DNA of 64,000 bases from Oegoconia quadripuncta (taxonomy: Eukaryota > Arthropoda > Insecta > Lepidoptera > Autostichidae): the NCBI GenBank assembly GCA_949316235.1, contig OX438751.1:21204801-21268800 (forward strand), in the 5' to 3' direction. Position numbers and translations under genes: made by a program. Within the stretch, counting starts at the first letter, position 1, and every line of letters starts with the position of its first letter. The notes under the pieces were generated by a model. It had not been told where the DNA came from and did no database searches. It worked only from the letters and a program-made list of their open reading frames with translations. Positions 1 through 64,000 of the stretch are shown here, in pieces.

Positions 1-229
1 AGGCTTAACCTATGGCGAAGGGGATCAAGTTATGCTTGACACCCTGTTTTGATACACCACAGACAGCGCCACAACGCAGTGAGTGTTAATGTTTAGGAAG
101 CAAAAGGCTACCGCGAATAATAATGCCAATAGTAATCGTGGCAAAATTTCCCAAGGGCTTAGAAATTATGTCGGGTCGCCACTAAATCGGTGTAGAAGAC
201 AGGATGGTTATACGATGACACTTTATCCA
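1..229. other. Unassigned sequence
   Basis: No coding frame, repeat family or RNA gene could be recognised here. Base composition is less AT-rich than most of the window. Confidence 0.4.
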
Positions 230-540
230 GCATGACCCTCCTTTCATTAGACCAGCGCGGACAATCCTACAAAATATGATGAACAGTTTGCTCTGTATAT
301 CCACATTCAAGTTGAAGTGGCTGTGGGTAGAGCACGTAGCTTGAAGAAATTATGACAGGTGGGATACTCGAGTGGAGACCACGCACCGGCAAGCATTGCG
401 TAAAACGTCCACTGGTGGGTCCAAACGACCTGATATAAGTCGCGGGAAATCGCTGGATGTAGGCCGCTTCCAACCGTTAGCCACTGCTCCCTCACAGAAT
501 TGCACAGTGACGTTATATGGCTAATATGATGATAATAATT
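230..540 (+). mobile_element. RTE-type LINE remnant, 3' end
   Basis: Decayed end of a non-LTR retrotransposon reverse transcriptase. Read on the plus strand across frameshifts it gives pieces such as LKWLWVEHVA, then a segment like VETTHRQ, then GRFQP. These match the order WAGH, RPRTG, GRPP-W-DD and RWMQAA at the C-terminus of insect RTE proteins. The TGGCTAATATGATGAT-type ending (from about 518) is the usual 3' end of this family. There is no intact frame, and it is surely non-functional. Confidence 0.65.
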
Positions 541-544
541 ATGA

Positions 545-795
545 AATTAACAGAAAGACACCCAGATGTTTGTCCCGCGGGACTGACTTTATCGGGGTAA
601 AAAATACCCTATGTTTTACTATGGTTTTAATATGAAATTTGGTATGTACCTAAGTAGTAAAACATAGGGAATTTTTTACTACTTAGGTACATACCAAATT
701 TCATATTAAAACCATTCATCCGCTTCGGGGTGATTAATAAACAAACAAACATCCAAATTTTTTCATTTATAATATTAGTTAATAGATTAGATGAC
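545..795 (+). repeat. Dispersed TTTATAATATTAGT repeat with internal palindrome
   Basis: The order is TTTGTCCCGCGGGA, CTTTATCGGGGTAAAAAATACCC, AATTTCATATTAAAACCATTC, ACAAACAAACATCCAAA and TTTATAATATTAGTT. The same order appears, inverted, near 25.5-25.7 kb and partly near 46.5 kb. The class is uncertain; such sequences are very common in moth and butterfly genomes. This copy differs by carrying a large inverted duplication (see the next entry). Confidence 0.6.
621..715. repeat. 42-bp perfect inverted repeat (hairpin)
   Basis: Arms at 621-662 and 674-715 are exact reverse complements with an 11-base spacer. The transcript of either strand would fold into a 42-bp stem. The left arm is itself preceded by a third partial copy (601-620). 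This makes a direct-inverted-direct arrangement inside the surrounding repeat. Confidence 0.9.
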
Positions 796-869
796 TTATT
801 GATTGGCACTCGGTGGACATGATGACGTAATATTAGATTTCAGACCTACAAGGTTAAATGTTCTCACTG

Positions 870-1250
870 GTCTTATCTAAGTCTGCCGCCATGCTGCAAT
901 ATTGATAGAATTGTTGTGTTCCGACTCCTTAGCAAACCATTAAACAAATTAGGGATTTGGTTGAACGTGCTTCCACCTTATTTTTAACCCCTGCCGCAAA
1001 AAAGGGGTGTTAGGTTAGGGGTAAGTTTGATTGAGATATGTGTGTCTGTCTGTGGCACCGTAGCTCTTGAACTTGAACTTATCTTTTTTTATTTGAATGC
1101 AAGTTTTCTCGATTTCGTAGACATGTTTTATGAAAATCGGTTCAGCGGTTTTGTTTAAATTGCTTGTTTTCTACATATTCGATTTATAGTTATCAATTGA
1201 GGCATTTGATGGCGATTGCGGTCAAGTACTAACCTGTTATGCATTAAAAA
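870..1250 (+). mobile_element. SINE-C, 5'-truncated and interrupted
   Basis: 870-979 matches the middle of SINE-C (TCTTATCTAA, CTGCCGCC, ATTGTTGTGTTCCG, CGTGCTTCCACCTT). 1197-1250 matches its 3' end (GATTG-GGTCAAGTACTAACC, TTATGCATTAAAAA). Between them, 980-1195 holds unrelated sequence with GTGTGTCTGTCTGTGGCACCGTAGCTC, itself a dispersed motif that is partly repeated at 47.15 kb. This looks like one repeat inside another. Confidence 0.6.
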
Positions 1251-1254
1251 GAAC

Positions 1255-1320
1255 AATACAATACAAACATTTTATTGCACAAGAGAAAGGAAAATACAGT
1301 TACAGAAAGTACAGAACTCC
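1255..1320 (-). mobile_element. LINE 3' tail (CR1-like group)
   Basis: On the minus strand this ends CTTGTGCAATAAAATGTTTGTATTG. That is the polyadenylation-like tail shared with copies at 18.7, 43.9 and 62.4 kb. Only the extreme 3' end remains. Confidence 0.5.
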
Positions 1321-1699
1321 AGTATAGGGATTAAATATCGATAGTGATGTCTCTATAATATCGAAATATCGATATTTTTAACAATTTATCGGAATATCGT
1401 TATTATTCTGTCTCTCTTCAATTTAAGAGCTATGTTCTTGTCAGTGGAGTCCTTTCCACACTTCTCTACATTCCGCATTTTGTTTGCCTTACTTTCCTTT
1501 ATTTTTCTATACGATAAATGTAAATCGTTATATATTGTTTTTAACAATACTTCAACTCCTGAATGCTTTTTTCTTACTATCATTTGCTTGGAATTCATAA
1601 TAGATTCTGAGAAAAGATGAGAAAAGTTAAATTATTTTCCGTGTTATTAAAGTTGTACCCTATGAAATTAAAATCGACGGTGTTGCCACTCAAGTACAT
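1321..1699. other. AT-rich unassigned sequence with TATCGATA motifs
   Basis: Two exact TATCGATA octamers lie at 1336-1343 and 1367-1374 in a run of ATCG-containing repeats. A minus-strand open frame of about 70 codons exists here but resembles nothing known and is probably chance. Confidence 0.4.
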
Positions 1700-1855
1700 A
1701 ATAAATTATGTCATAAACAAAAACTTTGACTTTGACTTGACTTTGACTTTGACCCTTTTGGTGTTGCGGGTGTCCATGGGCGGCGGTGATTGCTTTCCAT
1801 CAGGTGACGCGCTTGCTCGTTTGTCGCCCTCTCATATAAAAAAATTAATAAAAAA
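1700..1855 (+). mobile_element. LINE 3' tail (GVHGRR group)
   Basis: A short TGACTT-type run (1722-1752) precedes CCCTTTTGGTGTTGCGGGTG, then GGCGGCGGTGATTGC and CCCTCTCATATAAAAAAA. The same tail sits at 34.1 kb, where it directly follows recognisable reverse-transcriptase C-terminal sequence. This is therefore a 5'-truncated copy of that LINE. Confidence 0.7.
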
Positions 1856-2040
1856 ATACAAACTTTCAAGTGAAAATTTTCCGAAATGAGTAAACCGATT
1901 CTAATTAAACTTTATAAGCATAAAGCACGTAAATTAATCTAAAAAGTTTGTAAAGAATATTTTCGAATAAGGGTAGAACTACTAAATTAGAGCGATTTTA
2001 AGTTTTCCACAGTAACAGAGAAAATGCAATATATTCTTTT
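1856..2040. other. Unassigned AT-rich sequence
   Basis: Nothing recognised. Confidence 0.3.
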
Positions 2041-2271
2041 AAATAATAATAAATATTTGGGGCACTTACATCAATCATCTAGTCCCAAACTAAGCAAAGC
2101 TTGTACTATGGGTACTAGATAATGGATAAACATACATAAATATTTATATAAACATCCATGACTGGGGAATAAATGTTCGTATTCATAATACAAACATTTA
2201 CCCCTCGCGGGATTCTAACCCGCAACCGTAGGTTTCGCTGACAGGGCCACTATCCACTACACAAATCGGTT
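2041..2271 (-). mobile_element. SINE-B, near full length
   Basis: On the minus strand the tRNA-like head starts near CGATTTGTGTAGTGGATAGTGG. It has a B-box-like GGTTAGAATCC, then CCAGTCATGGATGTTTATA, then CTTTGCTTAGTTTGGGACTAG, and ends in ATTTATTATTATTT. The head layout is as in SINE-A, but the tail is different. Confidence 0.75.
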
Positions 2272-2710
2272 TTAATTTTGAAAATGTTTTCTGCTAACTT
2301 TAAATTTATGTATTCTAGTTTTACGTATAAAGTTTCAATAGAATCGGTCTATTGATGTCGAAAATTTTTTGTGGTATTACCTATATCAAGCCTATTATAC
2401 TTATATATAGGCTTCAAAGTGGTATAGAATGCCGTGTGGGAAAACCCTCTTAACAGGGAAAAACAAGAATGTCACGCTGCCGTTGACTTAGATTCCGATG
2501 TTTTAAAGTGCTGCAAATAGTCTTGTATTGCTCAAATTATGGCATACAATTTTTTTTTATGTTAAGGCTTAGTAAGATATATATAATTATTTACATCAGT
2601 GGCCGCACCGTAGGCTGTCATTTCATAGGGTGTGTGTTAAACTTTAATTATCAGTTGACATTAATCCCGTACTACTATGATGATACATATTCGCGCCAAA
2701 AAAGGGTTCA
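2272..2710. other. Unassigned sequence
   Basis: No gene or repeat family recognised. A 68-codon plus-strand frame (2508-2714) has no recognisable features. Confidence 0.3.
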
Positions 2711-2963
2711 ATAAATATCTTTGCATATACACACAGCGCCATCTAGATCCACACTAAGCAACTAGGCTTGTATTATGGATACCAGATGATACACAAATAC
2801 ATTTCTTTTTGTACATAAATACATATAAAATGAAAAATCTTCTATACTCTGGAACACAACGTCCGTAATTCATCATTACAAACATGTGCCCCTAGCGGGA
2901 TTCGAACCCGCGACCTTTTGGTATAGCAGTCAGAGTTTCTAACCACTACACCAAACAGGTCGT
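2711..2963 (-). mobile_element. SINE-A, full length
   Basis: Minus-strand head GACCTGTTTGGTGTAGTGG carries an A-box-like block, followed by the B box GGTTCGAATCCCG. The body and the GCGCTGTGTGTATATGCAAAG region follow, ending in ATATTTATT. It does not fold as a full tRNA beyond the head and is not a tRNA gene. Confidence 0.85.
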
Positions 2964-3060
2964 GAAAAAACGTCGATATTAGAAAATATCGATAATTTAG
3001 TATCGATAAACCTGCTGATTTCGATATCAATTTCAAAATTACTATATTTTATCAATATCT
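2964..3060. promoter_or_regulatory. TATCGATA motif pair
   Basis: Exact TATCGATA at 2987-2994 and 3001-3008, with further CGATAT and ATCGAT words around them. In Drosophila this octamer is the DREF/BEAF-type recognition element. Function here is not shown. Confidence 0.35.
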
Positions 3061-3084
3061 ATCTCATCGAGACATTCAAAATTC

Positions 3085-3446
3085 TCACCTATAAATACAA
3101 CCTGCCTCACTTGCACGACATATTCAGGATGAAAGACATACGACCGTTACGAGGACACGCTCTGCGAATAAGCCGCACTCACGCTGACATCAATGTCCCC
3201 CATCACTTTCTGAGCAACCGTGTTGTTCAGGCCTGGAATAAGCTGCCGGAGGAGGTTGTCTCCGTGAATCAGTGAATTCGTTCAAGAATAGATAGGATAA
3301 ATTTTTAAAAAACTAGTAAAGACTTAAATATTGACTGAATAACAACATAATGATCAATGTGAACTCTTCCAACACTGTGACATAGACATACCAGCAGTAA
3401 TGCTGCTCGTCTATAATAATATAATAATAATAATAATAATAATAAT
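3085..3446 (+). mobile_element. CR1-like LINE 3' end
   Basis: Across one stop the frame reads LRGHALRISRTHADINVPHH, then FLSNRVVQAWNKLPEEVVSV, then NSFKNRIDR. This is the C-terminal end of CR1-clade reverse transcriptases (RGHS, N-F-RVV-WN-LP, V-SFK-RLD). The 3' UTR ends in an (AAT)n run at 3415-3446, a typical LINE tail. It is 5'-truncated and dead. Confidence 0.7.
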
Positions 3447-3943
3447 ATGGCTTCGTACAGTATACTGTATACATCCACTTTCAAAATGTTCAATCTCCTA
3501 AAATTACTAGTATCACGAAGTCCAATTGTCAAAATATCTAACATTGCCAAATTATACACCGTGGGCCTGATACCGTAATAAATTTGTCACTTAATGTTTC
3601 AAGGCCCATATTACAGAACCATACTGAACTCGTAATCTGTACTTAAAACTAATTGAAAATGGATAGATTAATTAATATTTCAGCGGCGAGCCAGAGATGG
3701 CTATAATACTTAGAAGAAAGAATTGGCCGAAATCAATTAAATATTATTACTTGCTTCTGAAAGAAATACCTATAACGAAGGGGCGTCCTACGCCTTTTGA
3801 CTTTAAATAAAAAATCATATATTTTTATTTGCTATAAATAGAGAATGTACATGAAATGTCGGGTGTTGTAAGTTATTTCTTTATTCAATTTTAGTTCTTG
3901 CCTATTTAGCCATTAACAGCATGCAAACATCATTTAGTAAATA
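3447..3943. other. Unassigned sequence
   Basis: Nothing recognised beyond short A/T-rich words. A motif CAAGGCCCATATTACAGAAC near 3600 resembles the ends of the M3 inverted-repeat element, but its partner is not evident. Confidence 0.3.
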
Positions 3944-3945
3944 TA

Positions 3946-4364
3946 TTGGGTCTTTACCTACGAAATTGGAGTTTTTTCTTCGTTAATCATATGTACCAAT
4001 TCCTGCGATTTTCAAAGCTATATGCAAATTTGTTTTTTATTTGGAAAATTGAATATTATTTCAAGGTTTCACATGAAATATTTTTTAATTTCTGGGCTAA
4101 ATCACATAATAAAAAAATATGAACAGAGCTCTTTTCATTTGCTTCCCATAATCATTTCTTAGATTCGCTGAAACTTTTATAAAGCGGTTACTTTTAAAAA
4201 TTAACGCTGCCTATACTTAACTTAATGTTATCCGATAATACACATAAAGTTTAGGTAAATTTGGATTTGCCGTTCTCAAAAAAAAATCAAAAATGTTTGT
4301 ATGGAGAAAACAATCTTAATGAAATTCTTCATACAAAACGCCAATTTAATAGGTAAGGATCTAA
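3946..4364 (+). mobile_element. M1 MITE-like element, copy 1
   Basis: Imperfect terminal inverted repeats (about 35 bp; TTTACCTACGAAATTGGAG against CTTACCTATTAAATTGGCG) bound 419 bp. TA dinucleotides sit at both edges, as expected for Tc1/mariner-type insertion. The same element is present inverted at 61.04-61.46 kb. No coding sequence is present. Confidence 0.75.
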
Positions 4365-4609
4365 TATTTATGTAACATTCAATATGCAAACGCTTCCAGA
4401 TTTGATAGAATATTAAATTACAAAATATCAGAGAATAATCTATAAATTATTATTAACATACAATGTCAATTTACTAATTATCATTTCAAATAACCATATA
4501 AGTTTAAAATCCAAAAAACCCAATAGCAAATTTTTATTTTTATATTTATCAGGTTCCATGTTGGATTCCTTCCTTTAAATGTAACCGCTGCTGCGACACT
4601 TCACCGACT
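4365..4609. other. Unassigned AT-rich sequence
   Basis: Nothing recognised. Confidence 0.3.
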
Positions 4610-4735
4610 GTTCATCCCACAGCCTTACACGTCCCCATTGTTGGGGCACAGTATCCTCTCACTGGGAGAAGGTATTGGTATGGGCCATAATCCACCATGT
4701 ATGGATTGCAATCCATGCAATCCATGCATGTTTGA
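4610..4735 (-). mobile_element. RTE-type LINE 3' fragment
   Basis: The plus strand reads CACAGCCTTACACGTCCCCA, TGTTGGGGCACAG, CCTCTCACTGGGAG and GGGCCATAATCCACCA. This is the reverse of the 3' untranslated segment common in RTE elements, and a similar piece lies at 39.46 kb. The tandem ATCCATGCA words near 4715 are local slippage. Confidence 0.5.
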
Positions 4736-5059
4736 GAGAGACATGGATGCATTGTCATTACTTTCGAAAAAAGAACACGCGAAGTATCTAATTTACGGAC
4801 AGCGAAAAATAAATCCATTGCAGGAGCGTTTTTTGAATTTGGAACATTACAACGCTCCAGCAATGTTGTATGAAACGGCGTGCTGGGGTTATTATATACT
4901 CTTTGATTGGATTTCTTTTATCATTCTTGGCTTACCAAAATCTCTTCGCTTAGTACAAATTGCGTTCACGTGGCTGTATGCGTAAATGCGTTTGCCTTTC
5001 GGCACAGATGATAAATAGAAAATCGGCGGCAAAGCTGAAAATTCGTCTTGATTTGTTAT
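4736..5059. other. Unassigned sequence
   Basis: A 115-codon plus-strand frame begins inside the LINE fragment at 4638 and runs to 4985. It has no recognisable domain and its start lies in repeat DNA, so I do not call it a gene. Confidence 0.3.
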
Positions 5060-5084
5060 TTAAATATTTATTATTTCCCTGCAT

Positions 5085-5240
5085 TCTTTTGAGAAAAGCA
5101 CTATATATGCCTCGGCGGAAATGGCGATTGCCTGTCTCGTATTAGTGAAGTCCTCGCCTACGGCTCGGCCTTCAAACTCATACTCGACCTGCAATTGCCT
5201 ATTTCTCGGCCTTTGCAATAATGTACTATTTATACATTGC
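5085..5240. mobile_element. Inverted-repeat element, imperfect hairpin
   Basis: A segment around 5105-5150 (CGGAAATGGCGATTGCCTG) is partly the reverse complement of 5175-5215 (CAATTGCCTATTTCTCGGCC). The short centre is rich in CCTCG and CTCGGCC. It has the form of a foldback MITE. Exact ends are unclear. Confidence 0.4.
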
Positions 5241-5640
5241 CTGAACGTGTTATTCGTTCTATAGAATACCGGATTATTCAGATTGCCAATAACATTTATA
5301 CAAATTGTAAGAAAATATTCCTTCAAAGTCGAATGAGAAACAAGCAAATAGTATCAATGAACTTATATACAAAATCACAAGCAGTTGTAAACAATGTATT
5401 TTATTATAAAGTAGGTATTACAGGTGGTTTGAGTAATTATTCAACCAGCAACTCTAACTATAAGTTACTAACAAGCCTTTCAATTAGTAGCAGAAAACAA
5501 AGAAAAAGTGGCGAACAGAGAAGCAGCTAACAGCAGTTATTAAAGTAAATGATTTTATAATGAGGTATTAAATAATAATACTCCTAGGCGAGAATTTTGT
5601 TTTATTTATAATGCATTGGACAAAGTGTGTTTTTAATTTT
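5241..5640. other. Unassigned sequence
   Basis: A 97-codon plus-strand frame (5237-5530) lacks recognisable features. Nothing else seen. Confidence 0.3.
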
Positions 5641-5652
5641 CATAAACTAACC

Positions 5653-5807
5653 CTGTCATTCATAAAAAATTACAAACGCTTTATTAGCCTGTTTCAGTTA
5701 AAATATGTTTTGTCACTTTCTTTCATAAGTTATGAACGACAGAGACAAAACATACTTTAACTAAAACAGGCTTATGCATTTGTAGATTTTTATGAATAAG
5801 GCGGTAA
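5653..5807. mobile_element. M2 foldback MITE-like element
   Basis: About 65-bp imperfect arms: CATTCATAAAAAATTACAAA with TTAGCCTGTTTCAGTTAAAA on the left. Their reverse complements lie on the right (TTAACTAAAACAGGCTTATG, then GATTTTTATGAATAAGGCGG). The whole element is about 155 bp, almost all stem. No coding capacity. Confidence 0.7.
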
Positions 5808-5845
5808 ATGTTTTCTTACTCTATGGTTGCATTAATTACAATTAT

Positions 5846-6003
5846 GACAACCTGATTAGGGTAGTAGTTATAAAGCGCTGATTGCTATACTAAACGGTCG
5901 CGGGTTCGAATCCCGCTAGGTGCATATGTTTGTATGATGAATACGGACACATATACCCATATAATGGATGTTTTCATTTAGGTATAAGTATTCATCAACA
6001 TCC
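5846..6003 (+). mobile_element. SINE-A, degenerate, tail missing
   Basis: The head is diverged (CTGATTAGGGTAGTAGTTA) but the B box GGTTCGAATCCCGCTAGG and the GATGAATACGGACA body are clear. The tail is lost after about 6000. Confidence 0.65.
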
Positions 6004-6719
6004 TTACAAGTGCTCTCATTCTATATTTTATTTTTTTTAAGGATTATGTAGGATATTTTTGCAAGAAATCCTGGCACAAAATCATTTGGGCTGTTTAGTT
6101 TGACGTGAATTTAAATCAAAGACTCGCGTAGTACCACTTCTCATTCTGTTATCACACTAAAGGCCCCAGTAGTATGTTGTGAACATTTATCATAGTGACG
6201 TGAACGGTTTGTATCGGCTTTACTATCTGACCAAGGACTAGATTATGTTGGTAAATATTGTAGGTGCGCTGCGTGCGTGAAAACCTAAGTGAGATAAACA
6301 GCTTATTAGATAGAGCGTGATTGGTGATTGCTTACCGATTTGGTTCAGTATTCCAGCCGTGTTTAGGGCATTAACTATTTTAATATCGCATATACAAACT
6401 TTTTAGTCCTTCAAAAATTGCAATTGTCCGGATAGTTCCAAATTCAAATAATATGGTATGTAATCAATGAAATTTTTTATTGATTCGAAATTTAAAATTT
6501 CAATTTCAAACATTCACGTCACACTTCATATTGCCTAGCTCTTCAGCCTCCGTATTGTAAAAAGTTTTAAATTTCGAATACATTTCTGTTCACGGAACTC
6601 ATTAAAAATTTGTACCTTTCCGAAACCGAATGGAATATCGATTGTCGAACCATTTGCAATACGAATGATACTTATATATGATAAGTATACAGCAAACGCA
6701 AAAAAATAGGTTCATCACT
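6004..6719. other. Unassigned sequence
   Basis: No gene, SINE or LINE was recognised in about 700 bp. Confidence 0.35.
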
Positions 6720-6965
6720 ATTTCGTATCACACGTCCCGTCTGTTTGGGCCATAAACCACCACGCAGGCCCAGTGGATTGGGGATTTGTGTCAATCTAGT
6801 TGCCACCTGAGAGCCAGTGGTCTCAAGCCGCTCCTAAAAAATATCCAGTGGTCGCCTATTCATGGACTGACCGCACCAGACGTGTGTTATTCTATTGACT
6901 TCTTCTTCTAATTTAAGAGCTACGCTACATTCTATTGACAAATGTCTTTTATTTTTGGGCAAATA
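6720..6965. mobile_element. RTE-related fragments
   Basis: GTTTGGGCCATAAACCACCACG with CCCAGTGGATTGG, and later ACTTCTTCTTCTAATTTAAGAGC, are short pieces of 3' sequence seen near other RTE remnants. Boundaries are uncertain. Confidence 0.35.
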
Positions 6966-7114
6966 AATTTAATAATAACGTTGGTGTAATTATATAAAGG
7001 TACATGCCACCGTAGTTTAAGACTCGAGCCCTGAGGATTCCGTAATACAAACTTAGAAAAAGATAAACCTAAAAAATTTAGTTTATAGACTTTTCATGAA
7101 TGAAAAAATCGCAA
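6966..7114. other. Unassigned sequence
   Basis: Nothing recognised. Confidence 0.3.
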
Positions 7115-7394
7115 ATATAAATAATAATAAATAAATAAACATCCTTAGACATACACACAGCGCCATCTAGTTCCACAGTAAGCAACTTAGACTTGTGTTG
7201 TGGACACCAGATGGTTGATATACTACATAAATACATTTTTTTTTGTAAATAAATACTTATTATATATGAAAACATCCATAACTCAGGTTCACATGTCCGT
7301 ATTCATCACACAAACATATGCCCCTAGCGGGATTCGAACCCACAACCTTTTGGTATAGTGGTCAGAGTTGCTAACCACTACACCAAACAGGTCG
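7115..7394 (-). mobile_element. SINE-A, full length
   Basis: Minus strand: head GACCTGTTTGGTGTAGTGG, B box GGTTCGAATCCCG, ATGTGAACCTGAGTTATGG body, GCGCTGTGTGTATGTCTAAGG and an ATTTATTTATTATT tail. A perfect palindrome begins 10 bp beyond the head. Confidence 0.85.
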
Positions 7395-7404
7395 TCAGAC
7401 AAAC

Positions 7405-7436
7405 TACTACGAGACAAATATATTTGTCTCGTAGTA
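7405..7436. repeat. Perfect 32-bp palindrome
   Basis: TACTACGAGACAAATA is followed at once by its exact reverse complement. There is no spacer. Confidence 0.9.
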
Positions 7437-8340
7437 ATTCTGTCAGTGAAATGGACGTTGCCTTTAGTTTGACACGCCAGGCCAGCCTGGATATTAAATA
7501 TATTAAAAGGAAAATGGTCACACCTAAATCGCCTCTACTAGTTAACCAGTATTCTGTAAAAATTTATTTTGCTTTGGATTGGGATCTCTACTGTGCTATT
7601 TAAATGTACAAGTAAATAATCAATATAGCAATTATTTTATTTATTAAAAGTTATATTAATTTTCCATATAATAAACTGATGCCCTCTGTTAAATGTTGAC
7701 CCTCTTATGGCTCTCCTTGTAGTTAAAAATGGGAGGATATCATGCTCTAAAAGCCATTAATACATATAAAAACCTATATATAACTTCAAATATCCCAAAC
7801 AACCTTCTAACAATTTTTAAATCTATCTGAAATGAACTAAACATTCCCAAAGTAAATCGACAAAATACCAAGCCAATCAAATTCCCATGTTTAATAAACA
7901 AAACAAAATGAAGCAATCTAAAGTTGATAAATTTCGACCAACACAGAAACGGTTGGTACTTGCTACATCGAAGAGTAATTAAACTCGCACCGAGAGGACT
8001 CAATACTCGTTTTGATATCAATAACATGTGTTTTAATTAGTAACGAAATGTTGCACAAGATATGTGTAGGCGCATGTTATTAAAATTTCAATCCGTCTGT
8101 TTGTTCCAAATATTTTCCTATTCTATAGTGATACAAACTGCACTATTATTGTTTCCAAGTCTTTACAAACGCGTATCTTTAAAACAACCATTAAACAGAA
8201 ACTATGTGCCAAAGGCTATTATAAAATTTCTGACTATGTGGATGATAAGAATGCGTGGACATGAACCGCTCGGCAAAATATCCAGTATATTCTATTCTTA
8301 TTTTTTTGTCGAATCATAAATTTAACAATTATTCCAAATT
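7437..8340. other. Unassigned sequence
   Basis: Open frames of 81, 95 and 85 codons occur (7358-7603 plus, 7740-8027 minus, 8062-8319 plus). They have no recognisable motif, overlap nothing conserved and start without context. I see no gene or repeat. Confidence 0.3.
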
Positions 8341-8354
8341 GTATTTGTATTGAT

Positions 8355-8510
8355 TTATTTAAAAAGAGCAACCCCTGAATTTCTTGCTCGTTGTTCTCTG
8401 GGGAGACTGCCTAGTGAATGAGCGATAACTGTATGGTCATGACGATTTCAAATGTTATTCTTATAACTTACGAAACAAACATTTTTGATTTGATTTGATT
8501 TATCCATTTA
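8355..8510 (+). mobile_element. LINE 3' tail (GAGCAACCC group)
   Basis: AAAAAGAGCAACCCCTGAAT, TTCTTGCTCGTTGTTCTCTG and a TTTGATTTGATTTGATTTATC tail match, inverted, the segment at 37.11-37.26 kb. Confidence 0.5.
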
Positions 8511-8889
8511 ATCATAAAAAAAAAACATTCTATGAGGAGGTCGCGTGAAGACCGCGTTCTTTCACTCCATGCATTGCAGTACTCAATACTTTATTGCCTA
8601 AAATATAGATCATCATGGATCCTGTTGAGCACAGCTAATTTGAAGAGAGGAGGACTTATAGGAGAACAAAGTTTACATATTTACTATAATTATCTAACTA
8701 AATGTAACCTAAGTACTTTCTATAGTTCTATTTATTATAATTGTATTCGTTAGTTTTGTTATTATCATTATTATATTTGTAATTGTATTCAATTATAATC
8801 TATTAATGTACAAATAGTGGAATATTATTTCTTATTGTTTGCGCTTAGATGCAGTGAGCAAAAAAAAAAATAATTTCTTATAACATCGG
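8511..8889. other. Unassigned sequence
   Basis: A 73-codon frame (8532-8753) shows no known features. The DNA becomes AT-rich toward 8890. Confidence 0.3.
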
Positions 8890-9119
8890 CTTAATGCAGG
8901 CGAAGTCGTCGGCCATTGCGAGTTGTATTCGACGGCTCATGTCCGCTAATAATCTCGCCACAAGCCTATTAGATCGACGACCCGACTATTTAGAGTTGTT
9001 ATGTACTGCGCTTGCTGACGTTGAATCTATAAAGGACGCAGTTTATAGCTTAGTGTTTGTGTTCCATAGAAAGAGAAACGACTGTGGCACCTCTCAGCAT
9101 CGTCGTCGTCACGCCAACA
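8890..9119. other. GC-richer block of unknown origin
   Basis: This 230-bp block is clearly richer in CG words than its flanks and is open on the plus strand for about 75 codons (from ATG at 8894). The frame then runs antisense through the neighbouring LINE, so the long open frame to 9592 is not trustworthy. It may be a fragment of an unrecognised element. Confidence 0.3.
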
Positions 9120-9597
9120 GCCTACTAAATTTTGGCCATCATATCAGCCGAAAGACGTCCACAGCTGCATGGCCGCCCAAAGACCTCCACAACGATCGGT
9201 CTTGCGCTGCCCGCATCCAGCGGCTTCCCCCGACCTTTACCAAATTGTCGGCCCCTCGGGTCTGTCCACGCTTCGTCTTCCGGCGCATGGTCGCCACTCG
9301 AGAACATTTCCGCCCCAACGGCCGTGCTACATGCCCCGCCCACTGCCACTTAAGTTTGGCAAGTCTTCGGGCAATATCGGTCACGTTGTTTCTCCTGCGG
9401 ATCTCCTCATTTCTTGTTCGATCCCGTAGGGAGACTCCGAGCATAGCTCTCTCCATTACCCTTTGGGTGACCTTGAGCCTTTTTATGAGGCCCATAGTGA
9501 GCGACCACGTTTCAGTTCCATATGTCATCACTGGCAACACACACTGGTCAAAAACTTTCGTTTTGAGATATTGCGGTATAAATTTCAAATAATACAA
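9120..9597 (-). pseudogene. RTE-type LINE reverse transcriptase, C-terminal fragment
   Basis: An open minus-strand frame of 152 codons ends near 9139. It encodes the C-terminal part of an RTE endonuclease-reverse transcriptase: FDQCVLPVMTYGTETWSLT, then VTQRVMERAMLGVSLRDR, then IRRRNNVTDIARRLAKLKWQ, WAGHVARP and GSRWMRAAQDRSLWRSLG. This order is diagnostic for the family. The endonuclease and the main RT palm are absent, since full proteins are several times longer. Between LGRKCSR and GADNLVKV the RPRTG/GRPPTRW segment is disturbed, and the last residues continue in the next frame (GRPCSCGRL). It is a dead, 5'-truncated copy. It is better preserved than the other RTE pieces here, so probably younger. 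Confidence 0.8.
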
Positions 9598-9639
9598 TAA
9601 TTTTACAATAATGTGACTGTTAATTATATCATCAGTGAA

Positions 9640-10010
9640 TGTTATTAATTATATCATTATTTTGCTCTGGTCCCAATTTATTTGGGCTCGGCGCAGTACT
9701 TCTTTTTCTTTCGTTACCTCATCATTCACGCCCTTTTCAATCATATCACCCTTCACACAATCCATCCACCTTTTCCGTGGTCTTCCTCTTCCTTTCCAAC
9801 CATCGACATCAATATTCAACATACTCTTAGTAACATGCATTTTATCCCTCCTCATTATTTGTTCATACCAAGCCAAACGGTTTCCTTTCAATTTTTCTGT
9901 TACGGATGTGACTTCTAAACTCACTCTTATATACTCATTCCTTATTTTATCCATCCTCGTCACTACACTTATCCGTCTCAACATTCTCATCTCTGCTGCA
10001 TGCAATGCAA
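9640..10010 (-). pseudogene. LINE reverse transcriptase, C-terminal fragment (second group)
   Basis: An open minus-strand frame of about 118 codons reads MHAAEMRMLRRISVVTRMDK, then IRNEYIRVSL, VTEKLKGNRLAWYEQIMRRD, and GRGRPRKRWMDCVKGDM. It ends in QINWDQSKIMI and the GCGCCGAGCCCAAATAAATT region. This is the familiar C-terminal end of a second insect endonuclease-reverse transcriptase group, whose motif order is MRMLRW, I-N-YIRG, W-GHV-RR and GRP-KRW-D-V-DM. There is no upstream domain. It lies in the same orientation as the RTE piece next to it but belongs to a different family, so the two are separate insertions. Confidence 0.75.
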
Positions 10011-10074
10011 TGCAAAATTCTAATTACGATTATCCATGTAATTAATATACCTATGTATTTGTTTTGCATGCATT
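10011..10074. other. Spacer
   Basis: AT-rich, nothing recognised. Confidence 0.3.
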
Positions 10075-10270
10075 CAATTCTGCCGGACCCCAAACATTAA
10101 AGTTCTAGAGTGTAGCCCACTCACCGACAAGTTTAGCGTACGAAGTCCACCCGTAAGATGGACGGACAACATAAGCTCTTAACAACTTGTTAGAAGCTGG
10201 ATGCAGGCCGCTTCCAACTGGTCAGAAATCTATGGGCGATACCTATGTTCAGCCTGGACCGAAATGATGA
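10075..10270 (+). mobile_element. RTE-type LINE 3' remnant
   Basis: The segment contains AGAAGCTGGATGCAGGCCGC (compare RWMQAA), then GATACCTATGTTCAGC and CTGGACCGAAATGATGAAGA. These are the final codons and 3' end of an RTE element. It is heavily decayed. Confidence 0.6.
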
Positions 10271-10579
10271 AGACACCAAATAATGCAAAATGTAAATTTA
10301 ACGGCCATTGAATTTCCTTGTTCATCGGCACCTCACTTTATCACATTGTAAAATATTACCGGCGACAGAGGAATTATTGTCAAGGTCACACCGTACAAAG
10401 AAAATCCGTATAGATTGGGCTATAAGGCAGAGTGATAATCGCATAAATCAAAAAGCCTGATTTGTTATTTTATAGCTTACTATGTATCACTAGTATAAAA
10501 GTACCACTGCCGGCAACCGCGTCTGGGCTCGGCAACGTTGCGAAACGTTTTCGAGGCAGTTTGATTAAGACGGCTGGAA
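10271..10579. other. Unassigned sequence
   Basis: No feature recognised. A 63-codon frame starting at 10462 runs into the next LINE remnant. Confidence 0.3.
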
Positions 10580-10912
10580 TATTGCCATTTCGTGTGTGTA
10601 GACTTTTCCTGCTTAAATCTGTGTGTTATCCCAATGATGACTTACGGCGCTAGAATTTGGAAGAAAGATCAAGGTCATACAATGAGAGAGCGATGCTCGG
10701 TGGTCCATTATGAGATCGAATCAGAAATGAATAAATCCGTTGACGAACGACAGTCTGACATAGCCCAGTGGATTGAAGTGAAGCCCAGCTGAAGTGGTAG
10801 TGGGCAGGGCACATAGCTCGCAGAAATGATGGCCGGTGGAAAATTAAAGTTCTCGAGTGGAGACCACCACCTATGGATGCTTATGGTCAGCGCGGACGTC
10901 CTGTGACTGATA
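10580..10912 (+). mobile_element. RTE-type LINE remnant
   Basis: In shifting frames it reads CVIPMMTYGARIWKKD, later HYEIESE, RQSDIAQWIEV and GDHHLWM. These follow the order Q-V-P-MTYG-W, then the WAGH region, then EWRPR of RTE reverse transcriptases. The ARIWKKD position normally reads AETW. Stops interrupt the frame. A SINE-A lies immediately downstream. Confidence 0.65.
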
Positions 10913-10914
10913 TT

Positions 10915-11187
10915 GACGACCTGTTTGGTGTAGTGGTTAGCAACTCTGACCACTATATCAAAAGGTTGCGGGTTCGAATCCCGCAAGGGGCATATGTTTG
11001 TGTGATGAATACGGACATGTGTACCCGAGTCATGGACGTTTTCATTTATAATAAGCATTTATTTACAAAAAAAATATGTATTTAAGTAGTATATCAACCA
11101 TCTGGTATCCACAACACAAGCCTATAGATGCTTACTGTGGAACTAGATGGCGCTGTGTGTATGTCTAAGGATATTTATTTATTTATG
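10915..11187 (+). mobile_element. SINE-A, full length
   Basis: The copy runs GACCTGTTTGGTGTAGTGG, a short imperfect repeat, GGTTCGAATCCCGCAAGG, ATGAATACGGACATGTGTAC, ATCAACCATCTGGTATCCAC, GCGCTGTGTGTATGTCTAAGG and ATATTTATTTATTTA. It is one of the cleanest copies and useful as a local reference. Confidence 0.9.
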
Positions 11188-11494
11188 TATATGATGATGA
11201 GACTTTTGAACATAAAATAACGCTACACACAAGAATGTTTTTGTTGTTCTCGAATTTGTTGTTCATTGTCCTACTCGAGAAATAATGTTTTTTTTTTACC
11301 TACATTAAAATCACCTAATTACCAACACCTGGTTCAATAGGTTCAACAGATGATGATTCCTTAACGAAGTCTTTTACACTAAAGCACAAATTTTGTTGGG
11401 ATTCTTAAAAATACTAGCCAAGGTATACCTTGATTTTCATTAAGGTTATTAAAGCAGAAATTTATCAACTGATCATTTGGGTCGAAGTACAGTC
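11188..11494. other. Unassigned sequence
   Basis: Nothing recognised. Confidence 0.3.
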
Positions 11495-11575
11495 AGCTGA
11501 AGAAAAACATCATCATCAGCCCGTAAACATCGCTCTGCAGGGATTTAGGCCTTGCCTCGTTATGAGGGAAGAAAA
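11495..11575 (-). mobile_element. RTE 3' end fragment
   Basis: CATCATCATCAGCCCGTAAA with CTGCAGGGATTTAGGCC and TTATGAGGGAAG is the reverse of the RTE 3' end at 46.1-46.28 kb. Confidence 0.55.
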
Positions 11576-11904
11576 ACCTATATAGATACAAAAAGTTATT
11601 CGTCACAAAGTAAACAAAGCAGAAAAATTGAGATGAAAGGGTAAGGACTTAGCAATCTGCTGATTTTCAGTCCTCCACAGAAGCGTACTTGCTGCCACCA
11701 GAGGATGATTATGGCAGCTAAAACTAATATTATATTAATAAATTAATCGTAGTTAAACTAAATATTATTTAATGATTACTTAACTATATAATATACGTGT
11801 ATGTTGATGTCGGTCGACAGAGATAGAATGTGCGACTGGATTCTGTATGATTCATACGTAAATAAATTCAATACACTGAATACAAGAGATCTACTTAGTT
11901 ATTA
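11576..11904. other. Unassigned sequence
   Basis: Nothing recognised. Confidence 0.3.
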
Positions 11905-12075
11905 CTTACTAGCTTTCCGCCCGCGGCTTCGCCTGCATGGATTACCTTTATCGCGGATATGTTTAATTTGTTTATCCCACGGTAACTACTCACTTAATCG
12001 CGATAAAAGTATTCTATGTCTTAATCCCAGGGTATCCTCTACCCATATACGAAATTTCATTTTTCTTTTTTATCT
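11905..12075 (+). repeat. Dispersed TTTATAATATTAGT-type repeat, 5' part
   Basis: Starts CTAGCTTTCCGCCCGCGGCT, then TTGTTTATCCCACGG, CTCACTTAATCGCGATAAAA and ACGAAATTTCAT. It has the same layout as the copies at 0.55 and 46.5 kb, but is cut short before the 3' end. Confidence 0.6.
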
Positions 12076-12107
12076 GTGACCCACACCCACAGCTACACGA
12101 CCCCCTT

Positions 12108-12110
<3 letters not shown>

Positions 12111-12178
<68 letters not shown>
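12111..12178. repeat. (AT)34 microsatellite
   Basis: Uninterrupted AT dinucleotides over 68 bp. Confidence 0.95.
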
Positions 12179-12184
<6 letters not shown>

Positions 12185-12574
12185 TTACAAGAAAACTATT
12201 CATCTGGTGTGAATATGACTCATAAAATGTTGGTAACACCAAAGCTTCATCAAATATTTCTACTATTTTCGGCTAAGTGAAATTAAATAGTTTTTAAATT
12301 GCTTAAGTCGCCGAATATTAAACGTATAACACCCACATGACAATTTTCCAAATGTCAGGTCAATAACGTTGTCACGATCAAATATTACAATTGGTTCAAC
12401 TTTAACATTTCCACTCTGTACCATAGAACTACCCACAACTGCTCAATTATGAATCGGTAATTTCAGAGGCGACCCTGGTAAAAATACCTACTAGAAATGG
12501 GAAACTCCTCGAAACGGGAAATCGAAAGAAACTTGATTCTTATAGGTAAATTTAAATAAAATAAAAATAAATTA
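12179..12574. other. Unassigned sequence
   Basis: Nothing recognised. Confidence 0.3.
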
Positions 12575-12635
12575 TTATATCGGACACTTACACCAATCAT
12601 CTAGTCCCAAACTAAGCAAAGCTTGTGCTACTAAA
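12575..12635 (-). mobile_element. SINE-B tail fragment
   Basis: On the plus strand CACTTACACCAATCATCTAG then TCCCAAACTAAGCAAAGC, identical in form to the SINE-B tail at 2.05 kb. Confidence 0.65.
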
Positions 12636-12654
12636 GAATTAAAGGTTATTTTTA

Positions 12655-12900
12655 AATAACCTTACTTCATGTCATGACACGGAAAAGTCATCTTTGGCGC
12701 CTCTCGTAACGTGATATGTTACTGTAGAGATTGTTTGACGTCATACTGCGTTACGGCTGACGCTCACGACTATTGTTTAGCTTAGCTGTAGTGTAACATG
12801 AATCGTTTTGCAAGGAGAAACAAAGTGACGTATCTTTCATTTCAAGTGTGACGTCACGTAACGAATATAAAATAACGAGCGTTCGGTGTTAATCAGATTT
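12655..12900 (+). promoter_or_regulatory. Putative RNA polymerase II core promoter
   Basis: A TATA box (TATAAAAT, 12866-12873) is followed at typical spacing by an initiator-like TCAGA, whose A is at 12895, 29 bases after the first T of the TATA box. Upstream are two full CRE-like TGACGTCA sites (about 12738 and 12850) and several TGACG half sites. This is the standard arthropod TATA-plus-initiator arrangement. The LTR element is inserted 87 bp downstream of the proposed start. No downstream coding exon is visible, so the transcript, if any, is unknown. Confidence 0.4.
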
Positions 12901-12981
12901 TTTTTTAACTTTCGAAGAAGGCATTTTCTGTATTTGTTCCGTAGAATATTAAAAGATCGAACTGCGACAACCAAAGTACAG

Positions 12982-13125
12982 TGTAGTGTATGAATCACCT
13001 TTCCCCGAACATACGTAAGGCAGTCGATACCCATCTTTTAGTCAGTAAGTTAATTAGACAATAAACGACCATCGTCGAGACAACTTGTGTGTCTATTTGT
13101 GTTACTCCCAAGTCCCCACACCGCA
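12982..13125 (+). repeat. Left LTR (144 bp)
   Basis: Begins TGTAGTGTATGAATCACC and ends CCCCACACCGCA. It contains TTTTAGTCAGTAAG (initiator-like TCAGT) and GACAATAAACG (polyadenylation-like AATAAA). By eye it is identical to the right LTR. It is short for an LTR, in the size range of TRIM elements. Confidence 0.9.
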
Positions 13126-13143
13126 TGGCGATCCTGCCAGTGC
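13126..13143 (+). other. Primer-binding-like site
   Basis: TGGCGATCCTGCCAG begins at the base after the left LTR. A TGG start pairs with the CCA end of a tRNA, and the next base implies a G discriminator. The matching host tRNA was not identified. Confidence 0.6.
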
Positions 13144-14610
13144 TGCCTTTGGGCAGTGCTGTGCATAGGGGAACAGATTATAATAATGTTTGGACAATTT
13201 TTTTTTGTGAAAACAAAGAATTTTTTTTGGACTGTTATATAAATGTGAATTAAAAATGTGGCGTTGAATGTTATACGCGCGCGAACAATATTGATACGTC
13301 AGAATCTAGAAGAAGTATATTCAAAGTAAAGGCGGTGAATTTAAGTAAATATATAAAGATCAAGAAAAGACTTGTTATCAGAACAGGAAATAGAGAATAT
13401 GTACACCTAAAAGAATGTTGGTGACTGAGCGTACGGTGAGAAGATTAAATTTAAATGCTGGGCGCTGGGTGTTGAAGGTGTCGTGATGGAAGGTAATTGC
13501 TGGCCGCCGGGAGAAGTTGGTGACTGGAGGAAAGATCAGGATGGAGCAGGAGTCTAGGATAGGCAGGTAGTGACATCCGGTTGGTAACGAATGGAAAAAG
13601 TGAATAGTGAGTGAATAGGACAGACATTTTTTTATTTTTTCCCTTATTTCTTATAAAATAATTTCTCATTTAAAGAAAAAAAAAATACTTCGTGCATTAT
13701 AATATGCGAAAATAAAGTTTTTTTTTATTTACTAAATATAAGATGGTGTACCACATTAAAATTAATATAAATATTTGGATTAAAAATTATAAATTGATTA
13801 TTATTAGATTTTACGTAATGAGGAGTAGAAATTGATTGATTTATTTTTGGAAAATGTTTATGGTACATTATTAAAGTTATTTCTGTATTTTTGGTATGGA
13901 ACTGATTTTACATACAGTTCAATTTAATTAAAATTTTACTATGAAAATGTGACATAAATGATATTTAACGATGTTTTCACGAACAAATTTTATATATAAC
14001 TCACTGTAACTATAATATAGCTCTATGTACTCATAAAACCCATGTTAACAATAATAGTATTTTAGTTTGCAAATTCAAGGTACGTCGGTAGTCGAGTTAT
14101 CCAAAATGTTAAGGTAAGTGAGACAATAACATAAGTCCTATAAATGTATCATCATTTGTTCAGAAATAGATATTTCACAGTATTTTTTAATTCAATCAGT
14201 TTATAAATATTAATAATTACAAATATTATATTAAAGATATAATTTAAATTGTCTTATATTGCACAGAATTTACGTATTGCATGAAATATTTAATATGATT
14301 CCCTGTGTGCTATTTTTATTGTTAAATTATCCATTGTAGACTAACGAAATATAATTTATAAATTAATAAATATTTGGCAAATGGCAAATAAATTATTTGG
14401 CAATTGACGTAAGTAGTATCAAACTAAAAGTAAATTTCTACCAATTTTAAAGTAAAGATATTTTTATTCATTGGAAATATGTTTTAGAAATTTAAAGTTA
14501 ACGAATCCGCGACCGGTTCGAATCCCGGTAAGGGTAAATATTTGTGAGAAAAGCAAGAACATTTCAGTTATTTAAAATATTCACGCATTTTTTTTTATAT
14601 CAATAATATA
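13144..14610 (+). mobile_element. LTR element interior, left part
   Basis: No coding frame of note. The first 500 bp include G-rich sequence (13450-13570), the rest is very AT-rich. GGTTCGAATCCCGGTAAGGG at about 14516-14535 is a B-box-like SINE-head remnant without a convincing A box. Confidence 0.6.
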
Positions 14611-15651
14611 CAGGGCGTCCCACGGCTATGCCACATGGAGGAAAAGTACCTTGAATTTTGTAGATGGAACATTTTACTGAAAGAAGACATTATTTTAATT
14701 TAAAAAACAATTTAAACTGCATTCATACATTTTTAAATAAGTACATGGTTGAACCGGGAATCGAACCATTTATTTATAAAAAAAAATTACCATGTAGCTT
14801 TATCATACCGATCGAAAGGCTTCATCATAAGGATTATTTTTTGCTAAATAACATATTGTCAGAAATAAAAGGAAGACCATGAATTTTAACATTAGATGTT
14901 CAATTTTGTTCAGAAAAATGAAAAGCTGACATTGCCGTAAGGACATACAACTGACATTATCATTACTAATACTAATTACCCACTCGAGAAGTATGCATCA
15001 TTTCCCTATTATAATTTAAGTTCATGATAAAATGATAAAGAGATACGTAATTAGTAAGTAGGACTATCTCAATGAACATTTTCTTTCCTGGATCGGGACA
15101 AATGGACGAAAAAATGGCCGCCGAGATCCCCAGATCTAACCCCGTTAGATTTTTTTTATGGGGTTATGTAAAAAATTTACTTTACAAGAACCAGTGTCAA
15201 AGTGTCCACGAGCTACAAACTGAACTTCGACGTATTATTCTAAATATCCACCACAACATGATCAAAAAATCGACAGGGAGCGAAATAATCGAAAGAGTGC
15301 GACTTTGTATTGAACATGATGGGACTCATTTTGAGCATTTGATAAATTTGATTAATTTTGTATTAAAAATGTTAAAATTCATGGTCTTCCTTTTATTTCT
15401 GACACTATGTTATTTAGCAAAAAATTATCCTTATGATGAAGCCTTTCGATCGGTATGATAAAGTTACATGGTAATTTTTTTTTTATAAATAAAGGGTTCG
15501 ATTCCCGGTTCAACCATGTACTTATTTAAAAATCTATGAATGCAGTTTAAATTGTTTTTTAAATTAAAATAATGTCTTCTTTCAGTAAAATGTTCCATCT
15601 ACAAAATTCAAGGTACTTTCCCTCCATGTGGCATAGCCGTGGGACGCCCTG
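14611..15651 (+). mobile_element. Mariner/IS630-type inverted-repeat element, copy 1
   Basis: It begins CAGGGCGTCCCACGGC and ends in the reverse complement, flanked by TA on both sides (14609-14610, 15652-15653). The inverted arms are about 280 bp (14611-14890 and 15371-15651), unusually long for this superfamily. Each arm contains a T-arm-like GGTTCGATTCCCGG motif reading outward. The centre encodes a damaged C-terminus of a mariner-type transposase. It sits inside the LTR element, so it is the younger insertion. Confidence 0.9.
15072..15458 (+). pseudogene. Mariner-type transposase, C-terminal remnant
   Basis: An open frame of 128 codons contains FFLWGYVKNLLYKN (from residue 27), a helical SVHELQTELRRIILNI segment and the family's terminal GTHFEHLI. 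In intact relatives FFLWG is preceded by WPPRSPDLTPLD, whose last D is the third catalytic acid. Here that stretch is still legible in the DNA around 15115-15150 but in another frame, and the open frame reads IPRSNPVR instead. A one-base change in the T run at about 15150 explains the shift. A second slip lies in the A run near 15110. The DNA-binding domain and the first two catalytic acids are absent, so the gene is dead. Only about 120 of the usual 340 or so codons remain. Codons after about 15370 run into the inverted arm. Confidence 0.8.
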
Positions 15652-18535
15652 TATATGATAATGCTGAATGCTACGTAAGCTATCGTAAAATTTCATGTTA
15701 TGATTATTTTATTACCTTTAGGATATTTTCATAAATATTAACAGAAATATGAATTCTTACAGTAAATTTTAAATTTCAATAAGGAGTAGCAAGTATTCAT
15801 GGTTAATTAAACAAAAATTCCGAAACTTTTACATATTTAGATAAACATTACAAACGGAATTTACTAGGTTATCAGATGTCTATAGATCTATACAGGTACT
15901 TATTGAACGAACCAAATATTTGTGGGGATTAACACAAATACTTGAAAAGAAATTAAATATATTTATCAGTGTGAAATACTAATGTCATATTATTATGTCT
16001 CATTCATAACGAAATTAATTTATTTACAGAAAAATTCTATACCTAGTTCCCTTTTTGAGTCATGTACTTAGTGTCCATTACAGTTTCAAGGTAATTGTAT
16101 TTCCGTTGTATAAAATAATTGATTGCAGAAGATTCAAGAATGCAGTATCTAATGTTTTTAGTTACGTAGGTACTCATGTTTCATATAAACAAGCGCGTTG
16201 CAACTTGCAATGCCAGGTCACATAGCGACAACATATTGTTATTGTTACTGAGAATCATAATGCTGATGCACAATTTTGGTAGGTATCACTGTGGCAAGAA
16301 ATAAGATAATGGCATTACTGACACATACTTGCCTGTGATTTTATGATATTTACATACTTAGAAAGTATAGCTGCATACACAGATAGTTTAGTTATCCGAA
16401 TATTTTGTAGCAGCGAAGTTAAGAATGTATGAGGTAGAGTTCTTTTTCAGGAAATAGTATCTTGCATTTTATTTTTTTCTGGAAAGTTGTTTTGTTGGTT
16501 TATTATTTAATTTCGACGTGGTGATGAAGTATATAGATAAACGAGAAGTTTAGGTCAAGTAGATAGATTATGGTTAGGTATTTGTGAGATAGTATTAAAA
16601 ATCTTTTTGTTACCATCGAGTGCATTTAGGTACTTTTCTCAACGGTAAGATAAGATTGAATCGCATAAGCGTGGGAAAAGATTTATGTAGAGTTGATGAT
16701 TTATTGTGATTTGAATGATAGTGTTTTATAGATAGGTCAGGTTTATGTCAAAGGTTAGTTCAAAGTTGTTGGGAATCATTTGGTACATGAGATTTTAAGA
16801 AACATAGGATTGATCACCCATATGTGATGTAAAATTCTTGTAGACCAAAGTATTCAATTTGTATGTGTATGTAAATTATGGTATTAGAATGAAGGGCAAT
16901 TGAGTATTAGGTACACAAATAAAGGTACTTTGAGGGTCAGGTCCTTCTAATTCGATCATGGTGTAAACGAGATTTCTCTGTGAGAATTGTTGGAGTCCTA
17001 TAGTGACTTAAATTAAGGCCCCAAATAAATGAATACAGGGTATGCGCATAACCCATACTAGGTACAAAGATGCCTATGTATTTATGAATAAAAATAATAA
17101 TGAAGAGTCGACTCAAGTTATTGAAATGATATGTACCTATAAATATTTAAGATGGCTGGCCAGCCCAAATGATGAAATGAAATAAGGTGTACCTATGAAT
17201 TATGTAAGTTGTTGTGGTAAATAATATTGAAAATGAGAAAGGTTAAGGTAGGAAATGTCATTAATGAAAAATAAGAGAATATGAAAATAAATAATGTCGT
17301 AGAATGAATTTATTTTTATTGTAATCATGCAAGTACAATAATAAATTACAAAGAAATTAGGAGGAATAGGAGATAGGTAGAGGTCATTTAAAATTTTATG
17401 CGTCTCATAAATAGAGAATAATTATTCACAATAAATTAATAATTTCATATTGTTAACATGGCGTTTTGACTTTTAAATGTAATACGAAATAAGTTTTGAG
17501 TACATAAATTGTATGAATATAGAATTAAATATATTTCTTTTAATGTGAGAATTTAAAATGTGTCATTTTGGAATGTATCTACATATTTAAAAATAATTGT
17601 GGTGCACCTACCTATGTAGCTTAAGTTTTATTTTATTTTTCAATATATAACTACATACATATGTTATACAAATTGTATTGCTCTCTTGTATACTACTTCA
17701 TTGTCGTGTTAAATTTTATATAGAATTTGTATTTTCTTTTTACTTTAGTAACGTTAATAGTTTTTCTTGGGATAAGGTATACTTTTAAAATCATTAATTG
17801 TAATTGAGTATACTCTAGTTACAAAACATTGTTTTTAAATTCAAATTTTTAATGTCGTGTGCTAATTTTTAAACATGTTAAATCATGAATGTTATAGGAT
17901 AAAATAAATATGATATTAGGTATTTGTAATAGAAAAACTTTCTCTAGTAATTTTGTTGTCATAAATAACACCAAACATAACAGTTCAAGCAATTTGTATA
18001 ATTTAAAATTTAAGTTTTTAGTGTTTTAAGTATATGTAGTGTTATTGTTTTATGGTTCAATTTTAATTTCCTTTTGGATTCTTTTTGATGTTCTTAGTAC
18101 TGCTTTTAGTGTGCATTATTAAAGCTAGAGTATATCTGTTACTAAAACTATACTGAATATTATAAAAATTATATTTCACAAAATTGTTAAAACAAAAATA
18201 ATTTTGATGTATTTTCTTATCCAGTTAAAATCAATTGAGTATTTAAAATGAGTTATATGGACAAACAATTTGTATCTTCTCTGTAGTTTTTTTTATATTG
18301 TAAAATTTAATTTTATTGGTGTTGCTCTTTTACTATTTTGTTAAAATTTAAGTAGGTAAATAAGTATGAAATTTTATTAACAGCAAGAAAAATTTTAAAT
18401 TGAAACTAAATGATTTTATTGTATAATATCTGAAATTTCTCATTTGCCATGTTTTAACATTGTAAAAATTAAACTGATTTTTTTTTTTCTGAATTTTTCA
18501 AAAACAGAAAATAATTTTGGCATATATTTTCTTTT
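15652..18535 (+). mobile_element. LTR element interior, right part
   Basis: 2.9 kb with no open frame of 60 codons on either strand. Words such as TAGGTAC and TATTTGT recur. Between 16561 and 16800 I counted 58 G and 17 C on the plus strand. No SINE or LINE was recognised, which agrees with one young insertion. Confidence 0.7.
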
Positions 18536-18554
18536 AAAAAGAAAAGGGGGAAGG
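18536..18554 (+). other. Polypurine tract
   Basis: Nineteen consecutive purines (five A, then GAAAAGGGGGAAGG) end exactly at the right LTR. This is the usual plus-strand primer position of LTR retrotransposons. Confidence 0.88.
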
Positions 18555-18698
18555 TGTAGTGTATGAATCACCTTTCCCCGAACATACGTAAGGCAGTCGA
18601 TACCCATCTTTTAGTCAGTAAGTTAATTAGACAATAAACGACCATCGTCGAGACAACTTGTGTGTCTATTTGTGTTACTCCCAAGTCCCCACACCGCA
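18555..18698 (+). repeat. Right LTR (144 bp)
   Basis: Identical to the left LTR. The flank begins ACAG, matching the four bases before the left LTR. Confidence 0.9.
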
Positions 18699-18714
18699 AC
18701 AGTACGAAGTTAGA

Positions 18715-19140
18715 TTATCAATCAATCAATCAAATACTCTTTATTGCACAATTAACAAAAGCTAAATGAAGAATACAGCGTACATCATTAATCGCATAAA
18801 AAGGCGGCCTTATCGCTAACAGCGATCTCTTCCGGGCATACCTTAGGGTAAAGATACAAGCTACCAGTAGGTGAGGTTTGCACTAATAGTAGCAATACGG
18901 GTGTATTTTATAGTTGGTAATTATTATATAACGTAAAGATAAAAATACATAAACTAAGCCTACAAACTATAACTAGATAATTTAACTGCACTTAAACATT
19001 AATATATTATTGACTACATAACACACATAAATTTATATATATAAATATATAATATTAAATATATAAAAAATTAAATAAATAAAATACATGCCGTTTGTTT
19101 GCTCAGAAATAACTTAGAAATCATATTGACAACCACGGAG
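18715..19140 (-). mobile_element. CR1-like LINE 3' end
   Basis: On the minus strand it shows GCCCGGAAGAGATCGCTGTT, AGCGATAAGGCCGCC, then TAATTGTGCAATAAAGAG and a TTTGATTGATTGATTGAT tail. The more distant part (to about 19140) is the T-rich 3' UTR. No reverse transcriptase codons were recognised. Confidence 0.65.
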
Positions 19141-19512
19141 AAGATAAGAGGACGTTCAATTAATTTTTTTTTTTATTATTGAAGGAAGTGCGCTTTGACT
19201 TGTGTTTTGAAGACGTTTATTGATGGATGATTATGTAACTAGTCATGCCATAAATATAAAGTTGCAAATAAAAAAGTTCTAATTACAACATTTTCCTAAT
19301 TTAAAGGAACGCCTTTATTTTGTAGAAAAACTTCTATCTGATTCCCGTCATTTCATATATTATTTTATGTATACGTTAAACAAAAGTGAGCTAGTGATTG
19401 CTTTGCATAAAGTGAGTATGGAAACATAAGCCATTTTGACACCCTTCAAATGCTAGACTTCAGCCTCTATCGCACTATTGAGAGGTAGATAAACTAACAC
19501 TTCATTTATTTG
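19141..19512. other. Unassigned sequence
   Basis: Nothing recognised. Confidence 0.3.
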
Positions 19513-19514
19513 GT

Positions 19515-19785
19515 GACCTGTTTGGTGTAGTGGTTAGAAACTCTGCTGCTATATCAAAAGGTCGCGGGTTCGAATCCCGCTAGGGGCATATGTTTGTATG
19601 ATGAATAAAGACATGTGTTCCCGAGTTATGGATGTTTTTCATTTATATATGTATTTATTTACAAAAAACAAATGTACTTGTGTAGTATATCAACCATCTG
19701 GTATATATAATATAAGCCTAGTTGCTTAGTGTGGAACTAGATGGCGCTGTGTGTATGTGCAAAGATATTTATTTATTTTTTTATC
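19515..19785 (+). mobile_element. SINE-A, full length
   Basis: Head GACCTGTTTGGTGTAGTGG, GGTTCGAATCCCGCTAGG, GCGCTGTGTGTATGTGCAAAG and an ATATTTATTTATTTTTTT tail. In the GTGCAAAG variant it resembles the copies at 2.7 and 48.5 kb, and others read GTCTAAGG or GTCCAAGG. Confidence 0.88.
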
Positions 19786-20009
19786 AATTTGTTGAACCAT
19801 TGCAAAAACATTTGTAGCGAGGTATGAAAATTGTTAGACCCGAATCTTCTACAAACCCCTTCCATCAATTTCCAAAGTCAGATGTAGCCTGTGTCCAAAT
19901 TATAAAGACGTGAAAATGAAATTACGATGCGCTAAATTTGTATTGACCATTTGACTATGCTACTATGCTGATTGTCTACAAAAATCTGTCTACTGTTAAC
20001 TTACCACTC
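19786..20009. other. Unassigned sequence
   Basis: Nothing recognised. Confidence 0.3.
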
Positions 20010-20155
20010 CTCAATTGTCTCCTTACTGAGGATTGCCGGAAGAGATCTCTTATAGAGATAAGCTCGCCTTTTGTATATTTTAAAATTTGTCAAGGTTTTG
20101 TTTTGTTTAATATTTATGCTTATATGCAATAAAGCGTTACATAAATAATATAAAA
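20010..20155 (+). mobile_element. CR1-like LINE 3' tail
   Basis: GAGGATTGCCGGAAGAGATC, CTTATAGAGATAAGCTCGCC and TATGCAATAAAGCGTTAC are the standard tail words of the CR1-like group. Confidence 0.7.
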
Positions 20156-21330
20156 AAATTAGTACCTATCTAAATTGTAACATGTGATTATGTTTTTGTT
20201 GATTTTCCAGATTCCAAAGTAAAAAACTTTATTTTTGTAATACAAGTAGCTTCACTTTTATTTTGAAGATGGGGTCCGTAAGAACGCCACGCGAGCATCT
20301 ATGTTAATAATTAAAGAAAAACAATATTATCGCCAGAAGGAATGGGAAAGGTTCCCAATAAGAGCCTGCCGCGAATTATTAAATAAAATCTGACCTACGC
20401 ACTTATCGTCGATAGGACACAAGACATGCTCTAAATCAATTCCTGCAGCTTAGCAGAGTGAATCGATGAAAATGCACGATGCGCTGGTTGGTTGGATGCA
20501 CAGAAAATTGTGCTCTATAGATACAGAAGTATATACACAAGATTTTTTTCCGTTTGAGGAGCACTTATTCATATTAAAAAAAAATAAAAAAATACTCAAC
20601 GTGGTCATCATCTTGCATCAATTTATTTTCGTGCGGTGTGACCCACTAGTCACAAAGTTTTATTGTTGTGAAAAATTTGTAAAGGCTTCAGCAAAAGTTT
20701 ATCAAGAGATCTTCGTGAATCGCGTAGTGAAGTCTTGTTATATTACTTTTCAAAATTGTCCAGTGAATTTTTCAACAAGAATCTGTTCCTACAACACCCG
20801 TAGTTTTTTTGTCGGGGATTAAAAAGTTATTCAAGTCGCTCCATGGGAGAGGCTTCTAATCAATAGCGGACTTTTATAGACCGTTGCATTGGCGTAAACG
20901 TGTCAAAACTAACATCTAACAAGAGCTAGAACTCTTCAAGCCCCTGGAATCACATCTACATCACAGATTACATCATGGTAACACAAGGTACACAATCTTT
21001 GCAGGACTTATACTTTCCCATATAAAAAATCTGATTGAACAAGCGTAAGATAGTAATTGTAACGGTAGTGGACCGTATATAATTAATAATTTAACTCGAT
21101 CGATATCTCCCGACGTAATCCGCCCACTCTGAAATGGGATTCAGTAACGTTACAAAGAGGATTAAACTGTGGGAGCTGACCGGCACGAAATTATTGTTTT
21201 GCTCAGTCAAAACGTAGGTATTAACGTCAAAATGTCAAAGTAGTTTTTATAAGGTTTGCTTCAAGCTGTATGCTTAGTGTGGCTTATATTAGAGGTACTT
21301 TGACTATTATTTAGCGTAGTCGTTACCGGA
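20156..21330. other. Unassigned sequence with one open frame
   Basis: A 118-codon plus-strand frame (20466-20822) reads MKMHDALVGWMHRKLCSIDT and onward. It contains several Cys but no domain that I know, has no splice or promoter context, and could be chance or an unknown element. The rest shows nothing recognisable. Confidence 0.3.
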
Positions 21331-21492
21331 AGATCACTAAGACCCGTATTACAGAATGTCACACAAGCAGAGATCTCCGCTTGAGGACAGTTAAAATGGG
21401 ACAGCTTTATGTAACTTGTATATCGGCATCTCTTTTTAACTATGCTCAAGCGGAGATCTACGCATAAGCAACATTCTAAAATACGGGCCTTA
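21331..21492. mobile_element. M3 foldback MITE-like element
   Basis: Left arm AGACCCGTATTACAGAATGT, then GCAGAGATCTCCGCTTGAGG and AGTTAAAA. The right arm (TTTTTAACTATGCTCAAGCG, then GAGATCTACGC and CATTCTAAAATACGGGCC) is its reverse complement with a few mismatches. Arms are about 60 bp. No coding sequence. Confidence 0.75.
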
Positions 21493-21789
21493 GAGATTAT
21501 ATGGAATTATATGCTCAATTAGTTGAGACAAAGGTTGATGCCTTGTCTGGTTGATAATTTGAAGTTATTCGGACATTTTGAGTTTAAACTTGCTTAAGAA
21601 CAAAATCTTGCTTTATTCTTCACAATTTTTTTTTATACTTATGCTCTCAATTAATTTGCTAGTTTAAGGTAAAATCTCAGAAAATTTAATGATTTCTATT
21701 TTGTGTGCACACTGGACCTGTTTATACCTTTGTTAAAAACCTGAATATCTAGAGTTCTGTAAGGCTTTATACGAAACTAAGTCTTGTTC
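21493..21789. other. Unassigned sequence
   Basis: Nothing recognised. Confidence 0.3.
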
Positions 21790-21924
21790 AAAATGAAAAC
21801 ATCAATAACTCGGGCACAAATGTCCGTATTCATCACACAAACATATGCCCCTAGCGGGATTCGAACCCGCAACCTTTTGGTATAGTGGCCAGAATTGCTA
21901 ACCACTACACCAAACAGGTCGTCA
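21790..21924 (-). mobile_element. SINE-A, 3'-truncated
   Basis: The head and body are clear on the minus strand (GACCTGTTTGGTGTAGTGG, GGTTCGAATCCCG, GAGTTATTGATGTTTTCATTT). The CATCTGGT to GCGCTGTG part and the tail are missing. Confidence 0.82.
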
Positions 21925-22054
21925 GAATAAATCAACAATTGACCATATCGTTTGAGTTATAATGAAATAGAGTAAGATTCACATATAAAAAGTAATTGCA
22001 AGATTTCTGAACAGATGGAAAAAGTGGAAAGGTGTCGGTAAGCAGGTTGTAATG

Positions 22055-22905
22055 GGTTGATATATATTATATTTCTCAGAAAGCTCAAGGTCACATAACG
22101 AGCTAGTGTAGACAGGGGCAATGCTTGATGTTTCAATACGAGGTCGAGTGAGGAATGAAGAGATCCGTAGAAGAACCAAAGTCATTGAAATTGTAAGTAT
22201 TTGTTAATAAGTTGGGAGTTACAATGAGTCGCATGGCGTCTCGTTACAATACTCGGCCTGCTCAAGAAGGAGAAATCTCGAGGAACCCCGAGGAATCCGA
22301 AAAGATTTCTTCGTTAAAGGGGAAACTGTAAAAAAATAAAAGAAACTAAAAATACAAGAACATAGAAATACAAAAGAGTCTTAAAATAAGTACAAAAGCA
22401 TTACACTCGCACATTTTACACCATAACTTATTTAAGTACATTTTATATTTTAAATAACTTGATGAACTTTACACTGTTCATACGTAAAATATATTTATAC
22501 TGAATAAAATAGAATAGAAACAATAATAACAGAAAAGTATACGTCCAATCTTTTCAACGGTAAATTATGAACTGATTAAACAAAAGCTACACAGAAAGAA
22601 AGCGAGAGAGAGAGAACAGGCAGAGTTCAAATTTTGAATTTAAAATATTATGACTTAACCGAAAAAGAAACAAACAAGGAGAATACTGAAAAAGGAGAAT
22701 CAACGAGTCGCATGGCGTCTCGTTACAAAAGTGACAGTGCTTATTGCAAATAATGTTCATGTAGGAGTGATAATCGTTAGAACATTTAAGTTCTAGAGTG
22801 GAGACTAAAGATAAAGGTGGTTGCAAGCCGCTCTTATCCGCTCGCTTTGGAAGTATAAGGAGGCCAAAGTTCAACAGTGTATGTCCTTGGGATGATGATG
22901 AATTG
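22055..22905 (+). mobile_element. RTE-type LINE remnant split by an insert
   Basis: 22075-22195 resembles the VTQR...RNEEIRRRT-VTDI part of the RTE C-terminus (AAGCTCAAGGTCACATAACG; GAATGAAGAGATCCGTAGAAG). 22790-22900 resembles the later EWR, ASR and 3'-end part (TCTAGAGTGGAGACTAAAG; TTGGGATGATGATGAATTG). About 500 bp of other sequence, flanked by a 24-bp direct repeat, lies between them. Confidence 0.55.
22226..22728. repeat. 24-bp direct repeat bounding an insert
   Basis: The same 24 bases, starting GAGTCGCATGGCGTC, occur at 22226-22249 and 22705-22728. The repeat core is a near-palindrome (GAGTCGC, ATG, GCGTCTC). The 455 bp between are AT-rich and non-coding, with a GAGA run at about 22603. 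Confidence 0.8.
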
Positions 22906-23524
22906 TAAATGACGCTTGTAATTTTTTCAATTAAAATATCATACAATGGAATCTCAACATCCTTTGAAATGATACTATCAACAAGATATCGTTACAGAAC
23001 AAACTTGAAACTAAGCCAATAGTCGACGACGTTACAACCGCTAGAAATTGTCAATCTAGCTCGGTGGGGCGCAACGTGACCTAAAATCAAAGGGGAAAGG
23101 TCGCGCGTTGTAGCCAGCAAGTACTATCCAGCAAAAGTCCGCCTGATTACTTTTGAACTTTACTATAACACAATAGAGTTCAAAAACGTTCAGATACATT
23201 TTCGTTCGATGGTATGAGGTATTTACATTATTTCAATAGTAAGACAAAGTGCATAATATGCTGTAATATTATGTTTAATGCAGTCACATGAATTATAAAA
23301 TCAAAACATGAATTGTGTCGAAAAAGTCTTTTTGGAGTTATTTTGTATTGAATATGTCACGTCTGTCTCTTCCTCTGGATATCGCAAAAGACGATTATAT
23401 GATTATGAGTATAACAGTGTAGATCAATGACGAGCAGCAGCGTCTTTCCTAGCTCCCAAAAGATCTTCGATCGTTCAGCTGCCTTAAAACAAATCCTCTT
23501 AGCAAGCAATGCTTTTTTACGCTG
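22906..23524. other. Unassigned sequence
   Basis: Contains TCGCGCGTTGTAGCC and a few GC-richer words near 23070-23150. No feature recognised. Confidence 0.3.
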
Positions 23525-23960
23525 TTTTATTTATTTATTTTATTTTAACACTTTATTGTACACACACACAAAGAAATGGTCATTAACAAATATTTAAGAA
23601 AAATGTACAAAGGGCGAACTTATCTCTATAAGAGATCTCTTCCAGCAAACCCATGAGAGCGTACACGAAACAGAAGAGCGTAGACATAAAGTGTACACGA
23701 AACAGAAGAAACAAAAAATGTTAAAAATAACATATAAAAGAATAAAACCAAAATAATACATTAAGCGAAAAATTACCCAACATAAATACACAAATACATA
23801 CATACAATCATTATATATAAATATATATAATATAATATTATACATATATAATACACATAAACTATACACATCATACAAAAATTCCTATAACAAACTTATA
23901 ACCTGTACAGCAAGATGAACAGTAAAATTTAAATATTGTTACAAAATAACGGATTAATTG
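23525..23960 (-). mobile_element. CR1-like LINE 3' end
   Basis: The minus strand shows TGCTGGAAGAGATCTCTTAT, AGAGATAAGTTCGCCC, TTTGTACATTTTTC and a GTACAATAAAGTG tail. Further 5' is a long T-rich 3' UTR with TGTATGTATTTGTG words, similar to 62.1-62.3 kb. Confidence 0.65.
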
Positions 23961-24208
23961 ACTTGACGTGAGACCTGTCGATATGAGTGTCTTTTTTGCT
24001 AGATACGGGTCTCCGAAATGTTAAAAACTAAGTCATCCCCAGCCCCGTTTTACATGCATAATGTAAAAAAAGTTAGGTTGGCTCTTATCAAGAATCTGAA
24101 CATGATACGTAGCTACCTACGTACAGATTTATGCCTGGGTCGCTTATTCCACGCTAAGGAGAACGATGCATGTCCGATATTCAGCCTGTTATGACGGCTC
24201 CAGGAAGG
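23961..24208. other. Unassigned sequence
   Basis: Nothing recognised. Confidence 0.3.
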
Positions 24209-24425
24209 ACGGTAGTGTTTTTCGAGTGTATGTATGTAGATTTCTATGTCACCTTCTGTAGCCTAAACGGCTTAACTGATTTTTAAGTGCAGGCCGTTCT
24301 TAGATTAGTCTTGATCCCCGGAGTATTACAGGATACATTTTATAGTAAAAAATTCAAAATGGCACTCACAAAATACTAAAATGTCGGGTTTTTTTTGGTT
24401 TTTAAACTTATATTATTATCTAATC
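24209..24425 (+). repeat. Repeat E, copy 1
   Basis: GTTTTTCGAGTGTATGTATG, TAGATTTCTATGTCACCTTC, TGTAGCCTAAACGGCTTAAC, then AAAATGGC-CTC and CGGGTTTTTTTTGG. The same order occurs at 32.56-32.76 kb in the same orientation. Class unknown. Confidence 0.7.
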
Positions 24426-24770
24426 GTTTTGGTTACTGATAATTACTAGAATGATAAATTATATAAGTCATGTAAAGCACTTAAAATGATAGCAAGTTTC
24501 CAAAAGTTCGGATCTAATTACGAAAATAAATAATTCTGGTCACGTGCCATAAAGCAAGTCAAAGCATCGGTTCGTTTCTTGAAACCAATTATGATATGAA
24601 TGAACTTTAATAATGTAACCAATCATTAGCCTGCATTATGAGTTTTTTAATACATGTACGGAGGTCGGGAAACATTTCAACTGCTAAAGGTGCTCACACA
24701 CTACTGCTTATTGCTTTATCACGTCAATTTCTGCCATCACGGATAAATTATTGGTTTTTCTTACATTGAG
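24426..24770. other. Unassigned sequence
   Basis: Nothing recognised. Confidence 0.3.
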
Positions 24771-25125
24771 AAAGATCAGAGAATCAAATCATTACTCAAG
24801 CATTAGTTTAAGTGTTACATTGCATATCGGGTTAACACTTGACTTCAACCACAACTGATGTTAAGTGAAGATGAGGCCGGACAAAGATCAGAGAATCAAA
24901 GCATTACTCAAGCATTAGTTAAGTGTTACATTGCATAACATTAACACTTGACCTCAACCACAACTGATGTTAAGTGAAGATGAGACCGGAGGTGGATGCG
25001 TACTTACCCGGAAACCCCATCTTATTTGGGGTACTGACTATTATATCTTTGACAACTGGGACTTAGATGAGATGGTAGTAGTTAGCCAGGCGGACATTCA
25101 TAAAGTGCTGTAGGTACAACCAACC
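24771..25125 (-). mobile_element. SINE-C with tandemly duplicated 3' end
   Basis: Two direct units of about 110 bp (24771-24882 and 24883-24990) each contain AAAGATCAGAGAATCAAA plus the SINE-C 3' end (TTAACACTTGAC, CAACCACAACTGATGTTAAG). The second unit continues into the SINE-C body (ACCCGGAAACCCCATC, AGCCAGGCGGACATT). The head is missing. Confidence 0.7.
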
Positions 25126-25279
25126 AATTTTATAAAAATTCTGTATTTCAAGTCAAAACTTGTCAACTTCATTTGAACAGGTTACAGATTACCTAAGCAA
25201 GAGAAATAAAATAAAAAATAATACAAGAAACTCGACTGTCCAGAAACTAAAATAGGAAACCGGTTCCAAGTGCAGCACT
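25126..25279. other. Unassigned sequence
   Basis: Nothing recognised. Confidence 0.3.
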
Positions 25280-25950
25280 GTCTTATAAAAGGTGTCGCAG
25301 ACAGACAAACAAAACATACCTACTTGTAAATGCACACACAGTTATGGAACAAGCTCCCTGCACACATCCGTGTCTGTTTTCGAAAGAAGTCTAAAAGAGC
25401 ATTACCATTCTCACGTGACATGAATAATTATTTATAATATTATATTAGTTAAACGTACCTATGTGTAATTCAGTAAGTTTATGTAATCTATAGGTAATCT
25501 TTCTTATCAATCTATCTAATCTAACTAAATTATAAATGCGAAAGTTTGGATGTTTATTTGTTGCTCAATCACGGGAAAACGACTGAACAGATTCGGCTGA
25601 AATTTGGTATATAGGTAGAACATAGTCGAGATTAAAACATAGGATATTTTTTATCCCGATGAAGTGAGTAGTACCCGCGGGGTAAACAAATTTCCGCGAT
25701 AAAGTTCTTCCACGCAGGCTAGGTTGTTGTTCATAGTTTGTAACATTTTTTTAAAATATTTTTCAGTTTGTTAATTCACTTTTTATTCACCGTCATGTAT
25801 AACTTTCCAACTCCCATTCAGGTTGCCTGGAAGACATCTTTCTTAGAGGTAAGCTCATCTTTGTATATTATTTGTTAAAGCAATAACAAAGCAATACCTA
25901 TATATTTTTATTATTTTCTGTGCAATAAAGCATCAAAGAATATGTACATA
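25280..25950 (+). mobile_element. CR1-like LINE 3' end, interrupted
   Basis: 25330-25420 reads WNKLPAHIRVCFRKKSKRAL in shifting frames, the WN-LP-HIR C-terminal motif of CR1-like proteins. The tail (TTGCCTGGAAGACATCTTTC, TTAGAGGTAAGCTCATC, TGTGCAATAAAGCATC) is at 25826-25937. A reversed TTTATAATATTAG-type repeat lies between them at about 25510-25730. Confidence 0.65.
25510..25730 (-). repeat. Dispersed TTTATAATATTAGT-type repeat, inserted in LINE
   Basis: On the plus strand: ATAAATGCGAAAGTTTGGAT, GGGAAAACGACTGAACAGAT, GAAATTTGGTATATAGG, GATATTTTTTATCCCGATGA, ACCCGCGGGG. This is the whole family order in reverse. It serves as an uninterrupted reference for the 0.55-kb copy. Confidence 0.7.
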
Positions 25951-26205
25951 AATAGTACACGGAAAAATATAACTGCCTCCCGGCGCCACATCGAGGAGAA
26001 TTAAATGAAAACAAAACAGACAGTCCCACTGTTCTTAAAAACTAGTGTGAGTGCACCTTAAGATCGTCTTTGATTGCACAAATTAAGCTAATTGCATTAA
26101 TTGTTGCAATTTAGTATGACTGTGACAATATTAAAATACCTAAACCGAAATAAAAACTGTAATAAATTATTAACGGTATCTCTGTAAATGGAAATAGTTA
26201 TTACA
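25951..26205. other. Unassigned sequence
   Basis: Nothing recognised. Confidence 0.3.
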
Positions 26206-26207
26206 TA

Positions 26208-26523
26208 ATTTTTTTTTATGCACATCGGGTTAGCACTTGACCTCAATCACACCTGATGTTAAGTGCAGATGAGGTCGAAGGTGGAAGTGTACTGACCCGG
26301 AAACCCCAACATTTGTGGAACTGGCTATATTATCTTTGGCATCCGGAACACAACAATACTATTAACATTGCTGTTTGGCAGCAGATTTAGATAAGACGGT
26401 GGTAGCTAGCCAGGCGGACATTTAAAATGCTCTACCACCAACCAAACAGAGTACTTAAATATGTACCCCGCTGGAGATCGAACCCGCGACCTGAGATTCC
26501 TAAACCCCGATATTGTTTAAATT
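26208..26523 (-). mobile_element. SINE-C, nearly full length
   Basis: Read on the minus strand: part of the tRNA-like head with GGTCGCGGGTTCGATCTCCAG, ACTCTGTTTGGTTGGTGG, GTCCGCCTGGCTAGCTACC, AATGTTAATAGTATTGTTG, GGGTCAGTACACTTCCACC and GAGGTCAAGTGCTAACCCG. It ends in an A-rich tail. Confidence 0.85.
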
Positions 26524-27160
26524 GAGCATTAACAATGGTCATGCATGACAGTTGATGAAGTGCTTACAGCCAAAATTTAGTATCATTCCCATTAAAACTT
26601 GTGTGGTCCCAGTCAGTAATTGTTAGTACTTACTATCGAAAACATTTTTTCAGTGACCTTCCACGCAGGCGAAACCATAAAAGCCAAGGCGAATAAAGAG
26701 ACAAATTGTTCCTTAAAATATTGACCATCTATGACTGAGTGATAAGACTGTTCATTTTGGTACAGCTTTTATATTTCTAACTTAAGTACTTCAATGTAGA
26801 AATTCCTATATAAACAATTTTAATTACATGCCAAAAAGAAGGAAGTTCTGAATTCAACTAATTTTATGCATGTTGTGCGATACCTCTTCCAGTTGTTTAA
26901 CAGTAAAATTCTTTTTTAGTTTAAAAAATATACAGCTAAGATAGTTTCATATAAATTTGCTGACGAACTGATGACGTATTCCGGAGAACCCAGAACGAAA
27001 TATTACTGAGATGGTTTTTTTGCTAATTTAGCATTTAATTTGTGAATTAAATAAAGGATTTATGACCATGAATTTAAATGCTTTTGATTTGTGACATTTA
27101 TGTTGAACACATCACTACATGCAATTTAATTTATAATAAAAGTGACTGGCCATACCGTTT
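26524..27160. other. Unassigned sequence
   Basis: Nothing recognised in about 640 bp. Confidence 0.3.
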
Positions 27161-27230
27161 TTTTTGTATGATTGGCTGGTTTCGCGTTTGACCACAATCT
27201 CACCTGATGGAAACTGACGATTTCTGGCGT
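27161..27230 (-). mobile_element. LINE 3' tail (HPY group)
   Basis: TTTTTTTGTATGATTGGCTG, CACAATCTCACCTGATGGAA is the reverse of the tail that follows the reverse-transcriptase end at 55.3 kb. Confidence 0.65.
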
Positions 27231-27405
27231 AGTAGTCGCTTTCGCTTAACTCCGACGGAAAACGACGAGTATTATGTGTTTGACGGCGTAGTGTATTTGT
27301 ATATGAGGCCAGTATATGTCCGGACGTATCTCAGTAAAGCGTGGTCGGATTTGAGTATGGTTTTTTTATATACTAAACGAAGGGACAGGTTCTTATTTTT
27401 CATTA
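27231..27405 (-). repeat. Repeat F, copy 1
   Basis: On the minus strand: CATACTCAAATCCGACCACG, CTTTACTGAGATACGTCCGG, then ACAAATACACTACGCCGTCA and ATAATACTCGTCG. The same order occurs at 34.8, 37.5 and 54.1 kb. The 79-codon plus-strand frame at 27207-27446 is a chance frame across this repeat. Confidence 0.65.
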
Positions 27406-27464
27406 GCGAAGATAAGCAACGTCGGAAGAGGGCTTTCCTTGGATGAGTTACAACTAGAGGAATT

Positions 27465-27725
27465 TTCACGTGTTTTGTGCTTCGGAGGGTACATATACAG
27501 TCGGTCCCTAGTTGTTTTCAATTGAAAAGAGTAGTGAACACATAGGCGATTTAATAATACTTACTGTCAGGTGACCACTAATATGACCCAGATTCACGTC
27601 GGACAAGGTCCATCATCCACCAAAGCGGAGCGGAGAGATGTGTTGTCAGCCAATGGGATTGCTTCAGTGTAATACCGCCTACTCCGTAAAGAAATCTCAT
27701 TAGCGGACTATGCACCACATACCTT
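27465..27725 (+). mobile_element. RTE-related 3' fragments
   Basis: TTTTGTGCTTCGGAGGGTAC, GTTGTTTTCAATTGAAAAG and AGGTCCATCATCCACCAAAG with CAGCCAATGGGATTG are the pieces that recur near 28.55 and 39.6 kb. Order and boundaries are blurred by decay. Confidence 0.4.
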
Positions 27726-28184
27726 CAACTTCGCCAAGTGTCCCGAACAAACAGCCTTAGTTTGCTGATGTGTGTGTGTTGTTTACCGATAAGAATATTC
27801 CCTTAACAAAATTTCCCGAAACGGCAACAGTGGAAAAACGTGACTTTCGTGACCGCTTCTGTTAGCACGCTTTTGTTCGGTTGACTTGTCCTACATTATG
27901 CAGGTAAACAAATCTAGGAAGTCTATTTGGATCCACTTCTATTTTCAATTGTTATGACAATACAATATCGTGTATGAATACGAATTGTGTTTGTGGTAGC
28001 AATCTCGGTGCTAATTACACGTGCGTAGATATTAAAGCGGCACATCGCAAACACATCCTCTTGACATGTCTCCCTTGTTTTGTCGTCTGAGAGTATACCC
28101 ATTGAGCTTGGGCTCATTCAGTGCTGTTTACTTTTATCAACATACTTACGATTCACAGGAACGGGCTCACTATGAGATGATATG
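27726..28184. other. Unassigned sequence
   Basis: Nothing recognised. A 64-codon minus-strand frame (27923-28117) has no known features. Confidence 0.3.
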
Positions 28185-28480
28185 GGTGATGACACGGGAC
28201 TGGTAGATTTGTCAGACTAGTGGCCAATTAGCGGCGGTGCTCGGACGAAAGCCCAGCAGATTAGTAACTTGAAGTGATAGTTAGCAGGGAGCATAGCTCG
28301 AGAAACCGATGACTATTGAGGCATTAAAGTTTGAAAGTGAAGACCACGTATGGGTAAGCACAGCGTGGATTGTCGACACGCAAGGCGGAAATATGAGCTA
28401 ATACAGGACGCTGGAAATCTATTGGGGGGTTCATTTTCTGTAGTGCTGTCCAGTGGCTGATATGATGATGATGATTTATG
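28185..28480 (+). mobile_element. RTE-type LINE remnant, 3' end
   Basis: AGGGAGCATAGCTCGAGAAA (the GH-AR region), AAGTGAAGACCACGTATGGG (EWRP), GGACGCTGGAAATCTATTGG and GTGGCTGATATGATGATGATG show the RTE C-terminal order. Many stops. Confidence 0.6.
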
Positions 28481-29095
28481 TCGTTTTAAGGCCAGCCACC
28501 GTTACCACCATCAAAAACATCAAGACCACCGTCTTGACTTAACAACTGCTTTCAATTGAAAACAACCAGGATCGAACGTAGCCTCTGAAGCACGGAACAG
28601 TCGTATGGAAATGCAACTAATAATCACCTATTCCAGATTTACTACCCAGATTTATGCGATGAAAAACAGGAATGAACAGAAAACCTTTTATTGGGAAATT
28701 GGGAATAACTTAAAAAGTATATGGAAATGACATTTTCATATTCCCTGATATATCTTCTTGGCTACATGGATTATTTCGATTTCATAAATTTTTGATATGT
28801 ATGATATGACCATTTGAAAGTGAGCTAAATAAATCTGATTTAAACATCCCAGACTCGTCAGATGTCCCTTAACATTGCTAATCGAAAACGAATAGCGATT
28901 GCGATTGCACTTCGAGTGCTATTTGCGTTTACATTCCATTATATCACTCAGCGAGCACGTGGTTGTGTGAGTGATCCCTCTGCATACAGTGAGATATGCA
29001 ACAGCACGTAAAAAGAGTTTTGCATCCAGCCTAAGGGCGGCCGTGGGGCACGAACCTCGGCTTAAGGGGCATTGCGTTTGAAATTTAGCACTTTT
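28481..29095. other. Unassigned, with RTE-like scraps
   Basis: GCTTTCAATTGAAAACAACC and TCTGAAGCACGGAACAG (28550-28605) are shared with 39.6 kb. CTAATCGAAAACGAATAGCG (about 28878) is shared with 39.74 kb. The pieces are too short and decayed to delimit an element. Confidence 0.35.
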
Positions 29096-29099
29096 TTAT

Positions 29100-29565
29100 T
29101 TTATATAGGCGATATCAACAATGTATGAAATACTATTGTCACCTCTGGGATGCTTCGGCCAAGTACCAACTACCTGCAATGACAATTGGATGACTGTTAA
29201 ATTATAGGTGGTACGTTACACTGTGGTAAGGTAGCTTGGGTATTCGTCATTTTTAGGATGCATTTCGCGACTGTACGTTGGAACTACATACCATTCCATC
29301 TTTGGATTACTACGCGTTTGTAGTTAACATTTCGAACATTCGCAGTAAGTGGTTCGACTTTTCATTCATAATGCAAACAGTTTATAGGCATGGGTCTACC
29401 TTCCGGCGTTAGTCAGTCACTTTTACAATCTGGGTCTTCTTCTACGAAAGAAGAGTGAGTAGGCATCTACTGCGTGCTTCATCCTCGACGTTGCGACTTT
29501 CCATCAGGCAAGATTGTGGTCATAGACGTATCCAGTCATTCATAAAATAAATCTGCAACCACCAG
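29100..29565 (+). mobile_element. LINE 3' end (HPY group), decayed
   Basis: It follows the same order as 54.97-55.38 kb: ACTACATACCATTCCATCTT, ACGCGTTTGTAGTTAACATT, GAACATTCGCAGTAAG, CTTCCGGCGTTAGTCAGTC, GTGCTTCATCCTCGACG, then AGATTGTGGTCATAGACG and CAGTCATTCATAAAATAA. Frame is lost. Confidence 0.65.
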
Positions 29566-30785
29566 TATATGTCAGCGATATAAGTATATCCCCAATAATG
29601 TTACATTGCAAACTGTGCCGCCACGGAGAAACTGCATTAATGCAACAGATAATTCCTACAGAATACTCACTGACAAAGTCTCAACAAGCACGTGATCTTG
29701 ACTTAAAAAAGCTGATGTTGTATGTTTGTAAGCGGTACGTTCGTTAGCCGATTTTAATGATTATTTTTAAGTTGAATAGGCATACCACCAGGGTAGCTCC
29801 CATTTGATGAACATCTGATGATGCAAGCCGGAGATAGAGAACACAACCTTAGCGAATTCGGTTATTTTGCCAAATTTTGGCGGGTTATTCTCAATAAAAA
29901 ATGTTGGTAAAAAAGGTTTTGGAGTCGAAACGAAATTAACCAATCAAAGGAAACGTTAAAGGTAAATATGACAAAATCGCACGACAATTCCGCGAAACAC
30001 AATGGCACTCTCCAAACTGTTGAAACAATACACAATTATAGGTTGAAACAATACACACGTGGTAATTTGTGTACCCACCATACTTAAATAAATCATCATA
30101 AATGACAAACTGTCATAATTGGTAAAATATAGTCCCCTTAGCCTTCAAATGTATAATTACGGTAGCATTTCAAATTAAACTAACTCGTAAAAAAATCTAA
30201 TAACGGCTCTCGTATTGGATTATGTACTTACACTGATTGTAAGCAGGTTTTTTAATGAAAAACTTTACTAAACAATTTAAAAAAATTACTTAATGAATTC
30301 GCATTAAACAAAACAAACGATGATGATGTTTATGATGATGATCATCATCATAAACTACTCATAAACAATATGCAAATAATATAAAAGTATAGGAAAATTG
30401 TTGAAAACCTAGCAACCGAAGAAAAACAAATTTGAAAATAAAAAATATTTTAGTGTAGTTTGCTTATAGGGCATCTTCTATGTCCCGACATTTGTAGGCT
30501 ATACCTCTATGATGCCACAGACAATGGTGTACCTACGTCTGGCCACATTCTGGATTCAAGAATTTAATTTTTTTGCCATCAACTCGCTATGAACAAGATC
30601 TGTGGTCCGAAATCAGAAACACAAAAGAATAGAATCAACCCGTCTCTTCATGTGGGTGTCATAAAAGGCGACTACAGGGCTATCCATCAAAAAACATTCA
30701 TACTTGCACGTTTATGCGGTGATCCCGCTGGTAAAGTCAAATTAATTGAATCATGACCCACTCATAATTATAATTCATAATTCAT
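29566..30785. other. Unassigned sequence
   Basis: About 1.2 kb with no recognised gene or family. A GATGATGAT cluster at 30318-30352 forms a small palindrome (GATGATGATCATCATC). Confidence 0.35.
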
Positions 30786-31228
30786 TTATTTCTTTTAATG
30801 CATTCTTTTACAATATTGTGGCAGGAGCCTCCTTTTAAGCATAATAATGCCTGTATTAGGAGACTCCGCTCCTCCATAGTTGGTACAAAAATATAATGAA
30901 CTGAATTTTTTACAATTTATTTAATCTTATGCCTAAGTATCCATTGAAATTATATATATATTTATTAGTGCAGTTTTATTGTAGTGTTGTAAATAATGTA
31001 AAATATATAAAAATATAGGCCACTAGGCCCATAATCCGTCAAACAGTTTCTCTTTTAATGCCCTAGCATTGTGGCATTTAGGGCTTTTTTTAATATTAAG
31101 ATATTTGCATGAACACGGGTCCGAGATCTGTGCTATTTTGATCTCTGTTATGAAAGCAGTAGATAAATTGGGTTTTTAGATAAAGCCTGTTTTATGTTTC
31201 GTATTTAAAATGGTTAATACATGTAGTA
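30786..31228. other. Unassigned sequence
   Basis: Begins with TTCATTTATTTCTTTTAATGCATTC and contains GGAGACTCCGCTCCTCC. It may be an unrecognised repeat tail. Confidence 0.25.
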
Positions 31229-31231
31229 TTT

Positions 31232-31512
31232 GACGACCTGTTTGGTGTAGTGGTTACAAACTTTGACCACTTTACTAAAAGGTCGCGGGTAGAATCCCGC
31301 TAGGGGCATATGTTTGTATGATGAATACGGACATGTGTACCCGAGTTATGGATGTTTTCATTTATAATATGTATTTATTTAAAAAAAAATATTTATGTAG
31401 TATATCAACCATCGGTCTCCACAACACAAGCATATAGTTGCTTAATGTTGAACTAGATGGCATTGTGTGTACGTCCAATGATATTTATTATTATTATTAT
31501 TATTATTTATTA
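31232..31512 (+). mobile_element. SINE-A, full length
   Basis: The B box is altered (GGGTAGAATCCCGC instead of GGTTCGAATCCCGC), which should weaken polymerase III recognition. The rest is typical, with a (TTA)n tail at 31486-31510. Confidence 0.85.
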
Positions 31513-32145
31513 TTATGTAGATTATGTACTTCTTTAAGAAATTATATTATCAGTTCTGATGAAAAAAAATATATTTATAGGATTAAATATAATTTAACAG
31601 AAAGAGACTGGAATAAGTGAACTAACGCTCATGTCAAATAAAATAACGAGTTTGTTGCTGAGGAAGTATGGTGGTATAAACGAAATTCGCCCTAATGATA
31701 TTAAAACATTTGTTTGAAATTAAAATGGGTCATGATTCCGTTTGTTCGAGTGTGCAATTGTATAGACTAAGCGCATTATTATTACCTACCATTAGAGAAA
31801 TCATTACAATACAATACTTGTCTAATATCAATAACCATATTTTAGCATACAATGCCGTGTTACACAATTATCTAGTATCTTTGACAGAGGTGCTTTATTA
31901 AATCGCATTTTGTTATAACACGTTATGGATCTATTGTTATGTTAACTAATGATCAGCAATTCACATCCATCGGTAAGTAGTGTGAGTACACTGGTATCAC
32001 GGGTAAAAGCTTCTTTGACATGAACATATTCATGATACAGTAGAATACAAGTATTTTGCCCGTCTCGGACAAATTCACACAGTGAACTGCCTTTTTAACC
32101 GGCCTTCAATCAAAAAATCGAAAAAATAGGGGATTCTACGTTCAT
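31513..32145. other. Unassigned sequence
   Basis: Nothing recognised. Two short frames (60-68 codons) look like chance. Confidence 0.3.
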
Positions 32146-32147
32146 TT

Positions 32148-32474
32148 AACCGCCTCCGTGGCTCAATGTAAATAAACATAGGTTTTACGAATCGGAGGTC
32201 GCGGGCTCGATCCACAGCCGGGTACATGTTTAGTACTCGGTTTGGTTGGTGGTTGGGGATTTTAAAAGTCCGCCTGGCTAGCTACCACTAGCTATCTAAA
32301 TCTGCCGTCAAACAGCAATGTTAATAGCATTGTTGTGTTCCGGTTGCCAGAGATAAGACAGCCAGTTCACCAAATAAGATGGGGTTTCCGGGTCAGTACG
32401 CTTCCACTTTCGGCCTCATCTTCACTTAACACAGGTATGATTGAGGTCAAGTATCAACCCGTTGTGCATAAAAA
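32148..32474 (+). mobile_element. SINE-C, full length
   Basis: The head ACCGCCTCCGTGGCTCAATG carries an A-box-like block. B box GGTCGCGGGCTCGATCCACAG, GTTTAGTACTCGGTTTGG, GTCCGCCTGGCTAGCTACCA, TTAATAGCATTGTTGTGTTC, GGGTCAGTACGCTTCCAC and CCCGTTGTGCATAAAAAA follow. This is the best full-length copy in the window. Confidence 0.9.
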
Positions 32475-32555
32475 AATGATAATCTTTCGAAGTCAGCGTC
32501 AATGTTGAAAATAAATCAATCTACCTACTTTAAAATCACTCTAAACATAGGCTCT

Positions 32556-32762
32556 AAAGTTTTTCGAGTGTGTATATGTAGATTTCTATGTTACCTCCTG
32601 TAGCCTCAACGACTTGACCGATTTCGAAGTGCATGGTGTCGTTAGATTTGTCCCTGGAGTCTCATAGGATGTATACTAGGCTAAAAAAAATCCAACATGG
32701 CGCCCGCGAAATACATAATATGCTGGGTTTTTTTGGTTTCTAATCTCATATTGTTTTGTTAA
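32556..32762 (+). repeat. Repeat E, copy 2
   Basis: GTTTTTCGAGTGTGTATATG, TTCTATGTTACCTCCTGTAG, AACATGGCGCCCGCGAAATA and TGCTGGGTTTTTTTGG, colinear with 24.2 kb. The two differ at many positions, so both are old. Confidence 0.7.
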
Positions 32763-32869
32763 AAAGTTTTTATTTTTTGCATTTTCTTTATAGTATCTAT
32801 ATATTATAGTATTTTAGCGTGCTTGCCAATCTCCCTGATCATTTTTGTGCGATAGCGACCCTTCTAGTT
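32763..32869. other. Spacer
   Basis: AT-rich, nothing recognised. Confidence 0.3.
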
Positions 32870-32871
32870 CC

Positions 32872-32992
32872 TACAGGTCGAAGGTGGAAGTGTAACTGAC
32901 CCGGAAACCTCAACACATTTGGGGGACTAGCGATCTTATCTCTAACAACCGGAACACAACAATGCTATTAACATTGCTGATTGGCGGCAGAT

Positions 32993-33024
<32 letters not shown>

Positions 33025-33240
33025 AGACAAGATAAGACAAGATAAGACAAGATAAGACAAGATAAGATAAGATAAGATAAGATAAGATAAGATAAGATAA
33101 GATAAGATAAGATAAGATAAGATAAGATAAGATAAGATAAGATAAGATAAGATAAGATAAGATAAGATAAAATTTATTTCAGTATATAAATTAACCTAAA
33201 TACATGACTTGATCTTGTTTACATTGAGTCACGGAGGCGG
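32872..33240 (-). mobile_element. SINE-C containing an expanded GATAA array
   Basis: SINE-C body from CAGGTCGAAGGTGGAAG to GGCGGCAGATTTAGATAA, then the GATAA array, then AATTTATTTC and the SINE head remnant (TTACATTGAGTCACGGAGGCGG). The array begins exactly at the AGATAAGA of the normal SINE-C sequence. Confidence 0.85.
32996..33170. repeat. (GATAA)35 microsatellite
   Basis: Thirty-five pentamer units over 175 bp with no length slips. Four are GACAA, all in the first third and alternating with GATAA. Each GATAA is a minimal GATA-factor site. Confidence 0.95.
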
Positions 33241-33399
33241 TTTATACTGGAAATAATAATAATTACGACAGTGAACTTAGAAAACAAACGTGCGTGATGC
33301 TATAATTCACAAAGTAGACTTCAGCTATTTTGACAATATCAAAAACTGTATTGAAATAGTGCCCAAAAGAAAAATTTGTGCCATTGTAGTTTAAAGAGT
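33241..33399. other. Unassigned sequence
   Basis: Nothing recognised. Confidence 0.3.
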
Positions 33400-33600
33400 T
33401 ATTCAATATTTTATGTGAGCATTCTGGCGCCACGTGTTGCTGTTATCTCCATTCTCATACGCAGAGACTGCTTTACCTATGATTATAATATAAATGTGCA
33501 TATATAGTGCCACCGAAATATACAAGTCACATAAGTAGTTCTTCAAAAACAAAGAAGTTCTGAAAAGGGGCAGCCAGGCGACGGACTTTTTGTTATTCAA
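33400..33600. repeat. Repeat G, copy 1
   Basis: ATTCTCATACGCAGAGACTG, AGTTCTTCAAAAACAAAGAA and AAAAGGGGCAG with ACGGACTTTTTGTTA match in order the segment at 53.14-53.31 kb. Class unknown. Confidence 0.6.
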
Positions 33601-33949
33601 TTCAATAATTTGGGGTGTGGTAGTTTTTTCAGTTCCAAAGAAACTTTTCTGACAAAACGGACGTGAACAAAGTGGGTGACAAGATAAATAGATTCTCTTT
33701 TGCTCTTTATAGACTGGTGAAAACCGTCTCTCGGGAAACAGCTATTGTAGCTTATTACGCATAATGTGACATCTGTCCTGAGGTGTGGAATGATAATGGG
33801 TAACAATATGGACGTGAACAGAATGTTTGTTTTGTAAAAAACTTTTATGCACCATCTCCATCTGGAGCACGTATTATATGCTCTAACCTATTAAAGCCCA
33901 AGGGAGCTAAAGTTGTAAGGAAATTCCCTTGGGTAGTAATAACTTTTAA
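33601..33949. other. Unassigned sequence
   Basis: Nothing recognised. Confidence 0.3.
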
Positions 33950-34262
33950 ATTTGGAACGCCAAAACGTCGAAGAAACTTCTATCAAAACGAGTTTCGAAA
34001 AAAAAAACAAGGCTGGTCAAGGCATACCTTTCTTGATCCAAGGCGTTTTTGATTATAAAATTTTACACAAAAGAAACTTTACTTACTTATTGCCGAACGA
34101 GTACGACATTGGAACCTTCAAGAAACGAACCTACACCTTCCTCAAAGGCCGGCAACGCATCTGTGACCCTTTTGGTGTTGCGGGTGTCCATGGGCGGCGG
34201 TGATTGCTTTCCATCAGGTGACCCGCAAGCTCGTTTGCCGCCCTCTCATATTAAAAAAAAAA
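33950..34262 (+). mobile_element. LINE 3' end (GVHGRR group)
   Basis: Near 34105-34203 one frame reads [20 protein letters not shown], then [14 protein letters not shown] and a stop. This is the C-terminus of a Jockey/CR1-type insect LINE (D-STFK-R---FLKGR). The 3' UTR follows: TTGCTTTCCATCAGGTGACC, GCTCGTTTGCCGCCCTCTCA and an A tail. The copies at 1.75 and 52.45 kb are shorter versions. Confidence 0.75.
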
Positions 34263-34789
34263 AAACTTTATTCCTATGAAAAATATTTAAGAAAAAACTT
34301 GCCTGTAAGTTTGTCTTAGCTATTGACTTTCTTTTGCCTACAGAACTAAATATCTAAAGAAAAAAATCGGTGATTTTCGATCCGTGATTTTTATCGCGAA
34401 ATTACATAATAATAATTGGCCTAGTTGGATTTCGTTTTGTTTTATTGTGATACGTTTAGGTTCGGTTCGTCTCACCCCGTTTCATTTCATTTCCTATAAG
34501 AAATAAATAGAGCTAATGTTCCCACGGAAACTATTTGATTCTAAACCATCTAAATCGTAAAATCCGTCGCTAGATACTCTAGCCGTGTATCTGAACTAGC
34601 GAGCTAGAATATAAGTTGCATTGTATGCGGCGGCGCAAGTCGGGACCACTTCCTTTTATGGTATGTCACCTCTAATCTAATACCGCTGTTAAGTCTCGTT
34701 CACAATCGCTAAATATAATTATCTTCATAATTCGTTGTCGTTTATTTTATATTACGGATTTGACGAATAATCGTAAACAAAAATAAAAT
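34263..34789. other. Unassigned sequence
   Basis: No repeat recognised. Moderately CpG-containing between 34560 and 34660 (CTAGCCGTG; GCGGCGGCGCAAG). Confidence 0.35.
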
Positions 34790-34794
34790 ATAAA

Positions 34795-35050
34795 AAAAAA
34801 ATTGTAGAAACCCCCCGAAAGACTATGATATCATACACCAAACAACTGTGTTAGAAGCTAAATATCTTCGAAACGTCTTAACCGATTTTCTTTAGACATG
34901 ACTTATAACCTGTTCCCACGTTTGTCTTTAGTCCAAAAAAATCGCACTCAAATCGGACTACACATTACTGAGAAACATCTGGATAAAGACTAGACACACA
35001 CATCGCCGTCAAATACATAACACCCATCATTTTTCTTCGGGGGTTATAAA
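34795..35050 (+). repeat. Repeat F, copy 2 (uninterrupted)
   Basis: GACTATGATATCATACACCA, AACAACTGTGTTAGAAGC, ATATCTTCGAAACGTCTTAA, CGCACTCAAATCGGACTACA, CATTACTGAGAAACATCTGG, CATCGCCGTCAAATACATAA and GGGGGTTATAAAG. It is the reference for the copies at 27.3, 37.5 and 54.1 kb. Confidence 0.75.
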
Positions 35051-35103
35051 GAAACTAAAAAGATGACCACTAATTCATTATTCGTCAAGCCGTTCGCTAA
35101 ATT

Positions 35104-35197
35104 CAATACCACATAAGCGCCATAGAAGTAAAGTATGGTAACTCGACACGTCTATCCATTAGACTTTTATACTTCTAGAGCGCTTTCGTGGTATTTT
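35104..35197. repeat. Small inverted repeat
   Basis: AATACCACATAAGCGCCATA with GAAGTAAA on the left, and TTTATACTTCTAGAGCGCTT with TCGTGGTATT on the right, pair over about 30 bp with few mismatches. It could be a short MITE. Confidence 0.6.
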
Positions 35198-36255
35198 ACG
35201 ATCGAACGCAAGCGAGCTAAACGACTAATTATTAGCGATCCAACACAAAAATTGTTAAGTCGTACGACAGCTGAGGCCGTTTGGTAAGTTAAAAAGTAAT
35301 TAAGATCATCGTTTATCAAATTATCATAGAATTTTCACTTCTTAGGAAAAAAGTTTTAAACGTCCCCTAGCTAACCTCTTCAAAGGTATCGCTTAGAAAA
35401 TTGAAAAAAAAGTTATATGATAAACGTTACATTATCTCTACATTTCTAAAATTTGTGTTTTCTCTTAAAACTATCACCTGCTCAACAAACAGTTAGATTT
35501 TAACCAGAAGCGGTAGAAACAAAAATAAACTTTACATTCAAACAACGTCGATAAGCTCAAAGTGAGAATTCGTATTTTATGGCGTTACGCATGTGCTAGA
35601 ATAAACTTCAAAGACAAATCTATTGGCATATTGAAAAAAACGCCTCTTTCTCTTCTCTTGTGAGAAATATTAAGCAAATTATTTAGTTATAATAATTTGA
35701 CTTAATAATTTTATTTATTTGAACTCATCTTCTTTTGAAATTTTTGCCAGAGTGATACGTTAAAAATATCTAGAATAGTATAATAATAATCTTTTAAATA
35801 AATTTAAAATAACAAGAAAACAGGGATAGCCAATGTGGACAAGCCTTATCCACACTACCTTACTTTTGATAGAACGCTTCGGGCCATATTGCTACACTTT
35901 GCAACATTATTATAGTTTTTGAATGATTTGTGATACTCCACTAAATAATAAGTGTCAAAATTAGAATAATTATTAATTACACATATTCGCGTTCCGTTTC
36001 AAGGTTGCCGAATAATTGGTCACACTAACGCAATATCATACTAACGGTAATAAATATAGTCAATAATTATGTTATTGCAAATTGTTATGCAACAAACTAG
36101 CCATATTTGACGCACTAAAAGTAGATGATCCAATTTTAGATATAATTGGGTGTGAATTTAAAGGTACCAATGCTATTTAAAATGCTGATTTGTATTCGCT
36201 TTGGTATTCGTATTTATGTTTAATTATTAACTTGGTACGCGGTGCCACAGTTTGG
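35198..36255. other. Unassigned AT-rich sequence
   Basis: More than 1 kb without a recognised repeat or gene. One of the repeat-poor stretches of the window. Confidence 0.35.
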
Positions 36256-36261
36256 CGAGTC

Positions 36262-36585
36262 GGTAAGTAGAGTTAAGAGGGTTTATTCCGTTCAGTAGCG
36301 CCATCATTGGATAAATTAAGCTGTCTTTTTAAATAGAGCATAAATCAAAAAATCGCTCTGACCTGCACTCGAGAAGCCTAAAACTAATTATAAATAATAC
36401 GTAAATAGCTTAAATAGGGGTTATTTTCCTGAATTCACGATTGTAAAGAAAAGTGGCCGCTTTTATCAATAATTTGAAAGTCTCAAAAACGTAATTAAAG
36501 TAATTTATTTATCTTATAATTAAATCTTAATTTATCCAATGAGGGCGCAACTGGACGGAGTAAACCCTCTTAAAACATTACCAGT
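36262..36585. mobile_element. M4 MITE-like element, copy 1
   Basis: The left end TTAAGAGGGTTTATTCCGTT, CAGTAGCGCCATCATTGGAT, AAATTAAG is matched in reverse complement by the right end (CTTAATTTATCCAATGAGGG, CGCAACTGGACGGAGTAAAC, CCTCTTAA). The arms are about 50 bp. The interior has CGCTCTGACCTGCACTCGAG and AATTATAAATAATACGTAAA, both shared with 52.8-53.0 kb. Confidence 0.8.
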
Positions 36586-37105
36586 GCGATTCCAGTTTAA
36601 GGCATTTTTTGTATTAGCTAAAAAAATACAAAAACGTTTATTTCCAATGATTATGACTGTCAAATTGTGTTGCTGGGTTATTTCTTTTCCCGTGTTACTG
36701 TTTACTCATATTGCGCAATAAACTATACTTTGTTTCTCGTTTATTTTAAACTCTAGTGAGTAAATCATACATTTTAAGTAGTTGTTGTGGGAAAGCTTAT
36801 TTTGGGATGCGTATACGTGGCCATACGACGAACGTATACGCGGGTCTCGCAGTGTTCATAATGTGCAATAGTGTCGCGTGGCCAGCTTTTAGTGTTACCG
36901 TTGTCGTGCTGTATACTGTACTAAACTTCTATAAATTTTTATACATGAATAACAAAATCAGAAACTTGTTCTAATAATGCTATATATACGTTTGTCTCCG
37001 ATTGTTCTTGCTCAATATATTGCCTGTAGTATACACCAAAACTTAAAACATACAAATTGGCAAAAATATTTAAATAAATTTGAACTGAAAATTTAGTAAA
37101 CACCC
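36586..37105. other. Unassigned sequence
   Basis: Two plus-strand frames (60 and 72 codons) of no known type. GGGATGCGTATACGTGGCCA at about 36804 is CpG-containing but isolated. Confidence 0.3.
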
Positions 37106-37109
37106 CAGT

Positions 37110-37262
37110 CAGTCAGACAATCAGTCAAAAATGCTTTATTTTGTAGGTCCACAGAGTCAATTTTACATTTTTTTAGGTACTGCTTGTTCAAAATGCAATC
37201 TTCCCCTGAGAAGAACAAGCAAGAAACTCGAAGGGTTGCTCTTTTAAAATCAGGCAAAAGGA
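37110..37262 (-). mobile_element. LINE 3' tail (GAGCAACCC group)
   Basis: Plus strand: AAAATGCTTTATTTTGTAGG, TACTGCTTGTTCAAAATGCA, TCCCCTGAGAAGAACAAGCA and CTCGAAGGGTTGCTCTTTTA. A related piece lies at 40.17-40.4 kb and an inverted one at 8.36 kb. Confidence 0.6.
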
Positions 37263-37419
37263 ACTAAACACATTAATATCAAAGTATACATACATAATAT
37301 CACGCCTATTTCCCGTAGGAGTAGGCAGAGTCCACAGACTTCCTTCCGCACTTGCTACGATACCTCTTTTGCTTCATTCTCTCATAAGGTTGCTTCATAC
37401 ATGCTCGTCGGTCTTGGTT
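37263..37419. other. Unassigned sequence
   Basis: Nothing recognised. Confidence 0.3.
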
Positions 37420-37735
37420 AGGGTATACAAACAACTGTGTCAAAAGTGAAATATTTTCGAAATGGTTGAACGGAATTCCATCAAACATAGCTAAGACCAT
37501 TTAAACACTAGTAAATTTGAAACAACCTTACATAAATCTGACCACGCATTATTGAGTTTTGTGTATCAGACTTAGGGATGTTTTGTACATTATTTGTACA
37601 AAATAAGCCTAAGTTGCTTTGTGTGGAACTAGATGAGCTGTGTGTATGTAGAAGGATCCTTATTTATTTATATCTGGACTGGAACTGGACACACATAACA
37701 CCCACGGTTTCTCGTCAATGGTTAAAACTTACTAA
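37420..37735 (+). repeat. Repeat F, copy 3, with SINE-A tail inside
   Basis: ACAAACAACTGTGTCAAAAG, ATATTTTCGAAATGGTTG, ATCTGACCACGCATTATTGA and CATAACACCCACGGTTTC follow the repeat F order. The SINE-A tail (37575-37672: AGTTGCTTTGTGTGGAACTA, GAGCTGTGTGTATGTAGAAG, ATTTATTTA) interrupts it between ATTATTGAG and GGAC-GGAACTGGACACAC. Confidence 0.65.
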
Positions 37736-39230
37736 GGTCACTCTCCGAAATCCATATAAAAACCCTTTATGAAGTACAAACAGATAGTTTGGCTTATGAT
37801 ATCTACTCCAAATACCACCAGATGATCTACTTTCATCGAACTGTACACCTACCTATAAACGTTGAAACAAAACAACAAACATGTTCGATTAACGCTACAT
37901 CACAATTAACTGATATGCCAGATAAGGTATCGTTATCCGTGTTACAGTCGTGACGTCACGGACACATAGTGTCAATATGATACGACATTGATTATGGTGT
38001 CTGCGGTTGGGTTATCCATTTGCATAGTAGTTAGAAAAGCAACACACCCTGTAGATAAAGTGTAAGGTTTTCAGAGGACTGACACGACCCATAATCTTTC
38101 TTCAATGAGATAGAACATTACAGAATACTTTCAATTGTTGAATTATAGAGATTATTGAATTGTTTATTTCATCAACGGTATAATGTAAATATATTATTAA
38201 TATTATTATCCATATGATTATTATGAGTCTAATACTTTCTCATGTAAGCCTCAATGATCTAATACTTTTCTTATCTTCTTAATTTAAGCCATTTCATATC
38301 TAAACCTAATATGAGGTTGTACCAAAATTACAGCATTGTTGTGTACTGTTTAGTAAATAACTTTGACCTTGACATTAGATGAGATGAGATCGAGGTCAAG
38401 CGCAAACCACCATTAAGGTCGCTGACCTCACATGTGATACTAACCACGGCATTATTTATTATTATTATGTATTTAGATGGTTTTATTTACAATAAATGTA
38501 AGAAGTGAAAAAAACTGTTTTTTCATTTTGTAACTCCCGTCCGAAGATTAACACGTTCACGGACGCTGAACCAGACACAATACTAGATGTTTTATTGTTA
38601 TTACGTCTATAGGCGTTGAGTTTCCATCAAAGTGTTTAAACAGGAGGACAATTTTGTTGATTTAATTTCACGGTAATGTATATATTAATTTCGTACATTA
38701 TCTCTAACTGCTTTAGCGGTTTTAATAATTTTGATGCTAAAGCATTACTAATATCACCCTTATCATCGTCCCCTAAATCCACGTCAAAATTCTATACGAG
38801 TATAGCGTAATCTACACAGTATGACTAAGCAGAAAGGGGAGAAGCCAGTATATTATCTATTTGGATTTCGAAGTCTTTGATGTAACAACTCAACGCTTCA
38901 AGAGCGCTTTAAGAAAATCTAATAATAAGGGTGGCTTAAGGTTTTTAACACAATAGCGCTTGACAATCACACAAGTGAAGTGAAGATGAAAATAATTGAA
39001 AATTCACTAAAGACATTTTAAGAAAAACAATTTTAGTGCAAAATCTTATTTTATGCGATTTTTAAAACCATTTGTTTCATACTCAGCCTCCATTAACACG
39101 TACACTCGTTTTGTGTAGAGGAATAAGAGGTTAATAACAGATAGACTTTATGTACTTATTAGTATGTAGTTATATTTATATTCAGTTAGGCTTTTTTATC
39201 TATCACATTTATTCATTTCTTTAGATTTCC
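37736..39230. other. Unassigned sequence
   Basis: About 1.5 kb with no recognised repeat family or coding sequence. It contains TCGTGACGTCACGGAC (CRE-like) at about 37948, and ATTAACACGTTCACGGACGC at about 38549, a word common in moth repeats. Confidence 0.35.
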
Positions 39231-39234
39231 AATG

Positions 39235-39415
39235 TGCCCGTCTTATCTGCCTCTTCCAGTCATATCTCTCTTTCGTAGGTCTGCTGGAAGAAATTTCATT
39301 GTAGAAATAAGCAGAACCTGTTGTGTCGTCTCTATTATGTTGTATCTGTATGTTTTTTTCTTGTGTGCAATAAATGATAAATTAAATAAATAAATAAAAT
39401 AAATAAATAAATAGA
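39235..39415 (+). mobile_element. CR1-like LINE 3' tail
   Basis: GTAGGTCTGCTGGAAGAAAT, TTCATTGTAGAAATAAGCAG, GTTGTATCTGTATG, TTGTGTGCAATAAATG and an (AAAT)n run at 39378-39412. Confidence 0.7.
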
Positions 39416-39454
39416 CAATAATCGGAACATGTCCCGGTTTCCGTAATAAGTTTG

Positions 39455-39850
39455 GGTTCATCATCATCAGCAACAGCCTTATACATCCCCACTGTTCGGG
39501 CACAGCCTCCTCTCATTAATCGACCACTCGGGCCCAGTGCGGATATGGATTTGTTAGATTATTGGGCACTTGACAGTCAGTGTTTTGAAGTCGCCCCTGT
39601 AGGCCATCTACTGCCTTCAATTGAAAGCAACCGGACCGACGACTGTTTAATGTGCCCTCCGTAGCACGGAAACACTAAAATGTCTCATGTAGGACCCATC
39701 CAAGAAATGACCGCGTCAGATGTTTCTTATATACGCTAATCGAAAATTAATAGCGAATACGACTCTGTCACGAGGGTGCAAGTTTGGAATGTGTCCTTAA
39801 ATGACTTCAACATCGACTTTCCTAACACCCTGTTTATTACAAACACTTAC
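39455..39850. mobile_element. RTE-related 3' fragments
   Basis: TCATCATCAGCAACAGCCTT, ATACATCCCCACTGTTCGGG and CGGGCCCAGTGCGGA (39459-39544) are RTE 3' sequence. TTGAAAGCAACCGGACCGAC with CCCTCCGTAGCACGG (39619-39669) and GCTAATCGAAAATTAATAGC (39735-39754) match scraps at 27.5-28.9 kb. Confidence 0.5.
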
Positions 39851-40160
39851 ATCAATTTACATACTTCAAACTAACCAAAGCTTGACCTACACGATAGTGT
39901 TGAAAATTCAATATCCAAATTCAATTTATTTCATTGGATCGCTTGAAATCGCCTGTTTGTCTGTTTAATGAACACTTGAAATCGCTTGATTGAGGGTGTG
40001 TGCCCCGGCCATTTTGGCCTTTGATAAATTAACCTCGGAACAATACAGTCAATAATTTACTATACAAATAAAGTTTATTTGTATTGTATTTGTATTGTCA
40101 ATAAAACACACTATGCATCTTTCATAGTGAGTTTTTCTATCAAAAATATTAACCAAGTTA
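39851..40160. other. Unassigned sequence
   Basis: Nothing recognised. Confidence 0.3.
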
Positions 40161-40164
40161 AACA

Positions 40165-40400
40165 ACGTCTCACAGTCAAAGTCAAAAATGCTTTATTTTG
40201 TAGGTACACAGAGTACACTTAAAATAGTCAATTTTACATTTTTTAAGCTACTGCTTGTTCAAATATGTTCTGGTTATAGCCAGTCTTCAGATGGGTGAGC
40301 ACTAGTGACATTTTCATACTAGTGTTACCAGGTTAAACTTTTCAATATTAAAGGCAAAACTCTCCAATCCGCACAGGTAAGAAGAACAGTCCAGCTAAAT
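40165..40400 (-). mobile_element. LINE 3' end (GAGCAACCC group)
   Basis: AGTCAAAGTCAAAAATGCTT, TATTTTGTAGGTACACAGAG, CTACTGCTTGTTCAAATATG and CCAGTCTTCAGATGGGTG extend the 37.1-kb match further into the element. Confidence 0.6.
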
Positions 40401-40524
40401 GTCTTATTATAAAATTATGAAGCTAATGTGCTATCTAAAATTCTCACTTATTCCATAGTGTACCAATTTACGGTTCAACGAGGCCTGAAAAACCAGAAAA
40501 AATAACAAATTCATAAAATGTTTT
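40401..40524. other. Spacer
   Basis: Nothing recognised. Confidence 0.3.
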
Positions 40525-40615
40525 TTTTTTATGATTGACTAGATACACGTTTAACCACACTCTCATCTGATGGAAAGTGACGATGTGGTCAAAGATAAAG
40601 CACGCGATCTCAGTT
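40525..40615 (-). mobile_element. LINE 3' tail (HPY group)
   Basis: TTTTTTTTATGATTGACTAG, CCACACTCTCATCTGATGGA, AAGTGACGATGTGGTCAAAG, in reverse of 55.3 kb. Confidence 0.7.
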
Positions 40616-41253
40616 TACAGTAAATTTTAATCTTATAATTTGTGATCTCTACGCCATATAATACCTACACTACGAGTAATTTTGAAATAACGAAAACTGA
40701 ATTATAAATATATATATGCAAATCTTTTGTAAGAATACTAAAACGGCATCGACCTTCTCTACTTTGTGTGTAATTGGGTTAAAAGGTTACAGGAGCATAT
40801 GAGAATAAAATTTGAGAAATAATTGAGACTAATGACAAATTACCCTATTCTTTTCAGACACACTCCAGGTCATTAATAATATTAGTTGGGATAAACCGGC
40901 AGAGAGTAGACCATACCTACCTACCTTACCTCACCGTGTATTGCGTTACTTGTAAATATATTTTTGGAAAATAATAGGAGAATATTGGGTATTTATAATC
41001 TATAATTGTATAATGTTCAACTATTTTTATAGATTCACAACCAACTCATGTAGGTACTTAATCTTAACTGTAACCTAGGACGATGCCCATTCAGATTACC
41101 ATCTGTCAAATTAAGGAAAACCTGTTATTCGCTCTACTATTGAGAATATAATGCATGTTAAAGTATACATTATGTATACTCTAATACCATGTTCAAACAA
41201 AATGTAACGCCGTTGGTTTTCTTATAAATAAATGAAATTAAAAATAAAAAAAA
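40616..41253. other. Unassigned sequence
   Basis: No repeat recognised in 640 bp. It would be the intron downstream of the candidate exon if that exon is real. Confidence 0.35.
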
Positions 41254-41306
41254 TTACAGAATAAACCTTTCTCCTGCTCCACCACGCAATTCCTGAATCA
41301 ACTTAC

Positions 41307-41523
41307 CAATGACATACGAGTATCCGTCAAGCGTCAGAACGCATTTCCTCGCCGCACCCGAGGCGGATCGATGCCTGTGCGTCCTGGGTGCTGCCCCCAA
41401 TGCCCTGCCACCACCTGGATCACTATGACACTTATGAACCAGCTCCTTATCACTTGCCACGTTACTATTGCCGTCGACTGAGCCCTGCCTGCTGCCTTCA
41501 AGCAACGCTTTGCCACGCCTCAT
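41307..41523 (-). CDS. Candidate first coding exon of unknown gene
   Basis: On the minus strand an open frame starts at ATG 41523 and encodes about 73 residues. It begins MRRGKALLEGSRQGSVDG, has a Gly/Ala/Arg-rich middle (DPGGGRALGAAPRTHRHRSA) and ends RKCVLTLDGYSYVIG. The last codon is split by GTAAGT (41306-41301), a perfect insect 5' splice donor, so the natural reading is an exon ending in phase 1. The open frame continues past the donor only to 41254. GC content is much higher than the flanks and no repeat matches it. RKCVLTLDGYSY is faintly like the first strand of FLYWCH-type zinc fingers, but the Cys and His ligands would lie in the next exon. I do not recognise the gene, and the next exon was not found in the window. 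Confidence 0.4.
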
Positions 41524-42539
41524 TTTCACATCACTTACTCTATCTCAACTTAGAACATCACTCACACCTGTTCCACGACACTTCACTATTATGTTCACTA
41601 TTTGACTAAAGTTTCCAAAGCAGTGATCAATCACTCAAAAATTCTTAGCGAGATATGTTTATGATTTCGGCACTGTATGTTTTGATATGTAACAGTTTGT
41701 AGTCGTAAATAACGATCGTGACTTTGACGTATTCATTGGTCTACTGATGTAAAGCTAATATAAGGTGAATTATTAGTTTAACTATGCGGTTACAGCTGTT
41801 GCGGTATGGCTCGATCGCATATTTTTTCTGTGACTAAAGTTACCAGTTTAAACAGAGTATAATGACGTATTTAGACTATAATTAAAAACGAGTTTATTGT
41901 TTTTATTGACATAAACTAACTCTACTTATGCCAAATGTCTCAAGTATTATAATAATATGTAAATAGGACCATTCAATCTAATCATAGAATATTCAAATGT
42001 TATATAAAATAATTATGTAGTTCATGGAGCCTTTTTGATAAAACGACGGATATATAAAATATATATTAGTAGAAAAATCTACTCAGAAGATTGAATTTGC
42101 AATATTTTTATTTACCAATTCAATATTTACTGTATGAATAATATTATTCTAGTCAATTTGATATAACGAGGTTTGGTTTATTTATTCATATGGAGCTTCA
42201 AAGTACGTATTTTAATTTAATGGGTGTAATTATGTCGAATCCGATTTGTATTAAGTTCATGTTAGACAAACGTTTAAGTGATTAAATGTATCGATTACAT
42301 TGACTAATGGTAATTTGTATTATCAATTTTAAAGACTTGTGTACATTATGTGATTGAATGAGCAACTACTCTACTGATTTGCGTTTTCAATTTTGGGGAA
42401 TATAATTGAATGTGTCAATTGCATTTAGCATCGGAAAATTTGAACCTATGACATTTGTTGCCATTGAGAAAAATCATTCTGACTAGACATTGGATGGGTT
42501 TTCGGACAAGGAAATTCTTTGTTTTATCAAAGACAAGCC
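41524..42539. other. Repeat-poor AT-rich sequence
   Basis: If the exon at 41.3-41.5 kb is real, this holds its 5' UTR and proximal promoter. On the minus strand an initiator-like TCAGT lies at 41756-41752, without an obvious TATA box. No repeat or coding sequence seen. Confidence 0.35.
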
Positions 42540-43240
42540 GATGTGAACAAACACCGGCAAACGGACCTTTGTTCGTTAATTACCGTGAAATTTAGCGAAG
42601 TTGCGTTTATGAAATTCCAAATTAACTTGGCGTTGTTCAGAAACAATGCCCCGACGGCACACGAAAAATTTAACTTCGTCCCGACAAATAAACTCTAAAG
42701 GAATTCCGGGAGTTTTTTTTATCGTAATTTACGCGACGTGTAACGAATGTTTAGGAGATCGCAGGTGGGAACACGGAAAGCTATTTTCAAGCGACGAGTG
42801 TTGTTTTTCCGCCATGGTAACGTGCACAGGGCGCTCATAAAACATTGCGTCATAGATCGCCAAGGGGTGGGGGGTCACCCCCCTACATTTGTAAACAGAT
42901 TGTGACGGCTGTCCACTGGACTTTGCCAAATCGCGACCAACAGGTGGTCCCATTCCCAAATACATTCGCGCGTATACAAACGCTCGCGGCACGTTTCGAC
43001 GTTAGCGAGTTTGACTTTCGAACGCGATTTGAATTGTAAATATTTAAATTAGTTTTTAATTTTGTTAATGTATTTTCACCATTCAGCCAGTCACCGTGGG
43101 CTGTTCGGACGGTTGTCGGGTCCGTTTAGGGCGGCATGGCGGTACGCACGACGCAACCGTGCCGCGTGGAAGCCTGCGCGCGACTGCCGCGCGGGCCACT
43201 AGCAAGCACATGCTCCCGTACCAGCCACAGGTAGCTGCTG
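42540..43240. promoter_or_regulatory. CpG-rich, repeat-free block
   Basis: CG dinucleotides are frequent through 42560-43030 (for example CGACGTGTAACG, CGCGCGTATACAAACGC, TTCGACGTTAGCGAG). They peak at 43120-43220, where the sequence is strongly GC-rich (TGCGCGCGACTGCCGCGC). A palindrome of G6, TCA, C6 lies at 42869-42883. An ATG at 43136 opens 32 codons ending at CACAG|GTAGCT. I take this as a possible promoter or enhancer region. Coding function is not supported. Confidence 0.4.
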
Positions 43241-43539
43241 ATTGCTGGGTCACTTAAGTTCCAAATTCGAAATCCCTGAGATATTGACCAATGCGAAGCA
43301 CGGTCACGGTGAAGAGGATCTTATCCGCTCTTAGATGATGTAAATGCTATTAGATTAAGGGTATTAAAGGTGTCATTGCAATCTGTGCTGCATCAACATT
43401 CACTGAGGGATACTTTTATGTAGGCACTGGCTTAGGTGTTGTTTTTCCTTCGTCAGATATACGTATCGTGAATTTTAAGTTTCTGTTTATTGAATCTATA
43501 GGTACTGACGTAATATATGATCGTAATATTATATAAATA
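43241..43539. other. Unassigned sequence
   Basis: Nothing recognised. Confidence 0.3.
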
Positions 43540-43625
43540 GATAGATAAGCGTTTATTTGCATCCATGTACACACACATAACACATTTTACATATGAAAAT
43601 TACAACTAAAACAATAAAGTACAGA
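43540..43625 (-). mobile_element. LINE 3' tail
   Basis: GATAAGCGTTTATTTGCATC and GTACACACACATAACACATT have the form of the reversed GCAATAAACGC-type tail. The group is uncertain. Confidence 0.4.
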
Positions 43626-43947
43626 AACAACAAATATTATGTGTATTAATCTATATCGTACTTTGTTAGAGTCAACGTAAAAGTGGTTTATAATTGAGTG
43701 GATTTACGAGATTCTTTAAATGTAAAATAATTTGATCTTGATATATAAATAAAATAGCTACTTTTTGTCACAATACAGTCTTGTGTGTTAATAAAAATAT
43801 TTTGTTAGTTTTTTCCAATCTTAAATATTTATGAACAATTAAATTATTACATTACCAATCCAGGTATGACAAGGGAGTCGCCTGTTCATCAGTGCTTACC
43901 TGAAAAAAAAAAGAGAAAAATTATCTTCCAAATCAAATATAATGGTA
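43626..43947. other. Unassigned sequence
   Basis: Nothing recognised. Confidence 0.3.
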
Positions 43948-44600
43948 CAATACACATTATACAATACAATACAAATACACTTTATTGCACAACAGAAAAG
44001 AAAATACAGTTTCAGAAAAGTGGTAAGAATGGAATGTACAATTTGGCGACCTTATCACTAAAAGCGATCTCTTCCAGGCAACCTTTGGGTATAAGCACAG
44101 TACATTTGAAATAGGTAGGTTATGCGGTATTAAATAGGGATGCAGATACAAACTACGTGAATAAATTTCATATTTTTACATACACATACATACATAGATC
44201 AATAGACAAATATACCTACTTAAACATAACATTTATAAAATAGCAACAAAATACAAACGTAAATATATAGGTGTACTAAATAAATATTTATTGATATATA
44301 AAATAATAATAATAAGGGACGAGAGGATTGTGCTAAGGTATAGAGAGAAGATAAGAAGAGAGCACAGATTAAAGCACCAGGAAATGTTCTTTTGAAAGCA
44401 TTCAAAGTTTGAGCTCGTCTGATGGTCTCGGGTAGGGAGTTCCAGAGACAAAGTTCCAGTTTGAAGGGTAAATGATTGGTTATAGAGTTTTGAATGTGTT
44501 CGGTGGAACGTAAAGTCGTAAATTATAGGTAGTACACCAAAATAATTACACATTAGAAGGCCGATAAAAAAACTACTACTTAGCACTGATACCATCAGCT
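43948..44600 (-). mobile_element. CR1-like LINE, C-terminus plus 3' UTR
   Basis: On the minus strand, about 44480-44380 reads FKLELCLWNSLPETIRRAQT, then LNAFKRTF. This is the WNSLP-IR-A-L--FK C-terminal motif of CR1-like reverse transcriptases. A 250-bp T-rich 3' UTR follows, then TGCCTGGAAGAGATCGCTTT, TAGTGATAAGGTCGCC and TGTGCAATAAAGTG. It is the longest CR1-like fragment in the window, but the main RT domain is absent. Confidence 0.75.
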
Positions 44601-44819
44601 GTATCGAAGATGAAGGTAGACAATAGGGTTATCCTATAACGACTCATTTTAGTCTTTAATTCATTAGTTCGCCCTGTACTAACCATTTCACCTTTTCGCC
44701 ACTACTACCTACAATTTTTAGTTATACCTTTGCATTTGTGATCCATCCATAGTTTTACACATTATTTGCAGGGATACAGAAATAAACATAAAGGGACAGG
44801 AGACGCTGTGTCGCAAATT
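44601..44819. other. Unassigned sequence
   Basis: Nothing recognised. Confidence 0.3.
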
Positions 44820-44925
44820 ACTCTCTCTACCACAGTAAGTAAATTCTCCCGATTGGAAATCGAACCCGACCTTTTAGTGGTAACCGAGGTGCGACATCAC
44901 TGTGCCACGGATGTCGTACACTATG
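44820..44925 (-). mobile_element. tRNA-like SINE head (third kind)
   Basis: The minus strand reads GACATCCGTGGCACAGTGAT, GGTTACCACTAAAAGGTCGG, then the B box GGGTTCGATTTCC. There is no paired acceptor stem, so it is a SINE head and not a tRNA. Confidence 0.55.
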
Positions 44926-44954
44926 CATCATAGTTAGATATGCATATAAGGTTG

Positions 44955-45125
44955 TGTTGGTTGAAAGCATCGGTGGCTCAGCGGTTAAGACGCAGTCTCC
45001 TAATTTAGGAGGTCCGGATTCGATTCCCAAGCAGGTCATGAGTTTTAAATTTAAACCAATTCTAATTGGTACATCCAAACCAAATCCAAAAAAGACTTTA
45101 CTTTTGAGGTGAAAGCTACCCTACG
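44955..45125 (+). mobile_element. tRNA-like SINE (fourth kind)
   Basis: AGCATCGGTGGCTCAGCGGT, TAAGACGCAGTCTCC, then GGTCCGGATTCGATTCCCAA. This is a good A and B box pair about 45 bp apart. A short body follows (AACCAATTCTAATTGGTACA, AAATCCAAAAAAGACTTTAC). Confidence 0.6.
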
Positions 45126-45660
45126 GCGTCCAATCACCTACCTTTTTCTCTGTGACGCTTTCATCCACGTGGCCACAATCTACTCACTACCCTGAAGCTA
45201 CGCTAGCTCATGCTCTGCTGAACCGGTTCCTAGCCCAAATAAAAATTCATATTACAACACACATAGCGGTCAAACTGATTACACCACTCTTTTTGCGTCG
45301 CGGGGTTAGAAACAAAGTTATAAATCTTATACTTAGTCAGTTCTCTCAATGTTAAACAAAGATATAAATTATGTGTAAGCAGAATTTTGTTCTAGGTACA
45401 CTACACTCCATAATTGTAGATAGCAGACCTTAAATAATATAAATCACAACATTCAACAAACAAGCCTGAATATGTGTGCTTAATTTCATATATCTTTCCC
45501 TTCACAAACAACACGCACGTTTAATTTAAATAATTTTCCAAGAAGGCAATTACAAAAAGGCTTAATATAAAGGTTATGTAGGTACAATCAACGAACGCAT
45601 TAAATGGATTATAATTATTTTACATGACGAAGCAAGGAATTGCTACTCCGCCTAATTTAG
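45126..45660. other. Unassigned sequence
   Basis: Nothing recognised. Confidence 0.3.
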
Positions 45661-45664
45661 AATT

Positions 45665-45757
45665 TACAACAGCGTCGGTAGCTCAGTGGAGGGGACACAG
45701 TCTCCCAATTTGGGATCCCCAAGGGAGTCTCCAAGTTCGATCCCCAGGTTATGTACG
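45665..45757 (+). mobile_element. tRNA-like SINE head fragment
   Basis: GCGTCGGTAGCTCAGTGGAG, GACACAGTCTCCC, then AAGTTCGATCCCCAGGTTAT. It is the same kind as at 44.96 kb, cut off by the adjoining SINE-A. Confidence 0.55.
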
Positions 45758-45759
45758 AG

Positions 45760-46037
45760 ACGACCTGTTTGGTGTAGTGGTTAGCAACTCTAACCACTAT
45801 ACCAAAAGGTTGCGGGTTCGAATCCCGTTAGGGGCCTATGTTTGTGTGATGAATACGGACATGTGTACCCGAGTTATGAATGTTTTCATTTATAATAAGT
45901 ATTCATTTACAAAAGACAAAATGTATTTATGTAATATTATCAACCATCTGGTATCCACAACACAAGCGTAGTGTGGAACTAGATGACAATGTCTGTATGT
46001 ATAAGGACATTTATTATTTATTATTATTATTATTATT
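45760..46037 (+). mobile_element. SINE-A, full length
   Basis: Clean head and B box (GGTTGCGGGTTCGAATCCCG). The tail region is slightly shortened (ACAAGCGTAGTGTGGAACTA, lacking the TTGCTTA stretch) and ends in (TTA)n. Confidence 0.88.
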
Positions 46038-46077
46038 GGTACATAACAATGAGTTTTTAATTTTAATTTAATTACTT

Positions 46078-46285
46078 ATGTGCATTTATCGGACTGCTCT
46101 TAAACGGTGAAGGAAAACATCGTGAGGGAGCCAACACGCCTGAGAAATAAATAAAAAATCGAATGCATGTGAAGTCCCCAACCCGCCCTGAGCCAACGTG
46201 TCGGACCTTGGCCCATACTCCCTCAATATGAGGGAAGGTCTATATCCCTGCAGTGGGATGTTTATGGACGGATGATGATACTGTA
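46078..46285 (+). mobile_element. RTE-type LINE 3' end
   Basis: GGTGAAGGAAAACATCGTGA, CTGAGCCAACGTGTCGGACC, TTGGCCCATACTCCCTCAAT, CCTGCAGTGGGATGTTTATG and GGATGATGATACTG are the complete 3' untranslated end of an RTE element. Confidence 0.65.
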
Positions 46286-46489
46286 AAGTTAGCGTACGCG
46301 TAGGACTGATAACCTCTGGTATCTTATTTTATTCTCTTCAATTTAGAAAGAAATTTTCCAGCGAAATGAATGTAATGCAATTTGAACTAGAAATATTTTT
46401 TTGCTAGAAAAGCATTTATAAGGTGTAATAGGAATGTTTTAATCAAATATTTATTCTGCCTGCAAATATACAAAATATGACTTGTGGCA
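46286..46489. other. Unassigned sequence
   Basis: Nothing recognised. Confidence 0.3.
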
Positions 46490-46655
46490 TTCTATTTAGC
46501 ACTATCGTGGATATAGTTAATTTGTTTGTCCCGCGGGAACTGCTCACTTTATCGGAATAAAATATATAAAATCCTATTTTTAATCCAGGCAGTGATTATA
46601 AAAAAACGAATAAATATCCAAACTTTCACATTTATAATATTAGTTAGATTTCTAT
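46490..46655 (+). repeat. Dispersed TTTATAATATTAGT repeat
   Basis: TTGTTTGTCCCGCGGGAACT, GCTCACTTTATCGGAATAAA, AAATATCCAAACTTTCACAT and TTATAATATTAGTTAG. The middle (the AAATTTCAT part) is deleted. Confidence 0.7.
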
Positions 46656-46740
46656 ACCTAATTAAATATTTCTTAATGCTACAGAAACATATTACCTGGA
46701 ACCATTGTCTTAACCTAATTTAAAACATTTTCACATTAAC

Positions 46741-46882
46741 TTTTTTTTGTGCACAACGGGTTGGTACTTGACCTCAATCACACCTGATGTAAAGTAAAGA
46801 TGAGGTCGAAGGTGGAAGCGTACTGACCCGGAAATCCCGACACATATGGGGGACTGGCTATCTTATCTCTGACAACCGGAAC
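46741..46882 (-). mobile_element. SINE-C, 5'-truncated
   Basis: TTTTTTGTGCACAACGGGTT, GACCTCAATCACACCTGATG, GAAGGTGGAAGCGTACTGAC, GGGGGACTGGCTATCTTATC. It stops at CAACCGGAAC. Confidence 0.8.
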
Positions 46883-46934
46883 TAATATTTATTCGTCAGG
46901 TAGATTGTTATACAATATTATGCACATATTATAT

Positions 46935-47020
46935 TAAATTTTTAAGAAATATACAAGGACACAATATAATATTAAATCATAAATTAATATTATATTGTGT
47001 CCTTGAGTATCTCTTAATAA
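46935..47020. repeat. Hairpin with 22-bp perfect arms
   Basis: Arms 46954-46975 and 46984-47005 are exact reverse complements (CAAGGACACAATATAATATT and on) with an 8-base loop. Pairing continues outward with mismatches for about 12 more bp. Confidence 0.88.
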
Positions 47021-47236
47021 TCTCACTACGCTTATTGAAATATTTAAAATTGTCTGAATGACTGAAAATTGTAAAATACATTGCGGTAGTTCTCCTGTCC
47101 AACGGTTATGAGAAACAGTCGATGAAAAAGAGAGTTGTTAAAGCGTATGTCTGTCTGTGTTTGTGTCTGCGGCATTGTAGCGCCAAAATTGTGAAGCGAT
47201 TTGAAAACGGTTTTTTATTTTGGAATGAATTGAAAT
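47021..47236. other. Unassigned, with a short dispersed motif
   Basis: GTCTGTCTGTGTTTGTGTCTGC with CATTGTAGCGCC (from about 47151) resembles the segment inside the SINE-C at 1.04 kb. Confidence 0.35.
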
Positions 47237-47470
47237 GAAATGAAGGGCATTTTAAATGTCCGCCTGGCTAGCTACCACCATCTTATCTAAATCTGCCGCC
47301 AAGCAGCAATGCTAATAGCATTGTTGTGTTCCGGTTGTCAGAGATAAGATAGCCAGTCCCCCAAATGTGTTGGGGTTTCCTGGTCAGTACGATTCCACCT
47401 TCGACCTCATCTTCACTTAACATCAGGTGTGATTGAGGTCAAATACAAACCCGTTGTGTATATAAAAAAA
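47237..47470 (+). mobile_element. SINE-C, 5'-truncated
   Basis: Starts in GGGCATTTTAAATGTCCGCC and runs intact to CGTTGTGTATATAAAAAAA. Confidence 0.85.
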
Positions 47471-48064
47471 ATCTGGTGAATGCGAAAAGGTTCTTAGCCA
47501 TGTGTCGTGTGAATCGAGTCGAGGATATTTAATTTTCAATTTATTCATTTCTTAGTTGTAAATAGCTTTATTGGTGTAACCTGTAACATATGATAGCTTT
47601 AATATTAAGAAAAGTAATATGAATTGTCGTAACAGAAGTTCTTGCCCTACTTTCTAACAAAAAATTTTATCACTATAAAAATTTCACTTTATTATTATTA
47701 TTCTGATTCTGCTAATACCTAACATATGCTATGTGCTTATAAATATTTATATAGATCTTTAGTAACAATAGACAGTACAGTTCGAGTTCACAATATGAAC
47801 GTGTTATTTATTTATGCTACATAATGTACAAGCCGATCTAGTTTAGTTTCAAAGTAGTGCTGGCTAAGAAACCCAACTCCTGAATATTAGATTACGTTTT
47901 GAACAATAACTCCAAAGTTTGCACTCGACCACAATTAACTTTGAGAATGTTATGAATAATGTTATTTTGTTTTAGTTTCAACACTTCTGAGCTTTGGTCA
48001 GTGATATTGTGGGATTTTCAAGCGTAATGAGTTCTGACTACATAAAACTCATAACATATATAAA
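47471..48064. other. Unassigned sequence
   Basis: Nothing recognised in about 590 bp. Confidence 0.3.
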
Positions 48065-48069
48065 ACCTC

Positions 48070-48150
48070 ATCGTCATTTACACTTAACTTCACTTCACTT
48101 AACATCAGGTCAAGTACCAACCCGTTGTGCATAAAAAAAAAAAAAAAGAA
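48070..48150 (+). mobile_element. SINE-C tail fragment
   Basis: CACTTAACTTCACTTCACTT, AACATCAGGTCAAGTACCAA, CCCGTTGTGCATAAAAAA. The GTGTGATTGAG part is deleted. Confidence 0.75.
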
Positions 48151-48518
48151 ATATGCTTTTTAATAACATCCCATACATATGCTCATTCCTGTTTCATAAA
48201 ATGCATTTGAAAAATTAAGGAATTCCACAAATAGTTGTTACCAGTGTGGGTGTATACAATGAACCCTCGATGTAAAGGTTGTTTTCGTGTAACTAACTTT
48301 TAATGCGCAACATTCTTGTACTCACAAAGACAAGTCAAAACTCGAAAGGTTCCATCATCTGGAGGAGTTAACAGCTGATGCACATAACACAAGTATTTTT
48401 AATGCTCAGCATGGCATCTGGGAACATGTTTCAGAAATTAGGACTGAATACTACAGAATTAACTTCTGTAGGTATACTGTTACCTGTGGTTGAACTAAAT
48501 TATTCTATTTTGGTTTGG
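48151..48518. other. Unassigned sequence
   Basis: Nothing recognised. Confidence 0.3.
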
Positions 48519-48519
48519 T

Positions 48520-48795
48520 GACGACCTGTTTGGTGTAGTAGTTAGAAACTCTTACCACTATACCAAATGGTCGCGTGTTCGAATCCCGCTAGGAGCATAT
48601 GTTTGTATGATGAATACAGACATGTGTTCCCGAGTTATGGATGTTTGTCATTTATACATGTATTTATTTACAAAAAAGAAAATGTATTTGTGTAGTTTAT
48701 TAACCATCTGGTAAGCATAACACAAGCCTAGATGCTTACTGTGGACCTAGATGGCGCTGTGTGTTTGTGCAAAGACATTTATTATTATTATTGTT
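48520..48795 (+). mobile_element. SINE-A, full length
   Basis: Head with TAGTAGTTAG, B box GTGTTCGAATCCCGC, GCGCTGTGTGTTTGTGCAAAG and a (TTA)n tail. Confidence 0.88.
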
Positions 48796-49257
48796 CTATC
48801 AGGCCCTGAATACCCGATCAGACAAATCAAACGAACCCAAAACGGATGGGGAGTTGGTTTATTTACAGAGTTCCCATAACCACCTTCCTACACCACCGTC
48901 AGACTAGCTAAATAACATCATAATATTGTATTGTCATCTGTCTTACGTATGGAAAATTTCAACTCAATTGAATATCGGAAAGTGGGTCAAACGTAACTTG
49001 TAAGATTTCACCCGAACGTGCAAACAAATAAACAAGGCAACTTAAATAGAATCTTGTAAAAAATAATTGGTTTTATGTAACTTATCATTTTTTGAAAGAG
49101 AATAAGTATGAGAATTTCAATATATATTGTCATTAATAATTAGATTTTTTTAATTCTTTGTGCCATTGTAGTGTTTTCGATCCGAGGAATATCGTAGCTA
49201 GCCTAAGTTTTAATAACTTAATTACATAAAATTTGGAAATATATCGACTGGATTTAT
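48796..49257. other. Unassigned sequence
   Basis: Nothing recognised. Confidence 0.3.
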
Positions 49258-49340
49258 TTTTTCGAACAGTTACACCAATCATCTAGTCCGAAAGCAGGTA
49301 AAGAAATTAGGTAACGGATAAACATATAAATATTTATACC
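49258..49340 (-). mobile_element. SINE-B tail fragment
   Basis: GTTACACCAATCATCTAGTC, then GGATAAACATATAAATATTTAT. The central AAACTAAGCAAAGC part is altered. Confidence 0.55.
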
Positions 49341-49470
49341 GGATGGAATTTTAATCAGTCTGGATTCTTAGAGTAGGCTAAATATGTCCAAGTTTTCCTA
49401 TTGGAAGCAATCTTGATGTCGCGAAATTTATCAGCTGCTCCATATATTTTCATCAATAGTTATAAAAGTT
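49341..49470. other. Unassigned, possible outer part of M5
   Basis: TATACCGGATGGAATTTTAA at about 49336 repeats the start of M5 (TATACCGGATGAGAATTTTT at about 49474). It may mark a nested or duplicated M5 end. Confidence 0.35.
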
Positions 49471-49471
49471 T

Positions 49472-49855
49472 TATACCGGATGAGAATTTTTACCGTAAGG
49501 GAAAAAAAGGCCATATTAGGTAAGTGAAATAGAAGTTATTGGCATATAGATAGTTTTTTTTTTCAAAATCATTATCGACCCACGCGCCTACCGGAGATTG
49601 ATATGCAACTGGCGGGATTCCTAGGGTTCTCATCATATGAAATTTATTAGGAACTCTTTCTTCAAGTTTTTTAAATTTATTTAATTTAATGATGTAATTA
49701 TGTGGACTAGGCTACAAACGCGACCGTCAAATGCCGCAACGTTTTATTATATTTTATGGTTTTGAAGAAAAAAAAATAAACTATCAATGACTTCTATTTC
49801 ACTTACCTAATATGCCCTATTTTTTCCTTACGGTATAAAACTCATCCAGTATAAA
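49472..49855. mobile_element. M5 MITE-like element, copy 1
   Basis: Left arm ATACCGGATGAGAATTTTTA, CCGTAAGGGAAAAAAAGGCC, ATATTAGGTAAGTGAAATAG, AAGTTATTG. The right arm (CAATGACTTCTATTTCACTT, ACCTAATATGCCCTATTTTT, TCCTTACGGTATAAAACTCA, TCCAGTATAAA) is its reverse complement over about 80 bp. The interior has GCTACAAACGCGACCGTCAA, shared with 55.73 kb. No coding sequence. Confidence 0.85.
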
Positions 49856-50615
49856 CTGGCGATGAGTCATTCACTCACCTGAAGATTTATATACATTTCG
49901 AAAGGTAAGGTGGATCTATTTCAATCATAAACTTTAAATATTTGGTTCACCCAAAAACAAAGTTATGTATGTATGTGTAAAGGTGACATTTAATTCGTTG
50001 CTGATAAAAAAAGGTATGCTTGTACTCATGATTACAAACAACTTTACCTAAGAAAAAACTTTTATTATTTTATTTCCCATAAAATAAATACTCAACCCGG
50101 TGCGGTCATGTCAACATATTTGAGGTGTGTGTGAGGTACGTAAGCTGTAGATGAGAGGGTTTATCCTACACGGCATTTGATACAAACTTTCAATACCAAA
50201 TTTTTCGAAACGAAACCAATTCTAATGAAGCTTTATACGCATAAATTATACAGTACGGAATAAAAAGTTGTTTCTTTGGGAGTGTTGATTGTTAATCATG
50301 AATACATACATACAATTAGAACTCCGTATTTATATTTGAGACAAGGCCGTGAAAAAAGACAACAGTGATGTCGTGTAAGCAATGGTGCAAATTGTTACAA
50401 ATTGTGAAAGGCCCATAAATCTTTGTAAAGCAAGCAGAACAAACAACGTTATAACAACAAAGAAACAAGTTTGTAGACGCAAATCGAATTATCCAAATCT
50501 GTCGGTTCCATTAAAAAGTCATTAATTCTCAACCGAAGTAGCTCTAACACGATTATAGCTGACGCGTCAAGATCTAATAAAAATACAATTTTCTTGGCCC
50601 ATTTAAATGAATTAG
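49856..50615. other. Unassigned sequence
   Basis: Nothing recognised in about 760 bp. Confidence 0.3.
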
Positions 50616-50617
50616 AA

Positions 50618-50676
50618 TAACAAAAGGGATAACAGGTTGATTACCGATTTACTTCTTAAATCCCTTTTGTTAATAG
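50618..50676. repeat. 13-bp inverted repeat
   Basis: TAACAAAAGGGAT and ATCCCTTTTGTTA face each other across about 27 bases. Confidence 0.7.
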
Positions 50677-50724
50677 ACAGATATCAAAAAGACAGAATCT
50701 CAAAACTGCAGATGGCTCTATACA

Positions 50725-50900
50725 GGGTGAAAAATATTAGCTTGTTTAGCGGTTTATTTTTATACCTAAATCGGCTCAAGTATAAAGGAGTGTTTTTTTA
50801 GGTTCGGCTCTATCTTAACCATAAAAATCGGTTTTTTAAGGAGCGAAATCAAAAGGGTTTAAACCATTACGCGGTTTTTAGTTGTTTTCATTTTACCGAC
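50725..50900 (+). repeat. Repeat H, copy 1
   Basis: Starts TATACAGGGTG, then AAAGGAGTGTTTTTTTAGGT, TCGGCTCTATCTTAACC, CGGTTTTTTAAGGAGCGAAA and CGCGGTTTTTAG. Matches 58.05-58.2 kb. Confidence 0.6.
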
Positions 50901-51140
50901 GCTGTCTCTATCACTATAAATTTCAAACGACACCAACAAGTACTGTCTGTCTCTTTAGATAGGTTTCCGTCCGAACGAATCTTTTCGAAAATCTGGTACA
51001 AACTTGTAATTACTGGTATTATCGAAACATTGCAAACCTTGTTTTAAATTACTTGTACTTGAGTACATTTCAAAAAACCTAGAAATAGTAAAAAAAATTA
51101 TATTATAATATGAATAAAGTATTTAAAAAAAAGATTTTTT
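50901..51140. other. Unassigned sequence
   Basis: Nothing recognised. Confidence 0.3.
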
Positions 51141-51142
51141 CT

Positions 51143-51243
51143 TTTTTTTATGCACAACGGGTTGGTATTTGACCTCAATCACACCTGATGTTAAGCGAAG
51201 ATGATGTCGAAGGTGGAAGCGTACCCGGAAATCCCATCTTATC
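51143..51243 (-). mobile_element. SINE-C, heavily 5'-truncated
   Basis: TTTTTTATGCACAACGGGTT, CTCAATCACACCTGATGTTA, GGAAGCGTACCCGGAAATCC. It breaks at CATCTTAT, directly before a SINE-A. Confidence 0.75.
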
Positions 51244-51244
51244 A

Positions 51245-51362
51245 AGTAACACTGTTTGATATAGTAGTTAGAAACCCTGACTGATATACATAAAAGGTCC
51301 CGCGTTCGAATCCCGCTAGGGGCATATATTAGTATGATGAATGTGTACCCGAATTATACATA
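51245..51362 (+). mobile_element. SINE-A, 3'-truncated
   Basis: Degenerate head (CACTGTTTGATATAGTAGTT), intact B box region GCGTTCGAATCCCGCTAGGG, body to GTACCCGAATTATACATA. The rest is missing. Confidence 0.7.
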
Positions 51363-51927
51363 TTTAGAGAGGCAGTCGGTGGGGTAGAGAAAGGAGAGGA
51401 AAATAGACCATCAGGATCGCTTTCTGGGCTCTTTATTGACCTTAGAGTCAATAAGGAGCCCAGGAGTGAACTGGTATGGATAAATGAGTATACTGTTTTG
51501 CAAAAATATAAATTGTGTTCATAGAACAACGTCGGCAGTACCTATGTAAGTCATCAGGCAATGTCCCAGATTAAGAGTAAGTACACAGTGAATAATTTAT
51601 CACTAACTAAACCTTCTGACCTTGTCCACCTACCTACTGAGCTTACCGACTCAGCAAAAACAATTCCGGGTTCATGCTCACGGAAATTCGGGACAAGAAC
51701 GTTGGTTACATCCCCATAACAACATAGACCCAAATAGAGATTTCTTTTTTCAAATTGGATTACACGTTGAACATAGTAGGAAATAACACTACAAGCTCGA
51801 ATTGGTAAACTATGAAGGTAAATAACCTCAGGCTTTTTAAATAATGTTCAGTTTATCGTCCTACATGGAATAGTAAGGAAGACTGTATATTTCTGAACGC
51901 TAGCTTTAAAATAATAAATAATAATAA
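51363..51927. other. Unassigned sequence
   Basis: A small imperfect inverted repeat (GGGCTCTTTATTGACCTTAG and AGTCAATAAGGAGCCC, 51427-51463) is the only structure seen. Confidence 0.35.
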
Positions 51928-52192
51928 TAAAATATCTTTAGACATACACACAGCGCCATCTAGTTCCACAATAAGCAACTATAGGCTTGTGTTGTGGATA
52001 CCAGATGGTTGATATATTACATAAATACATTTTTTTTTTGTAAATAAATGCTTATTATAAATGAAAACATCCATAACTCGGATAAAATGTCTGTATTCAT
52101 CACACAAACATATGCTCCTAGCGGGATTCGAACCAGCAACATTTTGGTATAGTGGCCAGAGTTGCTAACCCACTACACCAAACAGGTCGTCA
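51928..52192 (-). mobile_element. SINE-A, full length
   Basis: Minus strand: GACCTGTTTGGTGTAGTGGG, GGTTCGAATCCCGCTAGG, GTTGTGGAACTAGATGGCGC region and an ATTATTATTATTTATTATT tail. Confidence 0.85.
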
Positions 52193-52442
52193 ATAGTGAC
52201 TTCAGTGTTAATCAAAAATTAAAATTATTAATAGGTGTAAACGGACAGCGGGTCGGGAACAGAAGCAACATAGACTGTACACTTCTTTTGAACAAACAAA
52301 ATGACCGAACTTACACCAGACACGGCTATTTATAGAGTGTGATGACATTTAGCAATGTTTACAATTGAATAACTATTGTATCGTAATTATATAAAAATAA
52401 CGATAAATCAATAGCGATATAAATGGAATTAAATATAAACTG
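52193..52442. other. Unassigned sequence
   Basis: Nothing recognised. Confidence 0.3.
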
Positions 52443-52575
52443 CCTACACCTTCCTCAAAGGCCGGCAACGCATCTGTGACCCTTTTGGTGTTGCGGGTGT
52501 CCATGGGCGGCGGTGATTGCTTTCCATCAGGTGACATGCATGCTCGTGTGCCGCCCTCTCATATAAAAAAAAAAT
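52443..52575 (+). mobile_element. LINE 3' tail (GVHGRR group)
   Basis: CACCTTCCTCAAAGGCCGGC, AACGCATCTGTGACCC, TGTTGCGGGTGTCCATGGGC, TTTCCATCAGGTGACATG and an A tail, as at 34.1 kb but with only the last codons. Confidence 0.8.
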
Positions 52576-52759
52576 GATCTCTTCAATCATTATTATCATA
52601 AATATTAACTGTATCATTCCAAAAAAACTATATCAGTGATATACACAGGAAAACATTGAACGGAAGTGAAATCAAGAATCGATATCTTACTAAAACAATT
52701 GTTATTTCCATAATAATAGAAGCTATAGCTACAATTTTATTATGTAATGGAATGCCCAT
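52576..52759. other. Unassigned sequence
   Basis: Nothing recognised. Confidence 0.3.
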
Positions 52760-52761
52760 AT

Positions 52762-53135
52762 AAATTCTACTGTACGGCTTAAACCGTCCAGTCCTCATTG
52801 GATAAAATAAGATTTGTACACCATAAATCAAAAACATTGCTCTGTCTTCATACGAAAAGCCTTTAAAGCTAATTATAAATAATACCTAAATAGCTTTAAT
52901 TACGGTTAAATTAGCTTGTTTTAGCTTTTCTATAATTAGCTTGTAGGCTTTTTGAGTGCAGGTCAGAGCGATTTTTTTTATTTTATTCTCTTATTTTGAT
53001 TAAAAAAGAAATCTTAATTTATCCAATGAGGGCGCCACTACTAGATGGAATTCATTATAATTTTAATTAAATACAATTTATTCATGCAATTACATATTTT
53101 GCTTATGAAATATAACAAACCCTCTTAAACCATTC
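52762..53135. mobile_element. M4 MITE-like element, copy 2
   Basis: The left arm (CGTCCAGTCCTCATTGGATA, AAATAAGAT) and right arm (ATCTTAATTTATCCAATGAG, GGCGCCACTACTAGATGGA) pair over the conserved core. The outer AACCCTCTTAAA of copy 1 appears only at 53119-53131. It is separated from the arm by about 70 bp of AT-rich sequence that copy 1 lacks. Confidence 0.7.
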
Positions 53136-53139
53136 TGTT

Positions 53140-53310
53140 GTCTCGTGTTCCTGGAATTCTCATTACTCATACGCCAGTACTGCTTTATTTATGATTATTA
53201 TTATTAATTATATCTCAAAATAATTCTTAGTTCTTCAAAAACAATGACGTTATTTAGATGTCTTTGTTAAAAGGGGCAACAACAGCGGACTTTTTGTCGG
53301 GCAAACTTTT
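53140..53310. repeat. Repeat G, copy 2
   Basis: ATTCTCATTACTCATACGCC, TTAGTTCTTCAAAAACAATG, TTAAAAGGGGCAACAACAGC and GGACTTTTTGTCG, colinear with 33.4-33.6 kb. Confidence 0.6.
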
Positions 53311-53545
53311 TGTTCTCTGTGTTTGCATAGAATGCCACATATTCAATCTTCGCGGACAAATTGTCCGAAGTGGATTTATTTGTCTGGTTCAAAGACGAAG
53401 CACACAATCCTAATACTTAAATATCTTTTCATCCTAGACTTGATGTCAAAAGTGTAAGATTCTGGGAACACCGACGCCAGCACGAAGTTCCATACCTGGT
53501 AGCACTATGAACGAAAAAATTAAACGCCAATAATCCCAGACCAAA
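53311..53545. other. Unassigned sequence
   Basis: Nothing recognised. Confidence 0.3.
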
Positions 53546-53549
53546 TGAA

Positions 53550-53705
53550 ACCTTCCCAATACCTGCCGCCGTAGCACGACTTCGTTTGTCGCGCGCGACA
53601 TAGGGGTGAGAGTGGGATTCTTATATATTTCGTCCAAGCGAATGAGCAGGACACATATTATCTCGCGCGACACAAACGTTTATCACGCCTGTCATGTCAT
53701 GCTGT
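53550..53705. mobile_element. CGCGCGACA inverted-repeat element
   Basis: TTCGTTTGTCGCGCGCGACA (53581-53600) faces TCTCGCGCGACACAAACG (53661-53678) across 60 bp. The stem is the only CpG-dense DNA for several kb. It has the form of a foldback MITE. Confidence 0.5.
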
Positions 53706-53789
53706 ATTGCTGGTAGGCTTAAGATGGAAAGGTGGTGGAAAAATTTAATGCAATTCCAAAGCACACTTATTTACATGAATCCTTAAACA

Positions 53790-54215
53790 ACTAAAATTTT
53801 AAATGTATAAAACCCTCGAAAAAAAATAAATATTATATCGTCTAGCTAGATAGACGACTCGTATCTTAGACTAATGAAGTATCTTTGAAAAAAAATATAA
53901 CTTTGAAAATCCCCGTAAAACTATGATATTTTTTATGGACAACGGGTTGTCACTTTACTTCAATCACATTTGTTAGGTGAAGATGAGGCCGAAGGTGAGA
54001 GCGTACCCGGAAATCCCATCTTATTTTGGGGGACTGGCTATCTTATCTCTGACAACCGGAATACACCAAACCAAATACACCAAAAAACTGTGTTAAGAGA
54101 TCTTCAAACGGGCTTAACCATTGTTTGTCAAAACCTATCAACCTTGTTAAAAACCGCACTCAAATCCGACCATACAATACTGATATACGTTCAGGCAAAG
54201 ACTGAATGAGAGAAA
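53790..54215 (+). repeat. Repeat F, copy 4, split by SINE-C
   Basis: The left part ends CCCCGTAAAACTATGATATT. The right part resumes ACCAAATACACCAAAAAACT, GTGTTAAGAGATCTTC, AACCGCACTCAAATCCGACC, ATACAATACTGATATACG. The uninterrupted 34.8-kb copy shows the two parts are normally contiguous. Confidence 0.7.
53929..54062 (-). mobile_element. SINE-C inserted in repeat F
   Basis: TTTTTTATGGACAACGGGTT, ACTTCAATCACATTTGTTAG, CGGAAATCCCATCTTATTTT, CTTATCTCTGACAACCGGAA. It is 5'-truncated at the same CAACCGGAA position as the copy at 46.88 kb. Confidence 0.8.
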
Positions 54216-54512
54216 ATACTTATGAAAATTAATATGATTTATGATTCAAACATGATACAAAAGATATATCGATACTAACAATACACGTTTACAAATTCCA
54301 TGTTTCGAGTAGATCAGTTACCTGATTCCGTTACCTTTAACCCCACAATAGGCAAGGCTGTGTCGTGGATATTAAATTAAATAAACATGTTACCTGTCCA
54401 TGAATATCTGACTATTATGATGGATGAGCTCAATCGAAGTGACACAAAACACCTGTAACGTTTTAAGATTGATGCTTTCAACGCTTTCTTCGGAAGTATA
54501 ACGCCGGCTTCT
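54216..54512. other. Unassigned sequence
   Basis: One TATCGATA at about 54267. Nothing else recognised. Confidence 0.3.
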
Positions 54513-54513
54513 T

Positions 54514-54745
54514 TTTTTTTATGCCCAACGGGTTGGTACTTCACCTCAATCACACCTGATGTTAAGTGAAGATGAGGTCGAAGGTGGAAGCGTACTGACC
54601 CGGAAACCCCAACACATTTCGGGGACTGGCTATCTTATCTCTGAGAACCGGAACACAACAATGCTATTAACATTGCTGCTTGGCGGCAGATTTAGATAGT
54701 GGTAGCTAGCCAGGCGGACATTTAAAACCCCCTACCACTAACCAA
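54514..54745 (-). mobile_element. SINE-C, head missing
   Basis: From TTTTTTTTATGCCCAACGGG through GGCGGCAGATTTAGATAGTG and AGCCAGGCGGACATTTAAAA to CCACTAACCAAG. Confidence 0.85.
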
Positions 54746-54970
54746 GTGGTTGCTTCTATTGGAAGTAGGTAATAAAATAATTGGAGGCAAAGGGGAGAGA
54801 TACGTTCGATAATCGGTTATGACGTGTTAACTTTTACTGCCAACACGCAATAACACAAGTGCGTCAAGGTATAATTAATTGGTGTGATGATATACTTTGG
54901 TGTGGGTGTGTGATACCGCGATTCCTGGGACACATTAAGACAATAAAAAACTTTTATTACTGACTAATTT
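54746..54970. other. Unassigned sequence
   Basis: Nothing recognised. Confidence 0.3.
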
Positions 54971-54973
54971 CGA

Positions 54974-55385
54974 TTGTTCTTCAAAACTATAACCCTTTCT
55001 ACTATGAAGTATGAAGTCGCCTGTCTGTCAGTTTTTTACAGGGTGCATTACGGGGAGTGTGCGTTGGAATTACATAATCTTATTCCACCGTCACCCTTCC
55101 ATCTTCGGACCATTAGGCGTGGGGAGGGATTCCACCCGTACATAGTTAATATACTGAACATTCGCATTAAGAAGTTCGATTCTTCATTCATCATCGGAAC
55201 AGCCAAGGCATGGAACTCCCTTCCGGCGTCAGTCTTTCGTGAATCCTACAACCGTGGGGTCTTCAAGAGCAGAGTGAACTGACATTTACTGGGATCGCGT
55301 GCTTCATCTTCGACCACATCGTCACTTTGCATCAGATGAGATTGTGGTCAAAGACGAATCCAGTCAATCATAAAAAAAAAAATAA
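54974..55385 (+). pseudogene. LINE reverse transcriptase C-terminus (HPY group)
   Basis: A 102-codon open frame (54974-55282) contains VFYRVHYGECALELHNLIPP, then SPFHLRTIRRGEGFHPYIVN, LNIRIKKFDSSFIIGTAKAW and NSLPASVFRESYNRGVFKSR. This is the C-terminal tail of a Jockey/CR1-type insect LINE: Y-GEC--EL, HPY, R---SFI-RTA-LWN-LP, VFP-RY, FK-RV. The 3' UTR GTGCTTCATCTTCGACCACA, TCAGATGAGATTGTGGTCAA and ATCATAAAAAAAAAA follows. It defines the tail found at 27.2, 29.5, 40.5 and 56.75 kb. No RT catalytic domain is present, so it is 5'-truncated and inactive. Confidence 0.78.
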
Positions 55386-55502
55386 TGTGTTTTATTGTTA
55401 TGTTAAATTTACGTAAACCATTGTTTATGAATAGTACCAACAAACTAGATAAAGTAATCTGTGGTTAGTCGTAGTAGCTAATCGACATCTGTAGTGTGCA
55501 TT
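55386..55502. other. Spacer
   Basis: Nothing recognised. Confidence 0.3.
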
Positions 55503-55790
55503 ATACCAGATGAGTTTTTTTACCGTAAGGACAAAATAGGGCGTATTAAGTGGGTAAGTGAAATGGAAGTTATTGGCATAGGTGTTTAATTTTTCAAAAC
55601 CATCATCAGTGCACGCGTCTGGCGGTGATGGATATGCGACTGGCGGTATTCGTAGGGTACCCATCATGCGAAATTTAGTTTTTTTTTTAAATTTATTTAA
55701 TTTAATTATGTAATTATGTGGACTAGGCTACAAACGCGACCGTCAAATGACACAACGCTTTATTCGATGATGGTAAATAATATTTTTTTT
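55503..55790. mobile_element. M5 MITE-like element, copy 2, right end lost
   Basis: ATACCAGATGAGTTTTTTTA, CCGTAAGGACAAAATAGGGC, GTAAGTGAAATGGAAGTTAT and GGCTACAAACGCGACCGTCA are colinear with 49.47 kb. The right arm is replaced by a SINE-C. Confidence 0.8.
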
Positions 55791-55794
55791 TATA

Positions 55795-55952
55795 AATATT
55801 AAGCTGATAAGACGGTGGTAGCTAGCCAGGCGCACATTTAAAATGCCCTACCACCAACCAAACCGAGTACTAAATATGTACCCCGCTGGGGATCGAACCC
55901 GCGACCTCCGAATCCTAAACCCAATGTTATTTACATTGAGCCACGGAGGTAT
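55795..55952 (-). mobile_element. SINE-C, 3'-truncated, head intact
   Basis: AGACGGTGGTAGCTAGCCAG, TACCACCAACCAAACCGAGT, GGGGATCGAACCCGCGACCT and TTACATTGAGCCACGGAGGT. It gives the cleanest view of the head. Confidence 0.85.
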
Positions 55953-56272
55953 TTAAATATTCATACACGGCTTGGGTTGATTATTATAATTAAACATCGT
56001 CTATATAAGACATTTTAACTATGAATGTCACCTACTTATAGCAAGGTTCATGATCGTTATAGCGTAGGTATAGATACGCATAATTTCTTCATAAAAAATT
56101 TGAGAGACACATGTGAGTAAATTACGTTAGGCGAAATGTTAATCTTGGTCTTGTAAATCTTTGATAAATGTTTAAACGCTCTTTATACTTCATAAATTAA
56201 GTACTTTGGTAGAAGTTTAGTCAGAAGTTATTAATGGCAAACGTGCACGATGACGGTTTGTTATGTTGTAAT
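55953..56272. other. Unassigned sequence
   Basis: Nothing recognised. Confidence 0.3.
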
Positions 56273-56275
56273 ACT

Positions 56276-56420
56276 TAGGGCCGGTACACATCAAAAGCAG
56301 CGCGATATGTTATCACATGATATAAACTAGCAATGCGTGGTAATGCGCGACGCGTTGCAAGTTGAGTCCTTCGGCCGACTTGCGACTTCGCATCGCTTTG
56401 ATGTGTGTCAGCCCTTATGG
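56276..56420. mobile_element. M6 MITE-like element
   Basis: TAGGGCCGGTACACATCAAA with AGCAGCGCGA at the left faces TCGCATCGCTTTGATGTGTG with TCAGCCCTTA at the right, about 30-bp imperfect arms. The short interior holds further internal pairs (GCAATGCG; CGCGTTGC). Confidence 0.7.
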
Positions 56421-56748
56421 CCTAGGGTACACTTGTCACTTAAATCGTTCTCCTATAATTTAGGAGCCAGGCTCTTGTTTGTGAAATATTGCCATTCGCT
56501 GTGTTCATAGAACGTAAATTTGTAGAGGCTTTAAAAATAGCTTTCGGAGGTTATTTTTGCTTGTCCCGGATCCTCGAAACATTTACGTATACAAGACAGC
56601 CTTACATATTAATCGTACAACGAAGAAGAAATGGAGAAACAAGAGAGAACATTAACATTGTAGGGACATAGATACAAATATAACGTCGCGCCCCTGATCT
56701 CAAGTGGGGAATATGAGATATTCCAAACAAAAGCGTTTAGGTGTATGA
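56421..56748. other. Unassigned sequence
   Basis: Contains CTCCTATAATTTAGGAGCCA (a hairpin word, about 56450) common in moth repeats. A 60-codon frame at 56489-56671 has no known features. Confidence 0.3.
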
Positions 56749-56749
56749 A

Positions 56750-56812
56750 ACATTTTTTTATGATGATTACATACTATAATCTCAACTGATGGAAAGTCAC
56801 AATTGAAGGATT
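56750..56812 (-). mobile_element. LINE 3' tail (HPY group)
   Basis: TTTTTTTATGATGATTACAT, ATAATCTCAACTGATGGAAA, reverse orientation. Confidence 0.55.
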
Positions 56813-57092
56813 CAAGAAAACTTTGCCTTGGCTATTCGCATTAAAAGTTTGATGCTTGAAACATCATCTACAGTTTATCTTGAAAATGAGCCCATCGTCG
56901 TTAAAACATATAAATATATTGAATGTAAAGTCCTTTAGTACAATACCAAATCTTTTAGTACTTTTTTTAGTTTTTAGTAGTTATCTAGTTTTGAAAAATT
57001 AACAAGACCTTCGTGTCTTGATTGCGTGTTTAAATTTCAGTCGACTTCTATTTTTGGTAAGACAATTTTATTAAAGCTAAGATTTATTTGGT
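56813..57092. other. Unassigned sequence
   Basis: Nothing recognised. Confidence 0.3.
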
Positions 57093-57094
57093 TA

Positions 57095-57358
57095 TGACCT
57101 GTCCGATGTAGTGGTTAGCAACTCTGACCACTATATCAAAAGGTTGCGGGTTCGAATCCCGCTAGGGGCATAATATTTGTGTGATGAATACGGACATGTG
57201 TACCCGAGTTATGGATGTTTTCATTTATAATAAGTATTTATTTACAAAAAAATGTATTTATGTAGTATATCAACCATCTGGTGTCCACAACACAAGCTTA
57301 TAGTTGCTTACAACTAGATGGCGCTGTGTGTATGTCTAAGGATATTTATTATGATTAT
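57095..57358 (+). mobile_element. SINE-A, full length
   Basis: The head has GACCTGTCCGATGTAGTGG, then GGTTGCGGGTTCGAATCCCG. The CTTACTGTGG stretch is shortened to CTTAC before AACTAGATGGCGCTGTG. Confidence 0.88.
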
Positions 57359-57885
57359 TTGGCCCCCCTTGGCAGCTATATTAATGATGCTGACTATATA
57401 TACTTGCAACGTAGGTTATAGTAGTAAGTAGGTATAGGTACATGTTTTCAGACGGTAGCGTAAAATAATACACACGTTTCAAATTATGTATTTAATGAGA
57501 GACATCCATCATAATAATTAGATGCGTATAAATACCAAGTGCACAACGCGAACTAGTTCATGGCTACAAGACGAGAAGCTACTTAGATAGAGTTGCTTCA
57601 TGCTCTAGTTCCTACTAAGAATATCTACTAAAATTGCTTAGATGTCCCTCTTAGAATATGAGTTAATAATTTAGTGGATTGATGATGGAGCGTTCCGATT
57701 GTTATTTTTCTTATTCTTTTAGGGTTCCACATCTTACTTTAGAAAAAAGCTACTGTCTGGTATCAAGGAGCTTTTTCTCAGAAACGGCAGAAAAGAAATA
57801 AAAATATTGAATAGGTAACTAAGGCCGCATGCTGGTGTATTAAATCAAGTTCCTAAATGTAAGACACAAGAAAAAAAAAGTATTT
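57359..57885. other. Unassigned sequence
   Basis: Nothing recognised. Confidence 0.3.
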
Positions 57886-57889
57886 ACAT

Positions 57890-57980
57890 AGTAAGTGACA
57901 TAGCTCGCCTTTGTACATTTTATATACAATGTATATTTCTGTAATAATATTTGTGTACAATAAAGATATTAAGATATATT
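57890..57980 (+). mobile_element. CR1-like LINE 3' tail
   Basis: GACATAGCTCGCCTTTGTAC, TGTACAATAAAGATATTAAG. Only the last 90 bp. Confidence 0.6.
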
Positions 57981-58014
57981 AAAATATTAAGTTTGTCGCT
58001 GTCAGATTAAATCT

Positions 58015-58205
58015 ATAGACAAGAGCTTGTGTATCCGTTGATTTTGAATCCTAAATCAGCATCAAGTACATAGGAGTGTTTTATTTAGGTTTGGCTCTAC
58101 CTTAAAAAACGGTTTTCTTAAAGAGCGAAACCAAATGGGTTTTTAATAATTTAAGTGGTTTATTTTATTAAGGTTATAGACAGCGGCTCTCATTTTGGAC
58201 GCGCT
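58015..58205 (+). repeat. Repeat H, copy 2
   Basis: AGGAGTGTTTTATTTAGGTT, TGGCTCTACCTTAAAAAACG, GTTTTCTTAAAGAGCGAAAC, colinear with 50.79 kb. Confidence 0.6.
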
Positions 58206-58472
58206 TCGAACCGGTTCCAGCCCTGCATAGTCGACTATTTCCTTGTGATCCATAATTTTCAAATTTGGCACAAAAAGTGAGGTCTTGAAATAAGAAATTT
58301 CATATTACACGTGGAATTATGATAAGACATATTCACACAATTTCTACGTCGTTACCTAAAATTATTTAAGTTTGTCAGTTTAAAAAGTTTGTCATAATAA
58401 TGATGTTGGGTAGGTATGTATGAGTCCCCTCGTACTTGGTCGTTTTTAGTTAGGTAATAATTTGCTTCATCA
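58206..58472. other. Unassigned sequence
   Basis: Nothing recognised. Confidence 0.3.
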
Positions 58473-58474
58473 TC

Positions 58475-58565
58475 AATATATCAGCCACAGGACGTGCTGA
58501 ACATAGGTCTACCCCATAGATTTTCCGAGCGACCGGTTCGAAGCGGGCTGCATCCAGAAAATTTA
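58475..58565 (-). mobile_element. RTE-type LINE 3' end
   Basis: Minus strand: TGGATGCAGCCCGCTTCGAA, CCGGTCGCTCGG, CCTATGTTCAGCACGTCCTG, TGGCTGATATATTGATGATG. This is the final part of an RTE reading frame and its end. Confidence 0.65.
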
Positions 58566-58770
58566 GGCAACCATCATTAAAAAAAATCAAATAAAAAATA
58601 TTCATTCATCCCAAAATTAACAAAATTAATTAACAAAGTAAGAGGTTATTAGAACTAGGACAAAGTTGAGATGCTGATTTACAGTCTCCCCCAGCTTGGG
58701 TTAGTGGCTGCCACTAAAGAATGTATGGCTGTTACAGTAATAAATATAGATAAAATGTTTTAATTAATGT
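58566..58770. other. Unassigned sequence
   Basis: Nothing recognised. Confidence 0.3.
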
Positions 58771-58771
58771 T

Positions 58772-59045
58772 AACGACCTGTTTGGTGTAGTGGTTAGAAA
58801 CTCTGACCACTATACCAAAAGGTCGCGGGTTCGAATTCCGCAAGGGGCATATGTTTATATGATGAATACAGACACGTGTGCCCGAGTTATGGATGTTTTC
58901 ATTTATAATAAGTATTTATTTACAAAAAAAAAATATTTATGTAGGATATCTACCATCTGGTATCCACAACACAAGTCTATAGTTGCTTAAAGTGGAACTA
59001 GATGGCGCTGTGTGTATGTCCAAGGATATTTATTTATTTATTTAA
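58772..59045 (+). mobile_element. SINE-A, full length
   Basis: Typical head, GGTTCGAATTCCGCAAGGGG, GTATCCACAACACAAGTCTA, GCGCTGTGTGTATGTCCAAGG and an ATTTATTTATTTA tail. Confidence 0.88.
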
Positions 59046-59094
59046 TAAGTACATTCAATATAAGTTATCCAATTCCATATAAAGTTAAGTTGAC

Positions 59095-59265
59095 TTCTCT
59101 CTAGCCCTTTTATGCTCCAACGGCTGATGCCGACGAGCTATGTGCCCTGCTCAAATTTACTAATTCACTGGGCTATGTTGACGAGGCTCGCTTTTCAACA
59201 GATTTTTCCTCGTCCTGATCCTGATTCGATGTCGTAGTAAAACACAGAGCATCGCTCTCTCCTTA
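59095..59265 (-). mobile_element. RTE-type LINE remnant
   Basis: Minus strand: GAGAGAGCGATGCTCTGTGT, TATCGAATCAGGATCAGG-like wording, CATAGCCCAGTGAATTAG and GAGCAGGGCACATAGCTCGT. It is the same region as in the 10.6-10.85-kb remnant. Confidence 0.6.
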
Positions 59266-59550
59266 ACATAATTTGCATACATAAATAAACATGTTGCTCA
59301 TAGCTTTCAGTGAACATTGCCCTTATTTCGTTGTTCCCTAATTGGATCAGCGTCGTCGGCGAAGTTTGCGTGTTGGCAATACATTTTGCTCGGCCTGCAT
59401 TAACAATTCCTTTTATCGTTGCACTAGATAACACGTAATATAGGGGAATATATTTAGTTCTTCTTTCTTTTATAGACAAATTGTATCAAAATTTTATCGA
59501 CGAATTGGTAAACAATGTTCTCCGTCTTTCGCAAACCGTCCACACCCCGA
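59266..59550. other. Unassigned sequence
   Basis: Nothing recognised. Confidence 0.3.
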
Positions 59551-59575
59551 CCGAGCTATCCACTACACTACTATA

Positions 59576-59731
59576 CTATCCACTACACCAATCGGTCGTG
59601 ATTTCGTGAATAGCATAGCATAGCATTCTTATGCTATAAGGTCGTATGCGACAAAACATAGTGAACAGTATTTTCCGACTAAAATAAAGACTATCATTTA
59701 CGAAATCACGACCGATTGATGTAGTGGATAG
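59576..59731. repeat. Two SINE-B heads as an inverted repeat
   Basis: 59576-59607 is the reverse complement of 59700-59731 with one mismatch over 32 bp (CTATCCACTACACCAATCGG and on). Both are the 5' end of SINE-B, pointing outward. AGCATAGCATAGCATTC at 59611 is a small local repeat in the 92-bp loop. Confidence 0.82.
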
Positions 59732-59862
59732 TGAGAACCTATCAGCGAAACCAACTGTTGAGGGTTCGAATCCCGTGAGGGGTAAATGTTTGTGTGTTGA
59801 ATACGAACATTTATTCCAGAGTCATGGATGTTTATATAAATATTTATGTATGTATATTCGAT
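59700..59862 (+). mobile_element. SINE-B, tail truncated
   Basis: CGATTGATGTAGTGGATAGT, TTGAGGGTTCGAATCCCGTG, AATACGAACATTTATTCCAG, TGGATGTTTATATAAATATT. It lacks the CTTTGCTTAGTTTGGGAC tail. Confidence 0.75.
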
Positions 59863-59998
59863 CTTTCTTTCGTATATTTGTCTTTTCGATTAAATGGCCC
59901 ATCGGCTAAATAGCGTTTCGTTCATGTGGCACTTCGATTATCTGGCGTCGCACAAATGACTTTCGCTTATATGTCTTTCGAAATCGGGTCCTATATAA
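59863..59998 (+). repeat. Degenerate tandem array of about 16-bp units
   Basis: About eight units share a TTTCGNNTANNTGGC-like core: TCTTTCGTATATTTG, TTTTCGATTAAATGGC, CATCGGCTAAATAGCG, TTTCGTTCATGTGGCA, CTTCGATTATCTGGCG, then three poorer ones to TTTCGAAATCGGG. Confidence 0.55.
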
Positions 59999-60039
59999 AC
60001 TTCATTTAAACGTGGTCTTTTACTATCGATCTTATAAGA

Positions 60040-60360
60040 CAGCTCAAGATCACGCAACGAGCTCTGGTGAGCGCAATGCTCTTCGTTTCACTATAAGATT
60101 GAATGAGGAATGAAGAACCACTGACATAGTCAAGCGGATAAGTACATTGAAGAGGCATTGGGCAAGGCTTAATAGTTCTACGCGCTAGCGTAGAATTGAT
60201 GGTTTATGGGGCAAGTTCTGGAGTTGAGACTACACACCCGTGACGAGAAGCTGCAAGGGATGACCTAATAAAGTCGTGGGAAGTCGCTGGATCCATCTGA
60301 AAATCTATAGGGGAGTGTTTAGCAGGAGACGTCGGGTGGCTGATATGATGATATATTTGC
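60040..60360 (+). mobile_element. RTE-type LINE remnant, 3' end
   Basis: CAGCTCAAGATCACGCAACG (LKITQR), GAGCGCAATGCTC, AAGAGGCATTGGGCAAGGCT, GAAGTCGCTGGATCCATCTG and GTGGCTGATATGATGATATA trace the RTE C-terminus in order with many frame breaks. Confidence 0.6.
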
Positions 60361-60525
60361 AAGTCCTTTAATCTGTTCACGGGATTTAAGTAAATATATA
60401 TGCAAGAACTACACAAATAAAACACCCAATCACCCGTTGATACATAAACATTAAATTAGGCTCTGAAGTTTAGTGCCGGGTAATGTTTTAACGTTTACAT
60501 AAACATGTTGGAAGATATGACATGT
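60361..60525. other. Unassigned sequence
   Basis: Nothing recognised. Confidence 0.3.
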
Positions 60526-60527
60526 TC

Positions 60528-60605
60528 GCTATAGCGTCATCAAGCTGCCATGACGCAGAGGTGACGCATTAACGTCATGTAGTGTAACAATGACGTCACG
60601 ATCAT
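60528..60605. promoter_or_regulatory. Cluster of CRE-like TGACG sites
   Basis: Within 75 bp: GCGTCA, CATGACGCAG, GGTGACGCAT, TAACGTCATG and a full palindromic TGACGTCA at about 60591. Such sites are bound by CREB/ATF and AP-1-type bZIP proteins in animals. Confidence 0.35.
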
Positions 60606-61035
60606 TTTAGTACATTTTTATGGCGCTATTAGAGCACACTTTCATCGTTTGATGGGTGCACTCGGTGCCTGGCATTAAAACTTGTTCATTGTAACGCCGA
60701 CTTTAACACGGTTGTGTAAGTGCTATTTTGGTTAGTAGTCCAGTAAGGATACTCTTTTAACTTCCTATAATTTTAAAGGCCGCGATTTTTTGCACATGGA
60801 TAGAGTTCGTGTCAGTGATAGAATAAAAATATTTTCTAACAAAACGGTAGCTTGCCTTAGATATAGTCTGGGTATTTAGTAATAAAACATATACTATATG
60901 ATTAAAAAACTGTGAATTTCATTGTATCGGAGAATATACCTAGAACTCCTATTTACTGAAAAATCGATCAATAACTTATGAAAAATTTTAAACTATAATT
61001 GAGCAATGGGCAGTAGGGCATAGTTTATATTATCT
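60606..61035. other. Unassigned sequence
   Basis: Nothing recognised. Confidence 0.3.
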
Positions 61036-61039
61036 AATA

Positions 61040-61460
61040 TTAGGTGCTTACCTATGAAATTGGCGTTTTGTATGAAGAATTTCATTAAGACTGTTTTCTC
61101 CATACAAACATTTTTGATTTTTTTTTGGGAACGGCAAATCCAAATTTAGCTATTTGTGTGTATTATCGGATAACATTAAGTTAAGTATAGGCAGCGTTAA
61201 TTTTTAAAAGTAACCGCTTAATAAAAGTTTCAGCGAATCTAAGAAATGATTATGGGAAGCACATGAAAAGAGCTCTGTTCAAATTTTTTTAATTATGTGT
61301 TTAGCCCATAAATTAAAAAATATTTCATGTGAAACCTTGAAATAATGTTCCATTTTCCAAATAAAAAACAAATTTGGATACTAGGTACATTTGAAAATCG
61401 CAGGAATTGGAACACATGATTAACGAAGAAAAAACCTCCAATTTCATGGACCGATACCGC
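61040..61460 (-). mobile_element. M1 MITE-like element, copy 2
   Basis: Colinear with the reverse complement of 3946-4364: CTTACCTATGAAATTGGCGT, TTTCATTAAGACTGTTTTCT, GGATAACATTAAGTTAAGTA, GAAATGATTATGGGAAGCAC, GAAAATCGCAGGAATTGGAA. The far terminal repeat has decayed (CCAATTTCATGGACCG). Confidence 0.82.
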
Positions 61461-61930
61461 CTTTTCGGAACAGAGAAACTCTGCCCCTAGCGGTCATACA
61501 TCCAAGGACTGACTGAACTAGAATTTGCTTAATAATAAAAACAGTAATCTGTATGTTATACTACAAATTCTTCGTCCAGGAATATAAGAGCCTATCACTG
61601 TTCCGCTGTTACTCTTAATAATAAGTTGAAAAGTATGTTAATTCTACTAACACAATCTTTTATTCAAAATAGCGTCCAACTTTTTGAGGACAGAAAAAGT
61701 TTTTTTTAGCAAAACAGTTATTGACTTGAATAAAACAACTTTATCTGAAAGATCTTAAGGCTTGAAAATTTGTGGGAGTTGTTAAAAGTAACGGAGACCG
61801 AAAGTTTGGGTGAGTTTTAAGTTACTGGTGACGGAAAATTATGAATTTCCAAAGTTTTTAAGTTGTCAATCCATTGTAATGGAAGTACGCGTGTCTTCTT
61901 AATGGTCTTTCATAGATCTATTTATATACT
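61461..61930. other. Unassigned sequence
   Basis: Nothing recognised. Confidence 0.3.
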
Positions 61931-61999
61931 ATACAGGGTGAAATTTAATTCGTGTAATTCCTGTTCACTGGTGACTACGCACTGATTACGCACAACTTT

Positions 62000-62440
62000 T
62001 CTACCTTTGGCATTAAGGCTGCGCAGTTGTGAAATGCACTACCACAAAATATTCGTCGCGCTGAATCGCTTGCAGTGTTTAAACTGCGTCTAAAGGAATA
62101 TTATTTATCTCTTTAATGAATTGTATATACTGTTATATATATTTATGTGTATTTTATTATTGTACTTATTTATATGGTTTGTTTATTTTAGTAGGTGTAT
62201 ATCTTTGTATGTATTCCACTATTCCTATGTATTTTATATGTATCGTCTATGTATCTATTTATATTTAAAGCTATTCAGCTTTTACTTTGCACTATCCAAC
62301 TACTTATTAAAAAAGCTTCTTTAACTGAGGTTGTCTGGAAGAAATCGCTATCAGCGATCAAACCGCCTTTGTACACTTCATCATCTATGCTAAATGTTCT
62401 TTGTATTTTATTTTTTGTATGCAATAAAGAATTTAATAAT
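62000..62440 (+). mobile_element. CR1-like LINE 3' end
   Basis: 62003-62115 reads in broken frame FGIKAAQL-NALPQNIRRAES and LAVFKLRLKEYYLSL, the F---A--LWN-LP--IR-A-SL--FK-RLK C-terminal motif. A T-rich UTR follows, then GAGGTTGTCTGGAAGAAATC, GCTATCAGCGATCAAACCGC and TGCAATAAAGAATTTAAT. Confidence 0.75.
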
Positions 62441-62492
62441 CATAATAACTTTCCACTACGAACCATAGCCGAATTCATACATTCATATTATA

Positions 62493-63317
62493 CAGGGCGT
62501 CCCAAAGTTATGGGACATGAAGGGGAAGTACCTTAAATATTGTAGATAGTGAATTTTGCTCAAAGAAGACTTTATGTTATTTTTAAAAGTTAGTAATTCT
62601 GCATTCATAGATTTTCTAAAAATTACTTGCTTCGGCTGGGAATCGAACCGACTTAAATGTGAAAAAAAAAACACCCTACTTTTATGATGCCAATCGAAAG
62701 AATAGCTAAAAAATAATAACTCTGCCTAAGTAACATAGTATTTTAAAAGAAAGGAACAACATAAAATGATTGAGTCAAATTTCAAGAAAGTTATTTATTG
62801 CCGACGACGTTCGAAAAGTAGCGATATTATCATTCCAAAGATAACATTGATTATTCGTAAATAAGTACCCACTTCATAAAATAGGTACTAACATAGTTTT
62901 CCTTATTATAAGTGCACGTGTAGATGAAATGATAACAAGAGGGATCACATTTTGAGCATTTAATTAATTAATTTACAAAAAAATACCTACTTAATTGACT
63001 ACGGCAGTTTCATGTATGTTTTTTATTTGATTAAAATGATTAATTTCACGTTGTTCCTTTCTTTTAAAATACTATGTTACTTAGGCAGAGTTATTATTTT
63101 TTAGCTATTCTTTCGATTGGCATCATAAAAGTAGGGTGTTTTTTTTTTCACATTTGAGTCGGTTCGATTCCCAGCCGAAGCAAATAATTTTTAGAAAATC
63201 TATGAATGCAGAATTACTAACTTTTAAAAATAACATAAAGTCTTCTTTGAGCAAAATTCACTATCTACGATATTTAAGGTACTTCCCCTTCATGTCCCAT
63301 AACTTTGGGACGCCCTG
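62493..63317. mobile_element. Mariner/IS630-type inverted-repeat element, copy 2
   Basis: Starts CAGGGCGTCCCAAAGTTATG and ends in the reverse complement, with TA on both sides (62491-62492, 63318-63319). The arms are about 268 bp (62493-62760, 63050-63317) and nearly identical, so identical short frames appear in both. The centre keeps only a scrap of the transposase end (GATCACATTTTGAGCATTTA at about 62943, compare 15327). Each arm carries the outward GGTTCGATTCCCAG motif. It is related to, but clearly diverged from, copy 1. Confidence 0.88.
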
Positions 63318-63535
63318 TATAAAGTAAGATATTCTGAAGCCACCTTTAGTATGGAAGTCCAACAATTTTGGGCTTCCTACTGATATGGTTCATAGTGGTA
63401 AGTTGTTCGTAATCAGGAGTGGAGTCACCAGCGGAAAATTGTTGGATTTCAATAGTATAAGTGGTTTCAGAATGGTTTACTTTGTCGATAATCGAAATTT
63501 TTCTAATCGAATTCGACTACGGTTCCTTGGGAAAA
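63318..63535. other. Interior of outer CAGGGTG element
   Basis: Contains a diverged direct repeat of the arm region (GTTCGTAATCAGGAGTGGAG, TCACCAGCGG at 63407 compared with TTCGTAATCAAAGATTGGCG, TCACCAG at 63540). No coding sequence. Confidence 0.45.
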
Positions 63536-63603
63536 GTTTTTCGTAATCAAAGATTGGCGTCACCAGTTAATAGGAATTACACGAATTTAAATTCACCGTG
63601 TAT

Positions 63604-64000
63604 AACGCTTTATGCCATAGATGATAATTTGCATGACTGAGAGCGAAGCGTTATTGTAATATTCTTTTTACATTTGACTACACTGTTGACGGTGGTTAGT
63701 GCGTTGCGTCTGCGCAGCTATATATGTGGGAAAGACACATCATGATTTGATTTTAATGATTTCATGGTTTACATGATATCCAATTATTTTTTATTCACCA
63801 ATTTAATTTTCGAATGTTTTGTTCAAAGTTTTTTTATCGATAGGATCGTGCTATGCTCTCCTACCTCGTCTACACTTTACCGATAAGACAGGTTATACTG
63901 TTATTGTTCCATAATAGTAATACAAATAACTTGTTTATATTTTCTAAAAGTTTTGCAACAATGTTTGTTCATATAGGCATGTCCTTAAATACTACTTTAG
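63604..64000. other. Unassigned sequence
   Basis: One TATCGATA at about 63836. Nothing else recognised. Confidence 0.3.

What the first reader, a model, noticed from the sequence alone, without database searches (positions are those of the whole stretch)
12982..18698. Recently inserted non-coding LTR retrotransposon with 144-bp LTRs
Seen: two identical 144-bp TG...CA repeats, ACAG flanks on both sides, a TGG-starting primer-binding-like site, a 19-base polypurine tract, and no retroviral-type genes. Known: identical LTRs mean recent integration; short LTRs occur in TRIMs and long non-coding interiors in LARDs. The combination of tiny LTRs and a 4.4-kb non-coding interior is unusual. Inferred: its proteins come from an unseen gypsy- or BEL-type partner.
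Basis: partly seen in the sequence, partly recalled or inferred. Interest (0 to 1): 0.75.

Follow-up and report, generated by a model that had tools for sequence, protein, structure and literature searches.

The report
Gene-less BEL/Pao-derived insect retrotransposon
A recently inserted jumping element in what looks like a moth or butterfly genome carries no genes of its own; it has at least two dozen sister copies and looks like a stripped version of a protein-coding BEL/Pao element found in the same genome, so it is a clear new example of a known kind of genetic hitchhiker.

Summary
In detail: identical 144-bp TG...CA LTRs (12982-13125, 18555-18698), ACAG duplications, a tRNA-type primer site, a 19-base purine tract, no retroviral coding found. 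Of 18 LTR-paired copies read, 15 have perfect 4-bp duplications; 15 have identical LTRs and 3 differ at one base. The 14 full-length copies compared lack the 1,041-bp DNA transposon nested here, so the native element is about 4.67 kb. A coding relative was found (C7:21098843-21109167, 10.3 kb): a BEL/Pao element with 144/146-bp LTRs, 4-bp duplication, and nearly the same primer site, adjoining hairpin and purine tract. The window element is collinear with its long leader and tail but lacks gag-pol. So it is a non-autonomous BEL/Pao derivative, probably mobilised in trans (not shown). Short LTRs around a long non-coding interior are already described in Culex: a new member of a known kind. Unusual points: the hairpin kept beside the primer site, strong C depletion, mosaic copies.

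The parts
12978..12981 (.). target-site duplication ACAG, left
12982..13125 (+). 5' LTR, 144 bp, TG...CA; holds AATAAA and a TCAGT initiator-like motif (motif meaning recalled)
   Evidence: 40 scored matches in the genome
13126..13140 (+). primer-binding site TGGCGATCCTGCCAG; 14 of 18 copies have TGGCGACCCTGCCAG, 4 of 18 this form
   Evidence: tRNA-Arg as the primer is recalled, not tested
13135..13165 (+). hairpin overlapping the end of the primer site; its inner stem (TGCTGCC/GGCAGTGC) is present in 17 of 18 family copies, in sister family L057 and in the coding relative, with different loops
13216..13390 (+). fast-changing part of the leader (65-68% mean identity among 13 aligned copies)
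13463..13527 (+). segment matching the 5' leader of the BEL/Pao relative (73%)
   Evidence: E 2e-6
14037..14382 (+). segment matching the 5' leader of the BEL/Pao relative (58%, weak)
   Evidence: E 4e-5
14611..15651 (.). nested DNA transposon with about 290-bp inverted ends and TA duplication (Tc1/mariner-like by these signs, inferred); private to this copy, not part of the native element
16585..17241 (+). non-coding core shared with the 3' tail of the BEL/Pao relative (69%) and, in part, with sister family L057
   Evidence: E 1e-79
18536..18554 (+). polypurine tract AAAAAGAAAAGGGGGAAGG; last 12 bases identical in the BEL/Pao relative
18555..18698 (+). 3' LTR, identical to the 5' LTR
18699..18702 (.). 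target-site duplication ACAG, right

Best explanation
It is a recently inserted copy of a non-autonomous LTR retrotransposon family that descends from a BEL/Pao element by loss of the gag-pol frame, keeping LTRs, primer site, adjoining hairpin, long leader, long 3' tail and purine tract. Most likely cycle: transcription from the 5' LTR; packaging of the non-coding RNA into particles made by a BEL/Pao element of the kind found at C7:21098843-21109167; reverse transcription from a tRNA on the primer site, plus-strand start at the purine tract; integration with a 4-bp duplication. Shown: anatomy, copy family, duplications, LTR identity, coding relative, collinearity, mosaic copies. Inferred: transcription, movement in trans, a packaging role of leader and hairpin, the identity of the tRNA.
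For: LTR matched in 40 scored places of 199 candidates; interior stretch in 25 copies (this one included) at 92-100% over at least 992 of 1,001 bases. 15 of 18 LTR-paired copies have perfect 4-bp duplications, 14 different ones; LTR pairs identical in 15 of 18, one difference in 3. Longest frames lie near shuffle level in most of 17 interiors (exceptions under evidence against). BEL/Pao relative: DUF1759, DUF1758, RVT_1, Peptidase_A17, Integrase_H2C2, DUF5641 in five separately searched pieces; LTRs 144/146 bp differing only in a C run, CTTC duplication, primer site two bases from this copy's and one from the commonest form, same inner hairpin stem, last 12 bases of the purine tract identical. 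Collinear matches to its leader (E 4e-8, 2e-6, 4e-5) and tail (E 1e-79), none to its frame at E 1e-3. C-poor skew is in the leader and tail of the relative (0.12-0.18) but not in its frame (0.02-0.03). Copies are mosaics of one another.
Against: The relative is not the immediate parent: the core is 69-73% alike and LTR middles do not align. The third leader match is weak (58%, E 4e-5; a reversed-sequence control gave one hit at 3.5e-4). No transcript, particle or transposition was seen. 3 of 18 copies lack duplications (L037, L038, L040). One copy (L043) lacks the hairpin yet has a duplication and identical LTRs. Besides this copy's nested-transposon frame (135 aa), three frames exceed all 30 shuffles of their interiors: 126 aa (L037) and 128 aa (L043) antisense, 95 aa sense (L046, shuffle maximum 93); they were not searched in Pfam.
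Confidence: 0.88

Rival explanations
1. It is a gag-pol-less element moved by an unrelated LTR element (for example gypsy), the BEL/Pao likeness being only shared ancestry.
For: The BEL/Pao relative is only 69-73% alike in the core and its LTR middle does not align. Animal TRIMs thought to be moved by gypsy also make 4-bp duplications (PMC10886601).
Against: LTR ends, purine tract, primer site and hairpin, the parts that the enzymes read, match the BEL/Pao element, which also has a 4-bp duplication.
Confidence: 0.08
2. It is a formerly coding element whose genes decayed in place, with LTRs made identical by gene conversion.
For: The nested transposon shows that insertions accumulate; mosaic copies could also arise by gene conversion.
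Against: Copies at different sites share the same non-coding interior (11 of 16 others 4.28-4.46 kb long; 95-100% pairwise in the 3' part of 13 aligned copies), most with their own duplication; decay in place would give different debris at each site.
Confidence: 0.02
3. Captured host non-coding sequence between LTRs.
For: The interior resembles no protein family tested and is strongly strand-biased.
Against: Leader and core match the leader and tail of a BEL/Pao element, which share the composition bias.
Confidence: 0.02

Closest known systems
cqUNK non-autonomous LTR retrotransposons of Culex quinquefasciatus (PMC3286476; passages incl. the abstract, the section on non-autonomous elements with Table 2, and the Discussion read)
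   Same: No coding sequence, LTRs 125-931 bp (mostly under 400), total 1.6-14.6 kb, LTR pairs above 98% alike, sharp primer site (tRNA-Arg in 11 of 38 by my count), purine tract; several of 4-5.5 kb with 176-197-bp LTRs
   Different: All Culex ones carry tandem repeats, most duplications given are 5 bp, and no master copy was found; here no sizeable tandem repeats, 4-bp duplications, and a coding BEL/Pao relative in hand. The paper mentions repeat-free Anopheles gambiae elements as unpublished.
LARD (large retrotransposon derivatives; definitions seen in passages of PMC3532108 and PMC6696364; the original paper is not held)
   Same: Long non-coding interior with primer site and purine tract
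   Different: Typical LARD LTRs are about 4.4 kb; here 144 bp. Under the loose definition (non-coding, over 4 kb) it fits
TRIM, including ant PbTRIM (PMC3532108, passages) and Helenus/Ajax (PMC10886601, abstract, section 3.6 and passages)
   Same: LTRs of about 100-350 bp, non-coding, 4-bp duplications in insects
   Different: TRIMs are under about 1 kb; no tRNA or 5S sequence found in these LTRs
BEL/Pao LTR retrotransposons
   Same: Cis sequences of the coding copy at C7:21098843-21109167
   Different: No gag-pol found

Membership tests
Non-autonomous LTR retrotransposon (general) | paired LTRs, target duplication, primer site, purine tract | tested here: met
Non-autonomous LTR retrotransposon (general) | dispersed family of copies | tested here: met
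Non-autonomous LTR retrotransposon (general) | no gag/pol | tested here: met
   30 frame pieces of this copy against Pfam; frame lengths in 17 interiors
Non-autonomous LTR retrotransposon (general) | mobilised in trans | not testable with these tools
   only a candidate partner type was found
LARD, strict | LTRs of several kb | tested here: not met
   144 bp
LARD, loose | non-coding element longer than 4 kb | tested here: met
   13 of 17 other paired copies read are 4.55-4.82 kb
TRIM | total length below about 1 kb | tested here: not met
   about 4.67 kb without the nested transposon; shortest paired copy read 1,838 bp
Helenus/Ajax (TRIMp3) | tRNA or 5S sequence in the LTR | tested here: not met
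   no Rfam match at E up to 1 in 12900-18800
BEL/Pao derivative | cis sequences and collinear untranslated parts shared with a BEL/Pao coding element | tested here: met
BEL/Pao (as autonomous member) | gag-pol with Pao-type domains | tested here: not met
tRNA-Arg primed elements | primer site complementary to a host tRNA-Arg | not tested
   the genome search for the primer-site pattern did not complete (17 tries); no tRNA gene was looked up

The most novel reading that the evidence does not exclude
The 4.4-kb interior is not idle filler but a long, C-poor RNA kept because it competes well for BEL/Pao particles: the hairpin at the primer site and the 0.66-kb core, both shared with sister family L057 and with the coding element, would be BEL/Pao packaging or dimerisation signals, perhaps the first located in an animal BEL/Pao system (that none are known is recalled, not searched).
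Probability: 0.25. Interest if true: 0.6.

Novelty: new member of a known kind. Interest (0 to 1): 0.42.

Why it matters
The gene-less LTR families that I read about in insects (Culex, ant) were reported without a partner (PMC3286476, PMC3532108). Here a gene-less family, a sister gene-less family and a coding BEL/Pao relative lie in one genome and share LTR ends, primer site, hairpin and a non-coding core while the rest has diverged. That comparison points to the sequences that BEL/Pao replication may need in cis, a question little studied for this superfamily (recalled). It also shows that 4-5-kb non-coding elements with very short LTRs are real and deserve a class in insect annotation.

Tried and rejected
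Scans of viral contigs with five LTR, junction, primer-site and leader patterns: 0 hits for three, 3 hits each for two. In the 6 hit loci (L001-L006; GC 0.41-0.71) the likeness never exceeded 29 bases; L001, the longest, was read and looks like a phage with no direct-repeat pair, so rejected as chance; the other five were not read further. Genome contigs with an LTR 20-mer: 0 hits. Literature search for the primer-site letters: 15 papers listed, titles unrelated to retroelements, none opened. A 152-aa frame at 4527-4985 had no relative at E 0.001.

RNA folding along the element: 39 windows, both strands; lowest z -2.54 over the primer-site hairpin and -2.75/-3.11 at the purine tract and LTR start; with 78 tests these alone are not significant. 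The hairpin is argued from its retention across diverged copies; its stem shows no compensatory changes, so covariation gives no support.

Early idea that the nested transposon predates the LTR insertion (its arms differ at 7 of 291 positions while the LTRs do not; P of 0 of 144 = 0.03, Fisher 0.10) was overturned: 14 other full-length copies run across its site with at most about 10 unaligned bases, so it is private to this copy, and its arms probably already differed when it landed.

Conserved interior as proof of selection: rejected as too strong; copies are young, so high identity is expected without selection.
Full report
OBSERVATION. The window holds two identical 144-bp repeats with TG...CA ends at 12982-13125 and 18555-18698, flanked outside by ACAG on both sides, with TGGCGATCCTGCCAG directly after the first and a 19-base purine tract directly before the second. 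Each sign is unlikely alone (4-base match 0.0056; TGG 0.01; 3 purine runs of that length on both strands of 64 kb, this one included) and together they leave little doubt about an LTR element. The LTR holds AATAAA and a TCAGT initiator-like motif (reading recalled).

NO GENES. In the two interior parts outside the nested transposon there are 62 stop-to-stop frames of 30 aa or more; the longest per part and strand are reached by 28 to 106 of 200 shuffles. 30 frame pieces (26 from the interior proper, one of which starts inside the LTR; 4 from the nested transposon) were scanned against Pfam at E up to 1: no gag, protease, RT or integrase; the 5 weak matches are all below their families' cut-offs. 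Frames under 38 aa, and some of 38-45 aa, were not scanned. Rfam has nothing in 12900-18800 at E up to 1.

HOST. A LINE fragment at 9142-9648 has 362 relatives at E 0.001; the named ones among the 120 listed are nearly all moths and butterflies, with one beetle and one bacterial label as exceptions. The window is C10:21204801-21268800 of a 622.6-Mb assembly in 45 contigs. The species is not known to me.

FAMILY. The LTR had 40 scored matches out of 199 first-look candidates, so counts are lower bounds. The interior stretch 16300-17300 had 46 matching rows from 40 scored of 109 candidates; 25, this copy included, are at 92-100% over at least 992 of 1,001 bases, the others shorter or more distant. 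I read 18 LTR-paired copies: the window's, L037-L052 and L060. They were chosen for LTR or interior likeness to the window copy, which may favour young ones. LTR pairs are identical in 15 of 18 and differ at one base in L040, L041 and L052: 3 differences in roughly 2,600 positions (my sum). The window copy alone allows up to 2.1%. Perfect 4-bp duplications flank 15 of 18; L037, L038 and L040 have none, as could follow recombination or rearrangement. Of the loci with an unpaired LTR match I fetched four (L053-L056): L056 is a solo LTR with an ATTG duplication; L054 is followed by a primer site and L055 preceded by a purine tract, so both look like ends of incomplete copies; L053 has an inverted partial LTR and a 3' LTR, flanked by TTCC on both sides, a structure that would fit self-integration.

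NESTED TRANSPOSON. 14611-15651 has about 290-bp inverted ends (97%) and a TA duplication; its longest frame has one relative in the protein collection, without a name, and no Pfam match above cut-off. Naming it Tc1/mariner-like is inference from the TA site. 14 other full-length copies run from interior position 1485 on to 2527-2541 with at most about 10 unaligned bases, so the insertion is private to this copy; L042 and L043 lack the region. Without it the element is about 4.67 kb; 13 of the 17 other paired copies are 4.55-4.82 kb, the rest 5.45, 5.04, 1.95 and 1.84 kb.

INTERIOR. Longest frames in 17 interiors sit near shuffle level; besides the window's nested-transposon frame three exceed all 30 shuffles (L037 and L043 antisense, L046 sense). 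In an alignment of 13 of the 17 interiors, positions 91-265 are 65-68% alike and the rest downstream 86-99% per 100 columns. In six aligned copies the last 26 bases of the LTR and the first 36 of the interior (primer site and inner hairpin) vary at two positions only, while the next 200 vary freely; the hairpin is present in 17 of 18 copies. C is depleted: C 0.102, G 0.169 against 0.176 and 0.176 outside the element; GC skew 0.249, beyond the range -0.124 to 0.081 of 992 overlapping equal-length stretches of the window outside it, and 0.19-0.26 in all 17 interiors.

MOSAICS. Nearest relatives change along the element: the window copy is closest to L052 in the 5' part (100 of 100 column resamplings) and to L047 in the 3' part (90 of 100; L048 is almost the same as L047); L038 and L044 switch likewise. 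This is what reverse transcription of two co-packaged RNAs would give; gene conversion between loci is not excluded.

PARTNER. One of the distant interior matches, C7:21107462, lies behind a long frame. Searched in separate pieces, that frame has DUF1759, DUF1758, RVT_1, Peptidase_A17 (Pao retrotransposon peptidase), Integrase_H2C2 and DUF5641, a BEL/Pao set. Its LTRs are 144 and 146 bp, identical apart from a C run; it has CTTC on both sides, primer site TGGCGACTCTGCCAG, hairpin TGCTGCC-CTTG-GGCAGTGC, and purine tract GAAAGGGGGAAGG. By coordinates it spans 21098843-21109167, with about 2.8 kb between 5' LTR and frame and 2 kb behind the frame. A second place, C2:20290058 (L063), has the same LTR type (98.6%) and core (71%); its upstream part was not read.

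COLLINEARITY. The window interior matches this element's leader at three places in order (E 4e-8, 2e-6, 4e-5) and its tail over 657 bases (69%, E 1e-79), and its frame nowhere at E 1e-3; a reversed-sequence control gave one hit, at 3.5e-4, so the third leader match is weak by itself, and a further tail match at 6e-4 was dropped. The C-poor bias is in that element's leader and tail but not in its frame. The simplest history is loss of gag-pol from a BEL/Pao element with long untranslated parts, somewhere within what is now 14382-16585.

SISTER. L057 (C3) is another gene-less element: 143-bp identical LTRs of different sequence, GCTC duplication, primer site TGGCGACCCTGCCAG, the same inner hairpin stem with a different loop, 4,295 bp, longest sense frame 79 aa. 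So across three element types the primer site changes by one or two bases, the inner stem not at all, and the core stays alignable at 65-73%, while most other parts align weakly or not.

COMPARISON. The nearest described things that I found are the cqUNK elements of Culex (PMC3286476): gene-less, mostly short LTRs, 1.6-14.6 kb, no master found. LARDs proper have about 4.4-kb LTRs and TRIMs are under 1 kb (PMC3532108; loose LARD definition PMC6696364). Honey bee and bumblebee genome papers list LARD-class repeats in bulk (PMC4028053, PMC4414376, passages). In passages of two butterfly TE papers (PMC4016481, PMC8848866) I saw no gene-less LTR family; that is not a full reading. I did not find a described gene-less BEL/Pao family with its coding relative in nine answered paper searches, of which only the listings and the papers named here were seen.

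VERDICT. Real, recent, multi-copy, gene-less BEL/Pao derivative; a good new member of a known kind. Trans-mobilisation, primer tRNA and packaging role remain inference.

Noticed in passing
14611-15651 and 62488-63322: Two DNA transposons with long inverted ends, 70-75% alike in these ends; the arms of each are 97-98% alike.
   Followed up: partly
19504-19700 and 14 further places in the window, such as 10918-11104 and 48514-48710: An abundant tRNA-derived SINE-like repeat; two copies score as tRNA in Rfam just above the cut-off.
   Followed up: no
9142-10023, minus strand: End part of a LINE-type endonuclease-reverse transcriptase frame; 9142-9648 is lepidopteran by its relatives.
   Followed up: partly
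L057, C3:36501200-36511100: A sister gene-less LTR family with other LTR sequence but the same primer site and inner hairpin stem.
   Followed up: partly
L053, C7:2674800-2684700: Inverted partial LTR and 3' LTR of this family flanked by TTCC on both sides, as self-integration might leave.
   Followed up: no
L042 and L043: Short copies (1,947 and 1,838 bp) with duplications and identical LTRs; L043 jumps from the primer site straight into the 3' part.
   Followed up: no
18546-18579: Purine tract and LTR start form an 11-base inverted repeat (GGGGGAAGGTG / CACCTTTCCCC, one mismatch); z about -3 but not beyond multiple testing.
   Followed up: no
L059, C17:4940800-4950700: Core-like segment (70%) lying outside a 214-bp direct-repeat pair; relation unresolved.
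   Followed up: no
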